This document shows positions 1 to 64,000 of a stretch of 64,000 nt of DNA, piece by piece. A program made the position numbers and the translations under genes. Numbering within the stretch: the stretch's first letter is position 1; the number at the start of each line of letters is the position of its first letter. Source of the DNA: a virus; IMG/VR virus record IMGVR_UViG_3300025645_004731, positions 26,616 through 90,615 of that record; one strand, given 5' to 3'. A model generated the notes under the pieces. That model was not told where the DNA came from, made no database searches, and saw only the letters and a program-made list of their open reading frames with translations.

Positions 1-617
1 CCTTTGCCAACTAAGGCAACAGGACGATCATTGGGTTTACCATTCATGTATTCCATTACGACAACATAACTGTCGCATTCTGAACCTTGACCTACACTTA
101 GTAGTAGATTAAGTCCCATCTCACGGAGTTGTGTTTCATGATATACTTTTACATTTACTCCAAGACCGGCTAGTTTTCGAGAAATACGAGCAGCGTATGT
201 TGTAGGATACAATACATTACCTGGCTCACTTACTAAATCACGAGCAAAAGCAATACTAGAAGCAATGCCAGCATCTTTGCCTACTTGTAGTTTAGAAATC
301 TTGCCATCTGTTTTGTATTTGTCAAATGTATATGACGCCATAGCGGCGCCTTCATTTACTTCCGTGATGTGACCTAGGTCTTCGTCGAATTCAATCGATA
401 CTGCCCTGTCTTTGTATTTGGTATACATATCACCGCCGAGATCACGAGCCTCCTGAGATGTTTTTGGCTTGTCTTTAACTACCGTGATGTAATCATAATC
501 TTTGTGTGCGAACGCAAGGTCTACACTTTTTTCCATATCTGTACTAGCACGGACAACCGCTGGTCCTAGTTTCTTTGCTTGCTTAGAATCGGCAAGCACG
601 ATGATTGATTTATTCAT
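1..617 (-). CDS. Leucyl (cytosol) aminopeptidase, M17 family, 3' end beyond window
   Basis: An ATG at 617 opens a frame that stays open for 205 codons to the window edge. The translated part holds the M17 linker signature ARDLVSEPGNVLYPTTYA (about residues 124-141), then LREMGLNLLLSVGQGS and RPVALVGKG, which in M17 enzymes leads into the first metal-binding lysine (VGKG-ITFDSGG). The metal-binding half lies outside the window. M17 enzymes remove N-terminal amino acids and need two metal ions. The start overlaps the stop of the MazG-like gene by 8 nt, so it is the last visible gene of the operon that includes metK. In a phage it could recycle peptides or serve a DNA-binding role as PepA does; that is inference. 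Confidence 0.85.
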   Translation of the reverse strand, partial: MNKSIIVLADSKQAKKLGPAVVRASTDMEKSVDLAFAHKDYDYITVVKDKPKTSQEARDLGGDMYTKYKDRAVSIEFDEDLGHITEVNEGAAMASYTFDKYKTDGKISKLQVGKDAGIASSIAFARDLVSEPGNVLYPTTYAARISRKLAGLGVNVKVYHETQLREMGLNLLLSVGQGSECDSYVVVMEYMNGKPNDRPVALVGK

Positions 618-888
618 TGATTAAATTGCTCCATGTTTTTAGTTTGTTTCTCTTTATATTCACTCTAGCGCCCAGTTCGTCATTTGTCAAGAGATTATGT
701 TCTACCATTAGCTCAATCATACACAGGACATCGCCTGCTTCCTCGACTAGTTTATTATGCCACTTGTCGTCAATTTGATCTGAGGCATCGAACTTTCGTA
801 AATGCTTCATACACACTTGTGTCAGTTCTCCGCATTCTTCTGCTGCAATAGCGACGAGTTGTTGGTATGTATTAATAGGACTGGTCAT
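610..888 (-). CDS. MazG-like nucleotide pyrophosphohydrolase
   Basis: The 92-residue protein has the all-alpha NTP-pyrophosphatase pattern: EECGE near residues 17-21, a helix with lysines, then EEAGD near residues 49-53, which matches the EExxE...ExxD metal-binding motif. Family members hydrolyse (d)NTPs, sometimes non-canonical ones, to the monophosphate. The length fits single-domain phage MazG-like proteins. It lies between the HNH gene (3-nt gap) and the aminopeptidase (8-nt overlap). Its substrate cannot be read from the sequence. Phage MazG proteins are often discussed with host ppGpp levels, and a MESH1-like gene is present at 51.7 kb. Confidence 0.7.
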   Translation of the reverse strand: MTSPINTYQQLVAIAAEECGELTQVCMKHLRKFDASDQIDDKWHNKLVEEAGDVLCMIELMVEHNLLTNDELGARVNIKRNKLKTWSNLINE

Positions 889-891
889 TTT

Positions 892-1182
892 TTATCTCCC
901 ATGGTATTGCCACATTACCGCGTTACATTTAGCATGAACAGCGCCCTCTGTCATATCGGTATCATGATTGTGCTGTAAATGTACTGAATTTCTAAGAAAT
1001 CCTGGCGGAAATAGTTTTAAATTAATCTTTAATTTTTGAATATCATCGCGAGGTTTGTCGGCAAGTGGTTCGTGACACCAATAACATAGACCATGTTGCT
1101 CGGTGGTATATTGTTCTCTTACTTTTCTGCGCTGAGCAGATGTTATCTTACTGTAAGGCACTGGCAGAATATATTCTGTCAT
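892..1182 (-). CDS. HNH endonuclease, endonuclease VII-like small phage family
   Basis: The 96-residue protein has a CYWC pair near residues 33-36, then VHLQHNHDT (about residues 67-75) and GAVHAKCNAVMWQY, the betabeta-alpha-metal (HNH) layout with an H-N-H core. The downstream cysteine in HAKCN would complete a zinc site with the CxxC pair. Such small HNH proteins are common in marine phages and may act as resolvases or mobile nicking enzymes; which one applies here is unknown. Its ATG overlaps the preceding stop by 4 nt (ATGA). Confidence 0.7.
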   Translation of the reverse strand: MTEYILPVPYSKITSAQRRKVREQYTTEQHGLCYWCHEPLADKPRDDIQKLKINLKLFPPGFLRNSVHLQHNHDTDMTEGAVHAKCNAVMWQYHGR

Positions 1183-1403
1183 TTTTTACCATCACTGATA
1201 CTAGATCCAATTTGTTTCTTACTGCCACAGCTTTTACAGTATGCGATTCTCACAGTGAAATCGAATTCTCCCGAACTCACAATAAAGAAATCATTCTCTA
1301 ATTTGAAATTCATGCAACAGTGCATAATACTCATTTTTGTATCCTCTTCGGCATATCTGCGGCGTATGTACGCATCGTATGGCTCCTGTGTTTCGATACT
1401 CAC
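1179..1403 (-). CDS. Hypothetical protein with paired cysteines
   Basis: A 74-residue protein starting at GTG, where GTGA overlaps the upstream stop by 4 nt. It contains HCC near residues 28-30 and CKSCG near 56-60, so a small zinc ribbon is possible. I do not recognise a family. A shorter start at the internal ATG of MSIMHCC is possible, but the coupled GTG matches the overlap style of the region. Confidence 0.55.
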   Translation of the reverse strand: MSIETQEPYDAYIRRRYAEEDTKMSIMHCCMNFKLENDFFIVSSGEFDFTVRIAYCKSCGSKKQIGSSISDGKK

Positions 1404-1630
1404 AATAAGCTTCGTTTCTCATTGATTGCTTCTTGTAAATCAATAATTTGCTCATTTTCAATTAATCGGATAATAGTATTAGTAACACCGATCTCTTGCT
1501 GTACCATTCCCAAGCGAAACATTAGTTTTTCTAGTTCTGCTTGGTAAAATTCTAATTCTTTTTCTTTAACAGCACGTTGCGCGTATATATCGCTGATATC
1601 TATGATAAGTTTTGTACTATTTTCATTCAT
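1400..1630 (-). CDS. Hypothetical coiled-coil protein
   Basis: A 76-residue protein dominated by a charged helix with heptad-like Leu/Ile spacing between residues 20 and 70, so a coiled coil is likely. No family recognised. It sits 3 nt after the 176-residue conserved gene and is translationally coupled to the next gene. Confidence 0.6.
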   Translation of the reverse strand: MNENSTKLIIDISDIYAQRAVKEKELEFYQAELEKLMFRLGMVQQEIGVTNTIIRLIENEQIIDLQEAINEKRSLL

Positions 1631-1633
1631 AAT

Positions 1634-2164
1634 TTAATCCCATAAGTTCTCAAAATAAGTTCCAAACAGTTTAAATCCGTTTGTCATTCGTTCTTGGTGT
1701 GCTTTTCGTCCTGCATGGTCCTTACACACAAGTTTTGATCCGCCAAAGAAACCGTCGTAATTTTTTTCATCTGGACTTAGTACATGATGTTCGTAGTAAT
1801 CACTTTCCCAATCATCACGACACTTTTGTTCAAACGCCCAAACCATTTCGTCTAGAATCCAATCCCAACGTTCGAAGTGCTTGGGATCAACATCGCCATT
1901 CTTGCCGTATGCGTCTAACTGCTTTTTAGTAGCACGTAGTTCTCGTGGAACATCTTTCATGTCTACCATAGGAGCACCGTGTTTAGTTTCTTTCAACTGT
2001 ACAAGCATAGGCAAGATAATAGGAGCAAGAGTATCGTCCATGCTCCATGTATCGTATTTGTGTATCTTTATACTTGTTCGTTGCTGTTGACTATAACCAA
2101 ACCAGTTATACAACCAGTTGTGATAGAACCTATGAGTAGGATATTTTCCAATCTTTACTCGCAT
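1634..2164 (-). CDS. Conserved phage protein of unknown function
   Basis: A 176-residue protein with the stretches DTWSMDDTLAPIILPMLVQL and RWDWILDEMVWAFEQ, which I recall as a widespread family in T4-like and other marine phages with no assigned function. The protein is rich in Trp, Tyr and acidic residues and has no membrane segment. The start overlaps the stop of the upstream 56-residue gene by 10 nt. Confidence 0.75.
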   Translation of the reverse strand: MRVKIGKYPTHRFYHNWLYNWFGYSQQQRTSIKIHKYDTWSMDDTLAPIILPMLVQLKETKHGAPMVDMKDVPRELRATKKQLDAYGKNGDVDPKHFERWDWILDEMVWAFEQKCRDDWESDYYEHHVLSPDEKNYDGFFGGSKLVCKDHAGRKAHQERMTNGFKLFGTYFENLWD

Positions 2165-2325
2165 TCGCTGTATCCAAAAATTGTTTCATCTATTATTTCA
2201 ACACTAAATGGATCTACTTCTTTACAGACAATATCATCACATGCCCACACTGCTGGTGAGCCATCTTCTAACTCTACAAAATAAACTTTTTTTGTAAGTT
2301 CAACAGTTTCTACTCTAACTTTCAT
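2155..2325 (-). CDS. Small hypothetical protein (56 aa)
   Basis: An open frame from the ATG at 2325 to the TAA at 2155 encodes 56 residues, beginning MKVRVETVELTKKVYFVEL and ending in an acidic tail. It fills an otherwise empty gap: its ATG shares one base with the stop of the upstream gene (TAATG) and its end overlaps the next start by 10 nt. Sequence resembles a small beta-rich protein; function unknown. Confidence 0.7.
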   Translation of the reverse strand: MKVRVETVELTKKVYFVELEDGSPAVWACDDIVCKEVDPFSVEIIDETIFGYSECE

Positions 2326-2585
2326 TATTCTGCCAACGTTTCTGAGGCAACACTACGGCAAAGATCATTAAACCATAGGTCTACGATTTCCTCGTCATTC
2401 TCGCCAGCATACCCTGCTTCACCAAGAAGTCCAACAAAGTCAGCATTCCAGTCTAGTTCAAAGTATCCACGTGTCGGATCATCCTTGTCAAAATGTACCT
2501 CGACAACAGTGACCCACGGACCCTTTGCTGTTTCTTTAGTTAATTTTTTACTACTCTTAAAAATATTCTTTAGTTTATCAAGCAT
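2325..2585 (-). CDS. Conserved phage protein, acidic, unknown function
   Basis: An 86-residue protein. A basic N-terminus (KNIFKSSKKLTKE) is followed by an acidic core with GYFELDWNADFV and LLGEAGYAGENDEEIVDLWF. I recall this pattern from T4-like marine phages as a conserved gene without known function. It overlaps the upstream gene by 8 nt. Confidence 0.7.
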   Translation of the reverse strand: MLDKLKNIFKSSKKLTKETAKGPWVTVVEVHFDKDDPTRGYFELDWNADFVGLLGEAGYAGENDEEIVDLWFNDLCRSVASETLAE

Positions 2586-2784
2586 CCGGATTCTCCTTCA
2601 AATATTTCACACGTTGCGTAATTTCAGTTACTTCAACGTACTTAGGTTCAGTGTATGAGGTAGTGCCTTTAACTGCCGCATTAATATACACATCATGTTT
2701 ATGTAACGCTGCCCAAGTTTTATTAATGGCAGCTACATCTTTATTGAACTGTTTTACAAGTTCTGTTACTTTAGGATCTTTCAT
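2578..2784 (-). CDS. Small hypothetical protein
   Basis: A 68-residue protein starting at the ATG at 2784, chosen over one 9 nt upstream because it makes the TAATG overlap with the preceding stop that recurs in this operon. Contains FNKDVAAINKTWAAL, probably helical. No function recognised. Confidence 0.6.
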   Translation of the reverse strand: MKDPKVTELVKQFNKDVAAINKTWAALHKHDVYINAAVKGTTSYTEPKYVEVTEITQRVKYLKENPDA

Positions 2785-3083
2785 TAATACCATCCCATCA
2801 TCATACGAGTGTCTTCTGGAACCATTTCGATACTAAACGGAGGATCAAAAACTAGTTCTCTGTTTACAGTTTCGACACCCTCAAGTGCGCCAACTGCTGT
2901 TTCAATACCTTCACAAATCTCGTCTGCGAAAGGACACATCATGCTAGTCAGTGTATGCTTGATGTGTACCTCTGTATCTTTACAATTTACTTCGTAAATT
3001 AGTCCAAGCTCTTCTACGCTTAAACTGATTTCAGGATCATACACTTCTTTAAGTGCTTCCCTTACAATCTCTTCAGTTACCAT
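2784..3083 (-). CDS. MIP18/DUF59 family protein (Fe-S cluster assembly, SufT/PaaD-like)
   Basis: Residues 1-99 match the DUF59 layout: IVREALKEVYDPEISLSVEEL, ELGLIYEV, then TLTSMMCPFADEI with the conserved cysteine, and the C-terminal ELVFDPPFS...GWY. Family members assist Fe-S cluster maturation or act as cluster carriers. The ATG at 3083 follows a GGGAG Shine-Dalgarno 8 nt away and overlaps the metK stop by 7 nt, so it is probably co-expressed with SAM synthetase. A radical SAM enzyme (which needs a 4Fe-4S cluster) is encoded at 7.6-8.7 kb; a link is inference. Confidence 0.8.
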   Translation of the reverse strand: MVTEEIVREALKEVYDPEISLSVEELGLIYEVNCKDTEVHIKHTLTSMMCPFADEICEGIETAVGALEGVETVNRELVFDPPFSIEMVPEDTRMMMGWY

Positions 3084-4171
3084 CCTAATTTCTCCCAAGG
3101 TACATCTTTGTCACCAAAGTGTCCATATACGCAATTCGTACTATAATTAGTATAACTGAATAAATCGAATCTGTCAATGATTCCTTTTGGTGATAAGTCA
3201 ATTTCATTACGAATAAAACGCTCAATGCTGCGATTGTGTCCGTTACTGTCTACAAGAATACTAGTAGGTTGCTTAACACCAATAGCATAGCTCAACTGAA
3301 TGTTGCACCAATCTGCCATTTCATCTGCTACTACGTTCTTTGCTAACCAACGTGCCATGTAAGCAGCGGACCGATCAACCTTTGTTGGATCTTTGCCACT
3401 AAAAGCGCCACCACCGTGAGGAGCAAAACCCCCATAGGTATCAACAATAATCTTACGCCCAGTAACACCAGCGTCACCATCGGGCCCACCGATAACAAAG
3501 TTGCCAGTAGGATTAAGATGCCAGACAGTATTTTCATCAATTAAATCTCCCAGAGCATGGTGTGCTGCTTGTTTTGCAAGCACTCTCGCTGTTTCAATTT
3601 CGCCATCAGCATGTTGTGTGCTGATAACAATTTGGTCAATGCGCTTAACGATGCCTTCGCGCCTAGCACCTTCGTACTCCACACTCACTTGTGATTTAGC
3701 ATCAGGACCTAATACGCTGTCTAGTTTACGCAGTTCTTTTAGTTCTTTTAGAATTTCGTGACTGTAGTGAATAGGCGCTGGCATCATACTGTCTGTATGA
3801 TTACACGCATAGCCAAACATAATACCCTGATCACCAGCACCAAAGTCATCAGTGCCCAGCGCAATGTCAGCACTTTGTGAATGGATCTCGTTATAGATGT
3901 TTAGTTTATCCCAGTGAAATCCATCTTGCTCGTAACCAATGTCACGAACTTTGTTACGCACGATTTCTTTAACTTCGTCTCTGCTTACGTTAAAGTTTTT
4001 AACTTCGCCTGCTAACGTAACATGGTTAGTAGTTACAAGTGTTTCGACTGCTACTCGTGTTGTAGAGTCGCCAGCCTTTAATCCAGCATCTACCAGCGCA
4101 TCACTAATCTGATCCGCTACTTTATCTGGATGTCCGTCACTAACACTTTCGCTAGTAAAAATATAGTTCAT
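3077..4171 (-). CDS. metK: S-adenosylmethionine synthetase
   Basis: A 364-residue protein, somewhat shorter than the usual 384-400. It has GHPDK (residues 13-17), GAGDQG (111-116) and the glycine-rich GGGAFSGKDPTKVDRSAAY segment that binds ATP and methionine. All signature motifs are intact, so it should make SAM from ATP and methionine. The start forms an ATGA overlap with the upstream membrane protein gene. The phage encodes at least six methyltransferase-like genes and a radical SAM protein in this window, which would use the product. Very high confidence in the family. Confidence 0.97.
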   Translation of the reverse strand: MNYIFTSESVSDGHPDKVADQISDALVDAGLKAGDSTTRVAVETLVTTNHVTLAGEVKNFNVSRDEVKEIVRNKVRDIGYEQDGFHWDKLNIYNEIHSQSADIALGTDDFGAGDQGIMFGYACNHTDSMMPAPIHYSHEILKELKELRKLDSVLGPDAKSQVSVEYEGARREGIVKRIDQIVISTQHADGEIETARVLAKQAAHHALGDLIDENTVWHLNPTGNFVIGGPDGDAGVTGRKIIVDTYGGFAPHGGGAFSGKDPTKVDRSAAYMARWLAKNVVADEMADWCNIQLSYAIGVKQPTSILVDSNGHNRSIERFIRNEIDLSPKGIIDRFDLFSYTNYSTNCVYGHFGDKDVPWEKLGW

Positions 4172-4656
4172 AAATGTTTCCTTAATTTGTCGTCTAGGTT
4201 TTTAATCGGAGCCTTCATGGCCCGCTCGTGTTGTTCATTTTTATATCCAAGTTCTTTACGTATTTCCGCAGAGTGAAATGTGTAGTCTCCTGCCAACTCG
4301 TCATCCTTTTTCCATACTGTCATTAGTCTCTTGGTGAACGACACGATTACACTTTTCATTGCTTTCGTCCACTTAGACGAGATATATTGGATACTCAGCC
4401 CGGGAATTCCCATATTGCCGAACAGTTCGCCTACTCGCCGGATCGACGTGACCAATAGTGGTAGCAGAGTTGAAATGAAGATCGCCATCATCAACAAGAA
4501 AATACTTATGAGTAACGCCAGACTCAATAACATCATTTCGACTTTCGTCCGAAATAAAGAGATATCGGCGTCAACTCTGTGCGATTGTAATTCTGATATC
4601 GTATGTTTGATTATCAAAGAAACCGTTGTGTGAATATTTTTCAGTATTGTTTTCAT
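4168..4656 (-). CDS. Putative membrane protein
   Basis: A 162-residue protein with a long hydrophobic stretch at about residues 41-70 (MMLLSLALLISIFLLMMAIF and onward), enough for one or two membrane spans, followed by a basic cytoplasm-like tail. No family recognised. It is the first gene of the metK operon. The A of its ATG lies at the predicted +1 of the promoter, so the mRNA may be leaderless. Confidence 0.6.
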   Translation of the reverse strand: MKTILKNIHTTVSLIIKHTISELQSHRVDADISLFRTKVEMMLLSLALLISIFLLMMAIFISTLLPLLVTSIRRVGELFGNMGIPGLSIQYISSKWTKAMKSVIVSFTKRLMTVWKKDDELAGDYTFHSAEIRKELGYKNEQHERAMKAPIKNLDDKLRKHL

Positions 4657-4691
4657 ATTACAACTATACTACTTATCTGTGCCTTTGTCAA
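4656..4691 (-). promoter_or_regulatory. Sigma70-type promoter of the metK operon
   Basis: -35 TTGACA at 4691-4686, 17-bp spacer, -10 TATAGT at 4668-4663. No dyad in the spacer. The expected +1 falls on the start codon at 4656. Confidence 0.75.
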
Positions 4692-4713
4692 CCATTAAAT
4701 AAGCATATCTTCA

Positions 4714-4722
4714 CTAAATACT
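4714..4722 (+). promoter_or_regulatory. Possible T4-like late promoter for the lipase gene
   Basis: CTAAATACT about 50 nt before the lipase ATG resembles the ATAAATACT core seen upstream of virion genes here. It is the only late-type motif on the plus strand that I could tie to a gene. Confidence 0.4.
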
Positions 4723-4771
4723 ACAGCATGAGCGAGATTATTAACACAACACACCACACGGAGAATCAGCC

Positions 4772-5743
4772 ATGGCATGGATAATAAGATATACAATCAA
4801 GTGGATAGTCCAGGGATGGATTATTGAAAAATTAGCAAAACGTTTAATAAATTGGATGATAGAGAAATATTCATTAGGAGAAAACTTCATACAAAGTTTC
4901 ACAAAGCCACACGAGGTTGATTGGAATAGTATACGATGGTTCGCAGTGTTTGCTAGAATGGCATATAAGAAAGATAACGATGTAATAAGAGCACATTACA
5001 AGGACTATGATGTTTACATTAATGAAATAAATGAAGTGAAATACATCGTCATTAGTGATTCGATAAAAAAAGAGCAATACATTTCTGTTCGTGGAACAAG
5101 TAACTCGCACAACGCATTACAAGACATCAACTTTCTTCGTAGCAAGAGCCGTAGACTTGGCATTTCTTTACACAGTGGATTTCACAGAACCGCCGAGTTA
5201 ATTGCTGATGATTTAATACCTAGACTAGATACAACATGGACCACATGGGTCACTGGACATTCACTTGGCGCAGCCGATGCGCTGATTGTTGGATGGTACC
5301 TTGACCACGCTGGGCACAGTGTAGCAGAGTGTATAAATTTCGGTCAACCTAAAGTAACAGACAGTCGCGGTATTCACAAGATGCGTGATAAAATAAAAAT
5401 TACTCGTGTTGTTAATGAAACAGATATAGTACCGTTAGTGCCGCCAAGTGGTACTCATGTACACAGATATGCCCATAATGGCGAGTTACTCAAGTTATTA
5501 GATAATGGCAAATATTGCTTCTTGGAAGAACCTGATAGCCTAAATTATGGCGTAAATAGTTTTTGGTTGTTTGCTGCCAGAGAAAGTTTCTCATTCTACG
5601 AGATTGGCAAAGAATTGCCTGACCACTTTATGGACAACTATATTGACAATATAGATGCCATCATAGCTGAAACAGAAGAAGTTAATTGGAAAGATAGACT
5701 AGGATATCTGGATAACTCCGGTATAGCAGGCGAATGGATCTAA
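4772..5743 (+). CDS. Class 3 lipase-like alpha/beta hydrolase
   Basis: A 323-residue protein. YISVRGTSN (about 103-111) matches the strand and oxyanion region of lipase_3 proteins; TGHSLGAADA (161-170) carries the nucleophile Ser164; NETDIVPLVPP carries the catalytic Asp; HRYAHNGE is the likely His region. The N-terminus (1-30) is amphipathic and tryptophan-rich rather than a clear signal peptide. The ATG follows GGAGA at 4760-4764. It stands alone on the plus strand between two minus-strand operons and its stop overlaps the convergent small gene by 4 nt. Roles could be host membrane disruption at lysis or entry; both are inference. Confidence 0.82.
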   Translation: MAWIIRYTIKWIVQGWIIEKLAKRLINWMIEKYSLGENFIQSFTKPHEVDWNSIRWFAVFARMAYKKDNDVIRAHYKDYDVYINEINEVKYIVISDSIKKEQYISVRGTSNSHNALQDINFLRSKSRRLGISLHSGFHRTAELIADDLIPRLDTTWTTWVTGHSLGAADALIVGWYLDHAGHSVAECINFGQPKVTDSRGIHKMRDKIKITRVVNETDIVPLVPPSGTHVHRYAHNGELLKLLDNGKYCFLEEPDSLNYGVNSFWLFAARESFSFYEIGKELPDHFMDNYIDNIDAIIAETEEVNWKDRLGYLDNSGIAGEWI

Positions 5744-5907
5744 TCTTTCTTGATTGATAGCGTAAATGAACCATTTTCGTTGTCGGTCCACACTATTGTG
5801 TCACCTTCTTTCCAATTCATCGTTTCTAACATATCGTCAGGAAATTCAAGAAACAACTCTCCGTTGTCGCTGTCTTCTTGTACGGTCAATGTGTTATTCT
5901 GGTCCAT
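5740..5907 (-). CDS. Small AbrB/SpoVT-like conserved phage protein
   Basis: An open frame from the ATG at 5907 encodes 55 residues. The core GELFLEFPDDMLETMNWKEG and DGSFTLSIKK match the short swapped-hairpin AbrB/MazE-like pattern that recurs in marine phages. A strong AGGAG precedes the start. It ends convergently inside the last codons of the lipase gene. DNA binding is plausible for the fold but not demonstrated. Confidence 0.7.
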   Translation of the reverse strand: MDQNNTLTVQEDSDNGELFLEFPDDMLETMNWKEGDTIVWTDNENGSFTLSIKKD

Positions 5908-5917
5908 GGTAACTCCT

Positions 5918-6841
5918 TTAGCATTTCCAAATATATATCTTGTCTTGTTTCTTTTTGCCTGTTTGTTGGCCTAGTTGTTGCTTCAGGTCCTCTTCATCGT
6001 CACATACTGGTAGTCCGTGCGCGACGGCATCATCATACATCTTAGGACTGATGTTAAAACACACATGCCCTCCTGCTTGTATATTATCAACACACTTTTG
6101 CCAAAGAGGAATAAAAAAGCCTTTATAAAATGCTTCGTCACTGTTCCACACTTCCATATGTTCATATATTTCTAAGTTAACATAAGGAGGGCTAGTTAGC
6201 ACAAAATCATAATCCAGTTTACTGAAATCAACGTCCAACGCACTTTGCCAAATCATTTGTAATTTACCAGACTGCTTTTCTTCTATTAGTGGATTATTGA
6301 ATTCACTATAGTTACCAAGATACTCCATCATACTGTCATATGCCGGCTTCATGTTGGTGTTTGTGTCAATGCCTGTGTAGCTGATATCCAACGCCCACGC
6401 ACCCAACATACGTCCGCCCCAACCTGCTGTAGGATCCAATACACTTTTAACTGAATACTTCTTATACAGATACTTAGCTGTTGTGCTTTTGAACATTACG
6501 ATACTGCCGAGATTAATTCTAAAGCATTCAAACACATTGCCAGCAGCAGTACGTCCGCCTCTGTTACGCTTACGTGCGCTATCTATAAGTTTACTCCACG
6601 CTGATTTATCAGCATAAAGTTCATAGATAGTTTTGCCCTTCTCACGTTTACAGTTAAGCAGATTCTTAAACTGGAAATGATATAGGAAAGGATTGCCATA
6701 AAAGTTATTGCGATTCTCAGTAGCATCAAAGTTCTTTAAGTTTTTAAGATCCCTATTCAAATCATCATTACTAATCAGCTTGTGATCTTCCACATCTGTT
6801 ATTGTAACGCTGTCTAGATTTTCATTAACTGGTTTAAGCAT
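5918..6841 (-). CDS. DNA methyltransferase, TSPPY type (N4-C or N6-A)
   Basis: A 307-residue protein with SAM-binding motif I as DPTAGWGG (136-143), an acidic residue at GIDTN (motif II) and catalytic motif IV TSPPY (216-220). The order I then IV is seen directly. TSPPY is usual in N4-cytosine and some N6-adenine enzymes. Residues 94-110 (RGGRTAAGNVFECFR) are typical of phage relatives. It shares its first base with the last base of the upstream PD-(D/E)XK gene, so the two are translationally coupled and look like a methylase/nuclease pair. Confidence 0.85.
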   Translation of the reverse strand: MLKPVNENLDSVTITDVEDHKLISNDDLNRDLKNLKNFDATENRNNFYGNPFLYHFQFKNLLNCKREKGKTIYELYADKSAWSKLIDSARKRNRGGRTAAGNVFECFRINLGSIVMFKSTTAKYLYKKYSVKSVLDPTAGWGGRMLGAWALDISYTGIDTNTNMKPAYDSMMEYLGNYSEFNNPLIEEKQSGKLQMIWQSALDVDFSKLDYDFVLTSPPYVNLEIYEHMEVWNSDEAFYKGFFIPLWQKCVDNIQAGGHVCFNISPKMYDDAVAHGLPVCDDEEDLKQQLGQQTGKKKQDKIYIWKC

Positions 6842-7521
6842 TATTGTCCTAGTAAATTTAATACATTGCCTTCACGTCGATCTCTCGCCACATGTGTAAA
6901 GTAGTTAGTCTTGATACCGCCGCCAGCTTGAAAGAATTGCTTACGACAAGTAACAATAAACCCACTCATAAACTCATCTGCGTCTTTAGCTAGATCGTTA
7001 AACGTAGCAGCAATCGCATTCATTTGTCCCACTGCGTCATTAAAGTGTGAAATTGTTTCTTTTGTGATTACGTCTTCGCCCATAAACATAGTAGTCGCAT
7101 TTGCTTTAGCACTGCTCATAATATAAACGGCGCCTAGTTTAGGTGTGCTATCATTCCACATAGGATGCGTACCCTTAGCACTTTTACATTCAACAGCAAC
7201 AATCTTGCCGTCAAAATCTTTTACTAAAATGTCTGGGAAACTTTGTGAACCGCCTGGTTGTAGAATATAACTACCGCACGGCATATCAGACAGTATGTCG
7301 TCTAGTTGATTGCCAAATTCATTGTCCCACCACTCTTTTAGATGCTTGCGCTGTAATTGCGGGAAGTCTGGTTGAACAAAGCCTTGAAAGCCACATTCTG
7401 ATAGCACTACTGCCACAGCATCTTCATGCCCTGGATTGTAATCACCACTACGGGCATTATCATTCTTATAATAACCCATCTGTAAGATAAGTTCACCTGC
7501 TGCTTTAAGTTGTGTTGACAT
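6841..7521 (-). CDS. PD-(D/E)XK nuclease, candidate restriction endonuclease
   Basis: A 226-residue protein. FPD (95-97) followed 13 residues later by ECK (111-113) gives a textbook PD...ExK active site, with hydrophobic strands on both sides (ILV before, KIVAVECKSA). The immediate downstream coupled gene is a DNA methyltransferase, which argues for a type II restriction-modification pair; an anti-host or anti-phage nuclease is the alternative. It starts with AGGAG upstream of ATG and has its own promoter. The window also encodes PD-(D/E)XK-like protein at 60.8 kb, unrelated in sequence. Confidence 0.7.
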   Translation of the reverse strand: MSTQLKAAGELILQMGYYKNDNARSGDYNPGHEDAVAVVLSECGFQGFVQPDFPQLQRKHLKEWWDNEFGNQLDDILSDMPCGSYILQPGGSQSFPDILVKDFDGKIVAVECKSAKGTHPMWNDSTPKLGAVYIMSSAKANATTMFMGEDVITKETISHFNDAVGQMNAIAATFNDLAKDADEFMSGFIVTCRKQFFQAGGGIKTNYFTHVARDRREGNVLNLLGQ

Positions 7522-7554
7522 AGTATACTCCTGTACGTTTTTGTCTATAGAATA

Positions 7555-7583
7555 ATACTAACACAAGAGAATACCATTGTCAA
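7555..7583 (-). promoter_or_regulatory. Sigma70-type promoter of the nuclease-methyltransferase pair
   Basis: -35 TTGACA at 7583-7578, 17-bp spacer, -10 TAGTAT at 7560-7555. No dyad in the spacer. It lies just after the stop of the radical SAM gene and gives the pair its own transcript. Confidence 0.75.
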
Positions 7584-7586
7584 CTG

Positions 7587-8735
7587 TTATTTTATTATAA
7601 GTTCTGGTATCCAAGGACAAATATCTTTTGTTTTTAGTCCTGGATTCATATCCCATACTTTAACGAAATCTGTCAGATATTCTCGTTCTGTATCGGTTAT
7701 ATTACGTTCCAGATTACATCCTTCGTTGAAAAATTTACGATAAGCTGGCTGATCTTTTTCTGGCAACCAAGATATATCCATTGACTGGACAATATCAATA
7801 AATTCTTGTCTATATTTGATTGGTACTAATTTGTATTCTAAGAACGATGAATCCTTTAATACATTACATCCGATACTGATATCGTCGAATTGTTTAAGCC
7901 ATTCTAGAAATTTAGGCATACCTAGTAAGTTCAACTGCGTAATACATGGCAATACACGTATACCAATATTGTCGTTATCTGTTGACAGTTTATGTAACGC
8001 ACGGAAGTTCTTTTCAATCGTTGACCATTTTGCGGGATATCGTTGAAACTCTAATGTCTCTTCTATTCCATCTATACTACATATGAAATAAACATGCTTG
8101 AACTTTTTTAGTTTTTCCATTAACTTTGGCTTAACACTGGTGACATTTGTGATGAAATATATAGTTACATTTGTCTTGTCTCTGGTTATCAATTCATCAA
8201 TAAACCATTCTACTTCAGGCATAACAAACGGCTCACCGCCCGCGAACTGAATAATTTCTAAATCATTCAATGTTAGAACTAATTCTAAAATCTTATTTTT
8301 ATTTTTGAAATCGACATACAATTCATGCTGTAGAGTAAAGTGATTACTGATGCCCTGATCTTTTAACTTAGTAACTACATTTTTTATTTGATCACTGCTA
8401 TTGACATCACACATTTTACATTGGAGATTACACTTATTGCTAAATCTAACTTCTATCTTTTTAATAGCAATTTCATCATCTACTGGATCTTTTCTTGCAC
8501 TTTGTAATCCATTATTTTCTAAATTCCAGCATCTCTTACAGTGATCATTCTGAATGCCATTAGCCAAATCATTTCTTATAGCATTGAATGGCTCAAATGT
8601 TTTATGCCATTCCGCAAGATCGGTAATATCGTTCCAGTCAGGAGCCTCCCAGCCTCTTCCTTGCATACAGCACTGAGCAATATTATTTTCTGTTCCTAAG
8701 AACAATTCCGTGTTTGCTATTTTACAACTAAGCAT
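7587..8735 (-). CDS. Radical SAM protein
   Basis: A 382-residue protein with the radical SAM cluster motif C102-x3-C106-x2-C109 (KCNLQCKMCD), followed by the barrel features FAGGEPFV and ICSIDG. Extra cysteines CC at 22-23 and CKRC at 66-69 resemble SPASM/Twitch auxiliary cluster ligands but lie N-terminal to the barrel. Phage relatives of this layout are common in marine T4-like phages and have no proven reaction. It cleaves SAM reductively, so it would depend on SAM (MetK, 3-4 kb) and an electron donor system (reductase at 15.4 kb). No Shine-Dalgarno is obvious before the start. Confidence 0.85.
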   Translation of the reverse strand: MLSCKIANTELFLGTENNIAQCCMQGRGWEAPDWNDITDLAEWHKTFEPFNAIRNDLANGIQNDHCKRCWNLENNGLQSARKDPVDDEIAIKKIEVRFSNKCNLQCKMCDVNSSDQIKNVVTKLKDQGISNHFTLQHELYVDFKNKNKILELVLTLNDLEIIQFAGGEPFVMPEVEWFIDELITRDKTNVTIYFITNVTSVKPKLMEKLKKFKHVYFICSIDGIEETLEFQRYPAKWSTIEKNFRALHKLSTDNDNIGIRVLPCITQLNLLGMPKFLEWLKQFDDISIGCNVLKDSSFLEYKLVPIKYRQEFIDIVQSMDISWLPEKDQPAYRKFFNEGCNLERNITDTEREYLTDFVKVWDMNPGLKTKDICPWIPELIIK

Positions 8736-8738
8736 GAG

Positions 8739-9308
8739 TTAGGAGATATTTTCGTGGATACGGCCCATTTTCTTCCGAGTGTATTCCCATGGATACACAA
8801 CTGTCTTTCCTTCATCCGTGAGCAGATGAGCAGTATACGTGTCTTCGACAAACTCATTAGCATCATTATCGGTCAGCACGGCAAATCGTACATTATTGCC
8901 CCAGACTGTAGACCAACTATCTTGATTAGGGAAACATCCACTTTCCCAATCTTTTTTGATCCAGTTAAAGATATTGCCAGTATTATTAATGTTATCCACA
9001 ATAAGAATGTTCTTACGCAGTCCAATATCCCATCGTGCGCCAGTAATGCCAGTCTCTTCAGGATTGTTTACTCCAAACGCTTCCTCTGCCATCCAAAGAT
9101 TGCTTTCGCAACTGCTGTCATCTGGTAAATTTACGCTTAGTGATTCGCATCGAACATTTATAATATTACTAATGATAGTAGCAGGAATACTGCCACTGCC
9201 TGTAATGCCAACAATATAATCAGGCTTCCAATCGTCCTGGTACATTTGCGTGACAATATTCATGCTCATGTCTTCGACTTCTTTCCAACTGTAATAGTGA
9301 TTTTTCAT
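8739..9308 (-). CDS. Phosphoribosyltransferase (purine/xanthine type)
   Basis: A 189-residue protein. DYIVGITGSGSIPA near residues 29-42 and ILIVDNINNTGN near 98-109 match the type I PRTase fold, with the second as the PRPP-binding loop (VVDDI-DTG class, here with N for D). VVYPWEY near the C-terminus matches the YPWE seen in xanthine/guanine PRTases. It could salvage purine bases to nucleotides. The replaced acidic residues in the PRPP loop make the exact activity uncertain. Confidence 0.75.
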   Translation of the reverse strand: MKNHYYSWKEVEDMSMNIVTQMYQDDWKPDYIVGITGSGSIPATIISNIINVRCESLSVNLPDDSSCESNLWMAEEAFGVNNPEETGITGARWDIGLRKNILIVDNINNTGNIFNWIKKDWESGCFPNQDSWSTVWGNNVRFAVLTDNDANEFVEDTYTAHLLTDEGKTVVYPWEYTRKKMGRIHENIS

Positions 9309-9490
9309 TTGGCGTCCTTACTCTTTTTTTCATCTTTTGTAAGTTTTTGGTTCCATTGGTTATTACTAATGCCAAGTTCACTTGCCATTTTTTTAGTTTT
9401 GCCTTTGGTAATTTTGCCGCCTTTTTTAAGAAACTGTGCCACCAAATCTTCAGTGTCGTTATCTTTTTTAGGGCTATGATTCATCGCCAT
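9305..9490 (-). CDS. Small basic conserved phage protein
   Basis: A 61-residue, lysine-rich protein (QFLKKGGKITKGKTKKMA, GISNNQWNQKLTK). I recall similar short proteins in T4-like marine phages. AGGAG lies 7 nt before the ATG at 9490. A helix-turn-helix-like DNA-binding role would fit but is not shown. Confidence 0.6.
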   Translation of the reverse strand: MAMNHSPKKDNDTEDLVAQFLKKGGKITKGKTKKMASELGISNNQWNQKLTKDEKKSKDAK

Positions 9491-9893
9491 ATTGTTCTCC
9501 TGTTTTCTCTAATCTATCGGCAACTCTGATCCCACGATATACTTCCATGTATGTATCGTATGCTTCTTTAAGTTCTGGATAATTTTCTTCTAGGTTTATA
9601 TTACGTGAAGGCAACATCAATGCTTCACGTAGTTCGTCAATTTCGGCCATAACATCTCGTTCGTTAACCGTTAAATCGCCAGTTACATGAGTATTTCTTA
9701 TGCTGTTGATTGATATGATGTCATCAGCACCTAATATATCGTGTGCTGCTTGAAGTGGTGTCGTGTTGAGCTGTACCGATCCGGGCAATAATTCTGTTGT
9801 TGATGCCCAAGTATTATCTATATTTATGGTGTCACCGTTGTAGGTAATAACGCCGATAGGCAAATCGTCATAGTTATTGCTATAATCATTCAT
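9474..9893 (-). CDS. Hypothetical protein
   Basis: A 139-residue acidic protein; the ATG at 9893 overlaps the stop of the upstream nucleotidyltransferase. The C-terminal half (NYPELKEAYDTYMEVYRGIR) is helical. No family recognised. Confidence 0.65.
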   Translation of the reverse strand: MNDYSNNYDDLPIGVITYNGDTINIDNTWASTTELLPGSVQLNTTPLQAAHDILGADDIISINSIRNTHVTGDLTVNERDVMAEIDELREALMLPSRNINLEENYPELKEAYDTYMEVYRGIRVADRLEKTGEQYGDES

Positions 9894-10662
9894 CTTCTTC
9901 TCTTTCAATATCATCTTCGTGTAGTTCCGCGCCCATCCATACCTCGATTACCTTGGCTGAATGATTGCCTACATTAGTAGCACGATGCCATGTACATACT
10001 GGAATATCTATACTTTCACCAGGTCCGTATGTCTTTGATAGTTTATCGCCATTTGGATAAATCAGATCCAGTCGCGCCAATCCAGAAACTATACACCAAT
10101 GTTCGCTGCGTATAAAGTGTCTCTGATTACTTAGTGATTTGCCAATATCAATACTAAGCTCCTTGACTTGCCATAACTCTTGGCTGTCAAGAATGGTATA
10201 ATTTCCCCAGTGTCTGGACACATTTGGCTTTTGCCATTCTTTAAGTATCCAACTACTACTATTCTTTTTATCTTCGCCGCCTACTCCAAACACAAATTCT
10301 ACGTCCTTGGAATCGCCGTACATATTATATTCGGGAGTATTGATGTTTGTTCTGTCACCACCATTAGCAAATACTACTTTAGTATTGTTGCCGTTGGTTG
10401 ATAATATTCGCATGATAGCACCACACGCACTGTTGTCACTGTCATTAAATCCAATAATACTATCTACACATGACAGTTCTTGTATAATAGCAGACCGTTC
10501 TTTGAACGTCATGAATGGTCGTCCCTTCTTTCGGGATAACCATTCATCACTATTCAGACCCACGACGAGTTCATCTCCTAGTCGTCTCGCTTCTTTGAAG
10601 TATGCAATATGACCACTATGTAACGGATCAAATCCGCCAGTGACTATTACAATTTTCTTCAT
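9886..10662 (-). CDS. HxGH nucleotidyltransferase fused to a mannose-6-P isomerase type cupin
   Basis: A 258-residue two-domain protein. Residues 1-130 form a cytidylyltransferase-like Rossmann domain with GGFDPLHSGHIAYF (HxGH as HSGH) and VVGLNSDEWL. Residues 145-255 form a cupin similar to the C-terminal domain of type II mannose-1-phosphate guanylyltransferase/phosphomannose isomerase: ELSIDIGKSLSNQRHFIRSE, EHWCIVSGLA, YGPGESIDIP, HRATNVG. Together this suggests activation or isomerisation of a sugar phosphate for surface or DNA modification. A second HxGH enzyme lies at 11.4-11.8 kb. The pairing of the two domains is seen directly; the substrate is unknown. Confidence 0.8.
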   Translation of the reverse strand: MKKIVIVTGGFDPLHSGHIAYFKEARRLGDELVVGLNSDEWLSRKKGRPFMTFKERSAIIQELSCVDSIIGFNDSDNSACGAIMRILSTNGNNTKVVFANGGDRTNINTPEYNMYGDSKDVEFVFGVGGEDKKNSSSWILKEWQKPNVSRHWGNYTILDSQELWQVKELSIDIGKSLSNQRHFIRSEHWCIVSGLARLDLIYPNGDKLSKTYGPGESIDIPVCTWHRATNVGNHSAKVIEVWMGAELHEDDIEREEDE

Positions 10663-10979
10663 TTCTTGCGTGAGCCGTTGTATACGCCAACGTGAATTTT
10701 CAATTTCTTCACGCTGCGATCTTCACTCATCTTCACTGCGATGTCATAGGTGATAGCAGTATCACGAATCATGCTAGTGATGTTGTAATCACTAACCAGA
10801 TTAGCATATTTTAGGTCACTAAGATAGGACCAAAACAACCGCTTTACGGTACGTTCACTGCCGTCGGTTGATGCTAGGACACCATCATACGGATCGATAA
10901 TCTTAATCAAGTCCCATTTGATGTCATTGATACTCACTCGTCCTTGACGAAGAGCGCGGATATTAGTTTGTTCAGCCAT
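10659..10979 (-). CDS. Hypothetical protein
   Basis: A 106-residue protein beginning MAEQTNIRALRQGRVSINDI and ending in a basic tail. Looks globular and mixed alpha/beta. ATGA-type overlap with the next gene. No family recognised. Confidence 0.65.
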   Translation of the reverse strand: MAEQTNIRALRQGRVSINDIKWDLIKIIDPYDGVLASTDGSERTVKRLFWSYLSDLKYANLVSDYNITSMIRDTAITYDIAVKMSEDRSVKKLKIHVGVYNGSRKK

Positions 10980-11035
10980 TGTTATGTAGCTCCATGTTTG
11001 TCTGATTATCAGACGTTACGATTGATTGTGTAGAT
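10980..11035. other. Spacer with a 15-bp palindrome
   Basis: GTCTGATTATCAGAC at 11000-11014 is a perfect dyad with a central unpaired base. It precedes the 106-residue gene by about 20 nt and has no T-run, so it is not a terminator; a protein-binding site or a small mRNA hairpin is possible. Confidence 0.4.
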
Positions 11036-11212
11036 TTAGTCTTCTGATTCTACGATAGAGAGTCTTTTTTCCATGCGTTGCATAGTTTGTAGAATTTCCC
11101 ATAGTTTCCAGTCCATGGATTTCATCATTTCAAATCCTTGGCGTTTCATGTCATCTTCTGTCAATACGACAGATGTATCGACTTCTTCCAATACTCTAAT
11201 TTTCTTTACCAT
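11036..11212 (-). CDS. Small hypothetical protein (58 aa)
   Basis: An open frame from the ATG at 11212 to the TAA at 11036. It begins MVKKIRVLEEVDTSVVLTED and continues as a Met-rich helix (MKRQGFEMMKSMDWKLWEIL). Helical small protein of unknown function filling the gap between two nucleotidyltransferase genes. Confidence 0.6.
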   Translation of the reverse strand: MVKKIRVLEEVDTSVVLTEDDMKRQGFEMMKSMDWKLWEILQTMQRMEKRLSIVESED

Positions 11213-11224
11213 TTCTTATGTTTC

Positions 11225-11329
11225 CTATAATGTCTCGTGATTAATTTCATCTACGAGACTTGATTTTTGTTTAAGGCCATTAATGCTATGCTTGTACTTA
11301 TACAGCACTTTGTGCCCGGTGTCAGGCAT
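11225..11329 (-). CDS. Possible very small protein (34 aa)
   Basis: The frame from the ATG at 11329 encodes MPDTGHKVLYKYKHSINGLK and 14 more residues to a TAG at 11225. Ribosome-binding site is weak. A second short frame starting near 11350 overlaps it, so a frameshifted longer protein is an alternative. Low confidence. Confidence 0.35.
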   Translation of the reverse strand: MPDTGHKVLYKYKHSINGLKQKSSLVDEINHETL

Positions 11330-11355
11330 AATATGCCCGTGTTTTGAAAGTTAGT

Positions 11356-11781
11356 TTACCCATTACTTTTCTCTGTGGCACACACTCGGTGGCGTAAATC
11401 ACTTGTACTAAATCTGTGATCACGTTTATTGAAGTGTAGATGAATACCGCGTTTGCGACACACATCTTTACCACTAAACTCTTTTTCCCGATACTCTTCA
11501 CCTAGAAAACGTATATCAATTTGAAATAGTTCTAGAATGTCGAGTAGATCGGCTTCTGTCTGATATGGAATAATCTCGTCAACAAATTTTAGTGCGTTCA
11601 GTTGAGCATAACGCTCAACCAAACTTTGTACGGGTTTATTCTTCTCAGCTTTTCTATCTATGGTTGGATCAGTCTGTAATCCAACTATAAGATAATCGCA
11701 ATGCTCTCTGGCTTCACGCAACATCATGACATGACCGGCGTGGAGTAAATCAAAGGCACTACAGGTGAAACCCACTTCCAT
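11356..11781 (-). CDS. Glycerol-3-phosphate cytidylyltransferase-like (HxGH) protein
   Basis: A 141-residue single-domain protein of the TagD/RfaE-C size. FDLLHAGHVMML (about 10-21) contains HAGH, and HRFSTSDLRHR near residues 122-132 corresponds to the RTxGISTT motif of cytidylyltransferases. It would join CTP to a phosphorylated polyol or sugar. It lies just downstream of the sliding clamp gene (3-nt gap). Confidence 0.8.
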   Translation of the reverse strand: MEVGFTCSAFDLLHAGHVMMLREAREHCDYLIVGLQTDPTIDRKAEKNKPVQSLVERYAQLNALKFVDEIIPYQTEADLLDILELFQIDIRFLGEEYREKEFSGKDVCRKRGIHLHFNKRDHRFSTSDLRHRVCATEKSNG

Positions 11782-11784
11782 GAG

Positions 11785-12507
11785 TTAGACCGCTTGAGCA
11801 GGGAAAATGTATTCGTATACAGCCATGCCGTTGTCTACATCAATTTGTAGAGCACCCATGTCACTGAATTTCATTTTCTTATCGCCATTGAGATTAAGTA
11901 CAGATTGTACTTCCGCAATAGGATACTTCCAGCTTTGCTTTAGTTCGCCACCAACGTCTGCTTGGAATACAAAGTTACCTGTGTGACCACTATCGTCACC
12001 AAAGTAGAACTTCAGATTGCCTGCTTCTGTTTTAGCAATAAAGACAGTTTCTTCATTGTTAGCTTGGCTTTGGAACTTAAACCGTGTTTTGCTGGCATCA
12101 TGTGGTTCGATTTCCACATTCCATGTCGCGCCTTTGAAACGTACTTCTGGAATACGCTGAGTGACCAGGTCACGCGGCATTAAGCGATAATCGTTTTTGA
12201 AGTCGCCCGCAGCATTTTCAAAATGCATACTGAATGGCAATTCTTCGCCGTTGCGTTCACGCTTTTCAATAGCGATGTTAGCGTTAGTAGCATACTCTGG
12301 AATATTCAGAATAATATTGAGTTTGTCAAGATTGGGAAGTCCCAATACGCCAGACAACTCACCAATGGCACTTTTATATGTTGCCTTTACGATGACTTTG
12401 TTATCGTCATCCTTTGCTTCGACAGTTGTGCCGTTTGTGACTTTAACTGCGTCAATATTTCCGACACCTCGTGTATGTTTAACGATGTCGAGTAGATATT
12501 CTCTCAT
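11785..12507 (-). CDS. Sliding clamp (gp45-like DNA polymerase processivity factor)
   Basis: A 240-residue protein, close to the 228 residues of T4 gp45. The N-terminal half (LLDIVKHTRGVGNIDAVKV) and the C-terminal end AVYEYIFPAQ match gp45-type clamps, in which the C-terminal strand closes the ring. Acidic overall. The neighbourhood (Smr, polymerase) supports the role. In T4 the clamp also activates late transcription with gp33 and gp55, which fits the late promoters found further right. Confidence 0.85.
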   Translation of the reverse strand: MREYLLDIVKHTRGVGNIDAVKVTNGTTVEAKDDDNKVIVKATYKSAIGELSGVLGLPNLDKLNIILNIPEYATNANIAIEKRERNGEELPFSMHFENAAGDFKNDYRLMPRDLVTQRIPEVRFKGATWNVEIEPHDASKTRFKFQSQANNEETVFIAKTEAGNLKFYFGDDSGHTGNFVFQADVGGELKQSWKYPIAEVQSVLNLNGDKKMKFSDMGALQIDVDNGMAVYEYIFPAQAV

Positions 12508-12740
12508 GTGATCTTCCTTTTGATAAATTTAATTATGTAACTGCCTTGAGTACGACTTAATCTATATTCTCGTACCTTGGCATTTGAATGTAACCATATT
12601 TCTATTTCTTGTTTAATCAGGCCTTGTCCGCAAATGATTTCACAAGATTTATACTTACTATAATAGCATGTATTCAGGAAGATGTCAACCTTTTTCCACG
12701 CATTATGTAAAGTTAAACCATGTAAATCGAGTTTTTGCAT
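12504..12740 (-). CDS. Smr domain protein
   Basis: The ATG at 12740 directly follows the polymerase stop. The 78-residue product starts MQKLDLHGLTLHNAWKKVD, with the Smr signature LDLHG, and has CEIICGQGL near residue 35-43, corresponding to the (H/T)GxG motif. It ends overlapping the clamp start by 4 nt. Smr domains bind or cleave DNA or RNA. A longer reading starting inside the polymerase gene is less likely because the polymerase stop and this ATG are adjacent. Confidence 0.8.
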   Translation of the reverse strand: MQKLDLHGLTLHNAWKKVDIFLNTCYYSKYKSCEIICGQGLIKQEIEIWLHSNAKVREYRLSRTQGSYIIKFIKRKIT

Positions 12741-12741
12741 A

Positions 12742-15441
12742 TTAGTTACCAAAGTCAAACAAGCTGGCAAAAGTGGTTTTGTCTTCTGCCGCACCAAGAT
12801 CCCAATTCATAACTCCTAGTAAGTTTTCAATCTTCTTGGTGATAATACTTTCTTCCATCAGATCAGTGTCGAATGGAAGTTCTTTGAACCACGTGGGAAT
12901 TCTTGTCACATCAGTTGGAATACCGATACTCGTAAATCCCATTGGGTTTTGTTTTAGCTTACACACGATAGTTTTCATGCCATCAGTAATGTCCATGCTA
13001 TACATGTCATTGTTGATTTGCTTGAGTCTATTGTAGTTGATAGCTGCTCGGACATGTCCTGGCATATTTGCTTTGCCTTTATAGGACGATTTGCCACTCT
13101 TCTTATCCTTGTCCCATTCTAGGCTGCCGTAATGTGTTAGCTTATTAACACGCTTTGGGCTTCCCATAGACCAAGGGTCCATACTTCTGAACTCACTTCT
13201 GAATTCAATGATACGATCAATAATCTCACGCTCTTTGCTGCCTGTCAGTGTTTTAAGCAGTATTTCTCCGAGAAAGTCTTGCATATATGCTGGCGTATCA
13301 CTGCGTTTTAGGTCAAGACCCATGGCTTTTACTTTGCCTGGCTTGCCATCAGTATCGGTGCGATAACCTTCGATATCGTATGTGAGAATTGCGTACTTTT
13401 TCTTCTTAACAAAGATACCAGTGAGGGCGCAGATTTCTCTACCCGCGGCAATAATCTCTCCCTGTACAGGATCAAGCACATTGTGCGCTTCTGCCATGTA
13501 AGTTGGAAAAGTTACGTTTGCTTGTTCACATACTTCATCGTAAATCGCTGTAACAGAATCTTTGTCCCATACGATTTCTCCAGAGTCAATTTGTTCCTTG
13601 AAAGCGCCAAACCCACTAAAGTATACGGAGTCAGTATCGCCGTATATGATAGAATCACCCTTGTAATCGTATTTGCCAGTGAATAGTTCGTTGACCTTGG
13701 CAGACATATGACGAGCAATACAGCGACCCGTAAGAGTTGTACTTTGGCCCATGCGCGGATCATTAAATCTACTGCCTGGGTTAAGTAACGCACCATACAA
13801 ACTGTTCAAGTTAATCTTTTTAACAAGTTGTAGTTTATCCCAATACGCAAATTTATCTGCGTCAACACCCTGTAACTCTTTGGCTTGCTTTTGCATAACC
13901 TTGCGTTCAGCATACCATCGTTCTAACAATCCAGGAATAATGCCTTTTTTGTTTTGATTAACAATCGTGCCGTTGGCTGTTAATACCCATGGCTGGTCAC
14001 TATTGAAGATGATGTTATAGATTTCTTCTCCGTTAGCCATAAGTTCTTCGCCATTTTCGAAGTCAATCCACAAATCAATATGGGTATCTTTTTCTAACAC
14101 TAGTTCGTATTCTGGACAGGCAAACTTGCCATCCCACGCCTTTGCTGCTTCCCACTTAAAGTCATCTAACATAGGCACGGTTAATGTATGACGAATCTGT
14201 CCAACAATCGTTTCCGTGCTTAGATTTAGACTTCGCAGAATACTTGGATAAAGACTGTTCAAATCCATTGAGCCAATCCACTCATGTCTGCCTTTCTTGG
14301 GTGTAGCAACATATGCGCCAGCGGCAGATACAGGCTGTGGATAATACTTTTGTAATTTATCGTGCTGTTTGTCAGGAACAATCAATCCGCGACTATGCGC
14401 TTCATTAATAATCGCCTGATCAGTAACAGCAACCGCGCCCATTGTTGTCTGAATTAGCACCGTATTATCATGCGCAATAACATTCGCTAGATCGATAAAC
14501 TGTAACTTTGCGTCTAGTCTTACTAGAAGATCAACATCCTGGATAGAATAGTCGATAAACTTTTCAAAGTCTTCGTTGTACAGTTTATCAAGTGAGCCTT
14601 CATACTCTACCTTGCGTTCACCAAGTTCATATTCAGAGATAGCATCAAGACTATAGCTGTGCATCTCGTGATATGTGTACTTTTGATAAAGCAACATCAA
14701 GTCCATATGAAGCCGCCCGATTGTATCAAACGTCTCCTGCTCTTTGCCGAATTTCTCGAATGACCGTTTCTTTGGATACTTGCCCCATAGACAGAACTTT
14801 CGAGTATAATCTTTGCCTAGCACTCGGCCAATACGATTAACCATGTATGGAATATCAAAGCCTTCGCTGTTCCATCCGCTTAGTACATCGGCATCGTCAA
14901 TCAATTCCAGAAATAACTCCAGCATTTCTTCTTCGGTGTCTAGTAGTATAGCGTTTGGAAATCTTCCAGCGATTGTTAGGGCATCTTCTTTGCCAATGGT
15001 ATCAGGCTTGATCACTAGACAAATTGTTTTATCTAGCGAGGCAAGATTTATTGAAATTGCTGTTACTTTATTGAACGGATCTTCTGGAGGAGCAAAGCCT
15101 AGCGCCTTGTCATAGTCGACCTCAATATCGAAAAACGCAATGTTTAGTTTTGGTGTTGTTACGCCAAGATAGTTATCAGCCAGGCACCGAAATACTGGGT
15201 TAATATCACTCTCGAACAATTTCTTGTCTCTGCGCATTTTCTTTTCACGAGCAAAATTCTTGCTGCTGGTACATACAATCTGATCCAACTTATCGCCAAA
15301 AATACTTTCGTATTTCCCACGTGGGTCAGGATAATATAACAGATAACGAGCAGGATAGTCTTTGAAAACTCTCTTGCCGTTAACACGTTCTACCACGTGG
15401 ATAATGTCTTTGTCTTTATCGAGGATTGCATCTACATACAT
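12742..15441 (-). CDS. DNA polymerase, family B (gp43-like)
   Basis: An 899-residue replicative polymerase. Exonuclease motifs: FFDIEVD (Exo I, about 104-110), LSGWNSEGFDIP (Exo II), YSIQDVDLL (Exo III). Polymerase motifs: MDLNSLYPSILRS (motif A), KKINLNSLYGALL (motif B), IYGDTDSVYF (motif C). All acidic catalytic residues are present, so both activities should be intact. The ATG at 15441 was chosen because it immediately follows the stop of the reductase gene and gives an N-terminus (MYVDAILDKDKDIIHVVERV) that aligns with T4 gp43; the longer frame reads back into that gene. Confidence 0.97.
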   Translation of the reverse strand: MYVDAILDKDKDIIHVVERVNGKRVFKDYPARYLLYYPDPRGKYESIFGDKLDQIVCTSSKNFAREKKMRRDKKLFESDINPVFRCLADNYLGVTTPKLNIAFFDIEVDYDKALGFAPPEDPFNKVTAISINLASLDKTICLVIKPDTIGKEDALTIAGRFPNAILLDTEEEMLELFLELIDDADVLSGWNSEGFDIPYMVNRIGRVLGKDYTRKFCLWGKYPKKRSFEKFGKEQETFDTIGRLHMDLMLLYQKYTYHEMHSYSLDAISEYELGERKVEYEGSLDKLYNEDFEKFIDYSIQDVDLLVRLDAKLQFIDLANVIAHDNTVLIQTTMGAVAVTDQAIINEAHSRGLIVPDKQHDKLQKYYPQPVSAAGAYVATPKKGRHEWIGSMDLNSLYPSILRSLNLSTETIVGQIRHTLTVPMLDDFKWEAAKAWDGKFACPEYELVLEKDTHIDLWIDFENGEELMANGEEIYNIIFNSDQPWVLTANGTIVNQNKKGIIPGLLERWYAERKVMQKQAKELQGVDADKFAYWDKLQLVKKINLNSLYGALLNPGSRFNDPRMGQSTTLTGRCIARHMSAKVNELFTGKYDYKGDSIIYGDTDSVYFSGFGAFKEQIDSGEIVWDKDSVTAIYDEVCEQANVTFPTYMAEAHNVLDPVQGEIIAAGREICALTGIFVKKKKYAILTYDIEGYRTDTDGKPGKVKAMGLDLKRSDTPAYMQDFLGEILLKTLTGSKEREIIDRIIEFRSEFRSMDPWSMGSPKRVNKLTHYGSLEWDKDKKSGKSSYKGKANMPGHVRAAINYNRLKQINNDMYSMDITDGMKTIVCKLKQNPMGFTSIGIPTDVTRIPTWFKELPFDTDLMEESIITKKIENLLGVMNWDLGAAEDKTTFASLFDFGN

Positions 15442-15442
15442 A

Positions 15443-16141
15443 TTAGCTAACAAACGCCCTTTCTTGTACAAACGTACCTTGTGTTTTCTTATTGCCTTCA
15501 TTAAATCCTAAGGCATTAAAGTGATCTCGTAGATCATTGTTAAATGATATACTTCCACATAACATTATACGCTGATTGACAGAATTGTCAATACTTATTG
15601 TGCCGTCTGTCATAAACTGCTGAATACGTCCGTGTAGTTCTGCTGGTTCTTGTGTTACAGTACTAACGTATTCAACGGGCATCTCATTTAAGAAATCCCT
15701 ATAACAATCCTGTTCAGCATGGAGCCTAGTTGTCCACGTAACAGTGACTTTTTCAAACAAGTCGTATACTTCTGGATCTCGCAGTAAACTAATAAATGGT
15801 GTGATACCAGTGCCGCTAGCCATCATTACCAAGTGTCCACCTAGTTCTAGATTAGCAAGTATAAGTGTGCCAGTTGGCTTTTCCCCTACACGGATAGTCT
15901 CTCCAACTTTGACATGTTGTAGTTTACTTGTGAGTGGACCGTCTTGTACTTTGATACTATAAAATTCCAAGTAGTCATCATATGGACCACTGGCAATACT
16001 GTATGCTCGGTTGGGCGCATCTTCTAGACCAATCATAACAAACTCCCCCGCAGTAAATCTATAACTGCGAGGTCGTTCTGTTCTAATTCGAAATAATTTG
16101 TCAGTGTAATGCTGGACCTCTATAACTTTTAAGTCTAGCAT
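15443..16141 (-). CDS. Ferredoxin/flavodoxin-NADP+ reductase (FNR family)
   Basis: A 232-residue protein with the FAD-binding RAYSIASG (45-52), NADP-binding MASGTGITPF (107-116) and IMLCGS near residue 193. The length and motifs match bacterial Fpr. It would transfer electrons between NADPH and a small redox protein, here perhaps to ribonucleotide reductase, the radical SAM enzyme or a host ferredoxin; no such partner gene was seen in the window. It sits between DsbA and the polymerase, overlapping neither by more than a base. Confidence 0.9.
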   Translation of the reverse strand: MLDLKVIEVQHYTDKLFRIRTERPRSYRFTAGEFVMIGLEDAPNRAYSIASGPYDDYLEFYSIKVQDGPLTSKLQHVKVGETIRVGEKPTGTLILANLELGGHLVMMASGTGITPFISLLRDPEVYDLFEKVTVTWTTRLHAEQDCYRDFLNEMPVEYVSTVTQEPAELHGRIQQFMTDGTISIDNSVNQRIMLCGSISFNNDLRDHFNALGFNEGNKKTQGTFVQERAFVS

Positions 16142-16399
16142 TCAATGATCTTTGCCAATCGCAGCAAGCACACTCTCAACTTCGTCAAAGCCCTCTTGTA
16201 CTTTGGCAAATTCGTTTTTATAAGCAATACGGATGGCCTTGTTAATCGTTGCAGGCTTCATATCAAGTTCTTCGGCAATTGCCTTTACTGTGTCAGATAA
16301 GCCGCCTTTGAGTGTTTCTAGCTCACCAGTGATTGAAATTCCTTCATTGATGATTTGCTTTAATTTTGTGATTTCGCTGTCGCTGAATCCTCGTGACAT
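16142..16399 (-). CDS. DsbA-like dsDNA-binding late-transcription protein
   Basis: An 85-residue helical protein (SDSEITKLKQIINEGISITG, then LKGGLSDTVKAIAEELDMKP, ATINKAIRIAY). It matches my memory of the small double-stranded DNA-binding protein DsbA in T4-like phages, which in T4 binds upstream of late promoters. First gene of the replication operon, AGGAG before the ATG. Confidence 0.75.
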   Translation of the reverse strand: MSRGFSDSEITKLKQIINEGISITGELETLKGGLSDTVKAIAEELDMKPATINKAIRIAYKNEFAKVQEGFDEVESVLAAIGKDH

Positions 16400-16434
16400 A
16401 TTGTGTAACTCCTATTTGTGTTAATGATACATTC

Positions 16435-16463
16435 ATACTACATTAGTTTAGTTAGTTTGTCAA
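16435..16463 (-). promoter_or_regulatory. Sigma70-type promoter of the dsbA-FNR-polymerase operon
   Basis: -35 TTGACA at 16463-16458, 17-bp spacer (AACTAACTAAACTAATG), -10 TAGTAT at 16440-16435. No dyad. The leader of about 30 nt ends in AGGAG before the DsbA start. Confidence 0.75.
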
Positions 16464-16471
16464 GATAAAAA

Positions 16472-17332
16472 TTAAGAAATCCCCATTTTAGCTAATGTAG
16501 CGGGTCCAACAATACCGTCAGCAATCAGTCCATTTTCAGCCTGCCAATGCTTCACAGCTCGTTCAGTACCAGGACCAAAATCACCATCAGCATCCAGACC
16601 TAGAACTTCTTGCATCTTCTTGACGAGACTGCCTTTACTGCCTTTTTTAAGAAGAGTGGTGCCACTTGGAGCAGAATGCCTTGCTGTTCCTGCTGGCTTC
16701 TTTCCAGTGAACAATTCCATAGCGTGTTCCCAGTGTTCCACACGATCTTCCAGTCCGATAGTTCCGCCATTCACTCTTTTGGAAAGCCTGACAATATCGT
16801 TTCTATCGCAGTATTTGTTTAGGTCGTTAGTTTTCCAAAACCAACATGCACTTTCTAGGGCGCCTTCTGGGGTGCGAACATAATCAGTTGCCTGTTCTGC
16901 TCTCATCCTAACAGACTGGCCGAATTGAGTATAATTGTATCTGCCTGTAAGTTGTAGAATACCACCGCCGCGGAATCTCCAACCATCTCCGGAATCGGTA
17001 TCGCCATTGTCCATTCTGCCTGCGTAAATAACATTAGCAATTTTTTCAGGCTGTCTATGATAATCATTAGCATCTCTGCCTGCTCTGGCAAAGTATTTTG
17101 AAAATAAGCTATTAAGCGCCTTAGCACTATAGTTTAGATTTTCAGTCAATACTCGGTAACCATTAGATTCGTGACCAGTCTGAGCAATAAACCCTGCTAC
17201 TCTTTCTGGTGTATTAATATCGTATTTTGGAAGAATTTCTACCATGGCATTATGCCATTCGATAGCCATATCTTTCTTCATGTCCAGAATTTCTGATACC
17301 TGTCTTGCCTTAAATTCAAATGTAAAACTCAT
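16472..17332 (-). CDS. Endolysin: GH19 lysozyme/chitinase domain plus peptidoglycan-binding domain
   Basis: A 286-residue protein. GFIAQTGHESNGYR (47-60) carries the proposed catalytic Glu55, VLTENLNYSAKAL the second Glu, and WRFRGGGILQLTGRYNY the conserved GH19 core. Residues about 222-285 form a PG_binding_1 repeat (LKKGSKGSLVKKMQEVLGLD, DGDFGPGTERAVKHWQAENG). No signal peptide. It should hydrolyse the glycan of the host wall at lysis. A late-type promoter motif precedes it. Confidence 0.9.
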   Translation of the reverse strand: MSFTFEFKARQVSEILDMKKDMAIEWHNAMVEILPKYDINTPERVAGFIAQTGHESNGYRVLTENLNYSAKALNSLFSKYFARAGRDANDYHRQPEKIANVIYAGRMDNGDTDSGDGWRFRGGGILQLTGRYNYTQFGQSVRMRAEQATDYVRTPEGALESACWFWKTNDLNKYCDRNDIVRLSKRVNGGTIGLEDRVEHWEHAMELFTGKKPAGTARHSAPSGTTLLKKGSKGSLVKKMQEVLGLDADGDFGPGTERAVKHWQAENGLIADGIVGPATLAKMGIS

Positions 17333-17360
17333 TTTATACTATTCCTTATGTTAGTTGATG

Positions 17361-17368
17361 TTATTTAT
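17361..17368 (-). promoter_or_regulatory. T4-like late promoter of the endolysin
   Basis: CAATAAATAAC lies about 30 nt before the endolysin ATG, which fits late expression of a lysis gene. Confidence 0.5.
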
Positions 17369-17373
17369 TGTGT

Positions 17374-17976
17374 TTATTTGACGAATGCGCCAATTCTGCC
17401 GTGTATGTCAGGATAATCCCTGTAAGTGTATCCGTCTGGTGGAGTAGTATCATCACCTTCCCATACTGGAATAAAATGATTAATACCGCCGATAAAATCC
17501 ATGTTAGGGCGAAAGTGTATCTCTACTAGTTTATCTACTATATATTCGCAGTTAACCCATGGATAACGACTAGTTGCTACTATATCTAGTAGTATTTTGG
17601 GAAGAGGTATACTATGCTGTATTCTTCGCCATTCGTCCCATTTGACAAAGGTATCGGTAGTTTTAATACCTTGAACACATAATCGCTGTATACTCAGATT
17701 ATAATCTACGCTATAATGTTCGCCTTCGAATACTTCACATCAAAAATGCCCAGTTGGCAAATGGTCGGTATTGTCTTCGATATAGATTTTCTGTGTGTCT
17801 AATCCTAATCCTAATCCAAGAGCATTGATACATGGTCGAACAATATAATAATCAGGAGCAGGCACAGATGTACCAACTGGTCCACAAATATATCCCATTT
17901 TACGACTGACAATAAGTTTATCCATTGCCCAAATATCATCAGGGTGTATAGATTTCCATACTTGTTCTTCAGTCAT
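17374..17976 (-). pseudogene. Conserved phage protein interrupted by in-frame TGA (nonsense or readthrough)
   Basis: Reading from the ATG at 17976, 78 codons end at a TGA at 17740-17742. The same frame then continues without another stop for 121 codons to a TAA at 17374. The combined sequence looks like one protein: ...NTDHLPTGHF then CEVFEGEHYSVDYNLSIQRL and a C-terminal HFIPVWEGDD...GRIGAFVK. From memory, relatives have Trp at the interrupted position (F-W-C-E), so TGG to TGA is the simplest explanation. Its stop/start context (TAATG with the metallothionein-like gene) is intact. It may be a fresh nonsense mutation, a sequencing error, or a readthrough site. Confidence 0.7.
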
Positions 17977-18140
17977 TAAAGGCCCTGTTCGCAGCCACTA
18001 TCTTGCCACACCCAAGTATCATCATTGGTACTGTTACAATGTTCACATTTACAGTTAACGCATACATCATTACTACATTTGCTACATTCACTGTCACAAT
18101 GACAGTCACATTTACAATTTTCACATTTACAGTTTGTCAT
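17976..18140 (-). CDS. Metallothionein-like cysteine-rich peptide (54 aa)
   Basis: The frame from the ATG at 18140 encodes 54 residues, of which 13 are cysteine; 12 fall in residues 4-35 as CxC and CxxC motifs (MTNCKCENCKCDCHC, then ECSKC, CVNCKCEHC). Two histidines are among them. No aromatic residues occur in the Cys-rich part. AGGA lies 7 nt before the ATG, and its TAA shares one base with the next ATG. The composition matches metallothioneins or other metal-thiolate cluster peptides; I do not recognise a specific family. Confidence 0.65.
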   Translation of the reverse strand: MTNCKCENCKCDCHCDSECSKCSNDVCVNCKCEHCNSTNDDTWVWQDSGCEQGL

Positions 18141-18152
18141 ATTATGTCCTTT

Positions 18153-19640
18153 TTATGTTTTGGTATTGGAGTCTTTGTCACCTTCGAAGAATGTCGAATC
18201 GGTATCTAGTGCGTTTGGAGCAACGCCCTTGCGTCGAACCATGTTATTTTTGTCAACTGGCTTCGCAACACTAGCGATAGAACCAGAACTAGTTGAACCA
18301 GCGCTTGATGTTTCTTCTAGTGGCTTATCATTATTATCTGTGCTGGAATAAAGAGAACTGTATGATTTTCTTATATCATAATCCGCCACTTTATTAAGCG
18401 CCGCGCCTATACCGGCAGCAGCGCCTCTTCCGATTCTGCCTGGGGTTGCTTTAATACTTGCCTTACCAGCCGATACTTTATTCGCTACCGCAGATTTCGC
18501 TCTACTACCAAGACTGGGCTTTTCTGGCTGAGTGGCACTAGGAGGTGTACTAACTTTAACTTTAGTAGGTGTTGTTTTTGTGGATGCTTTATTGAGGTCC
18601 GCGCCAAGCTCTTTATTGACACTGCCTGTGCTTCCACGTGAGCCATCACTTTTAATAGGCGCCCACATAGCACCCTGGTATTCATACTTTTGACCATTCT
18701 TGGTGACTGTCGCGCCTTTTGCTGGTTTGCCTTCGTCTAAATTGCTGTCATCTTTATCGGCAACATCATCATCTTCAACGCCACGCTTGGCTTTACTGTC
18801 ATCGATAGCTCTACTCATAATTGAACGCAATCTTTGTTGTGCTCTCATATTGTGACCTGGTTTTGTTTTGGCTTCATCAACCGAATCATCTTCTGGCAAT
18901 TCTGGCAATCTTGAGAATCCACGAGTACTTCCAGTTTTCTGGCCATTTGGTGCGGTTTCAATACTGCCTATATTACTGGATGGTCTTGCTTTTGGGCGAA
19001 GACTTGTCGCAGGAGCACTTGAACCCATTGCTTGACCAACCGCATTGTTAATTGCGTCTTTGTCAACAGCATATTCGTTCACCACACTAGTGACTAACTG
19101 AGTAGTACTCATAGTTGGTGCTTCCATAATAGTCAACATACGAACACGAGATTCGTCTTGTTTAATAAGAACTGGATATGCTTCCATAACTCTCTTCCAA
19201 GTTTTCAATCGTGCCACATCATGAAGATCACGTTCATTCAGATTACGATTAAAGTATTGGTTACTATGCTCTTGCGCAACACTTTCGCTGATTTGTTTTT
19301 TGACAACAATATTGCTTATCATTTTTTGTTCACTAATAACTCTGTATTCGTCTAGTGGAGATTTCCATTCACGTAACACACGCTCATATTCTTCGAAAGC
19401 ACGAGACTTCTCTTGGAGATAAAGAGATTTATCATCAGCATAAAGTCCTGCGTATTCGGTTAGACTGCGATGATACATTGTTTGTACTTGATCCCATCCA
19501 ATAATACCGTGAGCATAGCATTCAAATATGCTGTACATATGTGCCTGAATCATATCGAATTTAGTGTTAGTAATTTCGTAATGTTCTCTTAGTTTTCTGC
19601 TTGCGCTTACTATCTCGTATGCTACTTGAATTGGTGTCAT
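18153..19640 (-). CDS. Large low-complexity protein, probable virion component
   Basis: A 495-residue protein. Residues 1-180 are helical and charged; the rest is Ser/Thr/Ala/Lys-rich low complexity. At about residues 313-348 it has GATVTKNGQKYEYQGAMWAP...DGSRGSTG, which is repeated in the next giant protein (TTTFNGQEYKFQGQMWAPVK...GSTG). The shared segment suggests a common binding or assembly module. It overlaps the upstream giant gene by 4 nt. No enzyme motif seen. Confidence 0.65.
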   Translation of the reverse strand: MTPIQVAYEIVSASRKLREHYEITNTKFDMIQAHMYSIFECYAHGIIGWDQVQTMYHRSLTEYAGLYADDKSLYLQEKSRAFEEYERVLREWKSPLDEYRVISEQKMISNIVVKKQISESVAQEHSNQYFNRNLNERDLHDVARLKTWKRVMEAYPVLIKQDESRVRMLTIMEAPTMSTTQLVTSVVNEYAVDKDAINNAVGQAMGSSAPATSLRPKARPSSNIGSIETAPNGQKTGSTRGFSRLPELPEDDSVDEAKTKPGHNMRAQQRLRSIMSRAIDDSKAKRGVEDDDVADKDDSNLDEGKPAKGATVTKNGQKYEYQGAMWAPIKSDGSRGSTGSVNKELGADLNKASTKTTPTKVKVSTPPSATQPEKPSLGSRAKSAVANKVSAGKASIKATPGRIGRGAAAGIGAALNKVADYDIRKSYSSLYSSTDNNDKPLEETSSAGSTSSGSIASVAKPVDKNNMVRRKGVAPNALDTDSTFFEGDKDSNTKT

Positions 19641-22600
19641 TTCTTTCCTCCAGGAATGTATTGTTGTGATCTTTTTAGTTGTAGTGGGTCGTATACTTGT
19701 ATTGCCTTAAAGTCTAAATTCTTTTTGGCTGCAGAGCCAATTCCAGCAAGTGCTCCCATACCAATCGCTTTTGCGATATTCTTCGTAGTGTTGCTTTTCG
19801 TATCGGTTTTCGTATCTGGCGTTATTTGTACCCGGGACTGAGTAGTAGCAACAGGAGCAGTTTGTGTAACTGTTTTACTTATGTCATTTAATGCAGTAGT
19901 GTCTGTCTGGCTAGGAGGAATAACAGGCTGAGACATTGCCGTATCTTCCGCATCTAACTCTTTTTGTAACTCTGCTTGAGCCTGAGCATCTGCTTTAGCT
20001 TTTGCTGTATCTGATACCGTTTTAGCTTTTCTGGCAGCTACTTCCGCATTACCATCCGCATTACCACGACCTTGTGTGGACACTGCTGGAGTAGAAATCG
20101 CGGTATCAATCGATGGCGCCGATACATCTAACTCTGGCGCACCTAACTTTGATGGAGATGTGATATTAATGTTAGGATCTATCTCGGAGGTTGATGGTGT
20201 ACTAGCATCTGTTGGCAGTTCTGGTGTCTGTAGCTCGGGCGATTTAGTATCAATATCGGTCCGAGTGCCTACATCTGGCGCGGTAAATTCTGTATCTGTC
20301 TTTGGAACAGATAGTTGTTCAGGTCCATCAGTAGTATTCGTGGTGTCGTTGAATGGATTAAATGACTGCCCCGATGTGTCGTCAGCTTCTGGAGCTGTCG
20401 GCTCTTCTATGCGTGTTGTTGTTTCTGGCTCTGGTGCTGTTCGTGTGATACTATCAGAAGGTTCGCCTTCTATTTCGATCTTCTGTGGACCATCAGGAGT
20501 CTTAATCGTAACAACACCATCCTCGAATCCGTTATACTCGCCATCCAATGTAATACCAGTGGTGGCATCTGTGTATGTGATTTTTGCTCCGTCTTCGAGG
20601 TCAGACATAACAACAGGACCTTTTTCGAGCGGCGCAGGCTCAGGAGTAAACTCTTGCTCTGGATCTAGGTCTACTTGCGGTCCATCAGCAGGAGTTTTAT
20701 CAATTTCGCTGTCGACCTCACTACCAGTTACATCAGAAGTTTCGTCGTCTGCTGATGGTTCAGTCAGTGTAGGAGTCCCTCCATCAAACTCTGGCGGTCT
20801 GCCGTCTGGGCTGTCAAATTCTGTATCTAATTCTGGTGCTACTAATTCTGGACCAGTGGCACTGGCTGTGGTATCGGCGAAGGGTCCATCTTTCATGCCA
20901 GATGTGTCGTCGACCTCAGGAGTTGTTGGCTGAGATGTACTCGCCTGCGCTTCTGTATCTTCGGGAGACGTTATCTCAATACTGTCAGATGGATCACCCT
21001 CTACTTCGATTGTCTGTAGACCATCTGGAGTTTCAATAGTAAGAACACCGTCCTCGAATCCGCTGTATTCGCCATCTAATGCAATACCAGTAGTCGGATC
21101 TGTGTATGTGATTTTTGCTCCGTCTTCGAGGTCAGACATAACATCAGGACCTTTTTCTAGAGGACCGGGTTCTGGAGTAAACTCTTGTTCTGGATCTAGG
21201 TCTACTTGCGGTCCATCAGCAGAAGTTTTATCAATTTCGCCGTCAACCTCACTACCAGTTACACCAGAAGTTTCATCGTCAACCGCTGGACTGACTGGTT
21301 GGTCTGTGTCTGTAGATACTGTAGGAGACTCATCGCCGGGCGGAGTATTCGCTGCTGGAGGTGTCCAGTCGCCGGTATCGGTATCTGTATTATCGCCATC
21401 ATCTACGCTTCCGTCTGGCATTGGCACGACAGGAGCTAATGTTCTCTCTTTAGTTGTGCCATCCTTATTCGGAGTGACTAAAGTTCCCTGTGAGGTTGGA
21501 TCAATATTCTCATCTTGCCACTGTGACGTTAGGGCATCATGATTTTGATGTCCTGTACTACCAAGGGATCCATCTTCTTTAACCGGCGCCCACATTTGTC
21601 CCTGAAATTTGTACTCTTGACCATTAAAAGTAGTAGTGGAATCTTTAGGTGGTTTGCCGCTTAGGACAGGTGACGGAACTACGATATCTTCTTGTTGTAA
21701 GTCTGCTTCTACTTCTGATAAATTATCGTCATTGATATTTTCAACACCATTTGGTAGAATTTCACTAATAATGCCATCATACTGAGCATTTAGATTTTTC
21801 AGATATGCTTCTGCTTCACGAGCAGACATAGTGCCACTAGCGATTAGCTGTTTTGATAGCGCAACGGCACTATCTTTATTTGGTACTACCGGCGGAGTGA
21901 CGGTTTTGACTGTATCTCTATCTCTGGCATCTAGTTCAATATTACCATCGCCTCTGCCACTGCCAACAACTGGCTGAGTGATCTTAGCAACACCACTCTT
22001 GTTATGAGTGTCGCCGTACTCATGTTCCCAGAACGCTTGATCACCAATTAGATTATCTTTTAATATCTGCTGTTCTCTTGTCTGAGCACTAACTGCCGCC
22101 CTTGCTCCTGTAAAGTTATACGGATCACCGGGGGTATCTTCGCTTGGTCTTGCTCCGTTGGCACCATCTATGCTATCATCAGGTCCCAGTGGCTGTCCAT
22201 CTGGATCTTTAGGACTACCATCTGGATTATGCGTGTCGCTGAACTTCGCATCCCATGATTTTTGGTCAGTCTCAAGCTGGTTTCTGGCTTGAGTCATTCC
22301 CATGCTGAAGTCTATTTGCTGTTGTAGCATTGCTAATTCTTGAGTAGTGCCGGTATTATCCGCAGTCGGAAACGCATCTGTGTTATCTACGAGATTTGCG
22401 ATATTGTCCGGAATACTGTCATTGTTTTGTCTGCTGCTAAAAAGTACTTGATCTCTGGACCACGTCTGGTTTCCTCTATCAGCGTCATTAATGAATTTAA
22501 TTTGTCCTGTGCTGATATACTCTTGCTGCTGTCTTGCGTTGAGATCAGTCCATACCGGAGCTTCTAAATTGCTTTTGCCCGTAATACGAGCATCGAATTT

Positions 22601-24439
22601 TCTAACATCTTCTAGACTTGCCATGACATCATTAAGATCGCCCTCGCTATCAAGTCCTAGAAGAGCCGCTGTTTCTCTCAAATCTTCTTCATTTTCGAAG
22701 TTAACGATAGCCATGTTTTCGTTGGTATCAATACTAACATCGTCCATCAATTCGAGTAATCTTATTGATCTGCTATTTTTTTCTAAATCCTCTAGTGTGT
22801 ATCTTACGCCATCAATCTCGACATCATCTTGTCTATAAAACCCAACTGTACTATTCATTCTTGCAAGTACTTCTGGATCAACATCGGCTGTTGTCTTTAG
22901 TCCGCGTTCTTTTACCAACTCGGCTAATCTCAGCTTTCCATTTTCGTCCACCGCATATTGTCTTAGAGTGTTTGGATCCATTTCTAGGATGTTAATCAAA
23001 GACTGTACATCTGTTTCGCCGCCCATAAAGAACTGTCGGTACATTGCTCTACCGGCTTTTTGTGCCTTATCGCCAGTGCCAATTGTATCGGCAATCATAC
23101 TAGTAGCAACAGCGGCATTGCCAGCTATAATTCCGTTATACGCCGCATTGAATACACCTTCGCCCGCTGTTGTTATTTCTCCAGCTGCGTTCATAACTCC
23201 TAAGTTGGTAAGTAACTGTTCCACCCCTTCACTCACACCTTCAGCAGCAAGACCGGTTAACTTTTTTCCTGTGTATGTGACTGGCGATATTACGGCTTTT
23301 AATAATGCCGCGCCAAGATTTCTCGGCCTGATAGGACTTTTGCCATATAGTATCTTATTCTGGACAGTATCCAGAACGCCACCTGACGCAGCCACCATGT
23401 AGAATGCGTTGCTTATTGCGCTGTGTGTGATTTGTTCTCTTGCTAAATTCTCTGCTGCGCTTTCTAAATCTTCTGCGCTACCGGTAAACCCATCACCATC
23501 ATTAGTCAACTGTGTTCGTGCTGCTTCTAGGGCAATTGCCCATTGTGGCTGCTGTTGTAGCCTTCCATCATCATACGCAGAATCAATACTTTTTTGAATT
23601 TCCGCGGCTGCTGCGCCGCCTGCTTCCATACCATTTAGCGCAGTACTAGCTGCTGCTCCGGCAATTGGAGATAGCATTGTCATAAGTGCGACATCTACGA
23701 TTTCACTGGGCAGTTCTTCGGCCATTATGCCAAAGACGCCTTCCCAATTAGCACCGCTCATGCCTGTCATTAATAATGCCAGATCACCTAAATTATTCAC
23801 TGCTCCAGCTGTTGAGTCTACGCTATCTCGGAATTTTTGATCTGTTCTATCTTTTAAGAAACTTTCGAAGTCATCCATCCACATGTCATCGTACACACGC
23901 TTGCCAGTTTCTGGATCAATACTGCTTGATGCTAATGTTGCTGGTAGAAAAATAGGCTCAACTGCGCCATTGGTGACAAAACCCAGAACATCATCTGCTA
24001 CCTTGGCTGTGCCTTTGGTAACAGCGCTTGCCTGCTGAACTATACCACCAGCAGCGGTCCATGCTAAATTTTCTAATGCGCCATTTGTATCATATGGCTT
24101 GACTTCTCCATTTTCGTCTAGGAGTAACCCTGGCATACGACCGCCATCAATCCACTTTTGTTGTGCTGCTGCCGTAGCCGCTGGAACCTGACCTTCGCCT
24201 TCTCCTATCTCCATCACTCTTGGCTCAAACCATCCTTCTGGCTGAGTAAGTCTGTCTCCTGGCCCTTCTACCTGAGGGAATGGCTGACCAATCATCAGAT
24301 ATACATCGGCAGGAGACATAGTGATAGTTCTCGGAGCAACCGATGACTCGTTATCCGCAGAAGGCTCAGCTTCGAAAACCAATTCTGTTTCGAAGTCTTT
24401 ACTTTCAGTAAGTTGATTTATAAAATCAGTAAATTTCAC
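19637..24439 (-). CDS. Giant protein (1600 aa), probable internal head or ejected protein
   Basis: GTG start at 24439 with GAGGA 8 nt upstream; the longer frame would run into the neighbouring gene. It starts VKFTDFINQLTESKDFETEL, which fits the short MK-x-x-x-x-I-x-E type N-terminus shared by several genes to the right. Residues about 60-450 are Ala/Gly-rich helical segments that could interact with membrane; the C-terminal 900 residues are acidic, Pro/Thr/Ser-rich and repetitive, with a 177-residue duplication (nt 20224-21285) and the MWAP module also found in the adjacent gene. No enzymatic motif seen. Size and position suggest a protein packaged in or ejected from the virion. Confidence 0.6.
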   Translation of the reverse strand: MKFTDFINQLTESKDFETELVFEAEPSADNESSVAPRTITMSPADVYLMIGQPFPQVEGPGDRLTQPEGWFEPRVMEIGEGEGQVPAATAAAQQKWIDGGRMPGLLLDENGEVKPYDTNGALENLAWTAAGGIVQQASAVTKGTAKVADDVLGFVTNGAVEPIFLPATLASSSIDPETGKRVYDDMWMDDFESFLKDRTDQKFRDSVDSTAGAVNNLGDLALLMTGMSGANWEGVFGIMAEELPSEIVDVALMTMLSPIAGAAASTALNGMEAGGAAAAEIQKSIDSAYDDGRLQQQPQWAIALEAARTQLTNDGDGFTGSAEDLESAAENLAREQITHSAISNAFYMVAASGGVLDTVQNKILYGKSPIRPRNLGAALLKAVISPVTYTGKKLTGLAAEGVSEGVEQLLTNLGVMNAAGEITTAGEGVFNAAYNGIIAGNAAVATSMIADTIGTGDKAQKAGRAMYRQFFMGGETDVQSLINILEMDPNTLRQYAVDENGKLRLAELVKERGLKTTADVDPEVLARMNSTVGFYRQDDVEIDGVRYTLEDLEKNSRSIRLLELMDDVSIDTNENMAIVNFENEEDLRETAALLGLDSEGDLNDVMASLEDVRKFDARITGKSNLEAPVWTDLNARQQQEYISTGQIKFINDADRGNQTWSRDQVLFSSRQNNDSIPDNIANLVDNTDAFPTADNTGTTQELAMLQQQIDFSMGMTQARNQLETDQKSWDAKFSDTHNPDGSPKDPDGQPLGPDDSIDGANGARPSEDTPGDPYNFTGARAAVSAQTREQQILKDNLIGDQAFWEHEYGDTHNKSGVAKITQPVVGSGRGDGNIELDARDRDTVKTVTPPVVPNKDSAVALSKQLIASGTMSAREAEAYLKNLNAQYDGIISEILPNGVENINDDNLSEVEADLQQEDIVVPSPVLSGKPPKDSTTTFNGQEYKFQGQMWAPVKEDGSLGSTGHQNHDALTSQWQDENIDPTSQGTLVTPNKDGTTKERTLAPVVPMPDGSVDDGDNTDTDTGDWTPPAANTPPGDESPTVSTDTDQPVSPAVDDETSGVTGSEVDGEIDKTSADGPQVDLDPEQEFTPEPGPLEKGPDVMSDLEDGAKITYTDPTTGIALDGEYSGFEDGVLTIETPDGLQTIEVEGDPSDSIEITSPEDTEAQASTSQPTTPEVDDTSGMKDGPFADTTASATGPELVAPELDTEFDSPDGRPPEFDGGTPTLTEPSADDETSDVTGSEVDSEIDKTPADGPQVDLDPEQEFTPEPAPLEKGPVVMSDLEDGAKITYTDATTGITLDGEYNGFEDGVVTIKTPDGPQKIEIEGEPSDSITRTAPEPETTTRIEEPTAPEADDTSGQSFNPFNDTTNTTDGPEQLSVPKTDTEFTAPDVGTRTDIDTKSPELQTPELPTDASTPSTSEIDPNINITSPSKLGAPELDVSAPSIDTAISTPAVSTQGRGNADGNAEVAARKAKTVSDTAKAKADAQAQAELQKELDAEDTAMSQPVIPPSQTDTTALNDISKTVTQTAPVATTQSRVQITPDTKTDTKSNTTKNIAKAIGMGALAGIGSAAKKNLDFKAIQVYDPLQLKRSQQYIPGGKK
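20224..21285 (-). repeat. 177-codon in-gene tandem duplication
   Basis: Two copies lie exactly 531 bp apart (anchor TGTGTATGTG at 20570 and 21101). Both encode DGPQVDLDPEQEFTPEP, MSDLEDGAKITYTD and GEY-GFEDGV-TI-TPDG; the right copy is the more upstream in the protein. The copies diverge toward their ends. Confidence 0.85.
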
Positions 24440-24917
24440 CAGTAGTATCCTCGCCTGGTAATGCCATTGGCAGGTCATCAACTACGACGGTTTCTTCGCC
24501 ATCAATACCGTGTGGGTTAACATCTAGGTATTCCATATAATGCTTTACGCTACCGATATAATCGCTTGCTTTTGTGATTTTACTTTGAACCCATGGCTCT
24601 AAGCTATCATTGTCACTGATCATACCGTGAAGAGCAATAGCATACTTCGCAAGTTTATACAACTCACTCTTTGCCATCCATCCATCATCGTCGGTATCAT
24701 CTAGAACACCTTCCATGATTTCACTTGTATAAACCACTGGTGTTTTGCCTTCTTTAAGTTCAGGCAGATGACGCTTGAGATAGCTTTTTGCTACATCAAT
24801 ATCTTCGAAAACCTTTACTTGTACTTTGTTAACATCACATACTACATAACCTTCAGCAATTTTCACAACTGATGGTCTAGTGATTTCTTTTTTAGTTTCA
24901 ATTTTGTCTAATCTCAT
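24426..24917 (-). CDS. Conserved phage protein
   Basis: A 163-residue protein. The segment MAKSELYKLAKYAIALHGMI and EPWVQSKITKASDYIGSVKH is a recognisable conserved pattern in marine phage genomes, often near structural genes. The N-terminal half looks like a small beta-rich domain. Late promoter upstream; overlaps the giant protein start by 14 nt. Function unknown. Confidence 0.7.
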   Translation of the reverse strand: MRLDKIETKKEITRPSVVKIAEGYVVCDVNKVQVKVFEDIDVAKSYLKRHLPELKEGKTPVVYTSEIMEGVLDDTDDDGWMAKSELYKLAKYAIALHGMISDNDSLEPWVQSKITKASDYIGSVKHYMEYLDVNPHGIDGEETVVVDDLPMALPGEDTTGEIY

Positions 24918-24945
24918 GGGAGTTCTCCGGGTATGTTATATATAC

Positions 24946-24953
24946 TTATTTAT
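24946..24953 (-). promoter_or_regulatory. T4-like late promoter
   Basis: CGATAAATAAGT about 30 nt before the ATG at 24917, followed by a leader with CCGGAGAA Shine-Dalgarno. It would drive the 163-residue protein, the giant protein and the genes after it. Confidence 0.55.
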
Positions 24954-24981
24954 CGTTCAATTTAAGATTTGTTATTAGCGA

Positions 24982-25848
24982 TTATTGTTCTCGGCGGCGT
25001 TGCTCTTCGTGGAACAATCCTTCGATATATTTGTAATCTTTGTCGTATAATTCAACATCTTTCCTTAGCAGAGTACACCCAAATGCCGTGGGCCACACCA
25101 CGCTTATTGATAGCCAATCAGTTTTACTATACACACTGTATCGACTCCATAACCAATGCTCAAATGGAATTTCTGGATTTACTAGAAAATCACTTAATAG
25201 ATGCTTGTCGGTAGATGATAACTTTATTAATTCATTATCCATATTCTTTAAGAAATTATGCATCAGGTCTGGTTTTCCAATAAAACAAAAATCTCCGAAA
25301 AACGGCAGACCATTTTTAATTTTCAACCAAGGAGTAAAGATATTATCGCTAAACACTGAGTTTTTATACATATTATTAAACAACTGTAGCCATTGTCGTT
25401 CTGGGATATTATTAAATATGTTGTCTGTTCTTGTCTTGATAACAATGTCATATTCACTGAGTGGACCAGCCATTCTGGCGCCTCTTGCGCTAGCTAGATA
25501 CATACCTGGAAAATTATACGCATAGTTATCGTAATTTTCTCCTTGATAGCATACCAGATGCCGAATGTTCTCGGATGTTAGATCCCAGTCTGTGGCATCA
25601 GCGTTTGCCTGCCTAACTTGATGTCTATGACTATGAAACGCCTCGTCGTAGTTGCCAATTTCAAACTTTACTGGATCATATGCGTTAACAATTCGGTCGG
25701 CAAGATCATCTGACCCATCGTCCCACAAATAAACATAATAATCTACTTTTAGATTACCACAGGTTTTCGGAAAAACCTTTTCTCTATTCCAGAATCCTGA
25801 CTGCTGTACGTGCCTAGCTTGTCCCGTAATTAGTACAGCTATTCTCAT
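24982..25848 (-). CDS. Putative glycosyltransferase-like protein
   Basis: A 288-residue protein that opens MRIAVLITGQARH and contains YDIVIKTRTDN near residues 131-142, a nucleotide-sugar-binding-like RTD pattern seen in WavE-type and other poorly characterised glycosyltransferases. No membrane segment. It may modify phage or host glycans; the assignment rests on these short motifs only. Confidence 0.5.
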   Translation of the reverse strand: MRIAVLITGQARHVQQSGFWNREKVFPKTCGNLKVDYYVYLWDDGSDDLADRIVNAYDPVKFEIGNYDEAFHSHRHQVRQANADATDWDLTSENIRHLVCYQGENYDNYAYNFPGMYLASARGARMAGPLSEYDIVIKTRTDNIFNNIPERQWLQLFNNMYKNSVFSDNIFTPWLKIKNGLPFFGDFCFIGKPDLMHNFLKNMDNELIKLSSTDKHLLSDFLVNPEIPFEHWLWSRYSVYSKTDWLSISVVWPTAFGCTLLRKDVELYDKDYKYIEGLFHEEQRRREQ

Positions 25849-25861
25849 TTGTGCGTGCCTT

Positions 25862-26500
25862 TTATCCTATAGGTAGTTCAGTGTCTGGCGTATGAAAGTT
25901 TTTCTTACGCATTACTGTTTTTGCAACCAAGTCCAATTCTTTATTATTATTGTCCCAGTTTAACACAAACGGTACATTAACGTCACTGCGCATGTCTTTG
26001 ATAACAGCCTCGGCATCTGGACCCATCTGTGCGATTTGCTTTCCATACTTAGTATAAGCGTCTTTGAACAAAATAGCAAGCTCTTTTAACGTGATTTGTT
26101 GTTTATTTCGTGTATCATTCGCTCTGTCCAAGAAGTGCCTGGTGAACTCAACGTCCATGCCAAGATTCTTAAACAACGCATCAAGATACTCTTCTAACTT
26201 GTTTAGCATAATCTGTGTGATTTCTTTAGCATTTGCTTCATCTTCTGTGACTGAGAATTCATCACGATACATTTTCTCTAATTCTTTTGGGTTAAATCCA
26301 AACTCACGAGAAATTTGAAATGCGTAGCCGCCAATGCCCTGTCGATTACCGTCCGAACTCACTAGATCATGTAATGATTGTAACATACTGTTAATAAATC
26401 GCTGTTTTTGCGCAGCATTTAATTTATTAATCAGTTCATCTTTACTGATGGCTTCTGATAGTTCTGGAATATTATTTTCGATAAGTTCTGATAGTTTCAT
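25862..26500 (-). CDS. Conserved phage protein with head-targeting-like N-terminus
   Basis: A 212-residue helical protein starting MKLSELIENNIPELSEAISK; the second ATG (26500) was chosen because AAGGA sits 8 nt upstream. The C-terminal region VEFTRHFLDRANDTRNKQQI, DAEAVIKDMRSDVNVPFVLN is conserved in marine T4-like phages as I recall. The MK-x-x-E-L-I-E start matches the set discussed at 29-33 kb. Function unknown. Confidence 0.7.
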   Translation of the reverse strand: MKLSELIENNIPELSEAISKDELINKLNAAQKQRFINSMLQSLHDLVSSDGNRQGIGGYAFQISREFGFNPKELEKMYRDEFSVTEDEANAKEITQIMLNKLEEYLDALFKNLGMDVEFTRHFLDRANDTRNKQQITLKELAILFKDAYTKYGKQIAQMGPDAEAVIKDMRSDVNVPFVLNWDNNNKELDLVAKTVMRKKNFHTPDTELPIG

Positions 26501-26511
26501 AGTCATTGTCC

Positions 26512-26661
26512 TTAGCCGTGTTCAAATCTTGCTGCTGATTGTGGTACATTATTGATGTTCTCACAATACTGTTTCCAGTAAGCATTTCTTTCGTTAGTAC
26601 TCGCTCTGCGGTCCTCGTGCTCTTTACATTTCTTTATATAATGTACCCTATCTATTGTCAT
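26512..26661 (-). CDS. Small hypothetical protein (49 aa)
   Basis: The frame from ATG 26661 to TAA 26512 encodes MTIDRVHYIKKCKEHEDRRA and a further 29 residues, highly charged and helical. It overlaps the upstream gene by 14 nt and fills the gap to the next gene. Function unknown. Confidence 0.6.
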   Translation of the reverse strand: MTIDRVHYIKKCKEHEDRRASTNERNAYWKQYCENINNVPQSAARFEHG

Positions 26662-26860
26662 TATTTAACTCCAATATTTTGGCAAGTTCTCTGATCTTGT
26701 CACTTGCGTATGTTTCAAAGTAACGAGGAGCAAACATGTGAACAAGTATCGCTAGTTCTGCTTTTTTAAGTTCGACTAGGAACCCAAAGGCAAACTTAAA
26801 ATGTTGCCACCGTGACATATTTACATCTTCCAGATGTGATTTGCATTTCTTACTGAACAT
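26648..26860 (-). CDS. Small conserved phage protein, possible membrane-associated
   Basis: A 70-residue protein with MSRWQHFKFAFGFLVELKKA and LAILVHMFAPRYFETYASDKI, a hydrophobic helix followed by a conserved HxxxPRxF segment. I recall such proteins (a DUF without function) in T4-like phages. Its ATG shares one base with the stop of the upstream gene. Confidence 0.65.
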   Translation of the reverse strand: MFSKKCKSHLEDVNMSRWQHFKFAFGFLVELKKAELAILVHMFAPRYFETYASDKIRELAKILELNNDNR

Positions 26861-29019
26861 TATAATTCCTTCATCAACTTACTAAGACGTGGTTTGAATA
26901 ATTTCTGATCGCCTTTGGTAGTCTTCAATACTGGTTGATTATGGTCATCTTTGCTAAAGCCTTTGACTTCTGCTTTACGGTTCTTAAACTTACCAACCAT
27001 CACTTCGTCGCCCACACTAATCTTTGGTAGCGTTAGTGTGTCTTCTGCTTCTGCTACTGTTGATTCAGACTTGGATGCGTCAGAGTAATCAACGACCTTC
27101 TTGCCATTATTATCCCATGCGCTCATTTTCATGACTTGTTCTTTGGCATACCATTTAGGACTATATGTCTCGTGCCATTCCCAATTTTCACTTTGTGGAT
27201 CCCATTCAAACACTAACCATGCGCCTTTGTGACCGATGTCGCCAGTTTTCATATTCGTATCATAAAACTTTTCAATACGAAATTTACGAGTAGGAAAGGC
27301 AATCTCCATCTCTCCGTCATTGCCAACTCTTTTCCATCTCGGCATTGCGTTGGTTGTTGCTTCCGCTACACTTTCATTATACTCCGCAGGTATCTCACCA
27401 TTTGGTCCTAGTTTGCCGTCGTCTAGTGCGTCAAAATAACCAGCTGGGCGCTCTACTGGTTTAGGATTTACCAAGTTAAAGAATTCGGTAGTGTCGTTGC
27501 CTGTACTACTTTGCTGTAAACTCCAGCCTAGCTGACTAGCAAGTTTTTTAGCAAATCTCGAATACAGTCTTGCTCTGCCGTCACTAGCATGTTCTTCTTT
27601 ATTAGCAGCAAAATCAAAAGCTTCTACATGTTCAATGCCTACTACACTGATCCACTTATTCATCATTGCAACTACAGTAGCAAATACTCTAAACTGGTCG
27701 CCAGCATCTGTTTTGCCCATTTCATTTCCAATTGCAAAATCAATACTAAAGTCATCATATCCACCATCAAACTCCATAACTAACTCGCCGTTTGGTGTTT
27801 GCGCTTTTGCAAAATAGGTGTTGTCCGTATTTGGGCCACTTAATTTGAATGGATAGGGATTGTCCAATGCTTCTGTAACTGTTGCTTCTTGTACTTTTTT
27901 GACCAGTGTAAAGTCATCTCTGTTGCCAGCATCTTGTACATCAACTGTATATCCTAAACCACCTGCAAAACGCTGTACTATTTTTTGATACAAGTTTGTT
28001 CTACTGTTGCCAGCATCTTTAGCGGCATCAAAGTAAATCTCTTTTGGTGAGTGATCTTGGATAAACTTCTTTAGCATTGCAAGCACTGTAGTCATTGTGC
28101 GTTGTCCGTCGCCTTTGCCTGTTAAGTCGTATGTGGTGTTATTGGGAGTGTCTGCATTTGCTGTTTTAAAATCTATACCCCAGCCAGTGTCAACATTTGT
28201 TGCTAGGAAAGAAATAATTATGTTATTATCTGTTACTGCTTGCGCTTGCCATCTGTTATTATTGTTTTCAGTGACTTTAAACTTATATGGATTGTCAAAT
28301 GCTTCGTTAAATGCTGTAGTTGCTGCGGCGTTAGCACTTGCGCCCTTGGGGTGTTTTGGATTAATGCCAACAACTTCACCATTCATTAGTTCACTGATAT
28401 TAGCACTCTTGCTAATCTTATCTAGTAACTTATGTAGCTTGTCATCTGCGTCATATCCGTTAGTTTCGTATCCTGCTTTGCCACGAACCTCAGTACGTTT
28501 GCCAGTTACTGTATCAGTAATGTTTAACACCATCATATCAGTGTCACGCTCTAACTGTAGCTTATAACCTTCGTTGATGCCTTCGTTCGTTTGTGGGTAG
28601 CGGATCATTGTTTCTCTAAAGCGGAAGTCTTTGTTGCGACCTTTGTTTGGTACAAAACCAAAACGCTTGTAAAACTTGATTAATCTATTCTTGTTTCCAC
28701 CGAATGCGTCATCTGGTGTTAGCGCAATAACTGCGCCTTCCCTATCCATTCTATCAACAATGTCTTGCATTGCTTGAGTACCCTGACCAGCATTACGCTC
28801 ATCGCCTGATACTTCAATCTTAGATAGTGTATAGCCTTTTTCAGCATCGCCATATAGTGATACTTCTACTTCTTCATTTAATGATTCTTTCAAGTATGGT
28901 AAACTAAACCACAACTTAAACCATTCAGGAGTACCAGGCTCGACATTCTTTTCACGTTCAATATCATGAATGCGCTTGCTTGTGTAGCTGATATTTTCTG
29001 CTATTTCGTTAATCTTCAT
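26860..29019 (-). CDS. Multidomain protein with GNAT-like domain and duplicated module, probable internal head protein
   Basis: A 719-residue protein starting at ATG 29019 (ATGA overlap, GGAG 8 nt upstream) with the N-terminus MKINEIAENISYTSKRIHDI. Residues about 55-140 resemble a GNAT acetyltransferase: SKIEVSGDERNAGQGTQAMQ and LIKFYKRFGFVPN. Two related modules follow (about 260-395 and 410-545), each starting EA-F/L-DNPY-FK and ending in a Tyr-rich, R-x-LY-K-x-x-x-A-x-x-LG region. The C-terminus has a basic KOW-like segment (ISVGDEVMVGKFKNRKAEVK). The mixture suggests a polyprotein-like virion component; enzyme activity is not shown. Confidence 0.65.
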   Translation of the reverse strand: MKINEIAENISYTSKRIHDIEREKNVEPGTPEWFKLWFSLPYLKESLNEEVEVSLYGDAEKGYTLSKIEVSGDERNAGQGTQAMQDIVDRMDREGAVIALTPDDAFGGNKNRLIKFYKRFGFVPNKGRNKDFRFRETMIRYPQTNEGINEGYKLQLERDTDMMVLNITDTVTGKRTEVRGKAGYETNGYDADDKLHKLLDKISKSANISELMNGEVVGINPKHPKGASANAAATTAFNEAFDNPYKFKVTENNNNRWQAQAVTDNNIIISFLATNVDTGWGIDFKTANADTPNNTTYDLTGKGDGQRTMTTVLAMLKKFIQDHSPKEIYFDAAKDAGNSRTNLYQKIVQRFAGGLGYTVDVQDAGNRDDFTLVKKVQEATVTEALDNPYPFKLSGPNTDNTYFAKAQTPNGELVMEFDGGYDDFSIDFAIGNEMGKTDAGDQFRVFATVVAMMNKWISVVGIEHVEAFDFAANKEEHASDGRARLYSRFAKKLASQLGWSLQQSSTGNDTTEFFNLVNPKPVERPAGYFDALDDGKLGPNGEIPAEYNESVAEATTNAMPRWKRVGNDGEMEIAFPTRKFRIEKFYDTNMKTGDIGHKGAWLVFEWDPQSENWEWHETYSPKWYAKEQVMKMSAWDNNGKKVVDYSDASKSESTVAEAEDTLTLPKISVGDEVMVGKFKNRKAEVKGFSKDDHNQPVLKTTKGDQKLFKPRLSKLMKEL

Positions 29020-29636
29020 AGCTTGTTCTCCCATAATGGTCCGTTAACTACCACGTCATCCTGGCTAATCAGATGCTTCTTTATAAACGATTCTATCTCG
29101 GGTGTCAAGTGTCTCGCACGATTAACACTGTTGCTATTGAAAAATAAATGTACTTCAACCGACTCATCACCGAATGCTTTCATAATAGCCAACATACGAT
29201 TGCGTCCTTCATGTCCAGTAACTTGTGCTGGTTCATCTGTTCCATCAACTTTAATAGATAGAAACGGACTAGCAATAGATCCACCATTTTTAATATAGTC
29301 AATCATTTCGTCTTTTGGTTCTCTGCCTAGTTTAGATGCCAACGCAATAAATGTACTGGGCTTCATCTTAACACGCATACCAAAGTAGTCTACCTGGGCG
29401 TTATTAGGTGTTGCGCCTCTGCCGTCTTTGTTATCAATGTTAACACTTTCATTCGTCATGCCTAGATTAAATGCCGTATTTGGACTAGCACCGGGAACAC
29501 CAAGTGGCTTGGGTTTGCCATTGCCACCAAAGAACTTTTTGGCTTGACGTTCTGTTTCGCCAGGCTTAACATCTACCGTGGTGTTAACGCCTTTTACAAT
29601 ACGCCCATCTTCATTTATGATATCAGTTATCTTCAT
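29016..29636 (-). CDS. ParB/Srx-like protein, conserved in T4-like marine phages
   Basis: A 206-residue protein starting MKITDIINEDGRIVKGVNTT. The segment DYFGMRVKMKPSTFIALASK and PAQVTGHEGRNRMLAIMKAF contains GHEGRNR, resembling the GxxR nucleotide-binding motif of ParB/sulfiredoxin folds. I recall a family with this exact order in marine T4-like phages. N-terminal MKI-x-x-IINE fits the head-targeting set. Function unknown. Confidence 0.7.
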   Translation of the reverse strand: MKITDIINEDGRIVKGVNTTVDVKPGETERQAKKFFGGNGKPKPLGVPGASPNTAFNLGMTNESVNIDNKDGRGATPNNAQVDYFGMRVKMKPSTFIALASKLGREPKDEMIDYIKNGGSIASPFLSIKVDGTDEPAQVTGHEGRNRMLAIMKAFGDESVEVHLFFNSNSVNRARHLTPEIESFIKKHLISQDDVVVNGPLWENKL

Positions 29637-29644
29637 AGTGATAT

Positions 29645-31261
29645 TTATGCCTTCTTCGTCACTGATGGCAACGCGGCGATAAGATTTGGTTTATCTTTTG
29701 GCGTTGCTCTCGCTAAAGTAGGCGATGGCGCTGGAGAAGATAATGCCGGATCATTCAATACTGGACCCATTGGAGCAGATGCCGGAGGAGTAACCGGAGT
29801 AACTGGCTGTGGTGCTGCTACTGGTGCTGCCGGAGTAACTGGTTTTGGTGCTGCCGGAGTAACTGGTTTTGGTGCTGCCGGAGTAACTGGTTTTGGTGCT
29901 GCCGGAGTAACTGGTTTTGGTTTTGGTGCTGCTACTGGCGGAGTAACTGGTTTTGGTGCTGCTACTGGCGGAGTAGTCGGAGTAGATACGGGCGGAGTAG
30001 TCATGGGTGTTGCTCCTTTAGTATCAAATCTTTTCGTGGGTATTGTCGGAGGAGTAGACGCTAATGCACCAGCCTTTGGGGCGATTGTCGCTGGCGCTGT
30101 GCCGCCTGTTGCTACAGATGACCCTGGTCCACTGTATGATGGAGGAGTAGATGCCAATGCGCCTGCTTTTGCTATTGTCGGCGATGTCGTGACACTTGGA
30201 GTATCTAACGCACCTGCTGTCGGGGTACTCGGCGTGGCAGGAGTAACTGGCGTTGTTGTCGCCTGGGACGTAAAGATATTCTTCATCGCTCCGATTGTTT
30301 GATTGCCTGCTATCGCATCCTGCTGTAATCCAAAGTCGCTCTGAAATTGTTTTACTGCTGCTGCGGTATTTTTACCATATCTGCCATCGGCTCCTGTACT
30401 ACCAATATCATAGCCCAGCGATGTCAGCCCCTGTTGTAAATTTGTTACATTTGGGCCACTGGAGCCTTGTTTCATATTGAAATTACTTGTGCCTACTTTT
30501 CCCAATGTTCCGATACTAGCGGTACTGCGGTCAATCGCGGTAGTAGGAGCAGTGAATAATGGAGGCTTGGTGATTGGTGCGACGGTTGGTGACGGAGTAA
30601 AGGATGCTGGCTTAGGATCTAACGCGCCAGCCTGTGTACTAAAATCGGTCATTGTGTTGCTTGGTCCAGTGAGACTAGCATACTGTGTGTTGTTCGGCAT
30701 TGGTGAACCAGATGGGTCGAATGGCTCCGCCTTTAGTGATGTATCAAGAATATTGGCAAAGTCGCTTCTGTTTTTTAATCCGGCGGATCTGTATTGTGGA
30801 TCATTTAGTCTCCATCTGATATAGTCGTTGCCCAATACATTAGTGGCAGTAGCATCATCAATATTAGGATTATTCAAGAATTCATTCTTTGTGTCGGCAT
30901 ATGACGGATTATTTTCAATTTCGCTGCGAACAAATCCAGCCTGTGCGTCTAGTGTTGCCTGCCCTGGTATCATATTACCAGTATCGTCTAATACGCCAGC
31001 GTTTCCTAAAAAGTTCATAAGCTCGGGTTTGCGATCCCCCTGCCAACTAATCATTCCCACATTTTGTGCGTTATTTGCTGGATCACTGTGTGTGCCATAA
31101 ATTAAATCAGCGTTCATTGAATTTTCTCTGCCTACCTCAGCAGTAAATGCTCTAGCTTGAGCATCGCTAAATCCATTATTTCTGAATGCGTTGTATATAC
31201 CACGAGCCATAGATTGCTGCCGCGCTGTTCCTGCTTCACTGAGTAATTCGTGTAGTCTCAT
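29645..31261 (-). CDS. Virion-associated lysozyme (phage tail lysozyme-like) with peptidoglycan-binding domain and Pro-rich tail
   Basis: A 538-residue protein starting MRLHELLSEAGTARQQ. Residues about 18-100 look like the phage tail lysozyme family: IYNAFRNNGFSDAQARAFTA, EVGRENSMNADL, GMISWQGDRKPEL. Residues about 262-330 form a PG_binding_1 domain (KQGSSGPNVTNLQQGLTSLG, DGRYGKNTAAAVKQFQ). Then comes a Thr/Pro/Ala-rich tail with PKPVTPAA repeats. Wall hydrolase plus wall-binding with a head-targeting N-terminus suggests that it is injected to help penetration. Position is next to other internal-head candidates. Confidence 0.75.
   Translation of the reverse strand: MRLHELLSEAGTARQQSMARGIYNAFRNNGFSDAQARAFTAEVGRENSMNADLIYGTHSDPANNAQNVGMISWQGDRKPELMNFLGNAGVLDDTGNMIPGQATLDAQAGFVRSEIENNPSYADTKNEFLNNPNIDDATATNVLGNDYIRWRLNDPQYRSAGLKNRSDFANILDTSLKAEPFDPSGSPMPNNTQYASLTGPSNTMTDFSTQAGALDPKPASFTPSPTVAPITKPPLFTAPTTAIDRSTASIGTLGKVGTSNFNMKQGSSGPNVTNLQQGLTSLGYDIGSTGADGRYGKNTAAAVKQFQSDFGLQQDAIAGNQTIGAMKNIFTSQATTTPVTPATPSTPTAGALDTPSVTTSPTIAKAGALASTPPSYSGPGSSVATGGTAPATIAPKAGALASTPPTIPTKRFDTKGATPMTTPPVSTPTTPPVAAPKPVTPPVAAPKPKPVTPAAPKPVTPAAPKPVTPAAPKPVTPAAPVAAPQPVTPVTPPASAPMGPVLNDPALSSPAPSPTLARATPKDKPNLIAALPSVTKKA
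29823..29918 (-). repeat. 24-bp tandem repeat coding for PKPVTPAA units
   Basis: Four perfect copies of a 24-bp unit (read on the plus strand, GGTGCTGCCGGAGTAACTGG plus TTTT), followed by two degenerate ones. In frame in the lysozyme gene; copy number could vary by slippage. Confidence 0.9.
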
Positions 31262-31262
31262 A

Positions 31263-32075
31263 TTATCTTCCTTGAGTTAACATTGTCATTAGCTGTAATA
31301 GGACATGTGGCGATAGTGTTTTTCTAGCAGCGCCCAATGATGATATCGCATTGCGAATCTGGTCAGCATATTCTGGAGTAAATTGTTGCTTGCTTTCCAT
31401 GTCGTTAACAAAATTTAATATTGCGTTAGCGTCTATTGGCATTATCTCTTCTTGTGGTTGAGGAGCTTGTGCCATTGGTTGTTCTTCAGCTTCAGTATGT
31501 ACTTCTGGATGTAACGCCTGTCCACTAATATCTTTGAATGGCACATTTGCTCTTGTCAATATCGCTGTTAGCTTGTCAACTTCTTCCTGATTGGAAAGTG
31601 TTATCATCATGTCACTTTCGCTCTGTCCAAATTCCTCTGGCGGTTGTTGATTTAATGTAGGAAAATGCTGACCGATCTTACTCCAATCTAATTCTCCAGG
31701 CGTATCAATAACAAGAGTGAATTGTGGATTCGACAACAGAGTTTGCTGACCCGAGAAATCAGTGTCGCTGACATCACTGGCATCTTCACCCATAACTTTA
31801 TCTGATAAAGCAACTCCAGCCCTCTTGGCTATTTTTCTAAGAGAATTAATACCTTTGCCAGTTTTGACCGCTGCTTTAATCATTGCCATCATAACTGGCG
31901 CAGCAAGTCCGGCAACTGCCGCCATTGCGGCAATATCAGATAAGCCCGCAACATCTTCGCTGACATCACTAGCATCTTCTTCGATGGGAGTTGGCTCAAA
32001 TCTAGCCTTTTTGGCGAATGAGAGACCGAAGTTCTCCTCGGATAAAGCTGAAGTGAACTCGTTAATCTTGACCAT
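31263..32075 (-). CDS. Acidic protein with head-targeting-like N-terminus
   Basis: A 270-residue protein starting MVKINEFTSALSEENFGLSF. It has a hydrophobic alanine-rich helix at about 45-70 (IAAMAAVAGLAAPVMMAMIK) and repeats the short EDASDVS motif twice. Acidic, Gln-rich C-terminus. No family recognised. A late promoter lies about 30 nt upstream. Confidence 0.6.
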   Translation of the reverse strand: MVKINEFTSALSEENFGLSFAKKARFEPTPIEEDASDVSEDVAGLSDIAAMAAVAGLAAPVMMAMIKAAVKTGKGINSLRKIAKRAGVALSDKVMGEDASDVSDTDFSGQQTLLSNPQFTLVIDTPGELDWSKIGQHFPTLNQQPPEEFGQSESDMMITLSNQEEVDKLTAILTRANVPFKDISGQALHPEVHTEAEEQPMAQAPQPQEEIMPIDANAILNFVNDMESKQQFTPEYADQIRNAISSLGAARKTLSPHVLLQLMTMLTQGR

Positions 32076-32106
32076 GATGAAATCCTTATCTTATATTATA
32101 TACTAA

Positions 32107-32113
32107 TATTTAT
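32107..32113 (-). promoter_or_regulatory. T4-like late promoter of the internal-head gene run
   Basis: GCATAAATATT is about 30 nt before the ATG at 32075. It would drive the acidic protein, the lysozyme and following genes. Confidence 0.55.
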
Positions 32114-32123
32114 GCGATATTAC

Positions 32124-32152
32124 TTGACACGTGGGTTCTCTTGTGATATACT
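32124..32152 (+). promoter_or_regulatory. Sigma70-type promoter, distal copy before the plus-strand endonuclease
   Basis: -35 TTGACA (32124-32129), 17-bp spacer, -10 TATACT (32147-32152), on the plus strand. Spacer has no clear dyad. An AAGGTGCTTTGG element (32161-32172) resembling the operator dyad lies between this and the next promoter. Confidence 0.65.
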
Positions 32153-32186
32153 ATAATAGTAAGGTGCTTTGGATGACAAATAATGC

Positions 32187-32215
32187 TTGACAAGCAAGGC
32201 GCCATGGTGTATAAT
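32187..32215 (+). promoter_or_regulatory. Operator-type early promoter of the homing endonuclease
   Basis: -35 TTGACA (32187-32192), 17-bp spacer AGCAAGGCGCCATGGTG, -10 TATAAT (32210-32215). The leader GTACAGCAACAAAGAAAACG is close to those of the minus-strand early genes. Confidence 0.75.
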
Positions 32216-32246
32216 ATATGTACAGCAACAAAGAAAACGAATCAGC

Positions 32247-32903
32247 ATGAATATCTATCCCTCTTATACCTATCATATTTCCTGGACAAAGCAGGACAAA
32301 CACTATTATGGTGTTCGTGTAGCGAATCAATGTCAGCCAGAAGAAGACTTATGGATAGAGTATCATACTTCCTCCAATATTGTCAAGTCATTTCGTGAAG
32401 AATACGGCGAACCAGATATTATTCGTATAGACCAGACATTTGACACCCGTGAGGCAGCAGGCGAATATGAGATTCAATTCCTAACCGAGAATGAGTGTGT
32501 GTTCTCACCGAAATGGCTGAATATGGCAGCCTGGCCGATGGTTGACAATCGCGGTGAAAATCATTACCTGTATGGAAAAACTCGTTCCAAAGAAACCAAA
32601 AGAAAAATGTCTGAGGCGAAGAAGGGAAAAAATCATCCCATGTATGGAAAAACTCATTCCGAAGAAGCCAAAAGAAAACAGTCCGAGGCGAAGAAGGGAA
32701 AAACTCCTTCCGAAGAACACAGAAGAAAATTATCTGAGGCGAGCAAGGGTAAACCACAATCCGAAGAACACTCAAGAAAAATATCTGAGGGGCTGATGGG
32801 AAAACCACAAGAAAAAGTTACATGCCCCCACTGTAAGAAGACAGGTGGTGTTTCCGGTATGACAAGATATCATAACGATAACTGTAAGAAAAAAGTCAAG
32901 TAG
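32247..32903 (+). CDS. GIY-YIG-like homing endonuclease with NUMOD3 repeats
   Basis: The ATG at 32247 gives a 218-residue protein. Residues about 5-75 are a diverged GIY-YIG domain ([15 protein letters not shown], then an AAGEYE region with the conserved Glu). Residues about 105-190 contain four copies of the NUMOD3-type repeat SEE-x-x-RK-x-SEA-KGK (for example [36 protein letters not shown]), a DNA-binding element of homing nucleases. A C-terminal CPHCKKTGG zinc-like motif follows. It is the only plus-strand gene from 5.8 to 48 kb and carries its own early promoter, as expected of a mobile gene. Confidence 0.85.
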
Positions 32904-32921
32904 AGAAAGATTCTACTTGAC
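32889..32921 (-). terminator. Rho-independent terminator (minus strand) overlapping the endonuclease end
   Basis: Perfect 10-bp arms (GTCAAGTAGA / TCTACTTGAC) at 32895-32904 and 32912-32921 with a 7-nt loop. On the minus strand the hairpin is followed by a run of T (plus-strand A-run 32889-32894). It ends the transcript coming from 33.4 kb. The left arm includes the stop codon of the plus-strand gene. Confidence 0.8.
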
Positions 32922-32938
32922 AATTAGGCATTAGTGTG

Positions 32939-33427
32939 TTACCACTTCTTACATGACCAATAACGCGCGGCTGTTTTGGGTCCTGGGTTCTCGCAGTTGT
33001 GTCTGGCTCGAAAACTTTTCCGAGCAGCAGGATTATCTTTGCGGATTCTCATAGTCTTTTCATTACCCTTGCCCTGATGTCCAAATCTGACCATCTTGAC
33101 CTTGTCACCATCTTTGACATATACTTTGAATTTCTTCGATTCGTCTTTTCCGGTGGAAATAGGCTTATTTAATTTTACAGTGCGTCCGCGATATTCCGCT
33201 TCAAATAAATCATTTTCATCTTCGCTGTAGCCCAAATATCCAAACTCCTCGTGGAAGCATTGGTCGTCTTCTAGTACAATCTCTTCTTCAGCGACACAGT
33301 TATTAACACGAGTGTCGCCCTTACTGTTCATTTTGGTTTTCGGCTCTCCGATTTTATATCCGTCTTGACAGCTAGGATCCAGCCTTGTTTTGGTCTTCTT
33401 TGCTTCGATTACTTCATTAATTTTCAT
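32939..33427 (-). CDS. Conserved T4-like marine phage protein (head-targeting-like N-terminus)
   Basis: The ATG at 33427 gives a 162-residue protein starting MKINEVIEAKKTKTRLDPSC. The segments RLDPSCQDGYKIG, RVNNCV and the C-terminus SFRARHNCENPGPKTAARYW are highly conserved features I recall from T4-like marine phages. Basic C-terminus and paired cysteines suggest nucleic-acid or metal binding. Overlaps the upstream gene by 11 nt. Confidence 0.75.
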   Translation of the reverse strand: MKINEVIEAKKTKTRLDPSCQDGYKIGEPKTKMNSKGDTRVNNCVAEEEIVLEDDQCFHEEFGYLGYSEDENDLFEAEYRGRTVKLNKPISTGKDESKKFKVYVKDGDKVKMVRFGHQGKGNEKTMRIRKDNPAARKSFRARHNCENPGPKTAARYWSCKKW

Positions 33428-33902
33428 TGTTATATTCCCATACATCTTGTGCTGTCTGTTCTAACCACGGGAATTTATTAAAGAATTCCTTATTAGTGAC
33501 TTTATATATTGTAAGTGGTAAATTCTTTTGGTCTACATATTGCTTGATGGCATTCATTACTTTAGAACCAGTGCCACCACCACGCTCGGAGGTAGATATT
33601 TGTGACATTAGGATTTTATTTGGACGATAGCTTGCTGCCGCATCTAATAGTATATGTCCAAAGTCACCCTTTAGCATATATGTGCCGCCACCACCTATCA
33701 TTTCTGTACCTGACCACGGAACGCCTACTTTGCCCCAACTGGTCCAGCTAGTGGCGCCAATGGCATTGCCTACATGCTTAATGAGAGGATAATCATCATC
33801 CAATGGCCACCATTTCTTATCAAACTCGATATCAACGTATCCATTTTGGATAGCATCGAATTCTTCTTTTGAAACTTCTGATATAATTTCTTCGATTAGC
33901 AT
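33417..33902 (-). CDS. GNAT-like protein with head-targeting-like N-terminus
   Basis: A 161-residue protein starting MLIEEIISEVSKEEFDAIQN. Residues about 96-150 match the acetyl-CoA-binding part of GNAT folds: MSQISTSERGGGTGSKVMNA (ER-GGGTGS corresponds to RxxGxG/A) and NKEFFNKFPWL. The ATG at 33902 is preferred over a TTG 6 nt upstream. With the 26.9 kb gene this is a second GNAT-like protein in the same putative head set. Confidence 0.65.
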   Translation of the reverse strand: MLIEEIISEVSKEEFDAIQNGYVDIEFDKKWWPLDDDYPLIKHVGNAIGATSWTSWGKVGVPWSGTEMIGGGGTYMLKGDFGHILLDAAASYRPNKILMSQISTSERGGGTGSKVMNAIKQYVDQKNLPLTIYKVTNKEFFNKFPWLEQTAQDVWEYNNEN

Positions 33903-33911
33903 CCACAAAAA

Positions 33912-33963
33912 ATCCCTGATAAAACTCTATAATATTATTAATATTTATACGTTTACCAGGGAT
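33912..33963 (-). promoter_or_regulatory. T4-like late promoter flanked by an inverted repeat
   Basis: TATAAATA, a perfect match to the T4 late motif, at 33949-33942. It is bracketed by near-perfect inverted arms (33912-33925 and 33951-33963, 12 of 13 pairs). The left arm carries the AGGGA used to start the gene at 33902. Confidence 0.6.
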
Positions 33964-33989
33964 GAAGTTTGTTGTATTGTCGTTTCTTA

Positions 33990-34607
33990 TTATAGTTCGC
34001 CGCCCGGCACTTCCTGCATGCCATTGCCGACTAGGACAGTTCCTGCTAGACGTACAGTACCTGTGCCTACTACGATTGCGTTCTTCATAACAAATGTATC
34101 TCCGACTGAATACGGACTGTTGTCGCCGCTCAGATCATAAAATTTCCACTCAGTATCTCCTAGTGATACAATTTCGTATTCACGCGCGGGTAATGCATCT
34201 ATTAAGCCAATTTCTGCGCCGCCCGCTTCTTCAGTCTGGGCCGCACCGTCAAAATTACTTGCCTCGAATGTCCAAGGATACATTTCACCGTCGTCGGCTC
34301 GTACTTTATGAGCTGAAATCTTTTCAACTTGTACAGCGTTTTGCGCATCGGTGAGAATTGTTATTGTCATTTCGCCTATCGCAGCATCTTCTGGTGCGTT
34401 TGGATGCGAAGCGGCAACTGCGCCGTCTTTGTTTGACAACATGCATTCAAACTCATTTGTGCCGTCTGTACAGAGGAATTTTTTACTGCCTGTTTGCTTT
34501 ATAATCCAGCCTTGTACACTAGCGAAGCCGTTCCAGAATGTTACTCTAATCTCGTTTCCAGCATCCGTTGGTGGGCCGAAATATCTTTTGTTTAATGGTC
34601 TACCCAT
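33990..34607 (-). CDS. Probable virion structural protein
   Basis: A 205-residue protein starting MGRPLNKRYFGPPTDAGNEI, a start I recall in structural proteins of marine T4-like phages. Beta-rich with VRLAGTVLVGN near the C-terminus. GAAGGAG precedes the ATG. Late promoter and a leader with two hairpins upstream. Confidence 0.65.
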   Translation of the reverse strand: MGRPLNKRYFGPPTDAGNEIRVTFWNGFASVQGWIIKQTGSKKFLCTDGTNEFECMLSNKDGAVAASHPNAPEDAAIGEMTITILTDAQNAVQVEKISAHKVRADDGEMYPWTFEASNFDGAAQTEEAGGAEIGLIDALPAREYEIVSLGDTEWKFYDLSGDNSPYSVGDTFVMKNAIVVGTGTVRLAGTVLVGNGMQEVPGGEL

Positions 34608-34696
34608 TTGTTTTCTCCTTCAAGAAGTCCTATGCGGGTTCAAGCCGCTACGGGGTGGTGTCCCCATAAACTCTATTGAGCATAACAGTATTTATC
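34608..34696 (-). promoter_or_regulatory. Late promoter and structured leader
   Basis: GATAAATACTG at 34696-34686 is followed (minus strand) by a roughly 80-nt leader with two GC-rich hairpins: arms GGGG/CCCC at 34652-34665 and GCGG/CCGC at 34634-34648. There is no T-run, so they are not terminators; they may stabilise the transcript. Confidence 0.55.
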
Positions 34697-34697
34697 A

Positions 34698-35510
34698 CTA
34701 TTCAAGGAAGAAATTCTTGACATGTAGATGAGAACTCTCGCCGATGATGTTTATCCCCATCTTGGATTTAACAACATTAATTTCTACACCTTCATTAATC
34801 ATTCGGGAAAACTGTTGTAGAAACGGACTATGTTTTCGTTCGACTGTTATCTGGACGGCTCCTATTTCGCTACTACAAATAAAGCAATGTACCAGTTTAT
34901 GTGAATAACTGAATTCATTTTTCACAACAATTTTTCTATTTGCGTAATGACTTGAATCAAATCTGGTAGTATAATCTGCCATATTGTTATCGTCTAATGA
35001 ATGATTTGGCTTAACATCTTTGCCAAGATCCATCACAGAGTTATTAAAATAACTAACGTAGTTGTTATAAGGAAGAATCCCCAACAAATGGTCTGCTTTT
35101 CGTTCCATCTCTCGTGGTGTCATATCCCCATTAATGCGTTGAACACTGGTATCCACCCGATACATCAATTCGAGATATCTAGACAGTTTAATGCCCTCAA
35201 TAATAGTTCTTTTAGTATGAGATACATCGCCGCCTATAAATTCACTAAGACTTGTCCTGAATGGCGTCAGCATTGTTTTTGCTAATTTTGCCTGAATAAA
35301 GAGTTGCCGATAATACTGCCAGATTACATTACACTGTCCAGCTGTTAGTTCAGGATTACATAAACAAAATATTTCAAAGCTGGAAGTATATTTTGGAGCA
35401 CACTCGAATTTTCTATCGTTACTCTTATCGAAAACGAATTCGCGTGACAATTCGCCAGTAGTTGGGTCTACAATATCAGAGTCAAAGTCATAGTCATGCG
35501 GGGTTCTCAT
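34698..35510 (-). CDS. Hypothetical protein
   Basis: A 270-residue protein starting MRTPHDYDFDSDIVDPTTGE. Mixed alpha/beta, with cysteines in the middle (FEIFCLCNPE, VHCFICSSE). No family recognised. It overlaps the upstream gene by 4 nt and appears to be the end of the operon starting at 37.2 kb. Confidence 0.6.
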   Translation of the reverse strand: MRTPHDYDFDSDIVDPTTGELSREFVFDKSNDRKFECAPKYTSSFEIFCLCNPELTAGQCNVIWQYYRQLFIQAKLAKTMLTPFRTSLSEFIGGDVSHTKRTIIEGIKLSRYLELMYRVDTSVQRINGDMTPREMERKADHLLGILPYNNYVSYFNNSVMDLGKDVKPNHSLDDNNMADYTTRFDSSHYANRKIVVKNEFSYSHKLVHCFICSSEIGAVQITVERKHSPFLQQFSRMINEGVEINVVKSKMGINIIGESSHLHVKNFFLE

Positions 35511-35944
35511 CGGGTGTCTTCTACAAACTCACCATCAACGATTTTCATAACCTTACAGGGAACACTCAAGTCTCCAGCACGTTTGAAGTATGATCTACCA
35601 CCATCTACTGCGCAATCGCCAACGTGTCGATAGTCATGTCTATGCTGTGAATACTCCCAACCATTAGGACCTTCAAGCATACCAAACTCAAGTGTTTCAA
35701 TCATATCCGCATCGGTGATCATAATACCACCACGAACGCCACCATAGTTGTTTGCATTATACAATCCAAAGTAGCGATTGCCAAACTCGGGATGCGGTGT
35801 CTCACGATAGAAGATGTCTGCCGCATAATCAGCATGTTCATTCGGTGCAGAAGTGCAGACATACTTTACTGACACTCCATCCTTTTCACTGTAGAGTTTT
35901 TCTGCTCTTGCTGTGTCAAAAATTGGGTGGTGTTTAATGTTCAT
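35507..35944 (-). CDS. Hypothetical protein
   Basis: A 145-residue acidic protein (MNIKHHPIFDTARAEKLYSE, later NRYFGLYNANNYGGVRGGIM). Looks like a compact enzyme-like domain but I recognise no family. ATGA-type overlap on both sides. Confidence 0.6.
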   Translation of the reverse strand: MNIKHHPIFDTARAEKLYSEKDGVSVKYVCTSAPNEHADYAADIFYRETPHPEFGNRYFGLYNANNYGGVRGGIMITDADMIETLEFGMLEGPNGWEYSQHRHDYRHVGDCAVDGGRSYFKRAGDLSVPCKVMKIVDGEFVEDTR

Positions 35945-36969
35945 TGTGTTTCCTCTTCGAATGGAATACTTGCTAGATTTTTACATTTTGATTCGCACAT
36001 TATGTCCGCGATTTCACGAAAACTGCCTGCCCATTCATTTACTGCTTTATTCCACATATAGTCACTGTGTGCTCGTAGCTTGCCTTTTTTGTATCCATTT
36101 TCATAAAGATGTTTGAAGTCTGGAGCTGTGTTAGGGTCTTGATCTGGCAAATGCTCTTCTCTGCTCTGACTATAGTGTATAGCTGGTCGAACACCACGCC
36201 AACTGTCAATCACACGCTTAACACGGTCATCATCTGGCATAATATATTCGGCTTCGCGGCAAACATGGTGATGAATATCTAGCACAAGCGCCACGTCTTT
36301 AGCCAACTCGAGGCTGTCACTAATTCCCCACTTGTTTTCGTCGTTTTCAATAGTGATACAGTTTCGTGCTTCTGGTGACAATCGTTGAAGCGCTGCTTTG
36401 ATACCGGCTGGACCTTGTCGGCCCGAGATGTGGACGTTACACTTGAAGTCTTGCCACTTCTTACCGTAACCCATGTACCTGATGATATCCGTGTGATATT
36501 CAAACTCCTCAATGCTACTTTCTACGATGGATGGTGTATCACTTGCTAGGACGACAAACTGACCTGGGTGCATAGATAGCCGAACATCTAGTTGTCTTGC
36601 TTTCTCGCCAACCTTTGCTAGTTCTCGTTCACAGTAATCAACCACATGAGACTGGCGCCAAAAGTCACGCCAATCAGGGTGAGTATAGACTGGAAAAACT
36701 TCGCTGCCCAATCGGACCATGCGAAGTTGTGGTGCTAAGCTGCCAACATAACCAATCAGATTGCCAAGACTAGAGATATTATGTACCATAATATCCCACA
36801 GGCGTTCTTCGGCAACAGCACGATCCTGGCGATTAAGCCATTGTACCGTGGTAGATCGACCGTTGAATGGACGTTGGATTTCTTCTAGTAATTTTTTCTT
36901 GAGTGATTGGTCATTGTGCATATACTTACATGCGAAGCCCACTCGACGGATATCATTATCAAACATCAT
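35941..36969 (-). CDS. UV damage endonuclease (UvdE/UvsE family)
   Basis: The ATG at 36969 (ATGA overlap) gives a 342-residue TIM-barrel protein: VRLGSEVFPVYTHP, RLSMHPGQFVVLAS, EFEYHTDIIRYMGYG, CNVHISGRQG, ITIENDENKWG, VLDIHHHVCR. The Glu, His and Asp residues that bind metals in UVDE enzymes are all present. These enzymes nick DNA 5' of UV photoproducts, so it should help repair phage DNA. It is under an early promoter with the 81-residue gene upstream. Confidence 0.92.
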   Translation of the reverse strand: MMFDNDIRRVGFACKYMHNDQSLKKKLLEEIQRPFNGRSTTVQWLNRQDRAVAEERLWDIMVHNISSLGNLIGYVGSLAPQLRMVRLGSEVFPVYTHPDWRDFWRQSHVVDYCERELAKVGEKARQLDVRLSMHPGQFVVLASDTPSIVESSIEEFEYHTDIIRYMGYGKKWQDFKCNVHISGRQGPAGIKAALQRLSPEARNCITIENDENKWGISDSLELAKDVALVLDIHHHVCREAEYIMPDDDRVKRVIDSWRGVRPAIHYSQSREEHLPDQDPNTAPDFKHLYENGYKKGKLRAHSDYMWNKAVNEWAGSFREIADIMCESKCKNLASIPFEEETQ

Positions 36970-37211
36970 GTCATTTCTTCTACTTCGCAACCTTCTGCGA
37001 ACAACATCAACTCTGCTGCCAAGTTACGAGCCTGCTCTTTAGTCAACTGTAGGCTATCGAAGAAACGGGCAGATGTGGACAACGGTTTGTCGCTGTCACG
37101 CTTTTGTGTTATCTGTATACAGGACAAACGATCCTTGCCACCCCAGAAACGTGTCTGAGTCAATTGATTCTGTGCCTCACAGTTTGGAACATTACGCAGT
37201 TGAGTTGACAT
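36966..37211 (-). CDS. Small conserved phage protein
   Basis: An 81-residue protein starting MSTQLRNVPNCEAQNQLTQT and with the conserved LTKEQARNLAAELMLFAEGC helix. I recall close relatives in many phages as an unnamed early gene. First gene after an operator-type promoter; coupled to the uvdE start. Confidence 0.7.
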   Translation of the reverse strand: MSTQLRNVPNCEAQNQLTQTRFWGGKDRLSCIQITQKRDSDKPLSTSARFFDSLQLTKEQARNLAAELMLFAEGCEVEEMT

Positions 37212-37242
37212 ATTGATTCGCTTTCTTTGTTGCTATACGTAT

Positions 37243-37271
37243 AATATACACCAAGGCATCTTGGTTGTCAA
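37243..37271 (-). promoter_or_regulatory. Operator-type early promoter
   Basis: -35 TTGACA (37271-37266), 17-bp spacer ACCAAGATGCCTTGGTG with the dyad at 37251-37264, -10 TATATT (37248-37243). Drives the 81-residue gene and uvdE. Confidence 0.85.
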
Positions 37272-37283
37272 GTGTTAATTTAC

Positions 37284-37308
37284 CTAAAACCCAGAGTTTT
37301 CGGGTTGG
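37284..37308 (-). terminator. Weak intrinsic terminator
   Basis: Arms AACCC (37302-37306 read on minus) and GGGTT (37288-37292) followed by TTTT on the minus strand. Lies between the short gene region at 37.3-37.5 kb and the next promoter. Stem is short. Confidence 0.45.
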
Positions 37309-37527
37309 TCATCAAAACACGCGGTGATATCTGCTACTTCTATCATCTGCTTCATGTGTATTTCGGTGACCAAGCTGCCAACGGATACTGGGTCACTGAA
37401 ATGGGCAATAAAATCGTGGACCATGTCCGCCAGCACTCGCGGGCTTAAAGGCGATATCGGCGACAGACATTGCGCCGGCTGGCGAATTTTTATTGTCTCC
37501 TGGTCCGCATACTAAAACATTAATCAT
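37284..37527 (-). pseudogene. Short frameshifted reading region
   Basis: A frame from ATG 37527 encodes MINVLVCGPGDNKNSPAGAM and ends at 37393 after 44 residues. A second frame, shifted by one base, is open across the same stretch and continues to 37284, encoding RVLADMVHDFIAHFSDPVSV and GSLVTEIHMKQMIEVADITA. Neither alone looks complete. A single gene broken by a frameshift, or programmed frameshifting, is possible; two independent short ORFs are the alternative. Confidence 0.4.
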
Positions 37528-37571
37528 TGTTATTTCTTTCTATTAGTTTTTCTAGTTGGGTGAGCGATGTA

Positions 37572-37943
37572 TTAAGATAAGAAATCTGCTTTCAAGCGAT
37601 CAATCATTGCGACCGCTTCGCCACGAGCCTCGTCAACGGCTTCTTCTACCATATCTGCTAGGTAACCGCCGATGCCGTTGTTGATATCTTCTTCTGCTGA
37701 ACAATCAAGAGCATAGCACGAACCTAGGCTAGACAAGCCCATAAGGTTGTCGTCGTATGATACTCGGGTCACTACCATATAGTGAGTGTCGATGCCTGCT
37801 TCTAGGCGGCGTTCCATCTCGACAAAATCTTCTTCAGTTTCATCATGAAGATCACGAACTGATTCGTTTTCATACGCCCATGACACCTCTACGTCGAACT
37901 GGTCTACTTTGAAATTCTTTACTACTATGAATTGATTAAACAT
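37572..37943 (-). CDS. Small early protein
   Basis: A 123-residue acidic protein starting at ATG 37943. An upstream in-frame reading (MYSNREKRI...) is only the conserved early leader translated and was not used. No family recognised. Confidence 0.6.
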   Translation of the reverse strand: MFNQFIVVKNFKVDQFDVEVSWAYENESVRDLHDETEEDFVEMERRLEAGIDTHYMVVTRVSYDDNLMGLSSLGSCYALDCSAEEDINNGIGGYLADMVEEAVDEARGEAVAMIDRLKADFLS

Positions 37944-37975
37944 GATGATTCTCTTTTCTCTGTTGCTATACATAT

Positions 37976-38004
37976 AATATACACTAAGGCATATTGGTTG
38001 TCAA
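37976..38004 (-). promoter_or_regulatory. Operator-type early promoter
   Basis: -35 TTGACA (38004-37999), 17-bp spacer ACCAATATGCCTTAGTG (dyad partly decayed), -10 TATATT (37981-37976). Confidence 0.8.
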
Positions 38005-38023
38005 GCATTAAATTAAAAAAGAG

Positions 38024-38578
38024 TTAAAATTTAGATTTATTTTTTGCGTAATGATCCAGTAGTTCTTTATCTTCTACTGCTCGTACACGGCGATAACTTT
38101 CTGGTAGATCGTCCCATGGTCTCATCGCAGGATGTGTATGTTCAGTCAAATCTAAATTTAATCCGTAACGCCATCCCTTGTTTTGTTGTTCTGTTATCCA
38201 GATATTATGGTGATGTCTTGCTAGATCCTGGTGGATTATTTCTCTAGCACCTTCGTCCATGCGAATGTCATATTCAAACGGATGACCAAAGTCGGCATCA
38301 GCACGATATACATTGCTTGCTTCAATAGAGAAATCATGCTCTGTTACTCGCATATATCCTTCGACAATACGTTCAGCCTCGTGTGATTCCAGATGTCTTG
38401 TTAATGGTAGGATATACAAATAATCTTCTTCTTGCATTCCCAACATTAACAAATCAGTATCATCATCTCCTGCGAGAATACCGCTGGGTGCTAGCATTTC
38501 AACTGTTTGGTACCATTTACGAGCCCCCAACGCATCTATCGGTTGCTCTACTCTCTGAAGGATATAAAAATCTTGCAC
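38024..38578 (-). CDS. RyR-domain protein
   Basis: A 184-residue protein that starts at GTG 38578 with AGGA 6 nt upstream. Residues about 120-165 contain a RyR (ryanodine receptor-type) domain: HHHNIWITEQQNKGWRYGLN, then TEHTHPAMRPWDDLPESYRR with the conserved HP-x-x-PW-x-x-LPE. Such domains are widespread in phages and bacteria without known function. A late-type promoter motif lies upstream. Confidence 0.75.
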   Translation of the reverse strand: MQDFYILQRVEQPIDALGARKWYQTVEMLAPSGILAGDDDTDLLMLGMQEEDYLYILPLTRHLESHEAERIVEGYMRVTEHDFSIEASNVYRADADFGHPFEYDIRMDEGAREIIHQDLARHHHNIWITEQQNKGWRYGLNLDLTEHTHPAMRPWDDLPESYRRVRAVEDKELLDHYAKNKSKF

Positions 38579-38598
38579 TGTGTTTCCTCAATCTTATG

Positions 38599-38606
38599 TT
38601 ATTTAT
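38599..38606 (-). promoter_or_regulatory. T4-like late promoter motif
   Basis: AAATAAATAAC about 20 nt before the GTG at 38578, overlapping the stop of the upstream gene. Confidence 0.4.
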
Positions 38607-38997
38607 TTCTTCGGCTTGACCCTACATATAGACCGAACCAAGCTGCGCCTGCTCCAACAACTATACTTACTAGTCCGCTTTGTTCCATGTTTGGATCAGG
38701 CAATGTCATAAACCATATTACTACTTTATATAACAAAATAATATAAACAGTAATAAAGGCTCTTGGAAAAATTCTCCAGCTATCAATTGCTTTTGCCAAA
38801 TGTATCCATTTAACAAACGGGTTTGGTCCTAGATCCTTGGTAGTAGTATCGATTTCCAGGTCTAGTTTAACTTTTTTTGTAGTGCCATTTTCATTCATTG
38901 TGATTACTGTGCCAGCATCGTAATCATCGTTCTTAGCACTACTACTTTTTGCTACGGGCTCGTCATTCCATTCATCGTCGTCGTACTTATCTGCCAT
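38599..38997 (-). CDS. Two-span membrane protein, possible holin-like
   Basis: ATG 38997 follows a strong GGAGGT; 132 residues. An acidic N-terminal tail (DDDEWNDEP) is followed by two membrane segments: FITVYIILLYKVVIWFMTL and GLVSIVVGAGAAWFGLYVG, ending in a basic tail. I recall relatives in marine phages sometimes called holins. Whether it permeabilises the membrane is not shown. Late promoter just upstream. Confidence 0.6.
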   Translation of the reverse strand: MADKYDDDEWNDEPVAKSSSAKNDDYDAGTVITMNENGTTKKVKLDLEIDTTTKDLGPNPFVKWIHLAKAIDSWRIFPRAFITVYIILLYKVVIWFMTLPDPNMEQSGLVSIVVGAGAAWFGLYVGSSRRNK

Positions 38998-39031
38998 TAG
39001 GTTACCTCCAAGCACTCTCACATGCTAACAG

Positions 39032-39039
39032 TATTTAGT
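39032..39039 (-). promoter_or_regulatory. T4-like late promoter motif
   Basis: ACTAAATACTG about 35 nt before the ATG at 38997. Confidence 0.5.
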
Positions 39040-39052
39040 TGGATTTAGGCAA

Positions 39053-39078
39053 CAAAAAAGGGTCCAATGGACCCTTTG
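39053..39078 (-). terminator. Rho-independent terminator
   Basis: Stem AAAGGGTC / GACCCTTT (39057-39077) with a CATTG loop and a T-run on the minus strand (plus A-run 39054-39059). Clean terminator after the 39.1 kb structural gene. Confidence 0.9.
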
Positions 39079-39100
39079 ATGCTTTAACTATGAGTTAAGT

Positions 39101-39418
39101 TTACTCTTCAAATGTTGCTGTAAGTTCTACAGTTGCGGCAGCAAAGTAATCACCAGTTACAACTGATGGAGCGCCTGTGCCTTGAAGTGCTACGAGAACA
39201 GATGTAGAAACGTCTGCTTCAAACGCAGCAATACCTGCTACTGTGAATGCGTCAGGTGTTGTGTCGCCAGTTACCAAAGATGCACCAGAAGTTACACCGG
39301 CAAGAAAGCCGTCTAGTTGTGCCTGTGTGATTGCTCCGCCGCCAACTGCGAAAGTTACGACCATTGTTTTTCCGCCAAGGCCATTGCCTGCACGATTTGT
39401 TGCTGTTGTAGTTACCAT
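39101..39418 (-). CDS. Small Gly/Thr-rich structural protein
   Basis: ATG 39418 gives a 105-residue protein, MVTTTATNRAGNGLGGKTMV, rich in Gly, Ala, Thr and Val, typical of small beta-rich virion proteins. AGGAG upstream, late promoter before it and a strong terminator after it give it a monocistronic late transcript. Confidence 0.6.
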   Translation of the reverse strand: MVTTTATNRAGNGLGGKTMVVTFAVGGGAITQAQLDGFLAGVTSGASLVTGDTTPDAFTVAGIAAFEADVSTSVLVALQGTGAPSVVTGDYFAAATVELTATFEE

Positions 39419-39462
39419 TTTATTTTCTCCTAATAATGGGTTTGCGTTATGCACGCATATAC

Positions 39463-39470
39463 TTATTTAT
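39463..39470 (-). promoter_or_regulatory. T4-like late promoter
   Basis: TTGATAAATAAGTATA about 45 nt before the ATG at 39418. Confidence 0.6.
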
Positions 39471-39474
39471 CAAA

Positions 39475-41496
39475 TTAATGTGTGATGACTACGGTTTTGA
39501 CAAAGCCTGTCCAGCGAATTGTATCATTATTACCAGTCACCGTAACGGCAATAGCATCATTGATATCATCTGCTGTAACGGATACTACCCATGTAGCGTC
39601 TGTTTGTGCCACTACTGTTTCGTTGACTGTGTTGATTACTACCGTGGTTGCGTTGGTCTTGTCAATAACACCCTGTAATCTAAAGGCACAATGATCTGTG
39701 CCAGTACTTTCTCTACCAACAATATCTGCTTCAAACATCATTGTGGTATCGTCGGTCAATGTAATGCGTGTACTAGCACCATCGGAGAATAGTTCCGTCG
39801 GAGTATTATCTGTTGTTGTGTTATACAATACATGAAGTTTATAAGATGCGAAGGTACTCGCGCCATTTTCCACTGTGAGCGTACCTTGGCTGAATACACT
39901 ATCTTCGGATGACCCTGATCCACCGTTAGAGCCGCCATCAAAATAAATCGCCTGAGTACCGCTTAACTTAAAGAATACTGGAATCCTGCGTTCGCTCAGT
40001 GTCGGTAGTGTGTCTGTTACTTTGCCAGGATTGTTATTGTCGAAATAATAATATGGTCCTGTTCCTGCGATTACTGTGTCAATCAACTCACCGGCTGGAT
40101 TAATTTTAAAGGTATCAGGTGCGATAATCTCGGCTACTGTACCAAGAATTAGCTCATCGGTCGTTTCGAATAATTTATATTTTCCAGTAACAATATCATA
40201 TGTGATCAAGTCACCGAGTTGAGGAGTTAATAAGTCAGGCACCCCCTGTACGATTGTCACTAGTTCAGGTGCGGAATCAACAGTAATGGTATCTGCTGTA
40301 CTGGTAAGTGTTACGCCTCTACCAGCAACTATTGATTTGAATTCTAAGTCATAGTCAGTTTTCTGCGCAAATACAGCTTCACCTGCGCCCAAGTTACTAG
40401 CTGTGTTAATTTCTGCTGTATTGAGAAATTTAATCTCATTATTGTCAGTTGTTACAGTAAGATTGATATTGCCTGTTGCTGTAGTCAAGCTGCGGAATTC
40501 TAAGTCATAGTCAGTTTTTTGAACAAATACAGCTTCGCCCGCACCTAAGTTACTAGCTGTGTTAATTTCTGCTGTATTAACGAATTCAATCTCGTTGTTG
40601 TCAGTTGTTACAGTAAGATTGATATTATTTGTGCCAGTAGTCAAGCTGCGGAATTCTAAGTCATAGTCAGTTTTCTGCGCAAATACAGCTTCGCCAGTAC
40701 CTACATTACTAGCTGTGTTAATTTCTGCTGTATTAACGAATTCAATCTCGTTGTTGTCAGTTGTTACAGTAAGATTGATATTATTTGTGCCAGTAGTTAA
40801 ACTGCGAAATTCTAAGTCATAGTCAGTTTTTTGAACAAATACAGCTTCGCCTGCGCCTACATTACTAGCTGTGTTAATTTCTGCTGTATTGACGAATTTA
40901 ATCTCATTATTGTCAGTTGCTACGGTGAGATTGATATTATTTGTACCAGTAGTTAAACTGCGGAATTCTAAGTCATAGTCAGTTTTTTGAACAAATACAG
41001 CTTCGCCTGCGCCTACATTACTAGCTGTGTTGATTTCTGCTGTATTAACGAATTCAATTTTGTCACCGTTTTGCGATACAGTGAGATTGATATTATTTGT
41101 GCCAGTAAATAGAGTGCGGAATTGAAATTCATCAACTACCTTGCCCGAAAACACTTCCACGCCGCCAGCTAAATTGGAAGCAGTCATTGACTGATCTGCT
41201 GCGGTGATTGTTAATTCTGTACCTGTACTAGTTAATGTGACATAATCGCCAGCAACTATTGATTTGAATTCTAAAACATTCGCAGGATTTTCACGAATAA
41301 AAATATTCTCGCCGGTGCCTAAACTAATACCGCCTAATACAAAGTCGGCGTTCGCAAGAGAGAGTTGTTGATTTTCAAACTTACCAGTTGTTGCGTTGTA
41401 CTGTAAAACTTGATCTTGGGTCAGCGTTGTGTGATCTACATCTACCAGTGGTATTGTAAGATTTCTTAGTGTTGAACTTTGGGCATATATCGGCAT
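39475..41496 (-). CDS. Repetitive tail fibre-like protein
   Basis: A 673-residue protein. After a short N-terminal part with two related units, five near-identical 52-residue repeats follow (core NTASNVGAGEAVF-QKTDYDL, EFRSLTTGTNNINLTV, EI-FVNTAEI), typical of trimeric beta-helical fibre shafts. The C-terminal 250 residues lack the repeat and would be the distal tip, including GSNGGSGSSEDSVF and a jelly-roll-like end. No chaperone motif seen. Late promoter upstream. Confidence 0.75.
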   Translation of the reverse strand: MPIYAQSSTLRNLTIPLVDVDHTTLTQDQVLQYNATTGKFENQQLSLANADFVLGGISLGTGENIFIRENPANVLEFKSIVAGDYVTLTSTGTELTITAADQSMTASNLAGGVEVFSGKVVDEFQFRTLFTGTNNINLTVSQNGDKIEFVNTAEINTASNVGAGEAVFVQKTDYDLEFRSLTTGTNNINLTVATDNNEIKFVNTAEINTASNVGAGEAVFVQKTDYDLEFRSLTTGTNNINLTVTTDNNEIEFVNTAEINTASNVGTGEAVFAQKTDYDLEFRSLTTGTNNINLTVTTDNNEIEFVNTAEINTASNLGAGEAVFVQKTDYDLEFRSLTTATGNINLTVTTDNNEIKFLNTAEINTASNLGAGEAVFAQKTDYDLEFKSIVAGRGVTLTSTADTITVDSAPELVTIVQGVPDLLTPQLGDLITYDIVTGKYKLFETTDELILGTVAEIIAPDTFKINPAGELIDTVIAGTGPYYYFDNNNPGKVTDTLPTLSERRIPVFFKLSGTQAIYFDGGSNGGSGSSEDSVFSQGTLTVENGASTFASYKLHVLYNTTTDNTPTELFSDGASTRITLTDDTTMMFEADIVGRESTGTDHCAFRLQGVIDKTNATTVVINTVNETVVAQTDATWVVSVTADDINDAIAVTVTGNNDTIRWTGFVKTVVITH
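40320..41120 (-). repeat. 156-bp tandem repeats in the fibre gene
   Basis: The anchor ATTCTAAGTCATAGTCAGTT occurs at 40341, 40497, 40653, 40809 and 40965, each 156 bp apart; a degenerate sixth copy follows. Near-identity of copies implies recent expansion or gene conversion. Confidence 0.9.
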
Positions 41497-41528
41497 GAAT
41501 TTTCCTATAAACTGTTGGTATTATGCAG

Positions 41529-41536
41529 TATTTATA
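41529..41536 (-). promoter_or_regulatory. T4-like late promoter
   Basis: CTATAAATACTGC, a perfect TATAAATA, about 33 nt before the fibre gene ATG (41496). Confidence 0.75.
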
Positions 41537-41945
41537 GGTTTAAGAGAATCTTGTTGATCTTGCCATGTAGCGATATATCATATTCCGCAGGAATTGGAAC
41601 AATCGCACTACGGTCCACTCGGGCCCGCAACCACAAGATATTAGCACGGAATGTCCATGCCTCTACTGTAGTGTCGCCTAGTCCGTTTGTGCCGCTTGGG
41701 GCTAAATCAACAGGATACTGTCTAAAACTATTACCGCTGGTTAGATAGATCGGGAACCAATCGCCTTCTGTTGGCTCAGTAGCAAGGCTGGCTTCAAGAT
41801 GAAGACGCCCAACAAAATTTGTTAAACTTGCGCTTACCGTATGTAGACCATCAGTCTGGCCGTAATACCCATCTGCTTTAACTTTTTCACCTGAATAACT
41901 AAGTTCTTCGATGTGAGTTAATATTGTTACACTTGTTGCGCTCAT
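41532..41945 (-). CDS. Probable structural protein
   Basis: A 137-residue beta-rich protein (MSATSVTILTHIEELSYSGE, NFVGRLHLEASLATEPTEGD). Resembles small structural proteins next to fibre genes in T4-like phages, as I recall. ATGA overlap with the 54-residue gene. Confidence 0.6.
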   Translation of the reverse strand: MSATSVTILTHIEELSYSGEKVKADGYYGQTDGLHTVSASLTNFVGRLHLEASLATEPTEGDWFPIYLTSGNSFRQYPVDLAPSGTNGLGDTTVEAWTFRANILWLRARVDRSAIVPIPAEYDISLHGKINKILLNL

Positions 41946-42106
41946 TCTACTATAATTTCTACCAATTTGCCCGCTCCAACTAACTCTTGGATGACTTGTT
42001 CAATACTATTTATTGTTTCCGCATCAAGAATTTGCGCTGCTTCGGAATCATCCTTTAATAGTTCACTTACTTTTACGACGATCATGCTCTCATTTAATTT
42101 TGCCAT
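41942..42106 (-). CDS. Small hypothetical protein (54 aa)
   Basis: ATG 42106 to TGA 41942, coding MAKLNESMIVVKVSELLKDD and 34 more acidic, helical residues. AGGAGCAAATAGCA precedes it. Coupled to the structural gene. Function unknown. Confidence 0.6.
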   Translation of the reverse strand: MAKLNESMIVVKVSELLKDDSEAAQILDAETINSIEQVIQELVGAGKLVEIIVE

Positions 42107-42131
42107 TGCTATTTGCTCCTAAATATAGTAG

Positions 42132-42139
42132 TATTTATT
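42132..42139 (-). promoter_or_regulatory. T4-like late promoter
   Basis: GTAATAAATACTACT about 25 nt before the ATG at 42106, overlapping the stop of the upstream gene. Confidence 0.6.
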
Positions 42140-42809
42140 ACAATTCTTCAATTAATATTATTTTTGTGGAAGAGTCAATGTGTTCTTTGTACATTAGATG
42201 TAACATACATACATCATCGTAATTCTTTAAGTATACCGTTCCAGTAGCTCTCCATGGCAATACTGGCCAATGCCGCATTGAGGACAAACTTCGTCCAACA
42301 TTCGCAGAATCTATTTCGTTTAATCGTCTGTAACTGCGTAAGGCACTATTACATCGGTATATGTTAGCATCAAACGAATCTAAAATAAAATCATGAACCT
42401 CGCCAAATACTTCCATATCACGACGATATTTCATCATGCTAATTTTATATCTAAATTCACCGTAATATAATCTGTCACGCAATATGGTGGTTTCATCATT
42501 TACCAGCAGTGACGCATGAGATGGAGTCGCTGGTCCCATAATTTCAATAACAGCACCGCCAAACGAGTTCAATAAATCGGACACTGCCTCGGGTGTTTGG
42601 AGATATATACAGAAATTATGTCCGCCCCACCGAGATTTATACGGATGCTGGTTCTGTATCAATAGTGCTGCATATTTGTTAATATGAAGTCTCTCGAATA
42701 AGTTATCTCCGTCAAACTTAATTCGATAGGTGTAGTTTCGGTACCATGCCCGTGATGTGACATGGTACCGTGAGTCTGATTTAAGTTGTGTGAATAACAA
42801 TTTTGTCAT
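42138..42809 (-). CDS. Hypothetical protein
   Basis: A 223-residue protein with many Arg and Tyr residues (YRNYTYRIKFDGDNLFERLH, SRWGGHNFCIYL). No family recognised. Overlaps the clpA stop by 29 nt. A 10-bp hairpin lies within its first codons. Confidence 0.6.
   Translation of the reverse strand: MTKLLFTQLKSDSRYHVTSRAWYRNYTYRIKFDGDNLFERLHINKYAALLIQNQHPYKSRWGGHNFCIYLQTPEAVSDLLNSFGGAVIEIMGPATPSHASLLVNDETTILRDRLYYGEFRYKISMMKYRRDMEVFGEVHDFILDSFDANIYRCNSALRSYRRLNEIDSANVGRSLSSMRHWPVLPWRATGTVYLKNYDDVCMLHLMYKEHIDSSTKIILIEEL
42739..42770. repeat. Perfect 10-bp inverted repeat in coding sequence
   Basis: Arms CGGTACCATG (42739-42748) and CATGGTACCG (42761-42770) with a 12-nt loop, 40-70 nt after the start of the 42.1 kb gene. 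Confidence 0.6.
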
Positions 42810-45015
42810 CCACTATCTCAATCTTTACACTAGTTACATTATCGCCAAACAACAGTGTTTTTGCGAGTGGCTTCTTGATTTGTTCGTTAATCAATCTTGC
42901 CATTGGTCTAGCTCCCATTGTTTCCGTAAAGCCATTATCGGTGAGCCATGTCAATACTTTAGCACTATACGCCAGTTTGATACTGCGAGGCTTTAGCATA
43001 TCCGACAAATCACCCATAAACTTCTTGGTAACCCGCTTCATAAGTGTTTTATCCAACTTGTCGAATTTCACCGTAGCATCCAACCGATTGCGGAATTCAG
43101 GGCTAAAGTAACGCTTTACCGCATCATCGCTTGCGCTTGTGTTTGTATTATCACCAAAGCCAATCATATTCTTCTCGGCATCACGGGCGCCAAGATTACT
43201 GGTTAGGATAAGAATAGCATTACGAGCACTAACACTTTTACCTTCACTGTTGGCAATCATTCCATTATCCATTAATGCGAGTAATACATTACTGATATCT
43301 GGGTGAGCTTTTTCGATTTCATCAAACAATAGAATACAGTTGGGATGTTCTTCCAGTTTATTAACCAATAGACCAGATCCTTGACCACCACTGCCGTATC
43401 CAACATAGCCAGGAGGAGCACCGATTAGTTTAGCAACACTATGGCTCTCTTGGTATTCACTCATATCAAAGCGAACAAGTTCCATACTCATTGCTTCACT
43501 AAGTTGCTTAGCAGTTTCAGTTTTACCAACACCAGTAGGTCCAGTAAACAGGTAACAACCAACAGGCTTTTGTGGATCTTTAAGTCCTGCTTTGGCGATA
43601 TAAATGCTGTCGGCAAGTCTAGTAATGGCATCATCTTGGCCAAATACTTTCTTCTTAACAACTGCCTCGATATCAACAGGCTTTTCTTTTTTGTATTCGC
43701 TGTCCTTGGTCAGTACAAGTTGATCAACTGGAATACGGGTCATTTTTGCGACTTCGTATCGTACTTCATCCAGACTAATAATGCTTTTACGATCCTCTTG
43801 TGGTAGTAACTGTTGACGAGCAGCGGCGGCATCTAATACATCAAATGCTTTGTCTGGCAACTGTCTGTTATGCCAATATTGGTGAGTAAGGTCAACAGCA
43901 CCGTCCATGGCTTGTTTCTCGAATACTAGTTCGTGAAACAATTCATATGCGGGAATAGTTGCTCGGACAATGCGCTTGGCATCTTCTACACTTGGCTCAG
44001 CGATGTCCACTTTATGGAAGCGACGATTAAGAGCCTTATCTTTTTCAAACTTTTCTCTGTATTCTTCATATGTTGTTGAACCGATACAGCGCAGATTGCC
44101 CTTTTGTAACGCAGGCTTTAGTAGATTAGCAATATCCATGCCGCCACTTCCAGCACTACCGGCTCCCATGATCATATGAATTTCATCAATAAACAAGATA
44201 GCATCGCCGCGTGTTTCAAGAGCATCCAATACTTCTTTAAGACGCTCTTCGAAGTCACCTCTGAATTTGGTACCAGCAAGCAGTGCGCCGATGTCTAGGC
44301 TATAGATTGTGTTATGTGCGATAACTTCAGGAACACGATCTTCATTGATAAGACAGGCAAGACCTTCGGCGATTGCTGTTTTACCAACTCCACTTTCGCC
44401 AACCAGAATAACATTGTTTTTCTTACGGCGGGCAATAGTCTGTACAAGTGCTTCCAGTTCTGGCTCACGACCGATGATTGGATCAATTTTGCCATGAAAA
44501 GCAAGCTCATTCAGATTGTCACAATATTTGTTCAGAATCCTGTCTTGTTTGTTTGGCTTGTGGTCAACACTGGTACCAGGAGTATCGAAATCATCCATCG
44601 ACTGTGATAGATTAACTGCTTGGTCACGGGTAATACCATCAAGAAAATGTAGCGCAGGAGTATTTTCCTCTGATAGAATACTAAGGAAGATGTCAAGTGG
44701 TGTCAAATCGTGTCTACCGCTAAACATTGCCTGAGTGAGTGCTCGTTGGAATACTCGTTCTAGCATTGCTGTTTTCTTTGGCTGAATGTTATTTGAATCA
44801 CCATCCATTTTGTCAATTTCTTTTTCTAAAAAGAGTTCGACGTTTTCTAAAATAACTCTTGGATCTTTTTCTAAGTCAATCAGCAAGTCTTCGATTTCTT
44901 CGTCACGGATCAACACAAGCAATAGATGCTCAAGTGTTACGTATTCGTGTTTATATCCGCGTGTCAGTTCGAAAAGCTCTTCTACTAATTGGTTAATTCT
45001 GGCGTTTTTGGACAT
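42781..45015 (-). CDS. clpA: ATP-dependent Clp protease ATP-binding subunit ClpA-like
   Basis: A 744-residue protein, close to E. coli ClpA (758). N-domain (residues 1-140), D1 AAA+ with GESGVGKTAIAEGLA and DEIHMIMGAG, D2 AAA+ with GPTGVGKTETAKQL and LLFDEIEKAH, and EFRNRLDATVKFDKL. The segment MIGFGDN in D2 corresponds to the IGL/IGF loop that docks onto ClpP, so this unfoldase could feed host ClpP. No clpP gene is in the window. Has its own sigma70-type promoter. Confidence 0.93.
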   Translation of the reverse strand: MSKNARINQLVEELFELTRGYKHEYVTLEHLLLVLIRDEEIEDLLIDLEKDPRVILENVELFLEKEIDKMDGDSNNIQPKKTAMLERVFQRALTQAMFSGRHDLTPLDIFLSILSEENTPALHFLDGITRDQAVNLSQSMDDFDTPGTSVDHKPNKQDRILNKYCDNLNELAFHGKIDPIIGREPELEALVQTIARRKKNNVILVGESGVGKTAIAEGLACLINEDRVPEVIAHNTIYSLDIGALLAGTKFRGDFEERLKEVLDALETRGDAILFIDEIHMIMGAGSAGSGGMDIANLLKPALQKGNLRCIGSTTYEEYREKFEKDKALNRRFHKVDIAEPSVEDAKRIVRATIPAYELFHELVFEKQAMDGAVDLTHQYWHNRQLPDKAFDVLDAAAARQQLLPQEDRKSIISLDEVRYEVAKMTRIPVDQLVLTKDSEYKKEKPVDIEAVVKKKVFGQDDAITRLADSIYIAKAGLKDPQKPVGCYLFTGPTGVGKTETAKQLSEAMSMELVRFDMSEYQESHSVAKLIGAPPGYVGYGSGGQGSGLLVNKLEEHPNCILLFDEIEKAHPDISNVLLALMDNGMIANSEGKSVSARNAILILTSNLGARDAEKNMIGFGDNTNTSASDDAVKRYFSPEFRNRLDATVKFDKLDKTLMKRVTKKFMGDLSDMLKPRSIKLAYSAKVLTWLTDNGFTETMGARPMARLINEQIKKPLAKTLLFGDNVTSVKIEIVDDKIVIHTT

Positions 45016-45053
45016 TATAATTCTCTTTGCTTATTTAAGTAAGTTGTTCTTAT

Positions 45054-45082
45054 ACTATACTGTATAATTTCATGTTTGTCAA
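45054..45082 (-). promoter_or_regulatory. Sigma70-type promoter of clpA
   Basis: -35 TTGACA (45082-45077), 17-bp spacer, -10 TATAGT (45059-45054). Long leader of about 40 nt. No operator dyad. Confidence 0.75.
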
Positions 45083-45084
45083 TA

Positions 45085-45864
45085 CTAAATTAAATCTTTT
45101 AGTGGCTTGTCTAAGTCTTCTGTGGTTAACGCTGGAATAGTTACATGTATTTCCACATATAGATTTCCTTTAGTATTAGATTGATGCGCTAGTCCACTAT
45201 CTGGTATTCGTAATCTTGTACCACTTTGTGTGCCAGGTTTAATATGTAGTTTTAGGGTTCTGTTATCAAGTGTGTGTATGGTTCGCTCTGTGCCTACCAT
45301 TGCTTCTAGTATACTAATACTTAACACTTTTGTCAAGTCATATTCTGAAACTTTGTATTCAGGATGTGCATTAATCTTAAATGTAACGAATAAGTTACCT
45401 GCTTGTCCAGGTCTGGTATTGTCGCCAAAGCCCGCGAATCTAACTTTGGCATCGTGTGTTGCTCCTTTCGGAATAGTTATTTCTACTTGGCGAGTATTGC
45501 CGTTACCTAGATTAATACTGATTGTTTTTGATGAACGATGATACACATCTTCTAGATCGGCATATACTGTAACACTCACATCTCTGTTGCGTGGTGTTCT
45601 GCCAAACTGATGAGAGAACATATCTTCAAATTTGAATCCAGCATGATGTGCTTGTCGATGTGCTTGATGAGTTTGTGCTTGCTGAAATTCTGATCTGGCA
45701 TCTGCGCTTTTGATAGTGTCATACGCAGCATTGATCTGGGCAAACCTCTCGCCGTCGCCGCCGGTGTCAGGATGATGTTCCTTTACCAACTTACGATAAG
45801 CAGATTTTATCTCCGCCTCACTTGCGCCAGGAGTTACTCCGAGCATACTGTATGGATCTGTCAT
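45085..45864 (-). CDS. DnaJ-like cochaperone (CbpA type)
   Basis: A 259-residue protein. J domain in residues 1-60 with HPD at 31-33 (SAYRKLVKEHHPDTGGDGER), then the substrate-binding C-terminal region (VTVYADLEDVYHRSSKTISI, GRTP, GTRLRIPDSGLAHQSN). The zinc-finger CxxCxGxG repeats are absent, so it resembles type II or CbpA. It would stimulate host DnaK. It lies in the operon just before clpA. Confidence 0.9.
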   Translation of the reverse strand: MTDPYSMLGVTPGASEAEIKSAYRKLVKEHHPDTGGDGERFAQINAAYDTIKSADARSEFQQAQTHQAHRQAHHAGFKFEDMFSHQFGRTPRNRDVSVTVYADLEDVYHRSSKTISINLGNGNTRQVEITIPKGATHDAKVRFAGFGDNTRPGQAGNLFVTFKINAHPEYKVSEYDLTKVLSISILEAMVGTERTIHTLDNRTLKLHIKPGTQSGTRLRIPDSGLAHQSNTKGNLYVEIHVTIPALTTEDLDKPLKDLI

Positions 45865-46262
45865 TAATTCACTGTTTGATTGTATTCGTCTAGTGTATCT
45901 TCCGCATCCTTATAGTAGCGGTCGTATGCTGCCATGATTGCTTGCTGTTGCTGAATGTATGCCCTAAGATCACTTAGATTGAGACTGATATTTTCATATC
46001 CTTCGTCCGTTAGCGCAAATAATACAACAGGTCGGCCCGACTTTTCAATATCGGCTAACACTTGTTCTACATTGTCAGCGGTTACAACAACCCAATCAAC
46101 ATCACGCAAGTTGAGTTCTTGTGCCATAGGCAATACAAGTTCTGGCTTATCAATAGGACTAGCACTAACTTCTAATAATTTTGGTTGATTAAGGCTGCAA
46201 CCCATTAGAAATAACGAGGTCATTGTAAAGGTAAGGACATTCACTGTTGAACGCATTTTCAT
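45864..46262 (-). CDS. Rz1-like outer-membrane spanin lipoprotein
   Basis: From ATG 46262 the product is 132 residues with a signal sequence ending LFLMGCS, a lipobox (L-M-G-C) with the lipidated Cys at residue 22. It begins inside the 3' end of the i-spanin gene in another frame, the classic Rz/Rz1 layout. It stretches across the periplasm with the i-spanin to fuse membranes at lysis. Confidence 0.75.
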   Translation of the reverse strand: MKMRSTVNVLTFTMTSLFLMGCSLNQPKLLEVSASPIDKPELVLPMAQELNLRDVDWVVVTADNVEQVLADIEKSGRPVVLFALTDEGYENISLNLSDLRAYIQQQQAIMAAYDRYYKDAEDTLDEYNQTVN

Positions 46263-46659
46263 TTTTAGCATCTCTTTCTGTTGTTGTAAGTTCCGCACCT
46301 GATAGTAACTCAAAGCATCTTAGCGCCTTAGCACTCGCACGATCAATGATTCTTTCAACTAGTGCTGGCTTTGCTTCGCCCAATAATCCGATATCATGAT
46401 CTCTTAGTTTGTCTTCTAACACGCTATTTTGTCTACGAATGGTAGCAAATTCCGTGTTTACTTGGGCGAGTTCTTCATTTATTTTTTTCTGGTCTTCTTT
46501 TAGGCTAGTAACTGCCTGTTCACTGAGTTGAATAGCTGTTTCTAGCTTGGCGTTATTAAAGGTAAGGGCTGATATTTTTGCCTGACTTGAACTATAGTAC
46601 CAGTAACCTATTCCTAGTAACACTAGTATAACACATAATAATATTCCCGCAAGTCTCAT
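46189..46659 (-). CDS. Rz-like inner-membrane spanin
   Basis: A 156-residue protein with an N-terminal transmembrane helix (LAGILLCVILVLLGIGYWYY) and a long coiled coil (about residues 30-105). The C-terminus has ECPYLYNDLVIS with paired cysteines. Overlaps the o-spanin by 74 nt. Coupled to the small membrane protein upstream (ATGA). Confidence 0.75.
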   Translation of the reverse strand: MRLAGILLCVILVLLGIGYWYYSSSQAKISALTFNNAKLETAIQLSEQAVTSLKEDQKKINEELAQVNTEFATIRRQNSVLEDKLRDHDIGLLGEAKPALVERIIDRASAKALRCFELLSGAELTTTERDAKNENAFNSECPYLYNDLVISNGLQP

Positions 46660-46820
46660 TTTAAATATTTATCCACTAATTTCTTTCCAACATATAACAC
46701 TGATACTACTGTTATCAATATGCCGGCTTCTAAGTAAAGATTACCAGTACTACTGTCTACTGATATTCCATCGGTGCTTATTTCAATCCGACATGTTTGG
46801 CAATCTGTTTCAGATAGCAT
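46656..46820 (-). CDS. Small single-span membrane protein, possible lysis partner
   Basis: ATG 46820 encodes 54 residues (MLSETDCQTCRIEISTDGIS) with one hydrophobic segment near the C-terminus (LEAGILITVVSVLYVGKKLV). Sits directly before the spanins. Could be a pinholin or accessory protein; no proof. Confidence 0.55.
   Translation of the reverse strand: MLSETDCQTCRIEISTDGISVDSSTGNLYLEAGILITVVSVLYVGKKLVDKYLK
46666..46673 (-). promoter_or_regulatory. T4-like late promoter motif within a gene
   Basis: GGATAAATATTTAA lies about 10 nt before the i-spanin ATG (46659), inside the small membrane gene. Leader would be very short; could be chance in AT-rich sequence. Confidence 0.3.
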
Positions 46821-47290
46821 CAGATGCCAGCAAGATGCCTAATGCGATTTATGGCTTCGTTTGTTGTTTCAGCATTGTTTCTCATTACATATTCGTCTTT
46901 GTCTGTAATGATAAATTCTTCTAGATTTTCCTCAGTTAGGTCGACTGTCTCGTTGCCCTTGAAGTAGTTGAATTTCCATTCTGTAATACCAGTAACATTA
47001 CTTACTGTTCTGACAATTCCAGCAATCTTTTCATTTAATTCTTCATTGCGTTCAAATTCTACAAACACAAGATACTTGCCGTCCTCATCTGGACCAGTGC
47101 TGATATCAACGTCTAGATTTTCAACTACGTCTGTCTCAATAAGATTGCTTAAATCCTTTGCTGAACGCTCGAAAGAAACTTCGAATGCTAATACCACATT
47201 CTCATTCTCTTCGCCGATTTTTGGCGTATATTGATCAATGCTAATAACTGGGGTTACGAGATTTTCCATCTCACCATATTTTACTGTCAT
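46820..47290 (-). CDS. Conserved phage protein
   Basis: A 156-residue protein (MTVKYGEMENLVTPVISIDQ, EDGKYLVFVEFERNEELNEK). Acidic, alpha/beta, matches a T4-like marine phage family I recall as unassigned. ATGA overlap upstream. Confidence 0.65.
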   Translation of the reverse strand: MTVKYGEMENLVTPVISIDQYTPKIGEENENVVLAFEVSFERSAKDLSNLIETDVVENLDVDISTGPDEDGKYLVFVEFERNEELNEKIAGIVRTVSNVTGITEWKFNYFKGNETVDLTEENLEEFIITDKDEYVMRNNAETTNEAINRIRHLAGI

Positions 47291-47829
47291 TCTAACTCGT
47301 CCATTATTTCGTTTTTGTCAGGAGCAATATCGTTGTCCTGGTCTGAATCATATGCGCCGTCTACTTCGCTCATGTCAATGTCTACGCCGTTGATAGTGAT
47401 CTTGTCACTTTCAAATTCGTCAACAAATTCTCTTGGCATTTCGATAACTACGACCCACACTTTTGATTTCTTCATCTTGGGTTTACGTCGACCTGTTTTT
47501 GGATCAGCTGGACCCAAATCTTCTGGCTTCGTAATTTTAATACCTTCTTCTAATTCGTCCTGATAAAAGAACACCCGCGCTCCATGCTTGATTAAGCGCA
47601 ATGCTCCATCTGGGTCAGGCATCTTCTTATACGGATAAAGCAGAGACACCGTGATCCAATAACGTGTCACTTCTGGACCAGCCAAAATTTCGCCATCTGC
47701 CCAGTTTGCGTAACTGTATACGTGCAGAGCATCAAGGACCTCTTCGAATTCCATCAGAACATCTAGGTTACTGCTGGAGTCTACGATGCTGTCTAATGCG
47801 TCTTTGATTTGCTGGAGTTCTACGCTCAT
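47287..47829 (-). CDS. Conserved phage protein
   Basis: ATG 47829, 180 residues. YSYANWADGEILAGPEVTRY and YPYKKMPDPDGALRLIKHGA match a widespread phage family without assigned function. GAAGGAAG precedes the start; a late promoter lies 25-33 nt upstream. Confidence 0.7.
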   Translation of the reverse strand: MSVELQQIKDALDSIVDSSSNLDVLMEFEEVLDALHVYSYANWADGEILAGPEVTRYWITVSLLYPYKKMPDPDGALRLIKHGARVFFYQDELEEGIKITKPEDLGPADPKTGRRKPKMKKSKVWVVVIEMPREFVDEFESDKITINGVDIDMSEVDGAYDSDQDNDIAPDKNEIMDELE

Positions 47830-47854
47830 GTGGTGTCTTCCTTCGTTATACAAG

Positions 47855-47862
47855 TATTTATC
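47855..47862 (-). promoter_or_regulatory. T4-like late promoter
   Basis: GTGATAAATACTTG before the gene at 47829; likely to drive the lysis and chaperone operon. Confidence 0.6.
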
Positions 47863-47979
47863 ACTGCGGTTACTCTTTCTAATTCTGGAGCCGTTTCTGC
47901 GCTTTTTCGTCCAGGCCTGATAAGTATTAGTGTACGACGACTAGGGCGCAAACAATAACACAACCTTGGAGTAAATATA
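47863..47979. other. Divergent intergenic region before phoH
   Basis: About 115 bases between the late minus promoter and phoH. I see no convincing plus-strand -35/-10 pair or late motif; phoH transcription start is unexplained. Confidence 0.5.
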
Positions 47980-48714
47980 TTGACCAAACGTGCAAGAAAA
48001 ACAAAAGATAAAGACAAAAAGCGTGGATTTGACAATTCAGTTGTTGAATTTAAGAACTATCAGAATAAAACCAAAAAAATAACTATTCTGCCTAGAAATG
48101 TTCACCAAGAAGATTATATCGATCTTCTCTCAGATTCCAACAAAAGCATAGTATTCGCTACTGGTCCAGCAGGCACCGGTAAAACAATGCTTGCTGTTCA
48201 AATGGGTATCAAACAGTTCGACGAAGGCATTGTTAAGAAAATTGTGATAACTCGTCCAGCAGTGAGTGTGGACGAACAACATGGTTTCCTACCGGGAACA
48301 CTTGAGCAAAAAATGGCTCCGTGGACCCGCCCTGTATTCGATCTTCTCGAAGAGCACTACGGTGTGAAACGTGTAGAGCAAATGATCGAAAACAAAGAAC
48401 TTGAAATAGCACCACTTGCGTATATGCGTGGTAGAACATTCAAGGAGTGCTGGATCGTCGCTGACGAGATGCAGAACGCAACACCAGAACAAATGAAAAT
48501 GCTTCTAACTCGCATTGGCACTGGATCTAAAATAGTTGTAACCGGTGACCTAGCACAGCATGATCGAGGCTTCGATGGCAATGGTTTGAAAGATTTCACA
48601 ATCAGAATTTCTAATAAAAATTCCCGATCTATCGGGTGTGTACACTTTGACAGGCAAGATGTTGAAAGACATCACGCCGTGATCGAAGTACTCAATCTCT
48701 ACGACGACGAATAA
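47980..48714 (+). CDS. phoH: PhoH-like ATPase
   Basis: TTG start at 47980 with TTGGAG 9 nt upstream; 244 residues. Walker A GPAGTGKT at 62-69, a DEMQNATPEQ Walker B region, and VTGDLAQHDRG. PhoH proteins are P-loop ATPases common in phages and often linked to phosphate stress or RNA handling; the phage role is unknown. It is the only plus-strand gene in the right half. Confidence 0.9.
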   Translation: MTKRARKTKDKDKKRGFDNSVVEFKNYQNKTKKITILPRNVHQEDYIDLLSDSNKSIVFATGPAGTGKTMLAVQMGIKQFDEGIVKKIVITRPAVSVDEQHGFLPGTLEQKMAPWTRPVFDLLEEHYGVKRVEQMIENKELEIAPLAYMRGRTFKECWIVADEMQNATPEQMKMLLTRIGTGSKIVVTGDLAQHDRGFDGNGLKDFTIRISNKNSRSIGCVHFDRQDVERHHAVIEVLNLYDDE

Positions 48715-48760
48715 TTTAAGAAATCGTCTTCAGCCACCTGCGCCCTGGTTGTCTACATTT

Positions 48761-49288
48761 TTAACTCTTTCGCTTCCCTCGACTCTTTGGGTTGTTAGCC
48801 CAGTATACCGTATTCGGCGGCAATATTCCCCACATAAACCACGCATTACCAAAGTGCGGTGCTCCACCGCCGGTAAAGTCCACTCGGTTATTGTACACCA
48901 ATGTAGACATACCATAATCCATAAACATCTGCCCACGTTTGCCACCTTGGAATGATGCTACAGGTAGGAATAACGCAAATGGTTTTTTCAATGAATAGCA
49001 ATGCGCAATAAATTTATCCTTTAGACTGTATGGTGGATTTGTGATGATCCCGTCATGTACATCCTCGCTGGTACACTCAAAGAAATCTTTGCCGTTGCTG
49101 CCCACCATATTATAGCCGTGCTTGTGGAACCCGTCAAGTACATTAGACGAAATTCCACTGGTTGCCTCATAGTAGGTCTTGTCTTTGTCAAGATATTCCA
49201 ATAGAGGAATTACTTGGTCAGATGGCGTATAGCATTCATCACTTTCAGCATTCCGTGATGTGCGCTTTATCATTTCGAGGTTACTCAT
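48761..49288 (-). CDS. DNA adenine methyltransferase-like protein
   Basis: A 175-residue protein with NPPY at 84-87 (IITNPPYSLKDKF) and an N-terminal region (CYTPSDQVIPLLEYLDK) like motif X and I regions of small phage N6-adenine methylases. A clear DPACGxG motif I is absent; YYEATSGISS occupies its place. Activity is therefore uncertain. Confidence 0.7.
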   Translation of the reverse strand: MSNLEMIKRTSRNAESDECYTPSDQVIPLLEYLDKDKTYYEATSGISSNVLDGFHKHGYNMVGSNGKDFFECTSEDVHDGIITNPPYSLKDKFIAHCYSLKKPFALFLPVASFQGGKRGQMFMDYGMSTLVYNNRVDFTGGGAPHFGNAWFMWGILPPNTVYWANNPKSRGKRKS

Positions 49289-49290
49289 GA

Positions 49291-49881
49291 TTATCCCTCG
49301 AATACAATATGATTATACAACTCTTTCCAGGTTGTAACTTTTTTCATACCATCTGGTACTACTTCACTCATATTCCAGCCATGTTCGATCAGAATAGGGT
49401 TCATGCCCACAGCCTGTCCTGCGACAGCGTTGGAAAACTTATCTTCAATCCAGTAGTAACCTGTATCACGATATTTCTCAAGTGCCTCTTCTTTATCAGC
49501 ACCAGTGTCCAAGCATTCCAATACCGGAAACGCGGTGACACCAAACAGTTTGTCTAGGTTCATCTGCCGTAGTTTTTTGGCATTTGGATCAAGGCTCATA
49601 CTAGTCACACAATGAAACACATAACCATGCTCCTCGTGTAGCCGTTTTACATAATAACGGGCGTCACGCAATGCTGGCAAAAAGCCCATCGCAGCGCTCT
49701 CGTTAAAGATAATAACCTTCGCAATAGCCTCGTCTAGACTAATACCAAATCGTTTACCGATGTTATACTCCATGTTACCATTTTCGATTTGAGTATAACC
49801 GTGCTGTTCCATATAGCAGCAAAAGGCGTATTCCCAATTCAAGAGAACGCCGTCACAGTCTGTTACGATAATTTTTTTCAT
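49291..49881 (-). CDS. HAD-family hydrolase, 5'(3')-nucleotidase-like
   Basis: A 196-residue protein with DCDGVLLNW (motif I, 8-16), CVTSMS (motif II) and YWIEDKFSNA (motif IV), typical of the phage deoxyribonucleotidase/HAD branch. Probable nucleotide phosphatase acting on host-derived dNMPs. Confidence 0.8.
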   Translation of the reverse strand: MKKIIVTDCDGVLLNWEYAFCCYMEQHGYTQIENGNMEYNIGKRFGISLDEAIAKVIIFNESAAMGFLPALRDARYYVKRLHEEHGYVFHCVTSMSLDPNAKKLRQMNLDKLFGVTAFPVLECLDTGADKEEALEKYRDTGYYWIEDKFSNAVAGQAVGMNPILIEHGWNMSEVVPDGMKKVTTWKELYNHIVFEG

Positions 49882-49896
49882 TCTTATATTCCTTTA

Positions 49897-50124
49897 TTAA
49901 ACTTTATGATTAGTGTATACAGTTTCCATATCTTTTTTACAAGATAGGATAAACTTACGCTCAAATTCGCTGAAGTCTTTCCACTTTTTACCAAAGGGAA
50001 GACCAACTGATTCTAGGTCGTCTGAGATACGGCACAACACATTCGCAAGTTCGTAGTTGCCATTGCTGCTAGTGCTATGCGATAATTCGCTCATATAACG
50101 AGCGACTGCTGGGGCATTAATCAT
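49897..50124 (-). CDS. Small early protein
   Basis: A 75-residue protein (MINAPAVARYMSELSHSTSS). Helical; unknown function. First gene after an operator-type promoter. Confidence 0.55.
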   Translation of the reverse strand: MINAPAVARYMSELSHSTSSNGNYELANVLCRISDDLESVGLPFGKKWKDFSEFERKFILSCKKDMETVYTNHKV

Positions 50125-50155
50125 TGTGATTCTCTTTCTTTGTTTCTATACTGCA

Positions 50156-50184
50156 GTTATACACCAAGGCGCATTGAATGTCAA
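50156..50184 (-). promoter_or_regulatory. Operator-type early promoter
   Basis: -35 TTGACA (50184-50179), 17-bp spacer TTCAATGCGCCTTGGTG, -10 TATAAC (50161-50156). Confidence 0.8.
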
Positions 50185-50185
50185 G

Positions 50186-50216
50186 CAAAAAGCGCAACAA
50201 ATAATGCTGCGCTTTC
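50186..50216 (-). terminator. Rho-independent terminator, part of terminator-promoter cassette
   Basis: Stem AAAGCGCA / TGCGCTTT (50189-50196 with 50208-50215) and a T-run on the minus strand. It ends the membrane-protein transcript and abuts the next -35 box by about 2 nt. Confidence 0.85.
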
Positions 50217-50239
50217 AATTGATTATAAAATAGTTTAGG

Positions 50240-50887
50240 TTAGCTCTTTGATGGTGCCGCTAGCTTATATGAAAGATAGAACCAAATAAACGGGTTAAGC
50301 AATAACGTTCTGGTCACCGAGTGGTATTTCTCCTTGTCTGCCTCATTCTTGGCAGAAATTATTTCTTTTTTCTCTGGCGATTTGAGTGCCCAGCGCACAA
50401 GTGTGTACACGAATAATATCAGGGTCACTGCTAGATAAATTTTTCCAAAGGTAGCGTGAGCAATAACAAATTCAGATATCATCTTAGGCAGATAGGAATG
50501 AGAAATTAGATATACCATCATATCCCAAAAGGAGTCTACTACAGCGAAAATTGGATCAAAGATAAAGATTGGACCAATCTCTAACTTGTGGCTATTCGGG
50601 ATGATATAATTTCTTATATCTTCTGCCTCCCAAAAATAACACAGTGCCCAGAAATGATAATAGAAGAATATAATTCCGGTAAGGTATCCACCAGAGTGGC
50701 GAATAATCCATTTGCTAAACTGCCAGCCTAGATATAATGGAAAAATAATAAAGAAGAAAAACAGCACAAAACTACCTGCCGTTTCTTTAAAGCCATTTGG
50801 CTCAGGAATTGGATTGTAATTTGGATCATCGTTTTGTGCTTGCCACTGGGCAATCGACCGTGTGTCTAGTCCACTATAATTACTCAT
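50240..50887 (-). CDS. Multi-span membrane protein
   Basis: A 215-residue protein with about four or five hydrophobic segments (for example VLFFFFIIFPLYLGW, IYLAVTLILFVYTLVRW). No family recognised. Has its own operator-type promoter and a terminator, so it is one transcript. Confidence 0.6.
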   Translation of the reverse strand: MSNYSGLDTRSIAQWQAQNDDPNYNPIPEPNGFKETAGSFVLFFFFIIFPLYLGWQFSKWIIRHSGGYLTGIIFFYYHFWALCYFWEAEDIRNYIIPNSHKLEIGPIFIFDPIFAVVDSFWDMMVYLISHSYLPKMISEFVIAHATFGKIYLAVTLILFVYTLVRWALKSPEKKEIISAKNEADKEKYHSVTRTLLLNPFIWFYLSYKLAAPSKS

Positions 50888-50918
50888 CTGTGATTCTCCT
50901 TCTTGTGTCTATACGTAT

Positions 50919-50947
50919 AATATACACCAAGGCGCCTTACTTGTCAA
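50919..50947 (-). promoter_or_regulatory. Operator-type early promoter
   Basis: -35 TTGACA (50947-50942), 17-bp spacer AGTAAGGCGCCTTGGTG, -10 TATATT (50924-50919). Confidence 0.8.
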
Positions 50948-51126
50948 GCAAATAATTCACTATTTTGAAAAATAATTTCAGTATCAACTGAGGTAATATC
51001 ATCGCCCCAGTCCTCTACCATCTGTAATGCTGCATCAAATTTTGGATGATTGTAATCTTGTAGAATTTCGGCAAGTGCGCCAATCGTCGCGCCGATTGTG
51101 GTGGATTCGATTTCATTAATTTTCAC
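50944..51126 (-). CDS. Small protein (60 aa), GTG start
   Basis: GTG at 51126 with AAGGA 6 nt upstream, translating VKINEIESTTIGATIGALAE. Overlaps the upstream gene by 11 nt. The N-terminus resembles the MKINEI starts at 29-33 kb but the protein is too short to be sure. Confidence 0.5.
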   Translation of the reverse strand: MKINEIESTTIGATIGALAEILQDYNHPKFDAALQMVEDWGDDITSVDTEIIFQNSELFA

Positions 51127-51361
51127 TTGTATTTCCTTCAAGTTTGTTGATGATAAGGTTTTCACGGCGCTGTTCTAGCAACCGTGTTTCTGGTTCGTAT
51201 GCGCTACATTTGGCGAGTTTTGCTTCAATGTACCAATACAGTTCGTATAAATCTTTCTTACATTTCCACTTGGCATAACCATCCATGCGTGGGTCAGATT
51301 CGGCCCAGGCGATTTTATCCACCTCGGCCGCAATAATTGGAACATTCCAATCAATTATCAT
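51116..51361 (-). CDS. Small hypothetical protein
   Basis: An 81-residue protein (MIIDWNVPIIAAEVDKIAWA, KDLYELYWYIEAKL). Charged and helical; no family recognised. Coupled start. Confidence 0.5.
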   Translation of the reverse strand: MIIDWNVPIIAAEVDKIAWAESDPRMDGYAKWKCKKDLYELYWYIEAKLAKCSAYEPETRLLEQRRENLIINKLEGNTSEN

Positions 51362-51528
51362 CAGAACATAGTTTCCAGTTCATTCTCGAAGTCCTCTACC
51401 TCGCGAACTTTTGCTTTGAGCATTTTGCGCAGGCTATGAAGTGCTGCCCGCTTCTCGTCACTGGCACCCTCATCCAATGCTACAAGAACATTCTGTAGTG
51501 TTTCGATATCCTTAAAAGTGTCGATCAT
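51361..51528 (-). CDS. Small hypothetical protein
   Basis: ATG 51528 (ATGA overlap, GGAG upstream), 55 residues: MIDTFKDIETLQNVLVALDE. Helical, acidic. Confidence 0.5.
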   Translation of the reverse strand: MIDTFKDIETLQNVLVALDEGASDEKRAALHSLRKMLKAKVREVEDFENELETMF

Positions 51529-51710
51529 TCTAATTCTCCTTCTTCTGCCCATTTAATTTTTGTAATAGTATATTGGTCGACGCTCCATTTTTCAGGAGCA
51601 CCGTATTTTACAATGGATTTAGAAATTACTTGTGTTTCATCCATAGCATATTCGTAACCTAGGAAATTAGTATCTGCGCTTACCATCCATGTTCGTTCTA
51701 TAGCAAACAT
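51525..51710 (-). CDS. Small hypothetical protein
   Basis: A 61-residue protein (MFAIERTWMVSADTNFLGYE). Unknown function; coupled to neighbours. Confidence 0.5.
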   Translation of the reverse strand: MFAIERTWMVSADTNFLGYEYAMDETQVISKSIVKYGAPEKWSVDQYTITKIKWAEEGELE

Positions 51711-52219
51711 TATTGTACCGCCTTTACTGCTGCCGTATAGATTGGAGTATCTTTAACTTTGTCCATTACATCAAGCAGCATAGCCATCTCTTTGCGGTAT
51801 AATACATTGAAGCTAGGATCATTGGCACCAATGTCACCTGCGTTGTCTATGATGTCGGCACACTTAACGAACTGGGCCTCGTATGTTGCCTCCGCGCTAT
51901 GCTCTCTGTCCATTGCTTTACGTACTGCACGATTGCCGTCTTCAGGCACACTAACATCAGTAAGACCATCAACAATAAGTGCTACATCTGGACCAAACAT
52001 ATCTTGTATGTCTTCTATGCTTACGCCAGTATCTTCAACAACATCGTGCAAGTATGCAGCAGAAATCATATCATCCGTACCGCCACACTTTGAAACGGTT
52101 ACTGCGACACGAGCAGGGTGTACAATGTACGGCTCGTCCGTGTACTTACGCCGTTGACCAACAGCAGCGTGAGCCGCAGTTGCGTATGCGTATGCTGTTA
52201 GTGCTTGGAGTTCTATCAT
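51710..52219 (-). CDS. MESH1/SpoT-type HD phosphohydrolase
   Basis: A 169-residue protein matching single-domain SpoT hydrolases: RKYTDEPYIVHPARVAV (21-38), AAYLHDVVEDTGVS (HD at 58-59, ED at 62-63), FVKCADIIDN. No synthetase domain. Enzymes of this size hydrolyse (p)ppGpp or NADPH. Presence with MazG-like protein suggests manipulation of host stress signals. Confidence 0.85.
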   Translation of the reverse strand: MIELQALTAYAYATAAHAAVGQRRKYTDEPYIVHPARVAVTVSKCGGTDDMISAAYLHDVVEDTGVSIEDIQDMFGPDVALIVDGLTDVSVPEDGNRAVRKAMDREHSAEATYEAQFVKCADIIDNAGDIGANDPSFNVLYRKEMAMLLDVMDKVKDTPIYTAAVKAVQ

Positions 52220-52221
52220 GT

Positions 52222-52593
52222 TTATACAGTCTCCATTTCTACTTTTTTGAAACCCATAACTGCGACTTTGTAGACAACGCCATCAGCAACGAAGCGGTCA
52301 TTCATCATTGAACTACGCTGACCCATGCCGTCTGGACGCTGGCGAAGAACGGTAACATTCTCATTGTAGTCGCCGTTGTGGGCTGGCTCACCTTTGCGAG
52401 TAGGTAAATACTCTTCTTTGATTGACCAAGAACCCATTACATTGTTTGTCCAACGATAAGCATATTCAAGGCACTCTGTTTGGGTGCCGAATGCTGAGAT
52501 TTCTACGGGGATAGCAACTTCTGCTACTGGTGTGTAACCAAGAACTGTGCCTGTTTGATTGTCGAAGTCGGCGTGTTGTACGATGATTTTCAT
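52222..52593 (-). CDS. Early protein of unknown function
   Basis: ATG 52593, 123 residues (MKIIVQHADFDNQTGTVLGY). Beta-rich C-terminus. Early leader reading upstream was rejected as start. Confidence 0.55.
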   Translation of the reverse strand: MKIIVQHADFDNQTGTVLGYTPVAEVAIPVEISAFGTQTECLEYAYRWTNNVMGSWSIKEEYLPTRKGEPAHNGDYNENVTVLRQRPDGMGQRSSMMNDRFVADGVVYKVAVMGFKKVEMETV

Positions 52594-52625
52594 AGTGATT
52601 CTCTTTTCTCTGTTGCTATACATAT

Positions 52626-52654
52626 AATATACACCAAGGCGCCTTAGATGTCAA
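52626..52654 (-). promoter_or_regulatory. Operator-type early promoter
   Basis: -35 TTGACA (52654-52649), 17-bp spacer TCTAAGGCGCCTTGGTG, -10 TATATT (52631-52626). Confidence 0.85.
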
Positions 52655-52669
52655 GCACTAAATCACATA

Positions 52670-53524
52670 TTAATCATTTCTTTCTCCAACGCCCCAGCAT
52701 TTGTTTTCATGTTGTCTTAGATTTCCCTTACCTAAAATTTCTTTATTACAACAACTACAAATATAAGTGTTATCTGCTATCCACTCTGGACTATTCCTAG
52801 TATTAATGCGTTTTTGGTCTGCTTTTTGCCTAATCGATAAACCATCTTCTTCAGAAATGCTCATTGAATGAGCACCTTTGCGAGACGCGGCTTGATGAAT
52901 GGTTAACCCATTTTCTTGAATTTGAGATTTGGTTTTTTCACCTTTGATAGAAGATCGTTCGGCATTTGTTAACCCGTCGGGTCCAACCGTCATTTTAGTT
53001 ATTGAACATTTTTTACTTGCTTTTTCCATTGAAGTCGTCCCATCTTCGTCTGTTAAACGTTTTGTCATGACGCCCTTTTGCGCTGAAATTTTCCTCCCCA
53101 CTTCGCCCATAGTTTCTATTTGTTTTTTTCTACCTCTTTGAAATGAATTCAATCCATCTTTTCCTATAAGAAGTTTTTTCTCTATTATGCGATTCATTAT
53201 TTTAGGATTTTGCGCTGGATTTTCAATACCCCAATTATTGTTAGATTCGTTATAAAATAATGGGTTCATTGCTGCGTTTATTTTTTGAAGAAATCTTGTT
53301 TCAAAAGAAAGAGCATTATTCATATGTATTAATTTACAAACTTCGAATCTTTCGGTTCCATGTTCTTGAATAAGATCATTAATAATCGAAGATGAAGTGA
53401 AATAACCGTTTTCTTTCCAAAATAACGACGAATTTGCGTCCTTTCCATATTTTGAACCAGAATAATACTGACCTGTTACGATGTCACGTATTCTATAATA
53501 GTATTGAGAATAAATATTAGACAT
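52670..53524 (-). CDS. GIY-YIG-like endonuclease with 22-residue repeats and zinc finger
   Basis: A 284-residue protein. N-terminal diverged GIY-YIG domain (YYYRIRDIVTGQYYSGSKYG, SFETRFLQ with the likely Glu). Middle region with five D/E-x-(D/N)-G-L/T-T/S-x-x-x-x-x-x-K units at a 22-residue period (the first carries an extra 16 residues). C-terminal C2-HC-like zinc finger (CSCCNKEILGKGNLRQHENK C). Probable homing nuclease. It interrupts the early cluster between the ligase and 52.2 kb gene. Confidence 0.7.
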   Translation of the reverse strand: MSNIYSQYYYRIRDIVTGQYYSGSKYGKDANSSLFWKENGYFTSSSIINDLIQEHGTERFEVCKLIHMNNALSFETRFLQKINAAMNPLFYNESNNNWGIENPAQNPKIMNRIIEKKLLIGKDGLNSFQRGRKKQIETMGEVGRKISAQKGVMTKRLTDEDGTTSMEKASKKCSITKMTVGPDGLTNAERSSIKGEKTKSQIQENGLTIHQAASRKGAHSMSISEEDGLSIRQKADQKRINTRNSPEWIADNTYICSCCNKEILGKGNLRQHENKCWGVGERND

Positions 53525-53555
53525 AATGCATATACCTCCGTGTTTGCATTGTGGT

Positions 53556-53590
53556 GAAAGGAGATGTTACTTGGCGGTTCATCTCCTTTC
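53556..53590. repeat. 11-bp perfect inverted repeat
   Basis: Arms GAAAGGAGATG (53556-53566) and CATCTCCTTTC (53580-53590) with a 13-nt loop. No T-run on either strand. Lies in the 5' leader of the endonuclease gene and after the ligase stop; may stabilise or end transcripts. Confidence 0.5.
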
Positions 53591-53592
53591 TC

Positions 53593-53600
53593 TTATTTAT
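53593..53600 (-). promoter_or_regulatory. Possible late promoter of the endonuclease
   Basis: TGAATAAATAAG directly after the ligase stop. T4 homing endonucleases are often expressed from late promoters, but this is a single motif. Confidence 0.35.
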
Positions 53601-54758
53601 TCAATAATCTCTTACACCAACGCCCCACGCGATCACAACTGGAAATCGAGGAATTCCATCGGGTGTGGGAGTAAAGTAACGCAGTGTGGCCCATGTTGGT
53701 TTTTCGTCTGATTCGAATAGTTCCTTCAACTTTTTCTGTGTACCCTTGACACCAGCGCCGACAAATCTGCCGTCCGGCATTTCAAGAACAAACCGCTTAA
53801 CGCAGCCAGACCAATTTCCCTGACCTTCTTCTACGCTAATAACTTTGAATTCTTCAGTGATAAACTCTTTCCGTTTTAGCAGACTGCCGCTGCGTTTGTT
53901 TGGTTCATACACCTTATTTCGGCGCAACATTTGGCCTTCCCAGCCACTTTCAAGATAGTCGGCATAAAGAGAATTACAGTGGTCGTCGTCCATTACAAAG
54001 ACGGTAGGCACCTCAATCACCATCTTATTACTTTTTTTACTATGACCAATCATTATTACGATTTTCTTATGGCGTTCACTGAATTCAATATCTGGATTTT
54101 GCTTGTCGTACATATCATAAACATGATACTGTACCAGCTTTGCCGTCGTTTCGAAGAATTCATCGGTCAACTTGGTAGTCCGTCGAACCATGCTAGTGAT
54201 CTCGTTGAAGTTATCTTTGTAGACATGATTATAAAGTTCGCCATCTAGAATCAAGTCGGGGTGTTCTTCGAAGATAGGAGCAAGTTCCTGTTCAATATGT
54301 GGAATACTAATAATACGTTTACCGCTGCGTGACCATACTCCGTCGGCACGGGCGATACAGCGAATACCATCCAACTTGGGCTGAGAATAAATCTTCTTCT
54401 CGGTATACTGAAGAGGCTCTTTTAGTTTAGCATAATCAGCCGCCAACATAGGCTCAAACTTGGTGTAACTATCAACGGCGGCGACATCATCAAAGTATTC
54501 TTTTTCGATATTGATATCCCAAACACTTTGTGCCTCGGATTGTGCCTGTCGGTGACTATTCGTGGCATTTGATCGACCAACGTTTTTGGCTTCACTCAAA
54601 TTCCATACACTAGTAACTTTCTTGCCATCAACAAGTCCAGAGATGGTACGAGTACCAGCAATATCATCGTCGTCCCATCCAACCTGTACGGTCCATTCTC
54701 GTACCTTGCCTTTTGAATCTCGTTTATAGAGTGTCGGCAATGAAGAAATATTCATCAT
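53601..54758 (-). CDS. ATP-dependent DNA ligase
   Basis: A 385-residue protein. N-terminal region with a WGR-like element (RDSKGKVREWTVQVGW), then nucleotidyltransferase motifs: SQPKLDGIRCIARADG (Lys128 as adenylated residue), LDGELYNHVY, GWEGQMLRRNKVYEPNKRS, LLKRKEF, and a short OB domain. Should seal nicks using ATP. Confidence 0.9.
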   Translation of the reverse strand: MMNISSLPTLYKRDSKGKVREWTVQVGWDDDDIAGTRTISGLVDGKKVTSVWNLSEAKNVGRSNATNSHRQAQSEAQSVWDINIEKEYFDDVAAVDSYTKFEPMLAADYAKLKEPLQYTEKKIYSQPKLDGIRCIARADGVWSRSGKRIISIPHIEQELAPIFEEHPDLILDGELYNHVYKDNFNEITSMVRRTTKLTDEFFETTAKLVQYHVYDMYDKQNPDIEFSERHKKIVIMIGHSKKSNKMVIEVPTVFVMDDDHCNSLYADYLESGWEGQMLRRNKVYEPNKRSGSLLKRKEFITEEFKVISVEEGQGNWSGCVKRFVLEMPDGRFVGAGVKGTQKKLKELFESDEKPTWATLRYFTPTPDGIPRFPVVIAWGVGVRDY

Positions 54759-54761
54759 ATC

Positions 54762-55205
54762 TTATGATCCTGTTTCTAGTGACAATGTGCCGTCGTCTTG
54801 AAGCTCAAAGTTTTCGATGTAATGGTGATGTGTGCCGCTCTGCTTGATACAGCTATTAGCAGCCGCCCAAAGGTCTTGAACACTACCGCTTGCTGCGAAT
54901 GCTGATACTTCTGCTTCTGTACGCTTGCCGCTATCCATCAGGTCAGCCCACAGGTCGTCTTGTGTAGAACCAGGACGAACAAATGTATATACTACACGGT
55001 ACTGCTTATTGCCTAACAACATCTTATCAGCAGACATACAGCCACCATCCCAAATGCTCCAAGTGCTGTCCATGTTGAGTTCATCACGGAGTTCGTCGAA
55101 GTGTCTCATAGCAAGTGTGTCAGCATCTACATCTGTGAATACAACATCTTCCATTGCGATTGTTTCTGCGTCTACATCTGTGAATTGTACATTCGAATCA
55201 AACAT
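54762..55205 (-). CDS. Early protein with N-terminal 15-residue duplication
   Basis: A 147-residue acidic protein. Residues 8-34 duplicate FTDVDAETIAM as FTDVDADTLAM. Cysteine and histidine pairs in the middle (CMSADK, CIKQSGTHHHY) could bind metal. No family recognised. Confidence 0.55.
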   Translation of the reverse strand: MFDSNVQFTDVDAETIAMEDVVFTDVDADTLAMRHFDELRDELNMDSTWSIWDGGCMSADKMLLGNKQYRVVYTFVRPGSTQDDLWADLMDSGKRTEAEVSAFAASGSVQDLWAAANSCIKQSGTHHHYIENFELQDDGTLSLETGS

Positions 55206-55239
55206 TATATTACCTCGTTTTGTTTCTGTCTATACTGCA

Positions 55240-55268
55240 GTTATACACCAAGGCACCTTGGTTGTCAA
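55240..55268 (-). promoter_or_regulatory. Operator-type early promoter
   Basis: -35 TTGACA (55268-55263), 17-bp spacer ACCAAGGTGCCTTGGTG with perfect dyad arms, -10 TATAAC (55245-55240). Confidence 0.9.
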
Positions 55269-55296
55269 GTGTTAATTTGCCTTTTAGCGAATTAAT

Positions 55297-55692
55297 TTAC
55301 GCTGCTTTCTCTGTGAACATATGGGGCGCGTTGATCATGCCAATAGCAACATCAAACAAGCCCAGGGCAACTCGTGTGCGCTGCGGAACATTGTGTTCTA
55401 CTAAGTGTGCGCTAGTGTCACGCATAAAGCATTTAATTGGGTCTTTGTGATCGTTGGTAAGATCGGTGCTATATTTCTTGTCAATTAAGTTTTCATAAGC
55501 CCGCCGCGCTTTAAACATTTCTTTCAAGTGTGTCCTATTCAGACGCTTGTTGCTGATCAACTCCTTGGATGCAAGAAGCATATCTTCTTCTGCTGAACTA
55601 ACATTATAGTTGGCATTTGAGTTCAATTCAATTACAACTTCAGCTAGTTTAACAAATACGTTTACGGTGGCGTTTGTGTTAAGTTTTGACAT
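55297..55692 (-). CDS. Early protein of unknown function
   Basis: A 131-residue protein (MSKLNTNATVNVFVKLAEVV). Helical, with a C-terminal LFDVAIGMINAPHMF stretch. No family recognised. Confidence 0.55.
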   Translation of the reverse strand: MSKLNTNATVNVFVKLAEVVIELNSNANYNVSSAEEDMLLASKELISNKRLNRTHLKEMFKARRAYENLIDKKYSTDLTNDHKDPIKCFMRDTSAHLVEHNVPQRTRVALGLFDVAIGMINAPHMFTEKAA

Positions 55693-55736
55693 GGTGATTC
55701 TCTTTTCTATGTTGTTCTGTTTGTTTCTATACTGCA

Positions 55737-55765
55737 GTTATACACCAAGGCACCTTGGTTGTCAA
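55737..55765 (-). promoter_or_regulatory. Operator-type early promoter
   Basis: -35 TTGACA (55765-55760), spacer identical to that at 55.25 kb, -10 TATAAC (55742-55737). Confidence 0.9.
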
Positions 55766-55791
55766 GTGTTAATTTGCGTTTTTTGAAATTA

Positions 55792-56157
55792 TTATAAGCC
55801 AGCCCAGCTAATCTTGTATTTGCTGAAGATATTGCCACGAGAAAAGTTGCGAACTGGTGAATTAAATCCAGCAGGTTTAAGAATATCACCACGCTTGAAT
55901 TTCGCATCATTGTCACAGTTGACAACAAAACCCCAAACACATCCTCCATTACGTTGAGTAATTTTGATGTACTTTTTGCCTTCTGAGAAACCAATATCTG
56001 TATTAAATTCTTCGATCATTTTCAGGCGAATATCACTCACAGATTTGCCAGAACGCAAGGACCAAGTTGAATAATCTTCTTTAATAGCCTCTATCAATTC
56101 TTGAACTGCTACTTCGGTTACAATTTCAACTGCTTCTGGTGTCATGATATGTGTCAT
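55792..56157 (-). CDS. Early protein of unknown function
   Basis: ATG 56157, 121 residues (MTHIMTPEAVEIVTEVAVQE). C-terminus is basic and beta-like (CVWGFVVNCDNDAKFKRGDI). No family recognised. Confidence 0.55.
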   Translation of the reverse strand: MTHIMTPEAVEIVTEVAVQELIEAIKEDYSTWSLRSGKSVSDIRLKMIEEFNTDIGFSEGKKYIKITQRNGGCVWGFVVNCDNDAKFKRGDILKPAGFNSPVRNFSRGNIFSKYKISWAGL

Positions 56158-56189
56158 AGTGATTCTCTTTTCTCTGTTGCTATACATAT

Positions 56190-56218
56190 AATATACACCA
56201 AGGTATCTTGGTTGTCAA
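56190..56218 (-). promoter_or_regulatory. Operator-type early promoter
   Basis: -35 TTGACA (56218-56213), 17-bp spacer ACCAAGATACCTTGGTG, -10 TATATT (56195-56190). Confidence 0.85.
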
Positions 56219-56219
56219 G

Positions 56220-56247
56220 TGAAAAGCGCCCCGAAAGGCGATTTTAT
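56220..56247 (-). terminator. Short terminator after dam
   Basis: CGCC-TTTCGG-GGCG hairpin (UUCG-type loop) followed by CTTTT on the minus strand. It directly abuts the -35 box of the next promoter. Confidence 0.6.
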
Positions 56248-56274
56248 GTAAAAATTATTCAATCCGAAGGGCGA

Positions 56275-57081
56275 TTATTTTATACCATTCCACACCGCGA
56301 ATATCTCAGATGCTTTTTTCCTAGACCCAGCAGAAGCAGAGATACTTCTAGTTACCGAAATTTGTTGAAACTTTGCGCCCTTATACAATGTTCGTGCCAT
56401 CGGAACATCGTGATTGGAAACAACGACTCTGACACCATTGCTTGCCAATGATTGGCAAATATCTGCCAACTCTTCTTGCTGTTCCATGCTAAATCCTTCT
56501 TTGGTGTAAGCAGTGAAATTCGCAGTCTCAGACGCGGGAAGATACGGAGGGTCAAAATAAACAACATCTCCTTCACCCAAATCGGTGTAATAAGATGGAT
56601 CATTGAACGATGTATTTTTGAATGTTACACCACTAAACTTGTTCTTGAAATTTTTTATTTCTTCTTCTGGGAAATGTACTTTGTCATACGCACCAAATGG
56701 TGAATTGTAATTTCCACTTTTATTATATCGTGTTAGTCCGTTGAAACAATGTCTGTTCAAATACAAAAACAAGTAAGGTGAACGAGTTTCATTGAACTCG
56801 TCTCGTATCTTATTGAACTTTTCTCGGTCTATGCCATTAATGTAATACTGCTTGGCGGTGTCTATAAAATTCTCGTCAAATAAAACCGCATTGTATAAAT
56901 CGATGATGTCAGAGTTAATATCTCCAATTCTATATTCAGTTGCGGAGGTGTTCAAGGACACGACAAAAGAACCGCCAAACGGTTCAACAAATGTATTTGG
57001 GTTGCCGATGTGTTGCTGCAACGCATCCATAACACGAATTTTATTGCCTAGCCATTTTAGTATTGATTTTTTATATGTCAT
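56275..57081 (-). CDS. dam: DNA adenine methylase (Dam, D12 class)
   Basis: ATG 57081, 268 residues. MTYKKSILKWLGNKIRVMDA (KWxGxK, motif X/I), VEPFGGSFVVSLN (motif I), RFNGLTRYN-like (CFNGLTRYNKSGNYNSPFG), and DPPY in VVYFDPPYLPASE (motif IV). All motifs of GATC-type Dam enzymes are present. Another start 27 nt upstream is less likely since it has no ribosome-binding site and alters the conserved N-terminus. Confidence 0.92.
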   Translation of the reverse strand: MTYKKSILKWLGNKIRVMDALQQHIGNPNTFVEPFGGSFVVSLNTSATEYRIGDINSDIIDLYNAVLFDENFIDTAKQYYINGIDREKFNKIRDEFNETRSPYLFLYLNRHCFNGLTRYNKSGNYNSPFGAYDKVHFPEEEIKNFKNKFSGVTFKNTSFNDPSYYTDLGEGDVVYFDPPYLPASETANFTAYTKEGFSMEQQEELADICQSLASNGVRVVVSNHDVPMARTLYKGAKFQQISVTRSISASAGSRKKASEIFAVWNGIK

Positions 57082-57116
57082 AAAGTTAGTATACCCTATA
57101 TAATGCATTTTTGCAA
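57081..57116 (-). promoter_or_regulatory. Sigma70-type promoter directly before dam (possible leaderless start)
   Basis: -35 TTGCAA (57116-57111), 17-bp spacer, -10 TATACT (57093-57088). The predicted +1 falls on the dam start codon. Confidence 0.5.
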
Positions 57117-57148
57117 TGGTATTTATTTACGTTCAAGATCATAGTCAT
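57086..57148 (-). CDS. Possible 20-residue leader peptide before dam
   Basis: ATG at 57148 after the early-promoter leader opens MTMILNVNKYHCKNALYRVY and stops 5 nt before the dam ATG. Could be a translated leader or a remnant. Low confidence. Confidence 0.3.
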   Translation of the reverse strand: MTMILNVNKYHCKNALYRVY

Positions 57149-57180
57149 AGTGATTCTCTTTTCTCTGTTGCTATACATAT

Positions 57181-57209
57181 AATATACACTAAGTTACCTC
57201 GGTTGTCAA
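57181..57209 (-). promoter_or_regulatory. Operator-type early promoter (dyad decayed)
   Basis: -35 TTGACA (57209-57204), 17-bp spacer ACCGAGGTAACTTAGTG, -10 TATATT (57186-57181). Confidence 0.75.
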
Positions 57210-57211
57210 GC

Positions 57212-57241
57212 AAAAAGCGCAACAATAAATGCTGCGCTTTC
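57212..57241 (-). terminator. Rho-independent terminator, cassette copy 2
   Basis: Same stem as at 50.2 kb (57214-57221 with 57233-57240), T-run on the minus strand. Ends the methyltransferase transcript and abuts the next promoter. Confidence 0.85.
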
Positions 57242-57266
57242 AATAACTTATAAAATAGTCTGAGAT

Positions 57267-57740
57267 TTATTCGAATAAACTATTAAAGTGTTCCTGTTTT
57301 TGTTGTTCTTTCACTTCATCGTCGTATGGATGCGAATCGTCAAAGCGATAATGATAGCGTAGTCCGTCGGCACACACAATATTCTGCTCCACGATATGGC
57401 GTAGATCCTCTCGCCCACATAGCAATCTGTCCTGACACAATTTAACATTGTCTGGCATTAGGTCTACGCCATAAGTGGTGCTTAACGCAGTTTCAAAGTC
57501 ATGCTCGTTTTGTAGTTTGCGATATAACACACTAGCGAGAAACTGACCGTCACCACACGCTGGGTCTAGGAATGTTTTGGTAGAATCAATAAACAATTCA
57601 GCATCCATCTTGTCTAGTATTTCTTCTACAAGAGGAGTAGGTGTAAACACCTCGCCAGTTGCCTTAACACGACTATGCTCACGGTCTGTGCCGCTCATAT
57701 ATTCTCTGTCGAATAAGTGACTGTGTATATCAGTAATCAT
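57267..57740 (-). CDS. N6-methylase N-terminal-type protein (SAM-binding half)
   Basis: A 157-residue protein: GEVFTPTPLVEEILDKM (motif X) and FLDPACGDGQFLASVLYRKL (motif I), YGVDLMPDNVKLCQDRL (motif II). This is the SAM-binding half of an Eco57I/N6 methylase; the catalytic NPPY is missing. The adjacent upstream gene has NPPY but no motif I, so the two may work together as a split enzyme. Ends in an acidic tail. Confidence 0.75.
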   Translation of the reverse strand: MITDIHSHLFDREYMSGTDREHSRVKATGEVFTPTPLVEEILDKMDAELFIDSTKTFLDPACGDGQFLASVLYRKLQNEHDFETALSTTYGVDLMPDNVKLCQDRLLCGREDLRHIVEQNIVCADGLRYHYRFDDSHPYDDEVKEQQKQEHFNSLFE

Positions 57741-58524
57741 AGTTATCCATTCTGATGCTTTTCATTGCTCCTAGTGTCATGTTATTCATTCCTCCACATG
57801 CGCCCAATGCTTGACTTACAAATTCGGGCGTTTTCATATATTCAGTCAGATATTTTGCTTCTTCGTGTGTGTCCACAAACGCCAGGTTTACTCCATTAGT
57901 AGCTACTGCTGTTCCGTCACATATCACGATTTCAGTATTTGTCCAACCATCACGCTGAATCTGTTGTGGCATAATGACAGCATAACCATCCTGCGGAAAA
58001 AACTTCAACGTAGAAATATTTTCACTTGTCGTTGACTGTGTTAATCCTTTGCCGTTTATTTTATGGTAAACAGTATAAGGACCAGGCGTATCAGTCAACA
58101 AGTGCTTTTCTGTTGTCACGTTTACTTTGCCTTTCGCCCATTTAACTTTTTGTTCTGGAAGTTCTTTCAAATCTGCCCAGTCGATGTGCTCAACGTTAGT
58201 CTCGCTATTATCTTTTATTAAGCACCACGTTGATATATTGACATCAAACGTGCCATCATCTACTGACATTATCTTATTCGTGTTCTCTCGGATAAAGGAG
58301 TTAAATATGGTGTGCTGTCTACTAGTGTTCGGCACAATCATTATCACAGTATCCGCCATTGCTGTCGCCATTTTGTAAAACGCCGGGTATAGGTTGGGCG
58401 CTCTGCCTTTTTTACCAGTTTTATTTCCTGCTAAACTATAGGGTGGGTTGGCTACTATTGCATCGAATTGTACGTCCTTCAAATCAAAAAACTCCTGGTA
58501 TGTAATGTAGTTTATATCTAACAT
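57730..58524 (-). CDS. N6-methylase catalytic-half protein (NPPY type)
   Basis: ATG 58524, 264 residues. NPPY at 26-29 (FDAIVANPPYSLAGN). Downstream is a target-recognition-like region with no SAM-binding motif I. It overlaps the SAM-binding gene downstream by 11 nt. The 5' end is nearly identical in DNA to part of the gene at 59.3 kb, suggesting recombination. A longer start (58590) is possible. Confidence 0.7.
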   Translation of the reverse strand: MLDINYITYQEFFDLKDVQFDAIVANPPYSLAGNKTGKKGRAPNLYPAFYKMATAMADTVIMIVPNTSRQHTIFNSFIRENTNKIMSVDDGTFDVNISTWCLIKDNSETNVEHIDWADLKELPEQKVKWAKGKVNVTTEKHLLTDTPGPYTVYHKINGKGLTQSTTSENISTLKFFPQDGYAVIMPQQIQRDGWTNTEIVICDGTAVATNGVNLAFVDTHEEAKYLTEYMKTPEFVSQALGACGGMNNMTLGAMKSIRMDNYDY

Positions 58525-58795
58525 AATTTTCAAACAACTCCTTAACTTCGTCATTAGTCCATTTTTTATTTTTATCAAACGGCGGAACATATTTTAAAGC
58601 ATCATTAAACCCTGTATTATATAATTTTTTCCACTTATCCATGTGATCTAAAAAATACTGGCTGAATAAAAATGATTTAATGTTTTCTATCTGCTCGTCG
58701 TTTTCTATTTCTATAATAACATATTGTGTTTCAAAGTCTAAGTGCGATATTTGAATAATCTCTTCTTTAAAACTTTTACTTCTAGAAATGCTCAT
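58484..58795 (-). CDS. Methyltransferase C-terminal fragment-like protein
   Basis: A 103-residue protein with FLFSQYFLDHMDKWKKLYNT and DALKYVPPFDKNKKWTNDEV, a pattern found at the C-termini of Eco57I-like methylases. It has no catalytic motif. Overlaps the next gene by 41 nt; its last codons run over the duplicated DNA. May be the detached C-terminus of the 58.8-59.5 kb gene. Confidence 0.55.
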   Translation of the reverse strand: MSISRSKSFKEEIIQISHLDFETQYVIIEIENDEQIENIKSFLFSQYFLDHMDKWKKLYNTGFNDALKYVPPFDKNKKWTNDEVKELFENYVRYKLHYIPGVF

Positions 58796-59547
58796 TTTTT
58801 CTTACCAGTAAACCACGGCTCTCTTTTACTGTACGCACTTAGTATTAGTTCGTCGTCTTTTACTTTATATGCAGGATAGATATGATCTGCTGTTTTTGTT
58901 TTATTATAAGCAGGTCCGTGATTGTTCTGTTTAAATGCTCTATCTGCAATAGGTAATTTTCCTAAAGCCTGTGCTAGTTCTGCAAACTTAATATCAGTTA
59001 CTGAAGGATCAAATACAGAAGTACCAAATTTGACATAATCAACACCAGCATCTGAAATTACTTTGATGTCGCCGCTATATGTTTTGTCTACGATCCAGCT
59101 ACATATTTTTGCTCCAACATTAAAATGTTTATCGGCAGTAAAGTCAATTTCTTTTACACCGTGCGTTTCTGTTAATGCAAATCTTTTAGAAAGATTAGCT
59201 ACAGCAACAGGAGTAACAAAGTTAACTGTGCCTGTTTCACTTACAAGCTCTATTGCTTTTTTAGAAAACTGGTTATAAATTTTATTTTGCTGATTGTCTT
59301 TGATGCTGTTATCCTGATAGGGTGGATTGCCGATCACTGCGTCAAATTGTACGTCCTTCAAATCAAAATACTCCTGTTGTGTAATGTAGTTTATATTCAA
59401 TGCCGATTCGTCAATGCCGTTTGCCCGAAAATACATGGACCAACGTTTCTGTGATAATCTATTTTCCAAATACACCCAGTCGCCAAGTTTGATAGTTTTC
59501 ACTTGGGCCTTAATGTGCAGATTGCTATAAACATGTAGTGTTTTCAT
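58792..59547 (-). CDS. Eco57I-like N6-methylase, motif I absent
   Basis: ATG 59547 (or GTG 59553), 251 residues. NPPYQ at 74-78 (FDAVIGNPPYQDNS), then KHFNVGAKICSWIVDKTYSG typical of Eco57I-type C-termini. The N-terminus lacks DPACGxG. 62 bp near the NPPY region is about 89% identical to 58.46-58.52 kb. Probable member of a methylase array. Confidence 0.65.
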   Translation of the reverse strand: MKTLHVYSNLHIKAQVKTIKLGDWVYLENRLSQKRWSMYFRANGIDESALNINYITQQEYFDLKDVQFDAVIGNPPYQDNSIKDNQQNKIYNQFSKKAIELVSETGTVNFVTPVAVANLSKRFALTETHGVKEIDFTADKHFNVGAKICSWIVDKTYSGDIKVISDAGVDYVKFGTSVFDPSVTDIKFAELAQALGKLPIADRAFKQNNHGPAYNKTKTADHIYPAYKVKDDELILSAYSKREPWFTGKKK

Positions 59548-59584
59548 GGCCACTTATCTCTTGATAATTTTTACTTACTACTAT

Positions 59585-59613
59585 ACTATACACCAAGGCA
59601 CCTCGGTTGTCAA
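59585..59613 (-). promoter_or_regulatory. Operator-type early promoter
   Basis: -35 TTGACA (59613-59608), 17-bp spacer ACCGAGGTGCCTTGGTG, -10 TATAGT (59590-59585). Confidence 0.8.
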
Positions 59614-59646
59614 GTGTTATTTGATATGTGATTCAATGTATTTTAT

Positions 59647-60750
59647 TCATTTTACCATGCCCCGTCTATCAATCTTGCCAATGGTTTCTTTTTCGGTGTC
59701 GCTTAGTTTATAAATATCCATGATTTCATCATCTGTCATTTCTACAGTCACCTCGGGATGTAAATACAATGCTGACCAGAAATTATGATACCATCTTTTA
59801 TCTAGAACAACAAATCCATCCCACGCAACTCGCGCAAACATATTGGTTTTTAACAAACGCTTTAATTTTTCGGGTTCATCATGTGTCCAATATAAGTTGG
59901 TATCTTTCGCAGTGTTATCAAACGTTAGGTAGCCATATCTTGAAGTGGAAAATCCCTTAGTTGTTAAATCTTTATCACGCGCAATTGAAATAGGGGCTTT
60001 ATTATTAATAATTTTTTCTGCAACTGATTGTAGTTCACATTCGTTGGTATAAAATCCAACATCATTAAAATTGGTCATCTTATTGTTAATAGTTGCGCCC
60101 ACAATATCCTCTGTTTTAATTCCAATAAAATAACAGATTTTAATACCTACTGTAAAGTAGCTAGAAACATCTGTTTCGGCTTTTAAAATATTGATACCTT
60201 TCATACCAGAAATAGCAGTGCCACATTGACCATAAACAGTTGTTTTGAATATAGCGGACGGCACAACTAACGCAACAATTCCGTCATCTTTTAATAAATT
60301 CGATATTTTTTCCATAACAGAAACATACATCTTTTTTCCGCCACCTTGGTTCGTTTTTTTGTTGGCACGAACTGGATTCTGGTACGGAGGATTACCAACT
60401 ACAGCATCAAATTTCATATTCATTAATTCCTTAATCATAATATACTTATATCCTAGATGCTCCGTGATTTTTTTTGTTTCTGGACAAAAATTCTCAGTAG
60501 CAACAGTGACATTTTTTGCTCCTCGGTCGAATAATTCAGCCGCGAATTCAACAGCGAACAACACCAAGAAACTTTCGTGTTTGTGACTGATCGAATCTAA
60601 CATTCTACGAACAAGTCGGCTGGGCGTATATGGCACCGGATTATTGGTGAATGTCGGGCCCTTTGCACCAGATCTCAATGTACAAATGACCCCACCCTCT
60701 TCATTGCTAATTATATTTCTAAACTTGCTTTTCTCAGATAATAGGCCCAT
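59647..60750 (-). CDS. Eco57I-like N6-methylase with degenerate SAM motif
   Basis: A 367-residue protein. Motif X-like VPYTPSRLVRRMLDSI (39-54), a degenerate motif I region FLVLFAVEFAAEL (61-73), NPPYQ at 120-124 (FDAVVGNPPYQNP), and SSYFTVGIKICYFIG typical of this class. The motif I change (no DPxCGxG) may mean altered SAM binding or reliance on the partner at 57.3 kb. Confidence 0.7.
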   Translation of the reverse strand: MGLLSEKSKFRNIISNEEGGVICTLRSGAKGPTFTNNPVPYTPSRLVRRMLDSISHKHESFLVLFAVEFAAELFDRGAKNVTVATENFCPETKKITEHLGYKYIMIKELMNMKFDAVVGNPPYQNPVRANKKTNQGGGKKMYVSVMEKISNLLKDDGIVALVVPSAIFKTTVYGQCGTAISGMKGINILKAETDVSSYFTVGIKICYFIGIKTEDIVGATINNKMTNFNDVGFYTNECELQSVAEKIINNKAPISIARDKDLTTKGFSTSRYGYLTFDNTAKDTNLYWTHDEPEKLKRLLKTNMFARVAWDGFVVLDKRWYHNFWSALYLHPEVTVEMTDDEIMDIYKLSDTEKETIGKIDRRGMVK

Positions 60751-60781
60751 AGTGATTCTCTTTTTTTGTTTCTATACTGCA

Positions 60782-60810
60782 GTTATACACCAAGGCACCT
60801 CGGTTGTCAA
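60782..60810 (-). promoter_or_regulatory. Operator-type early promoter
   Basis: -35 TTGACA (60810-60805), 17-bp spacer ACCGAGGTGCCTTGGTG, -10 TATAAC (60787-60782). Confidence 0.85.
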
Positions 60811-60823
60811 GCGAAAAATAAAA

Positions 60824-61588
60824 TTAAAGCTTGGCTAATAGATCATCTTCTTCTTTTAATTTATTCTGCATAGTTTCCCATTCTGGATCCTTGGGTCCGT
60901 TAATAAGTAATGGCATTATGCCGAGTTTTTTACGGAATTCATTCCAAAAGAATGGATTTCCATTAATTTTTTTACTAATTTTCTTGTAGTTTATCACTTC
61001 GATATCGCCGAAGGTATTCGCTTCTAGTTTATAATGTAATCCTTTGGCAGTAGTAAAAAGAATATAACGAGCAAAGCATCCTTGACCAGACATTCTGGCA
61101 TGTCCTTGGGCATTGCCGAAAAAGTTCATGACTCTGCTGCCATCATTGGTGGTATGCTCTTTTGTTGGATTTAAGCTACCCTTAACTTGAAGATATACTG
61201 GGCTTCCAGATTTCGAAATCTTGCGAATTCTTTTACCATAAGATTTTTCTTGGGATGTATTTGCTGTTGCGTCATATCCCGTGTCTTCTAGATCCTCGTC
61301 GATTGTATCCATACTGATATAACTTCCTAAATTATAATCACTGAGTCCGAAAGTTTCAAAGAATACTTCACTCAATGCCTCTACCCCTGCTCCGAAATAT
61401 CTTGGTGCCTTGATGCTTTTATTATCCTCGTCTGTATGTGACATCCGTAAATCCTCACGATACGGAATTAATGCATCAATATTGTTTGATTGTTTTTTTA
61501 GAGCAAGAAGGAACTTATCTAATTTCTGAATTTTATCGAATGCGGTAGTATCAATACAATACTTAAACCAACTATGTTTATTTGACAT
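60824..61588 (-). CDS. QxK-type PD-(D/E)XK nuclease (Mrr-like)
   Basis: A 254-residue protein. GAGVEALSEVFF (67-78) supplies an early Glu, TGYDA (103-107) the Asp, and VYLQVKGS (131-138) the Q-x-K, which fits the E...D...QxK pattern of Mrr-like nucleases found at the N-termini of type ISP and related restriction enzymes. Its ATG shares one base with the helicase stop. Together they resemble the R part of a multifunctional restriction enzyme. Confidence 0.65.
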   Translation of the reverse strand: MSNKHSWFKYCIDTTAFDKIQKLDKFLLALKKQSNNIDALIPYREDLRMSHTDEDNKSIKAPRYFGAGVEALSEVFFETFGLSDYNLGSYISMDTIDEDLEDTGYDATANTSQEKSYGKRIRKISKSGSPVYLQVKGSLNPTKEHTTNDGSRVMNFFGNAQGHARMSGQGCFARYILFTTAKGLHYKLEANTFGDIEVINYKKISKKINGNPFFWNEFRKKLGIMPLLINGPKDPEWETMQNKLKEEDDLLAKL

Positions 61589-63000
61589 TATTGTACTTCC
61601 TTCGCTGATGTATCAAACAATTCCCAGAATAATGCGTCCTGGCCTTCTGTTACTAGAATATCGGTTGCTTCCTTATAAATTGCATCATCACGATCCATCA
61701 ACTCACCGCCTGGCGTCGGCATATTATGTTGATCCTCAACATCTGCCCAGAACTCAGCAAGATCATAGCCACCTTGCTCAAACATGGCAGCATAGGTAGA
61801 TAAATTGGAATCACCTGCCCATTCTCCGTTGAATCTGGCAATAGTAACAATACATTCTGTCTTGATTCGATTCTTGCGAAGTTCTCCGGCAAGAGCACCA
61901 GACTTGATAATATCAGCGTTTGCCGCACGGCACCCACGGCCGATTGTCTGAATTGCTTTTACCATGCCAAGACCGCGCAAGATCAACACTCCGCCGATGC
62001 CGTCAACATCAATGCCTTCGGCTAATGTATCACAATGCATGATGATAGAAGGATTAGGATTTTTAGCAAAGTCGGCAACTAGCGCATCTCGGTCCATCTG
62101 TAGGCTACCGTTCTTCACTGCTGTATCAGCAGTAACATAATAAAGATCAATATCGTTATTTCCTACAATATTGCGAATCTCACTCAATTCGTTCGCAATA
62201 TCCGAAAAGTTCATGGTATTGGGCATTGCTACCAACATCTTATGAACGAAATCCTTATGCGCAAATGTCAGTTGGTCCTTAAACGCCGCGGCGATAGCAG
62301 ATACATAATCTTCGGTATTGCCGTTATCAGTACTGAGAACATTTACAGTACGAATTCGCGGGCGGACAATATATCCGTTAGGAATAAGTTCTTTTGGCGA
62401 TACATCAGCAATCACTGGTCCAAATAGTTCAACATTATCCATACTCGCTTCTGCTGCTGCCATACGAACGGGCGTACCAGTATAGAACAGTGTCTTTGAT
62501 TTAAACAGATGCATATTCTCGCGCAGGTCAGATTGTACTAGATAGTGCGCTTCATCACAGATGATAAGATCAAAGTTCATAGCAGCGATACGATGTAAAC
62601 TTTTATAACTTGAAAATGTTATATGCGCTCCATTATGAGAATTCATAATTTCTTGCAACACGTTCGTATCTGTAGTGGATACATTCTTCTTATCGTTCAG
62701 AGTATGCGTCTTTGCTTGACCGCTATGAAAGTTCGTAAACTCAATTCCCATGCCGGCGAATGTTTTAGCAAAACGATTTTGCTGATTCTGGCTTAGTGCT
62801 ATACGTGGATGAACTACAAGAATACGTGCTGCGCCGTGAGACATAGCAGTAACTACTTTCATAATTAAATCTTGAAAAACTTCTGTTTTGCCGCCGCCAG
62901 TAGCACATAAAATAGTGCCACGGGTAGCATCAGGATCAGACATGAATTTATCTTGTGCCTGTATCATGCGAACTTGGTATGGTCTAAACTTCATAGTCAT
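61588..63000 (-). CDS. SF2 helicase/ATPase (restriction-type)
   Basis: A 470-residue protein. Walker A ATGGGKTEVF (33-42), DEAH (149-152, LIICDEAHYL), TGTPVRM motif III, QTIGRGCRA motif VI. N-terminal RPYQVRMIQ Q-like motif. Domains order as in restriction-type (HsdR/ISP) and UvsW-like helicases. Its partner is the QxK nuclease; a recombination helicase is the alternative. Confidence 0.8.
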   Translation of the reverse strand: MTMKFRPYQVRMIQAQDKFMSDPDATRGTILCATGGGKTEVFQDLIMKVVTAMSHGAARILVVHPRIALSQNQQNRFAKTFAGMGIEFTNFHSGQAKTHTLNDKKNVSTTDTNVLQEIMNSHNGAHITFSSYKSLHRIAAMNFDLIICDEAHYLVQSDLRENMHLFKSKTLFYTGTPVRMAAAEASMDNVELFGPVIADVSPKELIPNGYIVRPRIRTVNVLSTDNGNTEDYVSAIAAAFKDQLTFAHKDFVHKMLVAMPNTMNFSDIANELSEIRNIVGNNDIDLYYVTADTAVKNGSLQMDRDALVADFAKNPNPSIIMHCDTLAEGIDVDGIGGVLILRGLGMVKAIQTIGRGCRAANADIIKSGALAGELRKNRIKTECIVTIARFNGEWAGDSNLSTYAAMFEQGGYDLAEFWADVEDQHNMPTPGGELMDRDDAIYKEATDILVTEGQDALFWELFDTSAKEVQ

Positions 63001-63032
63001 AACGATTCTCTTTTCTTTGTTTCTATACTGCA

Positions 63033-63061
63033 GTTATACACCAAGGCGCATTGGTTGTCAA
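63033..63061 (-). promoter_or_regulatory. Operator-type early promoter of helicase-nuclease pair
   Basis: -35 TTGACA (63061-63056), 17-bp spacer ACCAATGCGCCTTGGTG, -10 TATAAC (63038-63033). Confidence 0.85.
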
Positions 63062-63090
63062 GTGTTAAATGACATTATTATTAAAAAAAG

Positions 63091-63498
63091 TTATACTGCT
63101 TCCTTTGATGAAACAATCTCTTTGCCGAACTTGCTAGTCCCAATAAGAGTATAGTTATTGCGGATATTCTCTGGTGTTGCTGGAACGCCGTCGAAGTAAC
63201 TTACGCCATCTACATACCAGTCTAATGGAAACTCATACGTCTCGACAACCATATTGTCGTTCATGCCTCCAGCATCGGCGACACTACAAATAGCATCTTT
63301 GATTGACTGGTCGTTCAACTTATCAAACACACGCTGATGAACAATAAACTCTACGGCGCATCCGCCATCTGCGTCATGTGTGATATTAGGACTGATACGC
63401 AACCCAGTCTGTTCTAGTAGGGCAGAATATACTTCGTGAATGTCGCGGTAGCATTCGGCTGCTGTTGTGTAAATCTTAACTTGTTTTGTAGTAGTCAT
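63091..63498 (-). CDS. Early protein of unknown function
   Basis: A 135-residue protein (MTTTKQVKIYTTAAECYRDI, EFPLDWYVDGVSYFDG). No family recognised. Preceded by its own promoter. Confidence 0.55.
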   Translation of the reverse strand: MTTTKQVKIYTTAAECYRDIHEVYSALLEQTGLRISPNITHDADGGCAVEFIVHQRVFDKLNDQSIKDAICSVADAGGMNDNMVVETYEFPLDWYVDGVSYFDGVPATPENIRNNYTLIGTSKFGKEIVSSKEAV

Positions 63499-63530
63499 AG
63501 TGATTCTCTTTTCTTTGTTTCTATACTGCA

Positions 63531-63559
63531 GTTATACAGTAAGGCATCTTGGTTGTCAA
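63531..63559 (-). promoter_or_regulatory. Operator-type early promoter
   Basis: -35 TTGACA (63559-63554), 17-bp spacer ACCAAGATGCCTTACTG, -10 TATAAC (63536-63531). Confidence 0.8.
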
Positions 63560-63568
63560 GTGTTAATT

Positions 63569-63838
63569 TTAACTTACTGGAGATAACATGCTAGCTGTTA
63601 CCTTCCATGTAACTGTGCCGGCATCGACAACTACTGTCTTTTGATTGACTTTGGTAATACGTCCACGCACTGTCTGACCATCACGTTTCCGGAATTGTAC
63701 CATGTCGCCTTTGACCATTTCGTTAGCTGCTTGACGAGCAAGGTATGTGCGGCGCAATTTAATTGCGTCTACAGCACGGTTCAGTTCTTCTGCGTTCATA
63801 CGACCAATTTGATCTACTACTGTGTTTAACATTGCCAT
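63569..63838 (-). CDS. Small SH3/KOW-like protein
   Basis: ATG 63838, 89 residues. C-terminal KGDMVQFRKRDGQTVRGRIT and VTWKVTASMLSPV look like an SH3-like barrel with basic residues, so nucleic-acid binding is plausible. Upstream in-frame leader codons were rejected as start. Confidence 0.6.
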   Translation of the reverse strand: MAMLNTVVDQIGRMNAEELNRAVDAIKLRRTYLARQAANEMVKGDMVQFRKRDGQTVRGRITKVNQKTVVVDAGTVTWKVTASMLSPVS

Positions 63839-63870
63839 GGTGATTCTCTTTTCTCTGTTGCTATACATAT

Positions 63871-63899
63871 ACAATACACCAAGGCGCATTGGATGTCAA
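63871..63899 (-). promoter_or_regulatory. Operator-type early promoter with weak -10
   Basis: -35 TTGACA (63899-63894), 17-bp spacer TCCAATGCGCCTTGGTG, -10 TATTGT (63876-63871). Confidence 0.7.
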
Positions 63900-63901
63900 G
63901 C

Positions 63902-63931
63902 AAAAAGCGCAACAATAAATGCTGCGCTTTC
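63902..63931 (-). terminator. Rho-independent terminator, cassette copy 3
   Basis: Stem AAAGCGCA (63904-63911) with TGCGCTTT (63923-63930), T-run on the minus strand, next to the promoter at 63.88 kb. Confidence 0.85.
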
Positions 63932-63958
63932 AAGTACTTGTAATTTAGTTTATGCTAT

Positions 63959-64000
63959 TTACTCTGGTAGTGCGTCTATCAAAGTTTTGAAATCAGCAAA
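63959..64000 (-). CDS. C-terminus of a gene beyond the window
   Basis: The last 13 codons (FADFKTLIDALPE) before a TAA at 63959 are seen; the rest lies to the right. It is followed by the terminator at 63.9 kb. Not identifiable. Confidence 0.5.
   Translation of the reverse strand, partial: FADFKTLIDALPE

What the first reader, a model, noticed from the sequence alone, without database searches (positions are those of the whole stretch)
56275..63000. Dispersed restriction-modification-like cluster: helicase, QxK nuclease, and several Eco57I-like methylase pieces
In transcription order: SF2 helicase (61588-63000), QxK nuclease (60824-61588), methylase with degenerate motif I and NPPYQ (59647-60750), NPPYQ methylase without motif I (58792-59547), a detached C-terminal piece (58484-58795), an NPPY protein (57730-58524), a SAM-binding half (57267-57740), then Dam. 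These are the parts of a type ISP or related single-chain enzyme (nuclease, helicase, methylase, target recognition) spread over separate genes under operator-type early promoters. Motifs and order are seen; that they form one system is inference. It could be a phage-borne weapon against host or rival DNA, or against superinfecting phage.
Basis: partly seen in the sequence, partly recalled or inferred. Interest (0 to 1): 0.85.

Follow-up and report, generated by a model that had tools for sequence, protein, structure and literature searches.

The report
Phage restriction machine in separate genes
This phage carries the working parts of a DNA-cutting-and-marking machine (motor, nuclease, marking enzyme) as separate genes, and its marking enzyme is itself split so that one cofactor-binding subunit seems to serve several interchangeable DNA-reading subunits, a layout seen again in hundreds of other phages and bacteria.

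Summary
The genes are real and at the stated coordinates. The helicase profile's two best PDB matches are the type ISP enzymes LlaBIII and LlaGI (7e-31, 1e-30). The nuclease keeps an E..D..QxK site, and its best (weak) PDB match is the LlaBIII nuclease domain. Three genes are Eco57I/NPPY methylase halves and one is a SAM-binding half with intact motif I.

It is one system. Helicase, nuclease, NPPY methylase and SAM half sit together, same strand, in shuffled order, in cyanophages (ACG-2014f, S-CAM7, Bellamy), in a 333-kb phage contig and in many IMG/VR contigs. Searching from the methylase alone, 45 of 53 distinct loci have a stand-alone SAM half within 1.5 kb.

The deeper finding is a split adenine methylase. 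The SAM-binding half is its own small subunit, while partner methylases mostly start at NPPY or have lost motif I; in bacteria 71 of 73 have DPxxKSG. Fused NPPY-TRD-SAM proteins exist and fold as one enzyme. One SAM half often sits with 2-5 NPPY/TRD paralogues whose target-recognition regions have diverged.

I propose a dispersed type-ISP-like restriction-modification complex with one shared SAM subunit and several specificities. Activity, complex formation and target are untested; some partners keep motif I.

The parts
61588..63000 (-). SF2 helicase/translocase subunit (470 aa), all motifs intact
   Evidence: Pfam ResIII 8e-18; profile best PDB hits LlaBIII 7e-31 and LlaGI 1e-30; motifs
60824..61588 (-). 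PD-(D/E)xK nuclease subunit (254 aa), site E70..D106..Q134xK136; start codon overlaps the helicase stop
   Evidence: near-invariant residues in 12 relatives; best PDB profile hit LlaBIII nuclease domain 71-153, E 0.084; AF2 pLDDT 84, Foldseek top hits MspJI and BstEII at E 1e-3; homologues in cyanophages 4e-6 to 4e-8
59647..60750 (-). MT1: adenine methylase with NPPYQ and TRD, pseudo SAM site (LFAVEF instead of DPxxGxG)
   Evidence: Eco57I 8e-13; motif I absent, shared with 12 relatives
58792..59553 (-). MT2: NPPYQ half plus most of a TRD, no motif I; ends at an A6 run
   Evidence: Eco57I 2e-11
58484..58795 (-). C-terminal piece of MT2 (103 aa), continuous with MT2 after a -1 shift at AAAAAA, or translationally coupled (ATGA)
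   Evidence: frame analysis
57730..58524 (-). MT3: NPPYS catalytic half plus TRD, no SAM-binding half
   Evidence: Eco57I 3e-7; TRD unalike MT1/MT2, 7-19% identity against 26-34% in the catalytic part
57267..57740 (-). Stand-alone SAM-binding half (157 aa): motif X VFTP and motif I DPACGDG, no NPPY; the only one in the 90.6-kb record
   Evidence: N6_Mtase 7e-7, phrog_11371 4e-21; single copy in record
56275..57108 (-). D12/Dam-type adenine methylase, probably an independent neighbour under its own promoter
   Evidence: Pfam D12 9e-52; promoter 57209-57181
63035..63061 (-). promoter with palindromic spacer before helicase-nuclease
60784..60810 (-). promoter with palindromic spacer before MT1
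59587..59613 (-). promoter with palindromic spacer before MT2-Cp-MT3-SAM half

Best explanation
The cluster encodes a type-ISP-like restriction-modification machine taken apart into subunits. MT1, MT2(+Cp) and MT3 are alternative recognition/catalytic subunits: each has its own TRD and the NPPY base-flipping site but no usable SAM site of its own. The 157-aa SAM half is a common cofactor subunit that completes an N6-adenine methylase with any of them, so phage DNA becomes methylated at each target. At an unmethylated target an MT subunit recruits the helicase, which translocates, and the E-D-QxK nuclease cuts. Restriction thus needs MT + helicase + nuclease, and modification needs MT + SAM half. 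The victim is most likely unmodified host or competing-phage DNA. Shown: the gene set, motifs, family relationships, conserved linkage, loss of motif I, permuted natural fusions, and one SAM half with several MTs. Inferred: complex formation, trans-complementation, cleavage, target and purpose.
For: Four-part cassette, same strand, shuffled order, in ACG-2014f, S-CAM7 and Bellamy, in a 333-kb phage contig and many other contigs. From the SAM half: 52 of 63 distinct loci have an NPPY methylase within 6 kb or fused, and every matched neighbour is on the same strand. From the methylase: 45 of 53 have a SAM half within 1.5 kb on the same strand, 19 have all four parts, and no nuclease lacks a helicase. 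Helicase and nuclease profiles both rank LlaBIII first in the PDB. Split enzyme: natural NPPY-TRD-SAM fusions; their profile matches CamA 140-415 with its N-terminal part and M.BseCI 5-92 with its C-terminal part, a direct permutation; AF2 pLDDT 88, pTM 0.85, nearest solved folds CamA, M.TaqI, BrxX, M.BseCI. In L074 the NPPY gene is 56% identical to the fused L064 protein but its SAM half is a separate overlapping gene. Motif I: all SAM halves of the 80 bacterial loci keep GxG, while 71 of 73 partner methylases have Lys for the first Gly; phage partners are degenerate or truncated in most cases. Sharing: one stand-alone SAM half per genome with up to five MTs, TRDs 7-32% identical in most pairs against 17-61% in the catalytic part. 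LlaGI flips its target adenine without AdoMet (PMC4872093), so a SAM-less MT can still read DNA.
Against: No biochemistry. The nuclease-LlaBIII match is weak (E 0.084) and the Foldseek TM-scores for the nuclease are low (~0.35). Of 53 distinct methylase-first loci, 14 have a methylase with an apparently intact motif I (DPxxGGG), and 10 of these still have a SAM half, so the SAM half is not only a replacement for a lost site. MT1-type proteins keep a pseudo SAM domain that would have to make room for the SAM half. A P-SSM2-like group has NPPY + SAM half + helicase with no recognised nuclease. The pairing of MT1 with the SAM half is not modelled.
Confidence: 0.66

Rival explanations
1. Anti-restriction module (works like P1 DarB): the methylase/helicase assembly modifies or shields incoming or nascent phage DNA from host type I-like restriction, and the nuclease is an accessory or repair enzyme.
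For: DarB-like proteins combine methylase and helicase (own knowledge); MT2 touches phrog_10089 DarB-like, E 0.08. A P-SSM2-like group has MT + SAM + helicase without a recognised nuclease.
Against: The nuclease active site is kept in every aligned relative that spans it, and no nuclease locus lacks the helicase. The helicase profile is nearest LlaBIII/LlaGI. Virion packaging could not be tested.
Confidence: 0.15
2. Modification only: the three MTs plus SAM half methylate phage DNA at several sequences to evade several host restriction systems; helicase and nuclease serve an unrelated recombination or repair function.
For: Multi-MT arrays with one SAM half and no helicase/nuclease nearby exist (L060, L203). 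Jumbo phages are known to carry several methylases (PMC7824862).
Against: Helicase and nuclease recur with MT + SAM half in 19 of 53 distinct loci from the methylase side and are nearest to restriction translocases, not UvsW or XPB. In bacteria the helicase is fused to a GIY-YIG/T5orf172 nuclease in the same operon.
Confidence: 0.14
3. Decayed remnant: a formerly single-chain or intact R-M gene broken into pieces by mutation, with no function.
For: Motif I lost in MT1-MT3; MT2 interrupted at an A6 run.
Against: The same breaks occur at the same place in dozens of distinct phages, all other motifs are intact, and the pseudo-motif itself is conserved.
Confidence: 0.03

Closest known systems
Type ISP restriction enzymes LlaGI / LlaBIII
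   Same: PD-QxK Mrr-like nuclease, SF2 translocase, gamma-class N6A methylase with TRD (PMC3874165, PMC4872093); helicase and nuclease profiles rank them first
   Different: Single chain with its own methylase domain; here at least four genes, a detached SAM half and several MT/TRD subunits
Bacterial three-gene operon 'N-6 DNA methylase' + 'Eco57I methylase' + 'GIY-YIG nuclease' (NCBI names, no system name found)
   Same: Stand-alone SAM half next to a methylase with altered motif I and an SF2 helicase
   Different: Nuclease is GIY-YIG (T5orf172/MUG113) fused to the helicase; the methylase keeps a DPxxKSG domain
PADLOC type IIG PDLC03626 (1359 aa)
   Same: Helicase part matches the helicase, and methylase part the methylase, of the split operon in phage NatCom_35866
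   Different: One chain; the window proteins were not among its listed matches
Type I R-M (HsdR/HsdM/HsdS)
   Same: Separate restriction, modification and specificity functions; swappable specificity
   Different: Here specificity sits with the catalytic NPPY half and the shared subunit is the SAM-binding half; no HsdS seen
Circularly permuted M.EcoKI-like Dams of jumbo phages (PMC7824862)
   Same: Motif IV before motif I in one chain, as in the L064 and phiAS5 fusions
   Different: The passages found in that review do not describe the split, shared-subunit or helicase/nuclease-linked form
P1 DarB / polyvalent anti-restriction proteins
   Same: Methylase and helicase domains together in a phage
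   Different: Weak sequence match only (E 0.08); nuclease present; separate genes

Membership tests
Type ISP restriction enzymes | Mrr-like PD-QxK nuclease | tested here: met
   E70/D106/Q134xK136 near-invariant; best PDB profile hit is the LlaBIII nuclease, but weak at E 0.084
Type ISP restriction enzymes | SF2 translocase of the LlaGI/LlaBIII kind | tested here: met
   7e-31 and 1e-30, ahead of all other solved helicases
Type ISP restriction enzymes | gamma-class N6A methylase with C-terminal TRD | tested here: inconclusive
   NPPY and TRD present, but motif I absent and found in a separate gene
Type ISP restriction enzymes | single polypeptide | tested here: not met
   at least four genes; therefore filed as 'works like', not as a member
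Type ISP restriction enzymes | head-to-head two-site, ATP-dependent cleavage | not testable with these tools
   needs biochemistry
Eco57I/N6-adenine gamma-class methylases | NPPY motif IV | tested here: met
   MT1, MT2, MT3
Eco57I/N6-adenine gamma-class methylases | motif I (DPxxGxG) in the same chain | tested here: not met
   absent from MT1-MT3, present in the separate SAM half
Type I R-M | HsdS specificity subunit with two TRDs | not tested
   no HsdS family appeared among the cluster's Pfam hits; no dedicated search made
DarB-like anti-restriction | very large methylase-helicase protein | tested here: not met
   separate small genes; phrog_10089 only E 0.08
DarB-like anti-restriction | packaged in the virion and injected | not testable with these tools
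   needs virion proteomics

The most novel reading that the evidence does not exclude
A general, undescribed class of split N6-adenine methylases: a stand-alone SAM-binding subunit (motifs X-III) is shared by a set of interchangeable catalytic/target-recognition subunits that begin at motif IV or have a dead motif I. This gives combinatorial specificity and lets restriction (MT + translocase + nuclease) run independently of modification (MT + SAM half). SAM-half relatives (stand-alone or fused) number at least 454 places in IMG/VR and 555 in bacterial and archaeal genomes, both capped scans.
Probability: 0.5. Interest if true: 0.88.

Novelty: new variant of a known kind. Interest (0 to 1): 0.74.

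Why it matters
If right, a large set of proteins annotated 'hypothetical' or 'DNA methyltransferase' in marine T4-like and jumbo phages become parts of one predicted restriction-modification machine. DNA methylases would also have a modular form in which cofactor binding and base targeting lie on different subunits and one cofactor subunit serves many specificities. It is directly testable with two or three small proteins and nanopore or SMRT sequencing. It would also give restriction-modification an unusual control point: supply of the SAM subunit decides whether DNA at a target is marked, while the other subunits decide whether it is cut.

Tried and rejected
megablast of the cluster against phages: no match. 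tblastn of the nuclease against phages: no match; it was reached only through the cyanophage homologue. MT3 against phages: no match. Single-protein scans of viral contigs with the nuclease, MT2 and helicase: no relatives, so the MT2/Cp interruption could not be checked against near copies. The helicase alone found nothing in the PDB at 1e-3; the 15-sequence profile was needed.

Considered and rejected: helicase as UvsW/XPB repair helicase; cluster as decayed debris; the SAM half as simply a broken gene (63 distinct clusters, all but 7 of them not fused to NPPY); strict 'SAM half only replaces lost motif I' (partners with intact motif I exist).

Literature searches found no description of the split/shared arrangement in the open-access library; subscription papers and REBASE notes could not be searched.
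Full report
WHAT IS THERE. The window is bases 26616-90615 of a 90,615-base IMG/VR virus record from a phage with a DNA polymerase (phrog_262), DNA ligase and ClpA-like ATP-dependent protease subunit. Pfam and PHROGs give a ResIII/DEAD helicase, an unnamed protein of phrog_7683, three Eco57I methylase proteins, an N6_Mtase SAM-binding half, and a D12 Dam.

Promoters with a palindromic -35/-10 spacer occur 14 times in the window against none expected. Three lie before the helicase, MT1 and MT2; a related site precedes Dam. None of the family was found before the nuclease, Cp, MT3 or the SAM half. The transcription units are therefore likely helicase-nuclease, MT1, and MT2-Cp-MT3-SAM, with Dam separate (inference).

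IS IT ONE SYSTEM? Synechococcus phage ACG-2014f has SAM half, nuclease, degenerate-motif-I NPPY methylase and helicase as four consecutive genes. S-CAM7 has nuclease-methylase-helicase-SAM half. Bellamy has helicase-methylase-nuclease-SAM half. A 333-kb phage contig has helicase-nuclease-methylase-SAM half contiguously, and its nuclease is 59% identical to the window's. The order is shuffled but the set is kept, which is strong evidence for a shared function.

Starting from the SAM half, 63 distinct clusters (80% identity) gave 52 with an NPPY methylase within 6 kb or fused, and every profile-matched neighbour was on the same strand. A few of those loci had been fetched by the nuclease, so the nuclease count there is not unbiased. 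Starting from the methylase alone, a reciprocal test, 45 of 53 distinct loci had a stand-alone SAM half within 1.5 kb on the same strand, 19 had all four parts, and no nuclease occurred without the helicase. Some loci are short contigs, so these are lower bounds. Ten records of 113-494 kb each held one stand-alone SAM half, so chance adjacency is negligible.

WHAT KIND OF MACHINE? A 15-sequence helicase profile finds LlaBIII (7e-31) and LlaGI (1.2e-30) first among all PDB sequences, then XPBII (1e-23), with UvsW at 1e-11. A 12-sequence nuclease profile finds the nuclease domain of LlaBIII first; the E-value is only 0.084, but the alignment is over GVD...QxK, the catalytic segment. The AF2 model of the window nuclease (pLDDT 84) finds MspJI and BstEII restriction folds at E about 1e-3 with low TM-scores. 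Type ISP enzymes are single chains of PD-QxK nuclease, translocase, gamma methylase and TRD (PMC3874165). In the window nuclease and translocase each have their own gene and the methylase/TRD has several. Being multi-gene, it fails the single-chain criterion, so I say it works like type ISP and not that it is one.

THE SPLIT METHYLASE. The SAM half ends after motif III; the NPPY proteins start at or just before motif IV, or carry a domain whose motif I is replaced.

(a) Natural one-chain fusions in the order NPPY-TRD-SAM exist in seven contig clusters and in Aeromonas phages CC2 and phiAS5. Their profile hits CamA 140-415 with residues 6-250 and M.BseCI 5-92 with residues 310-400, a direct circular permutation. 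The fusion from L064 is predicted as one compact fold (pLDDT 88, pTM 0.85) nearest CamA, M.TaqI, BrxX and M.BseCI. In L074 the same NPPY protein (56% identical) is a separate gene overlapping its SAM half. This fission/fusion pair shows the halves belong together.

(b) In 80 bacterial loci, 62 have SAM half + methylase + helicase. Every SAM half keeps the GxG of motif I, while 71 of 73 partner methylases have DPxxK[ST]G. In the tested example the helicase carries a T5orf172/MUG113 (GIY-YIG) domain, and NCBI names the three genes 'N-6 DNA methylase', 'Eco57I methylase' and 'GIY-YIG nuclease'. Lactococcus plasmid pUC047G has the SAM half next to a 1461-aa chain in which no DPxxGxG or DPxxKxG motif was found by pattern.

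(c) One stand-alone SAM half accompanies several MTs: three in the window, four in L060, five in L203, three in L103; L206 also has five MTs and one stand-alone SAM half in its record, though not next to all of them. In ACG-2014f US44 two NPPY-only genes lie 100 kb from the only SAM half. Within arrays the catalytic part is 17-61% identical and the TRD mostly 7-32%, as expected for different targets.

MECHANISM. LlaGI flips its target adenine into the NPPY pocket without AdoMet (PMC4872093), so an MT lacking a SAM site could still recognise DNA for restriction. I therefore propose that MT + helicase + nuclease restrict, and MT + SAM half modify. The trans-complementation step is inferred. It is best supported for MT2 and MT3, which lack the SAM domain, and less clear for MT1, which keeps a pseudo-domain. 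The main complication is the group with apparently intact motif I (14 of 53 distinct methylase-first loci) that mostly still has a SAM half (10 of 14). There the small subunit may act as a partner or regulator. Whether the victim is host or rival DNA cannot be told from sequence.

MT2/Cp. MT2 stops at GGT AAG AAA AAA TGA; the next ORF starts at the overlapping ATGA, and a -1 slip over A6 reads through to the C-terminal part of the TRD region. Sequencing error, homopolymer phase variation, programmed frameshifting and a true coupled split are all possible; no near copy was found.

LITERATURE. The jumbo-phage survey PMC7824862 mentions circularly permuted Dams but, in the passages found, no split or shared form. 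Nine searches of the open library found no description. Absence there is not proof of novelty.

VERDICT. Observation confirmed and interpretation supported, with a larger pattern behind it. I rate it a new variant of a known kind (restriction-modification).

Noticed in passing
window 55242-55268, 55739-55765, 63035-63061, 60784-60810, 59587-59613, 50158-50184, 37245-37271 and others: Fourteen near-identical promoters TTGACA-ACCAAGGNGCCTTGGTG-TATA with a palindromic spacer (0 expected by chance), suggesting a dispersed operator for one phage repressor or activator.
   Followed up: partly
window 58792-58810: MT2 and its C-terminal piece are joined by an A6 run (AAG AAA AAA TGA); a -1 shift restores one reading frame, a candidate for phase variation, programmed frameshifting or sequencing error.
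   Followed up: partly
window 3077-4171: ORF whose start reads like S-adenosylmethionine synthetase (MetK; recognised by eye), matching phrog_1569 of unknown function at 1e-113; it could supply SAM for the phage's many methylases.
   Followed up: no
window 48761-49288: A further small DNA methylase-like protein (phrog_799, 1e-29) with DECYTP near its start.
   Followed up: no
window 32187-32903 and the record at 25180-25872: Two near-identical plus-strand ORFs ([29 protein letters not shown]), GIY-YIG-like mobile element candidates; another GIY-YIG-like ORF lies at 52670-53524.
   Followed up: no
window 6044-6301: Weak fourth Eco57I hit (E 3e-4, below cut-off) in a 317-aa open frame.
   Followed up: no
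L003 5511-6899 (P-SSM2 038): In P-SSM2 a 462-aa protein with no Pfam match sits between SAM half and helicase; it carries an NGNHRWLW stretch reminiscent of ParB-type nucleases (by eye).
   Followed up: no
L183 8680-13169 (Aerococcus kribbianus): Helicase fused to the pseudo-SAM domain (DPYAKSG), with the NPPY half as a separate gene: the same split point reached another way.
   Followed up: partly
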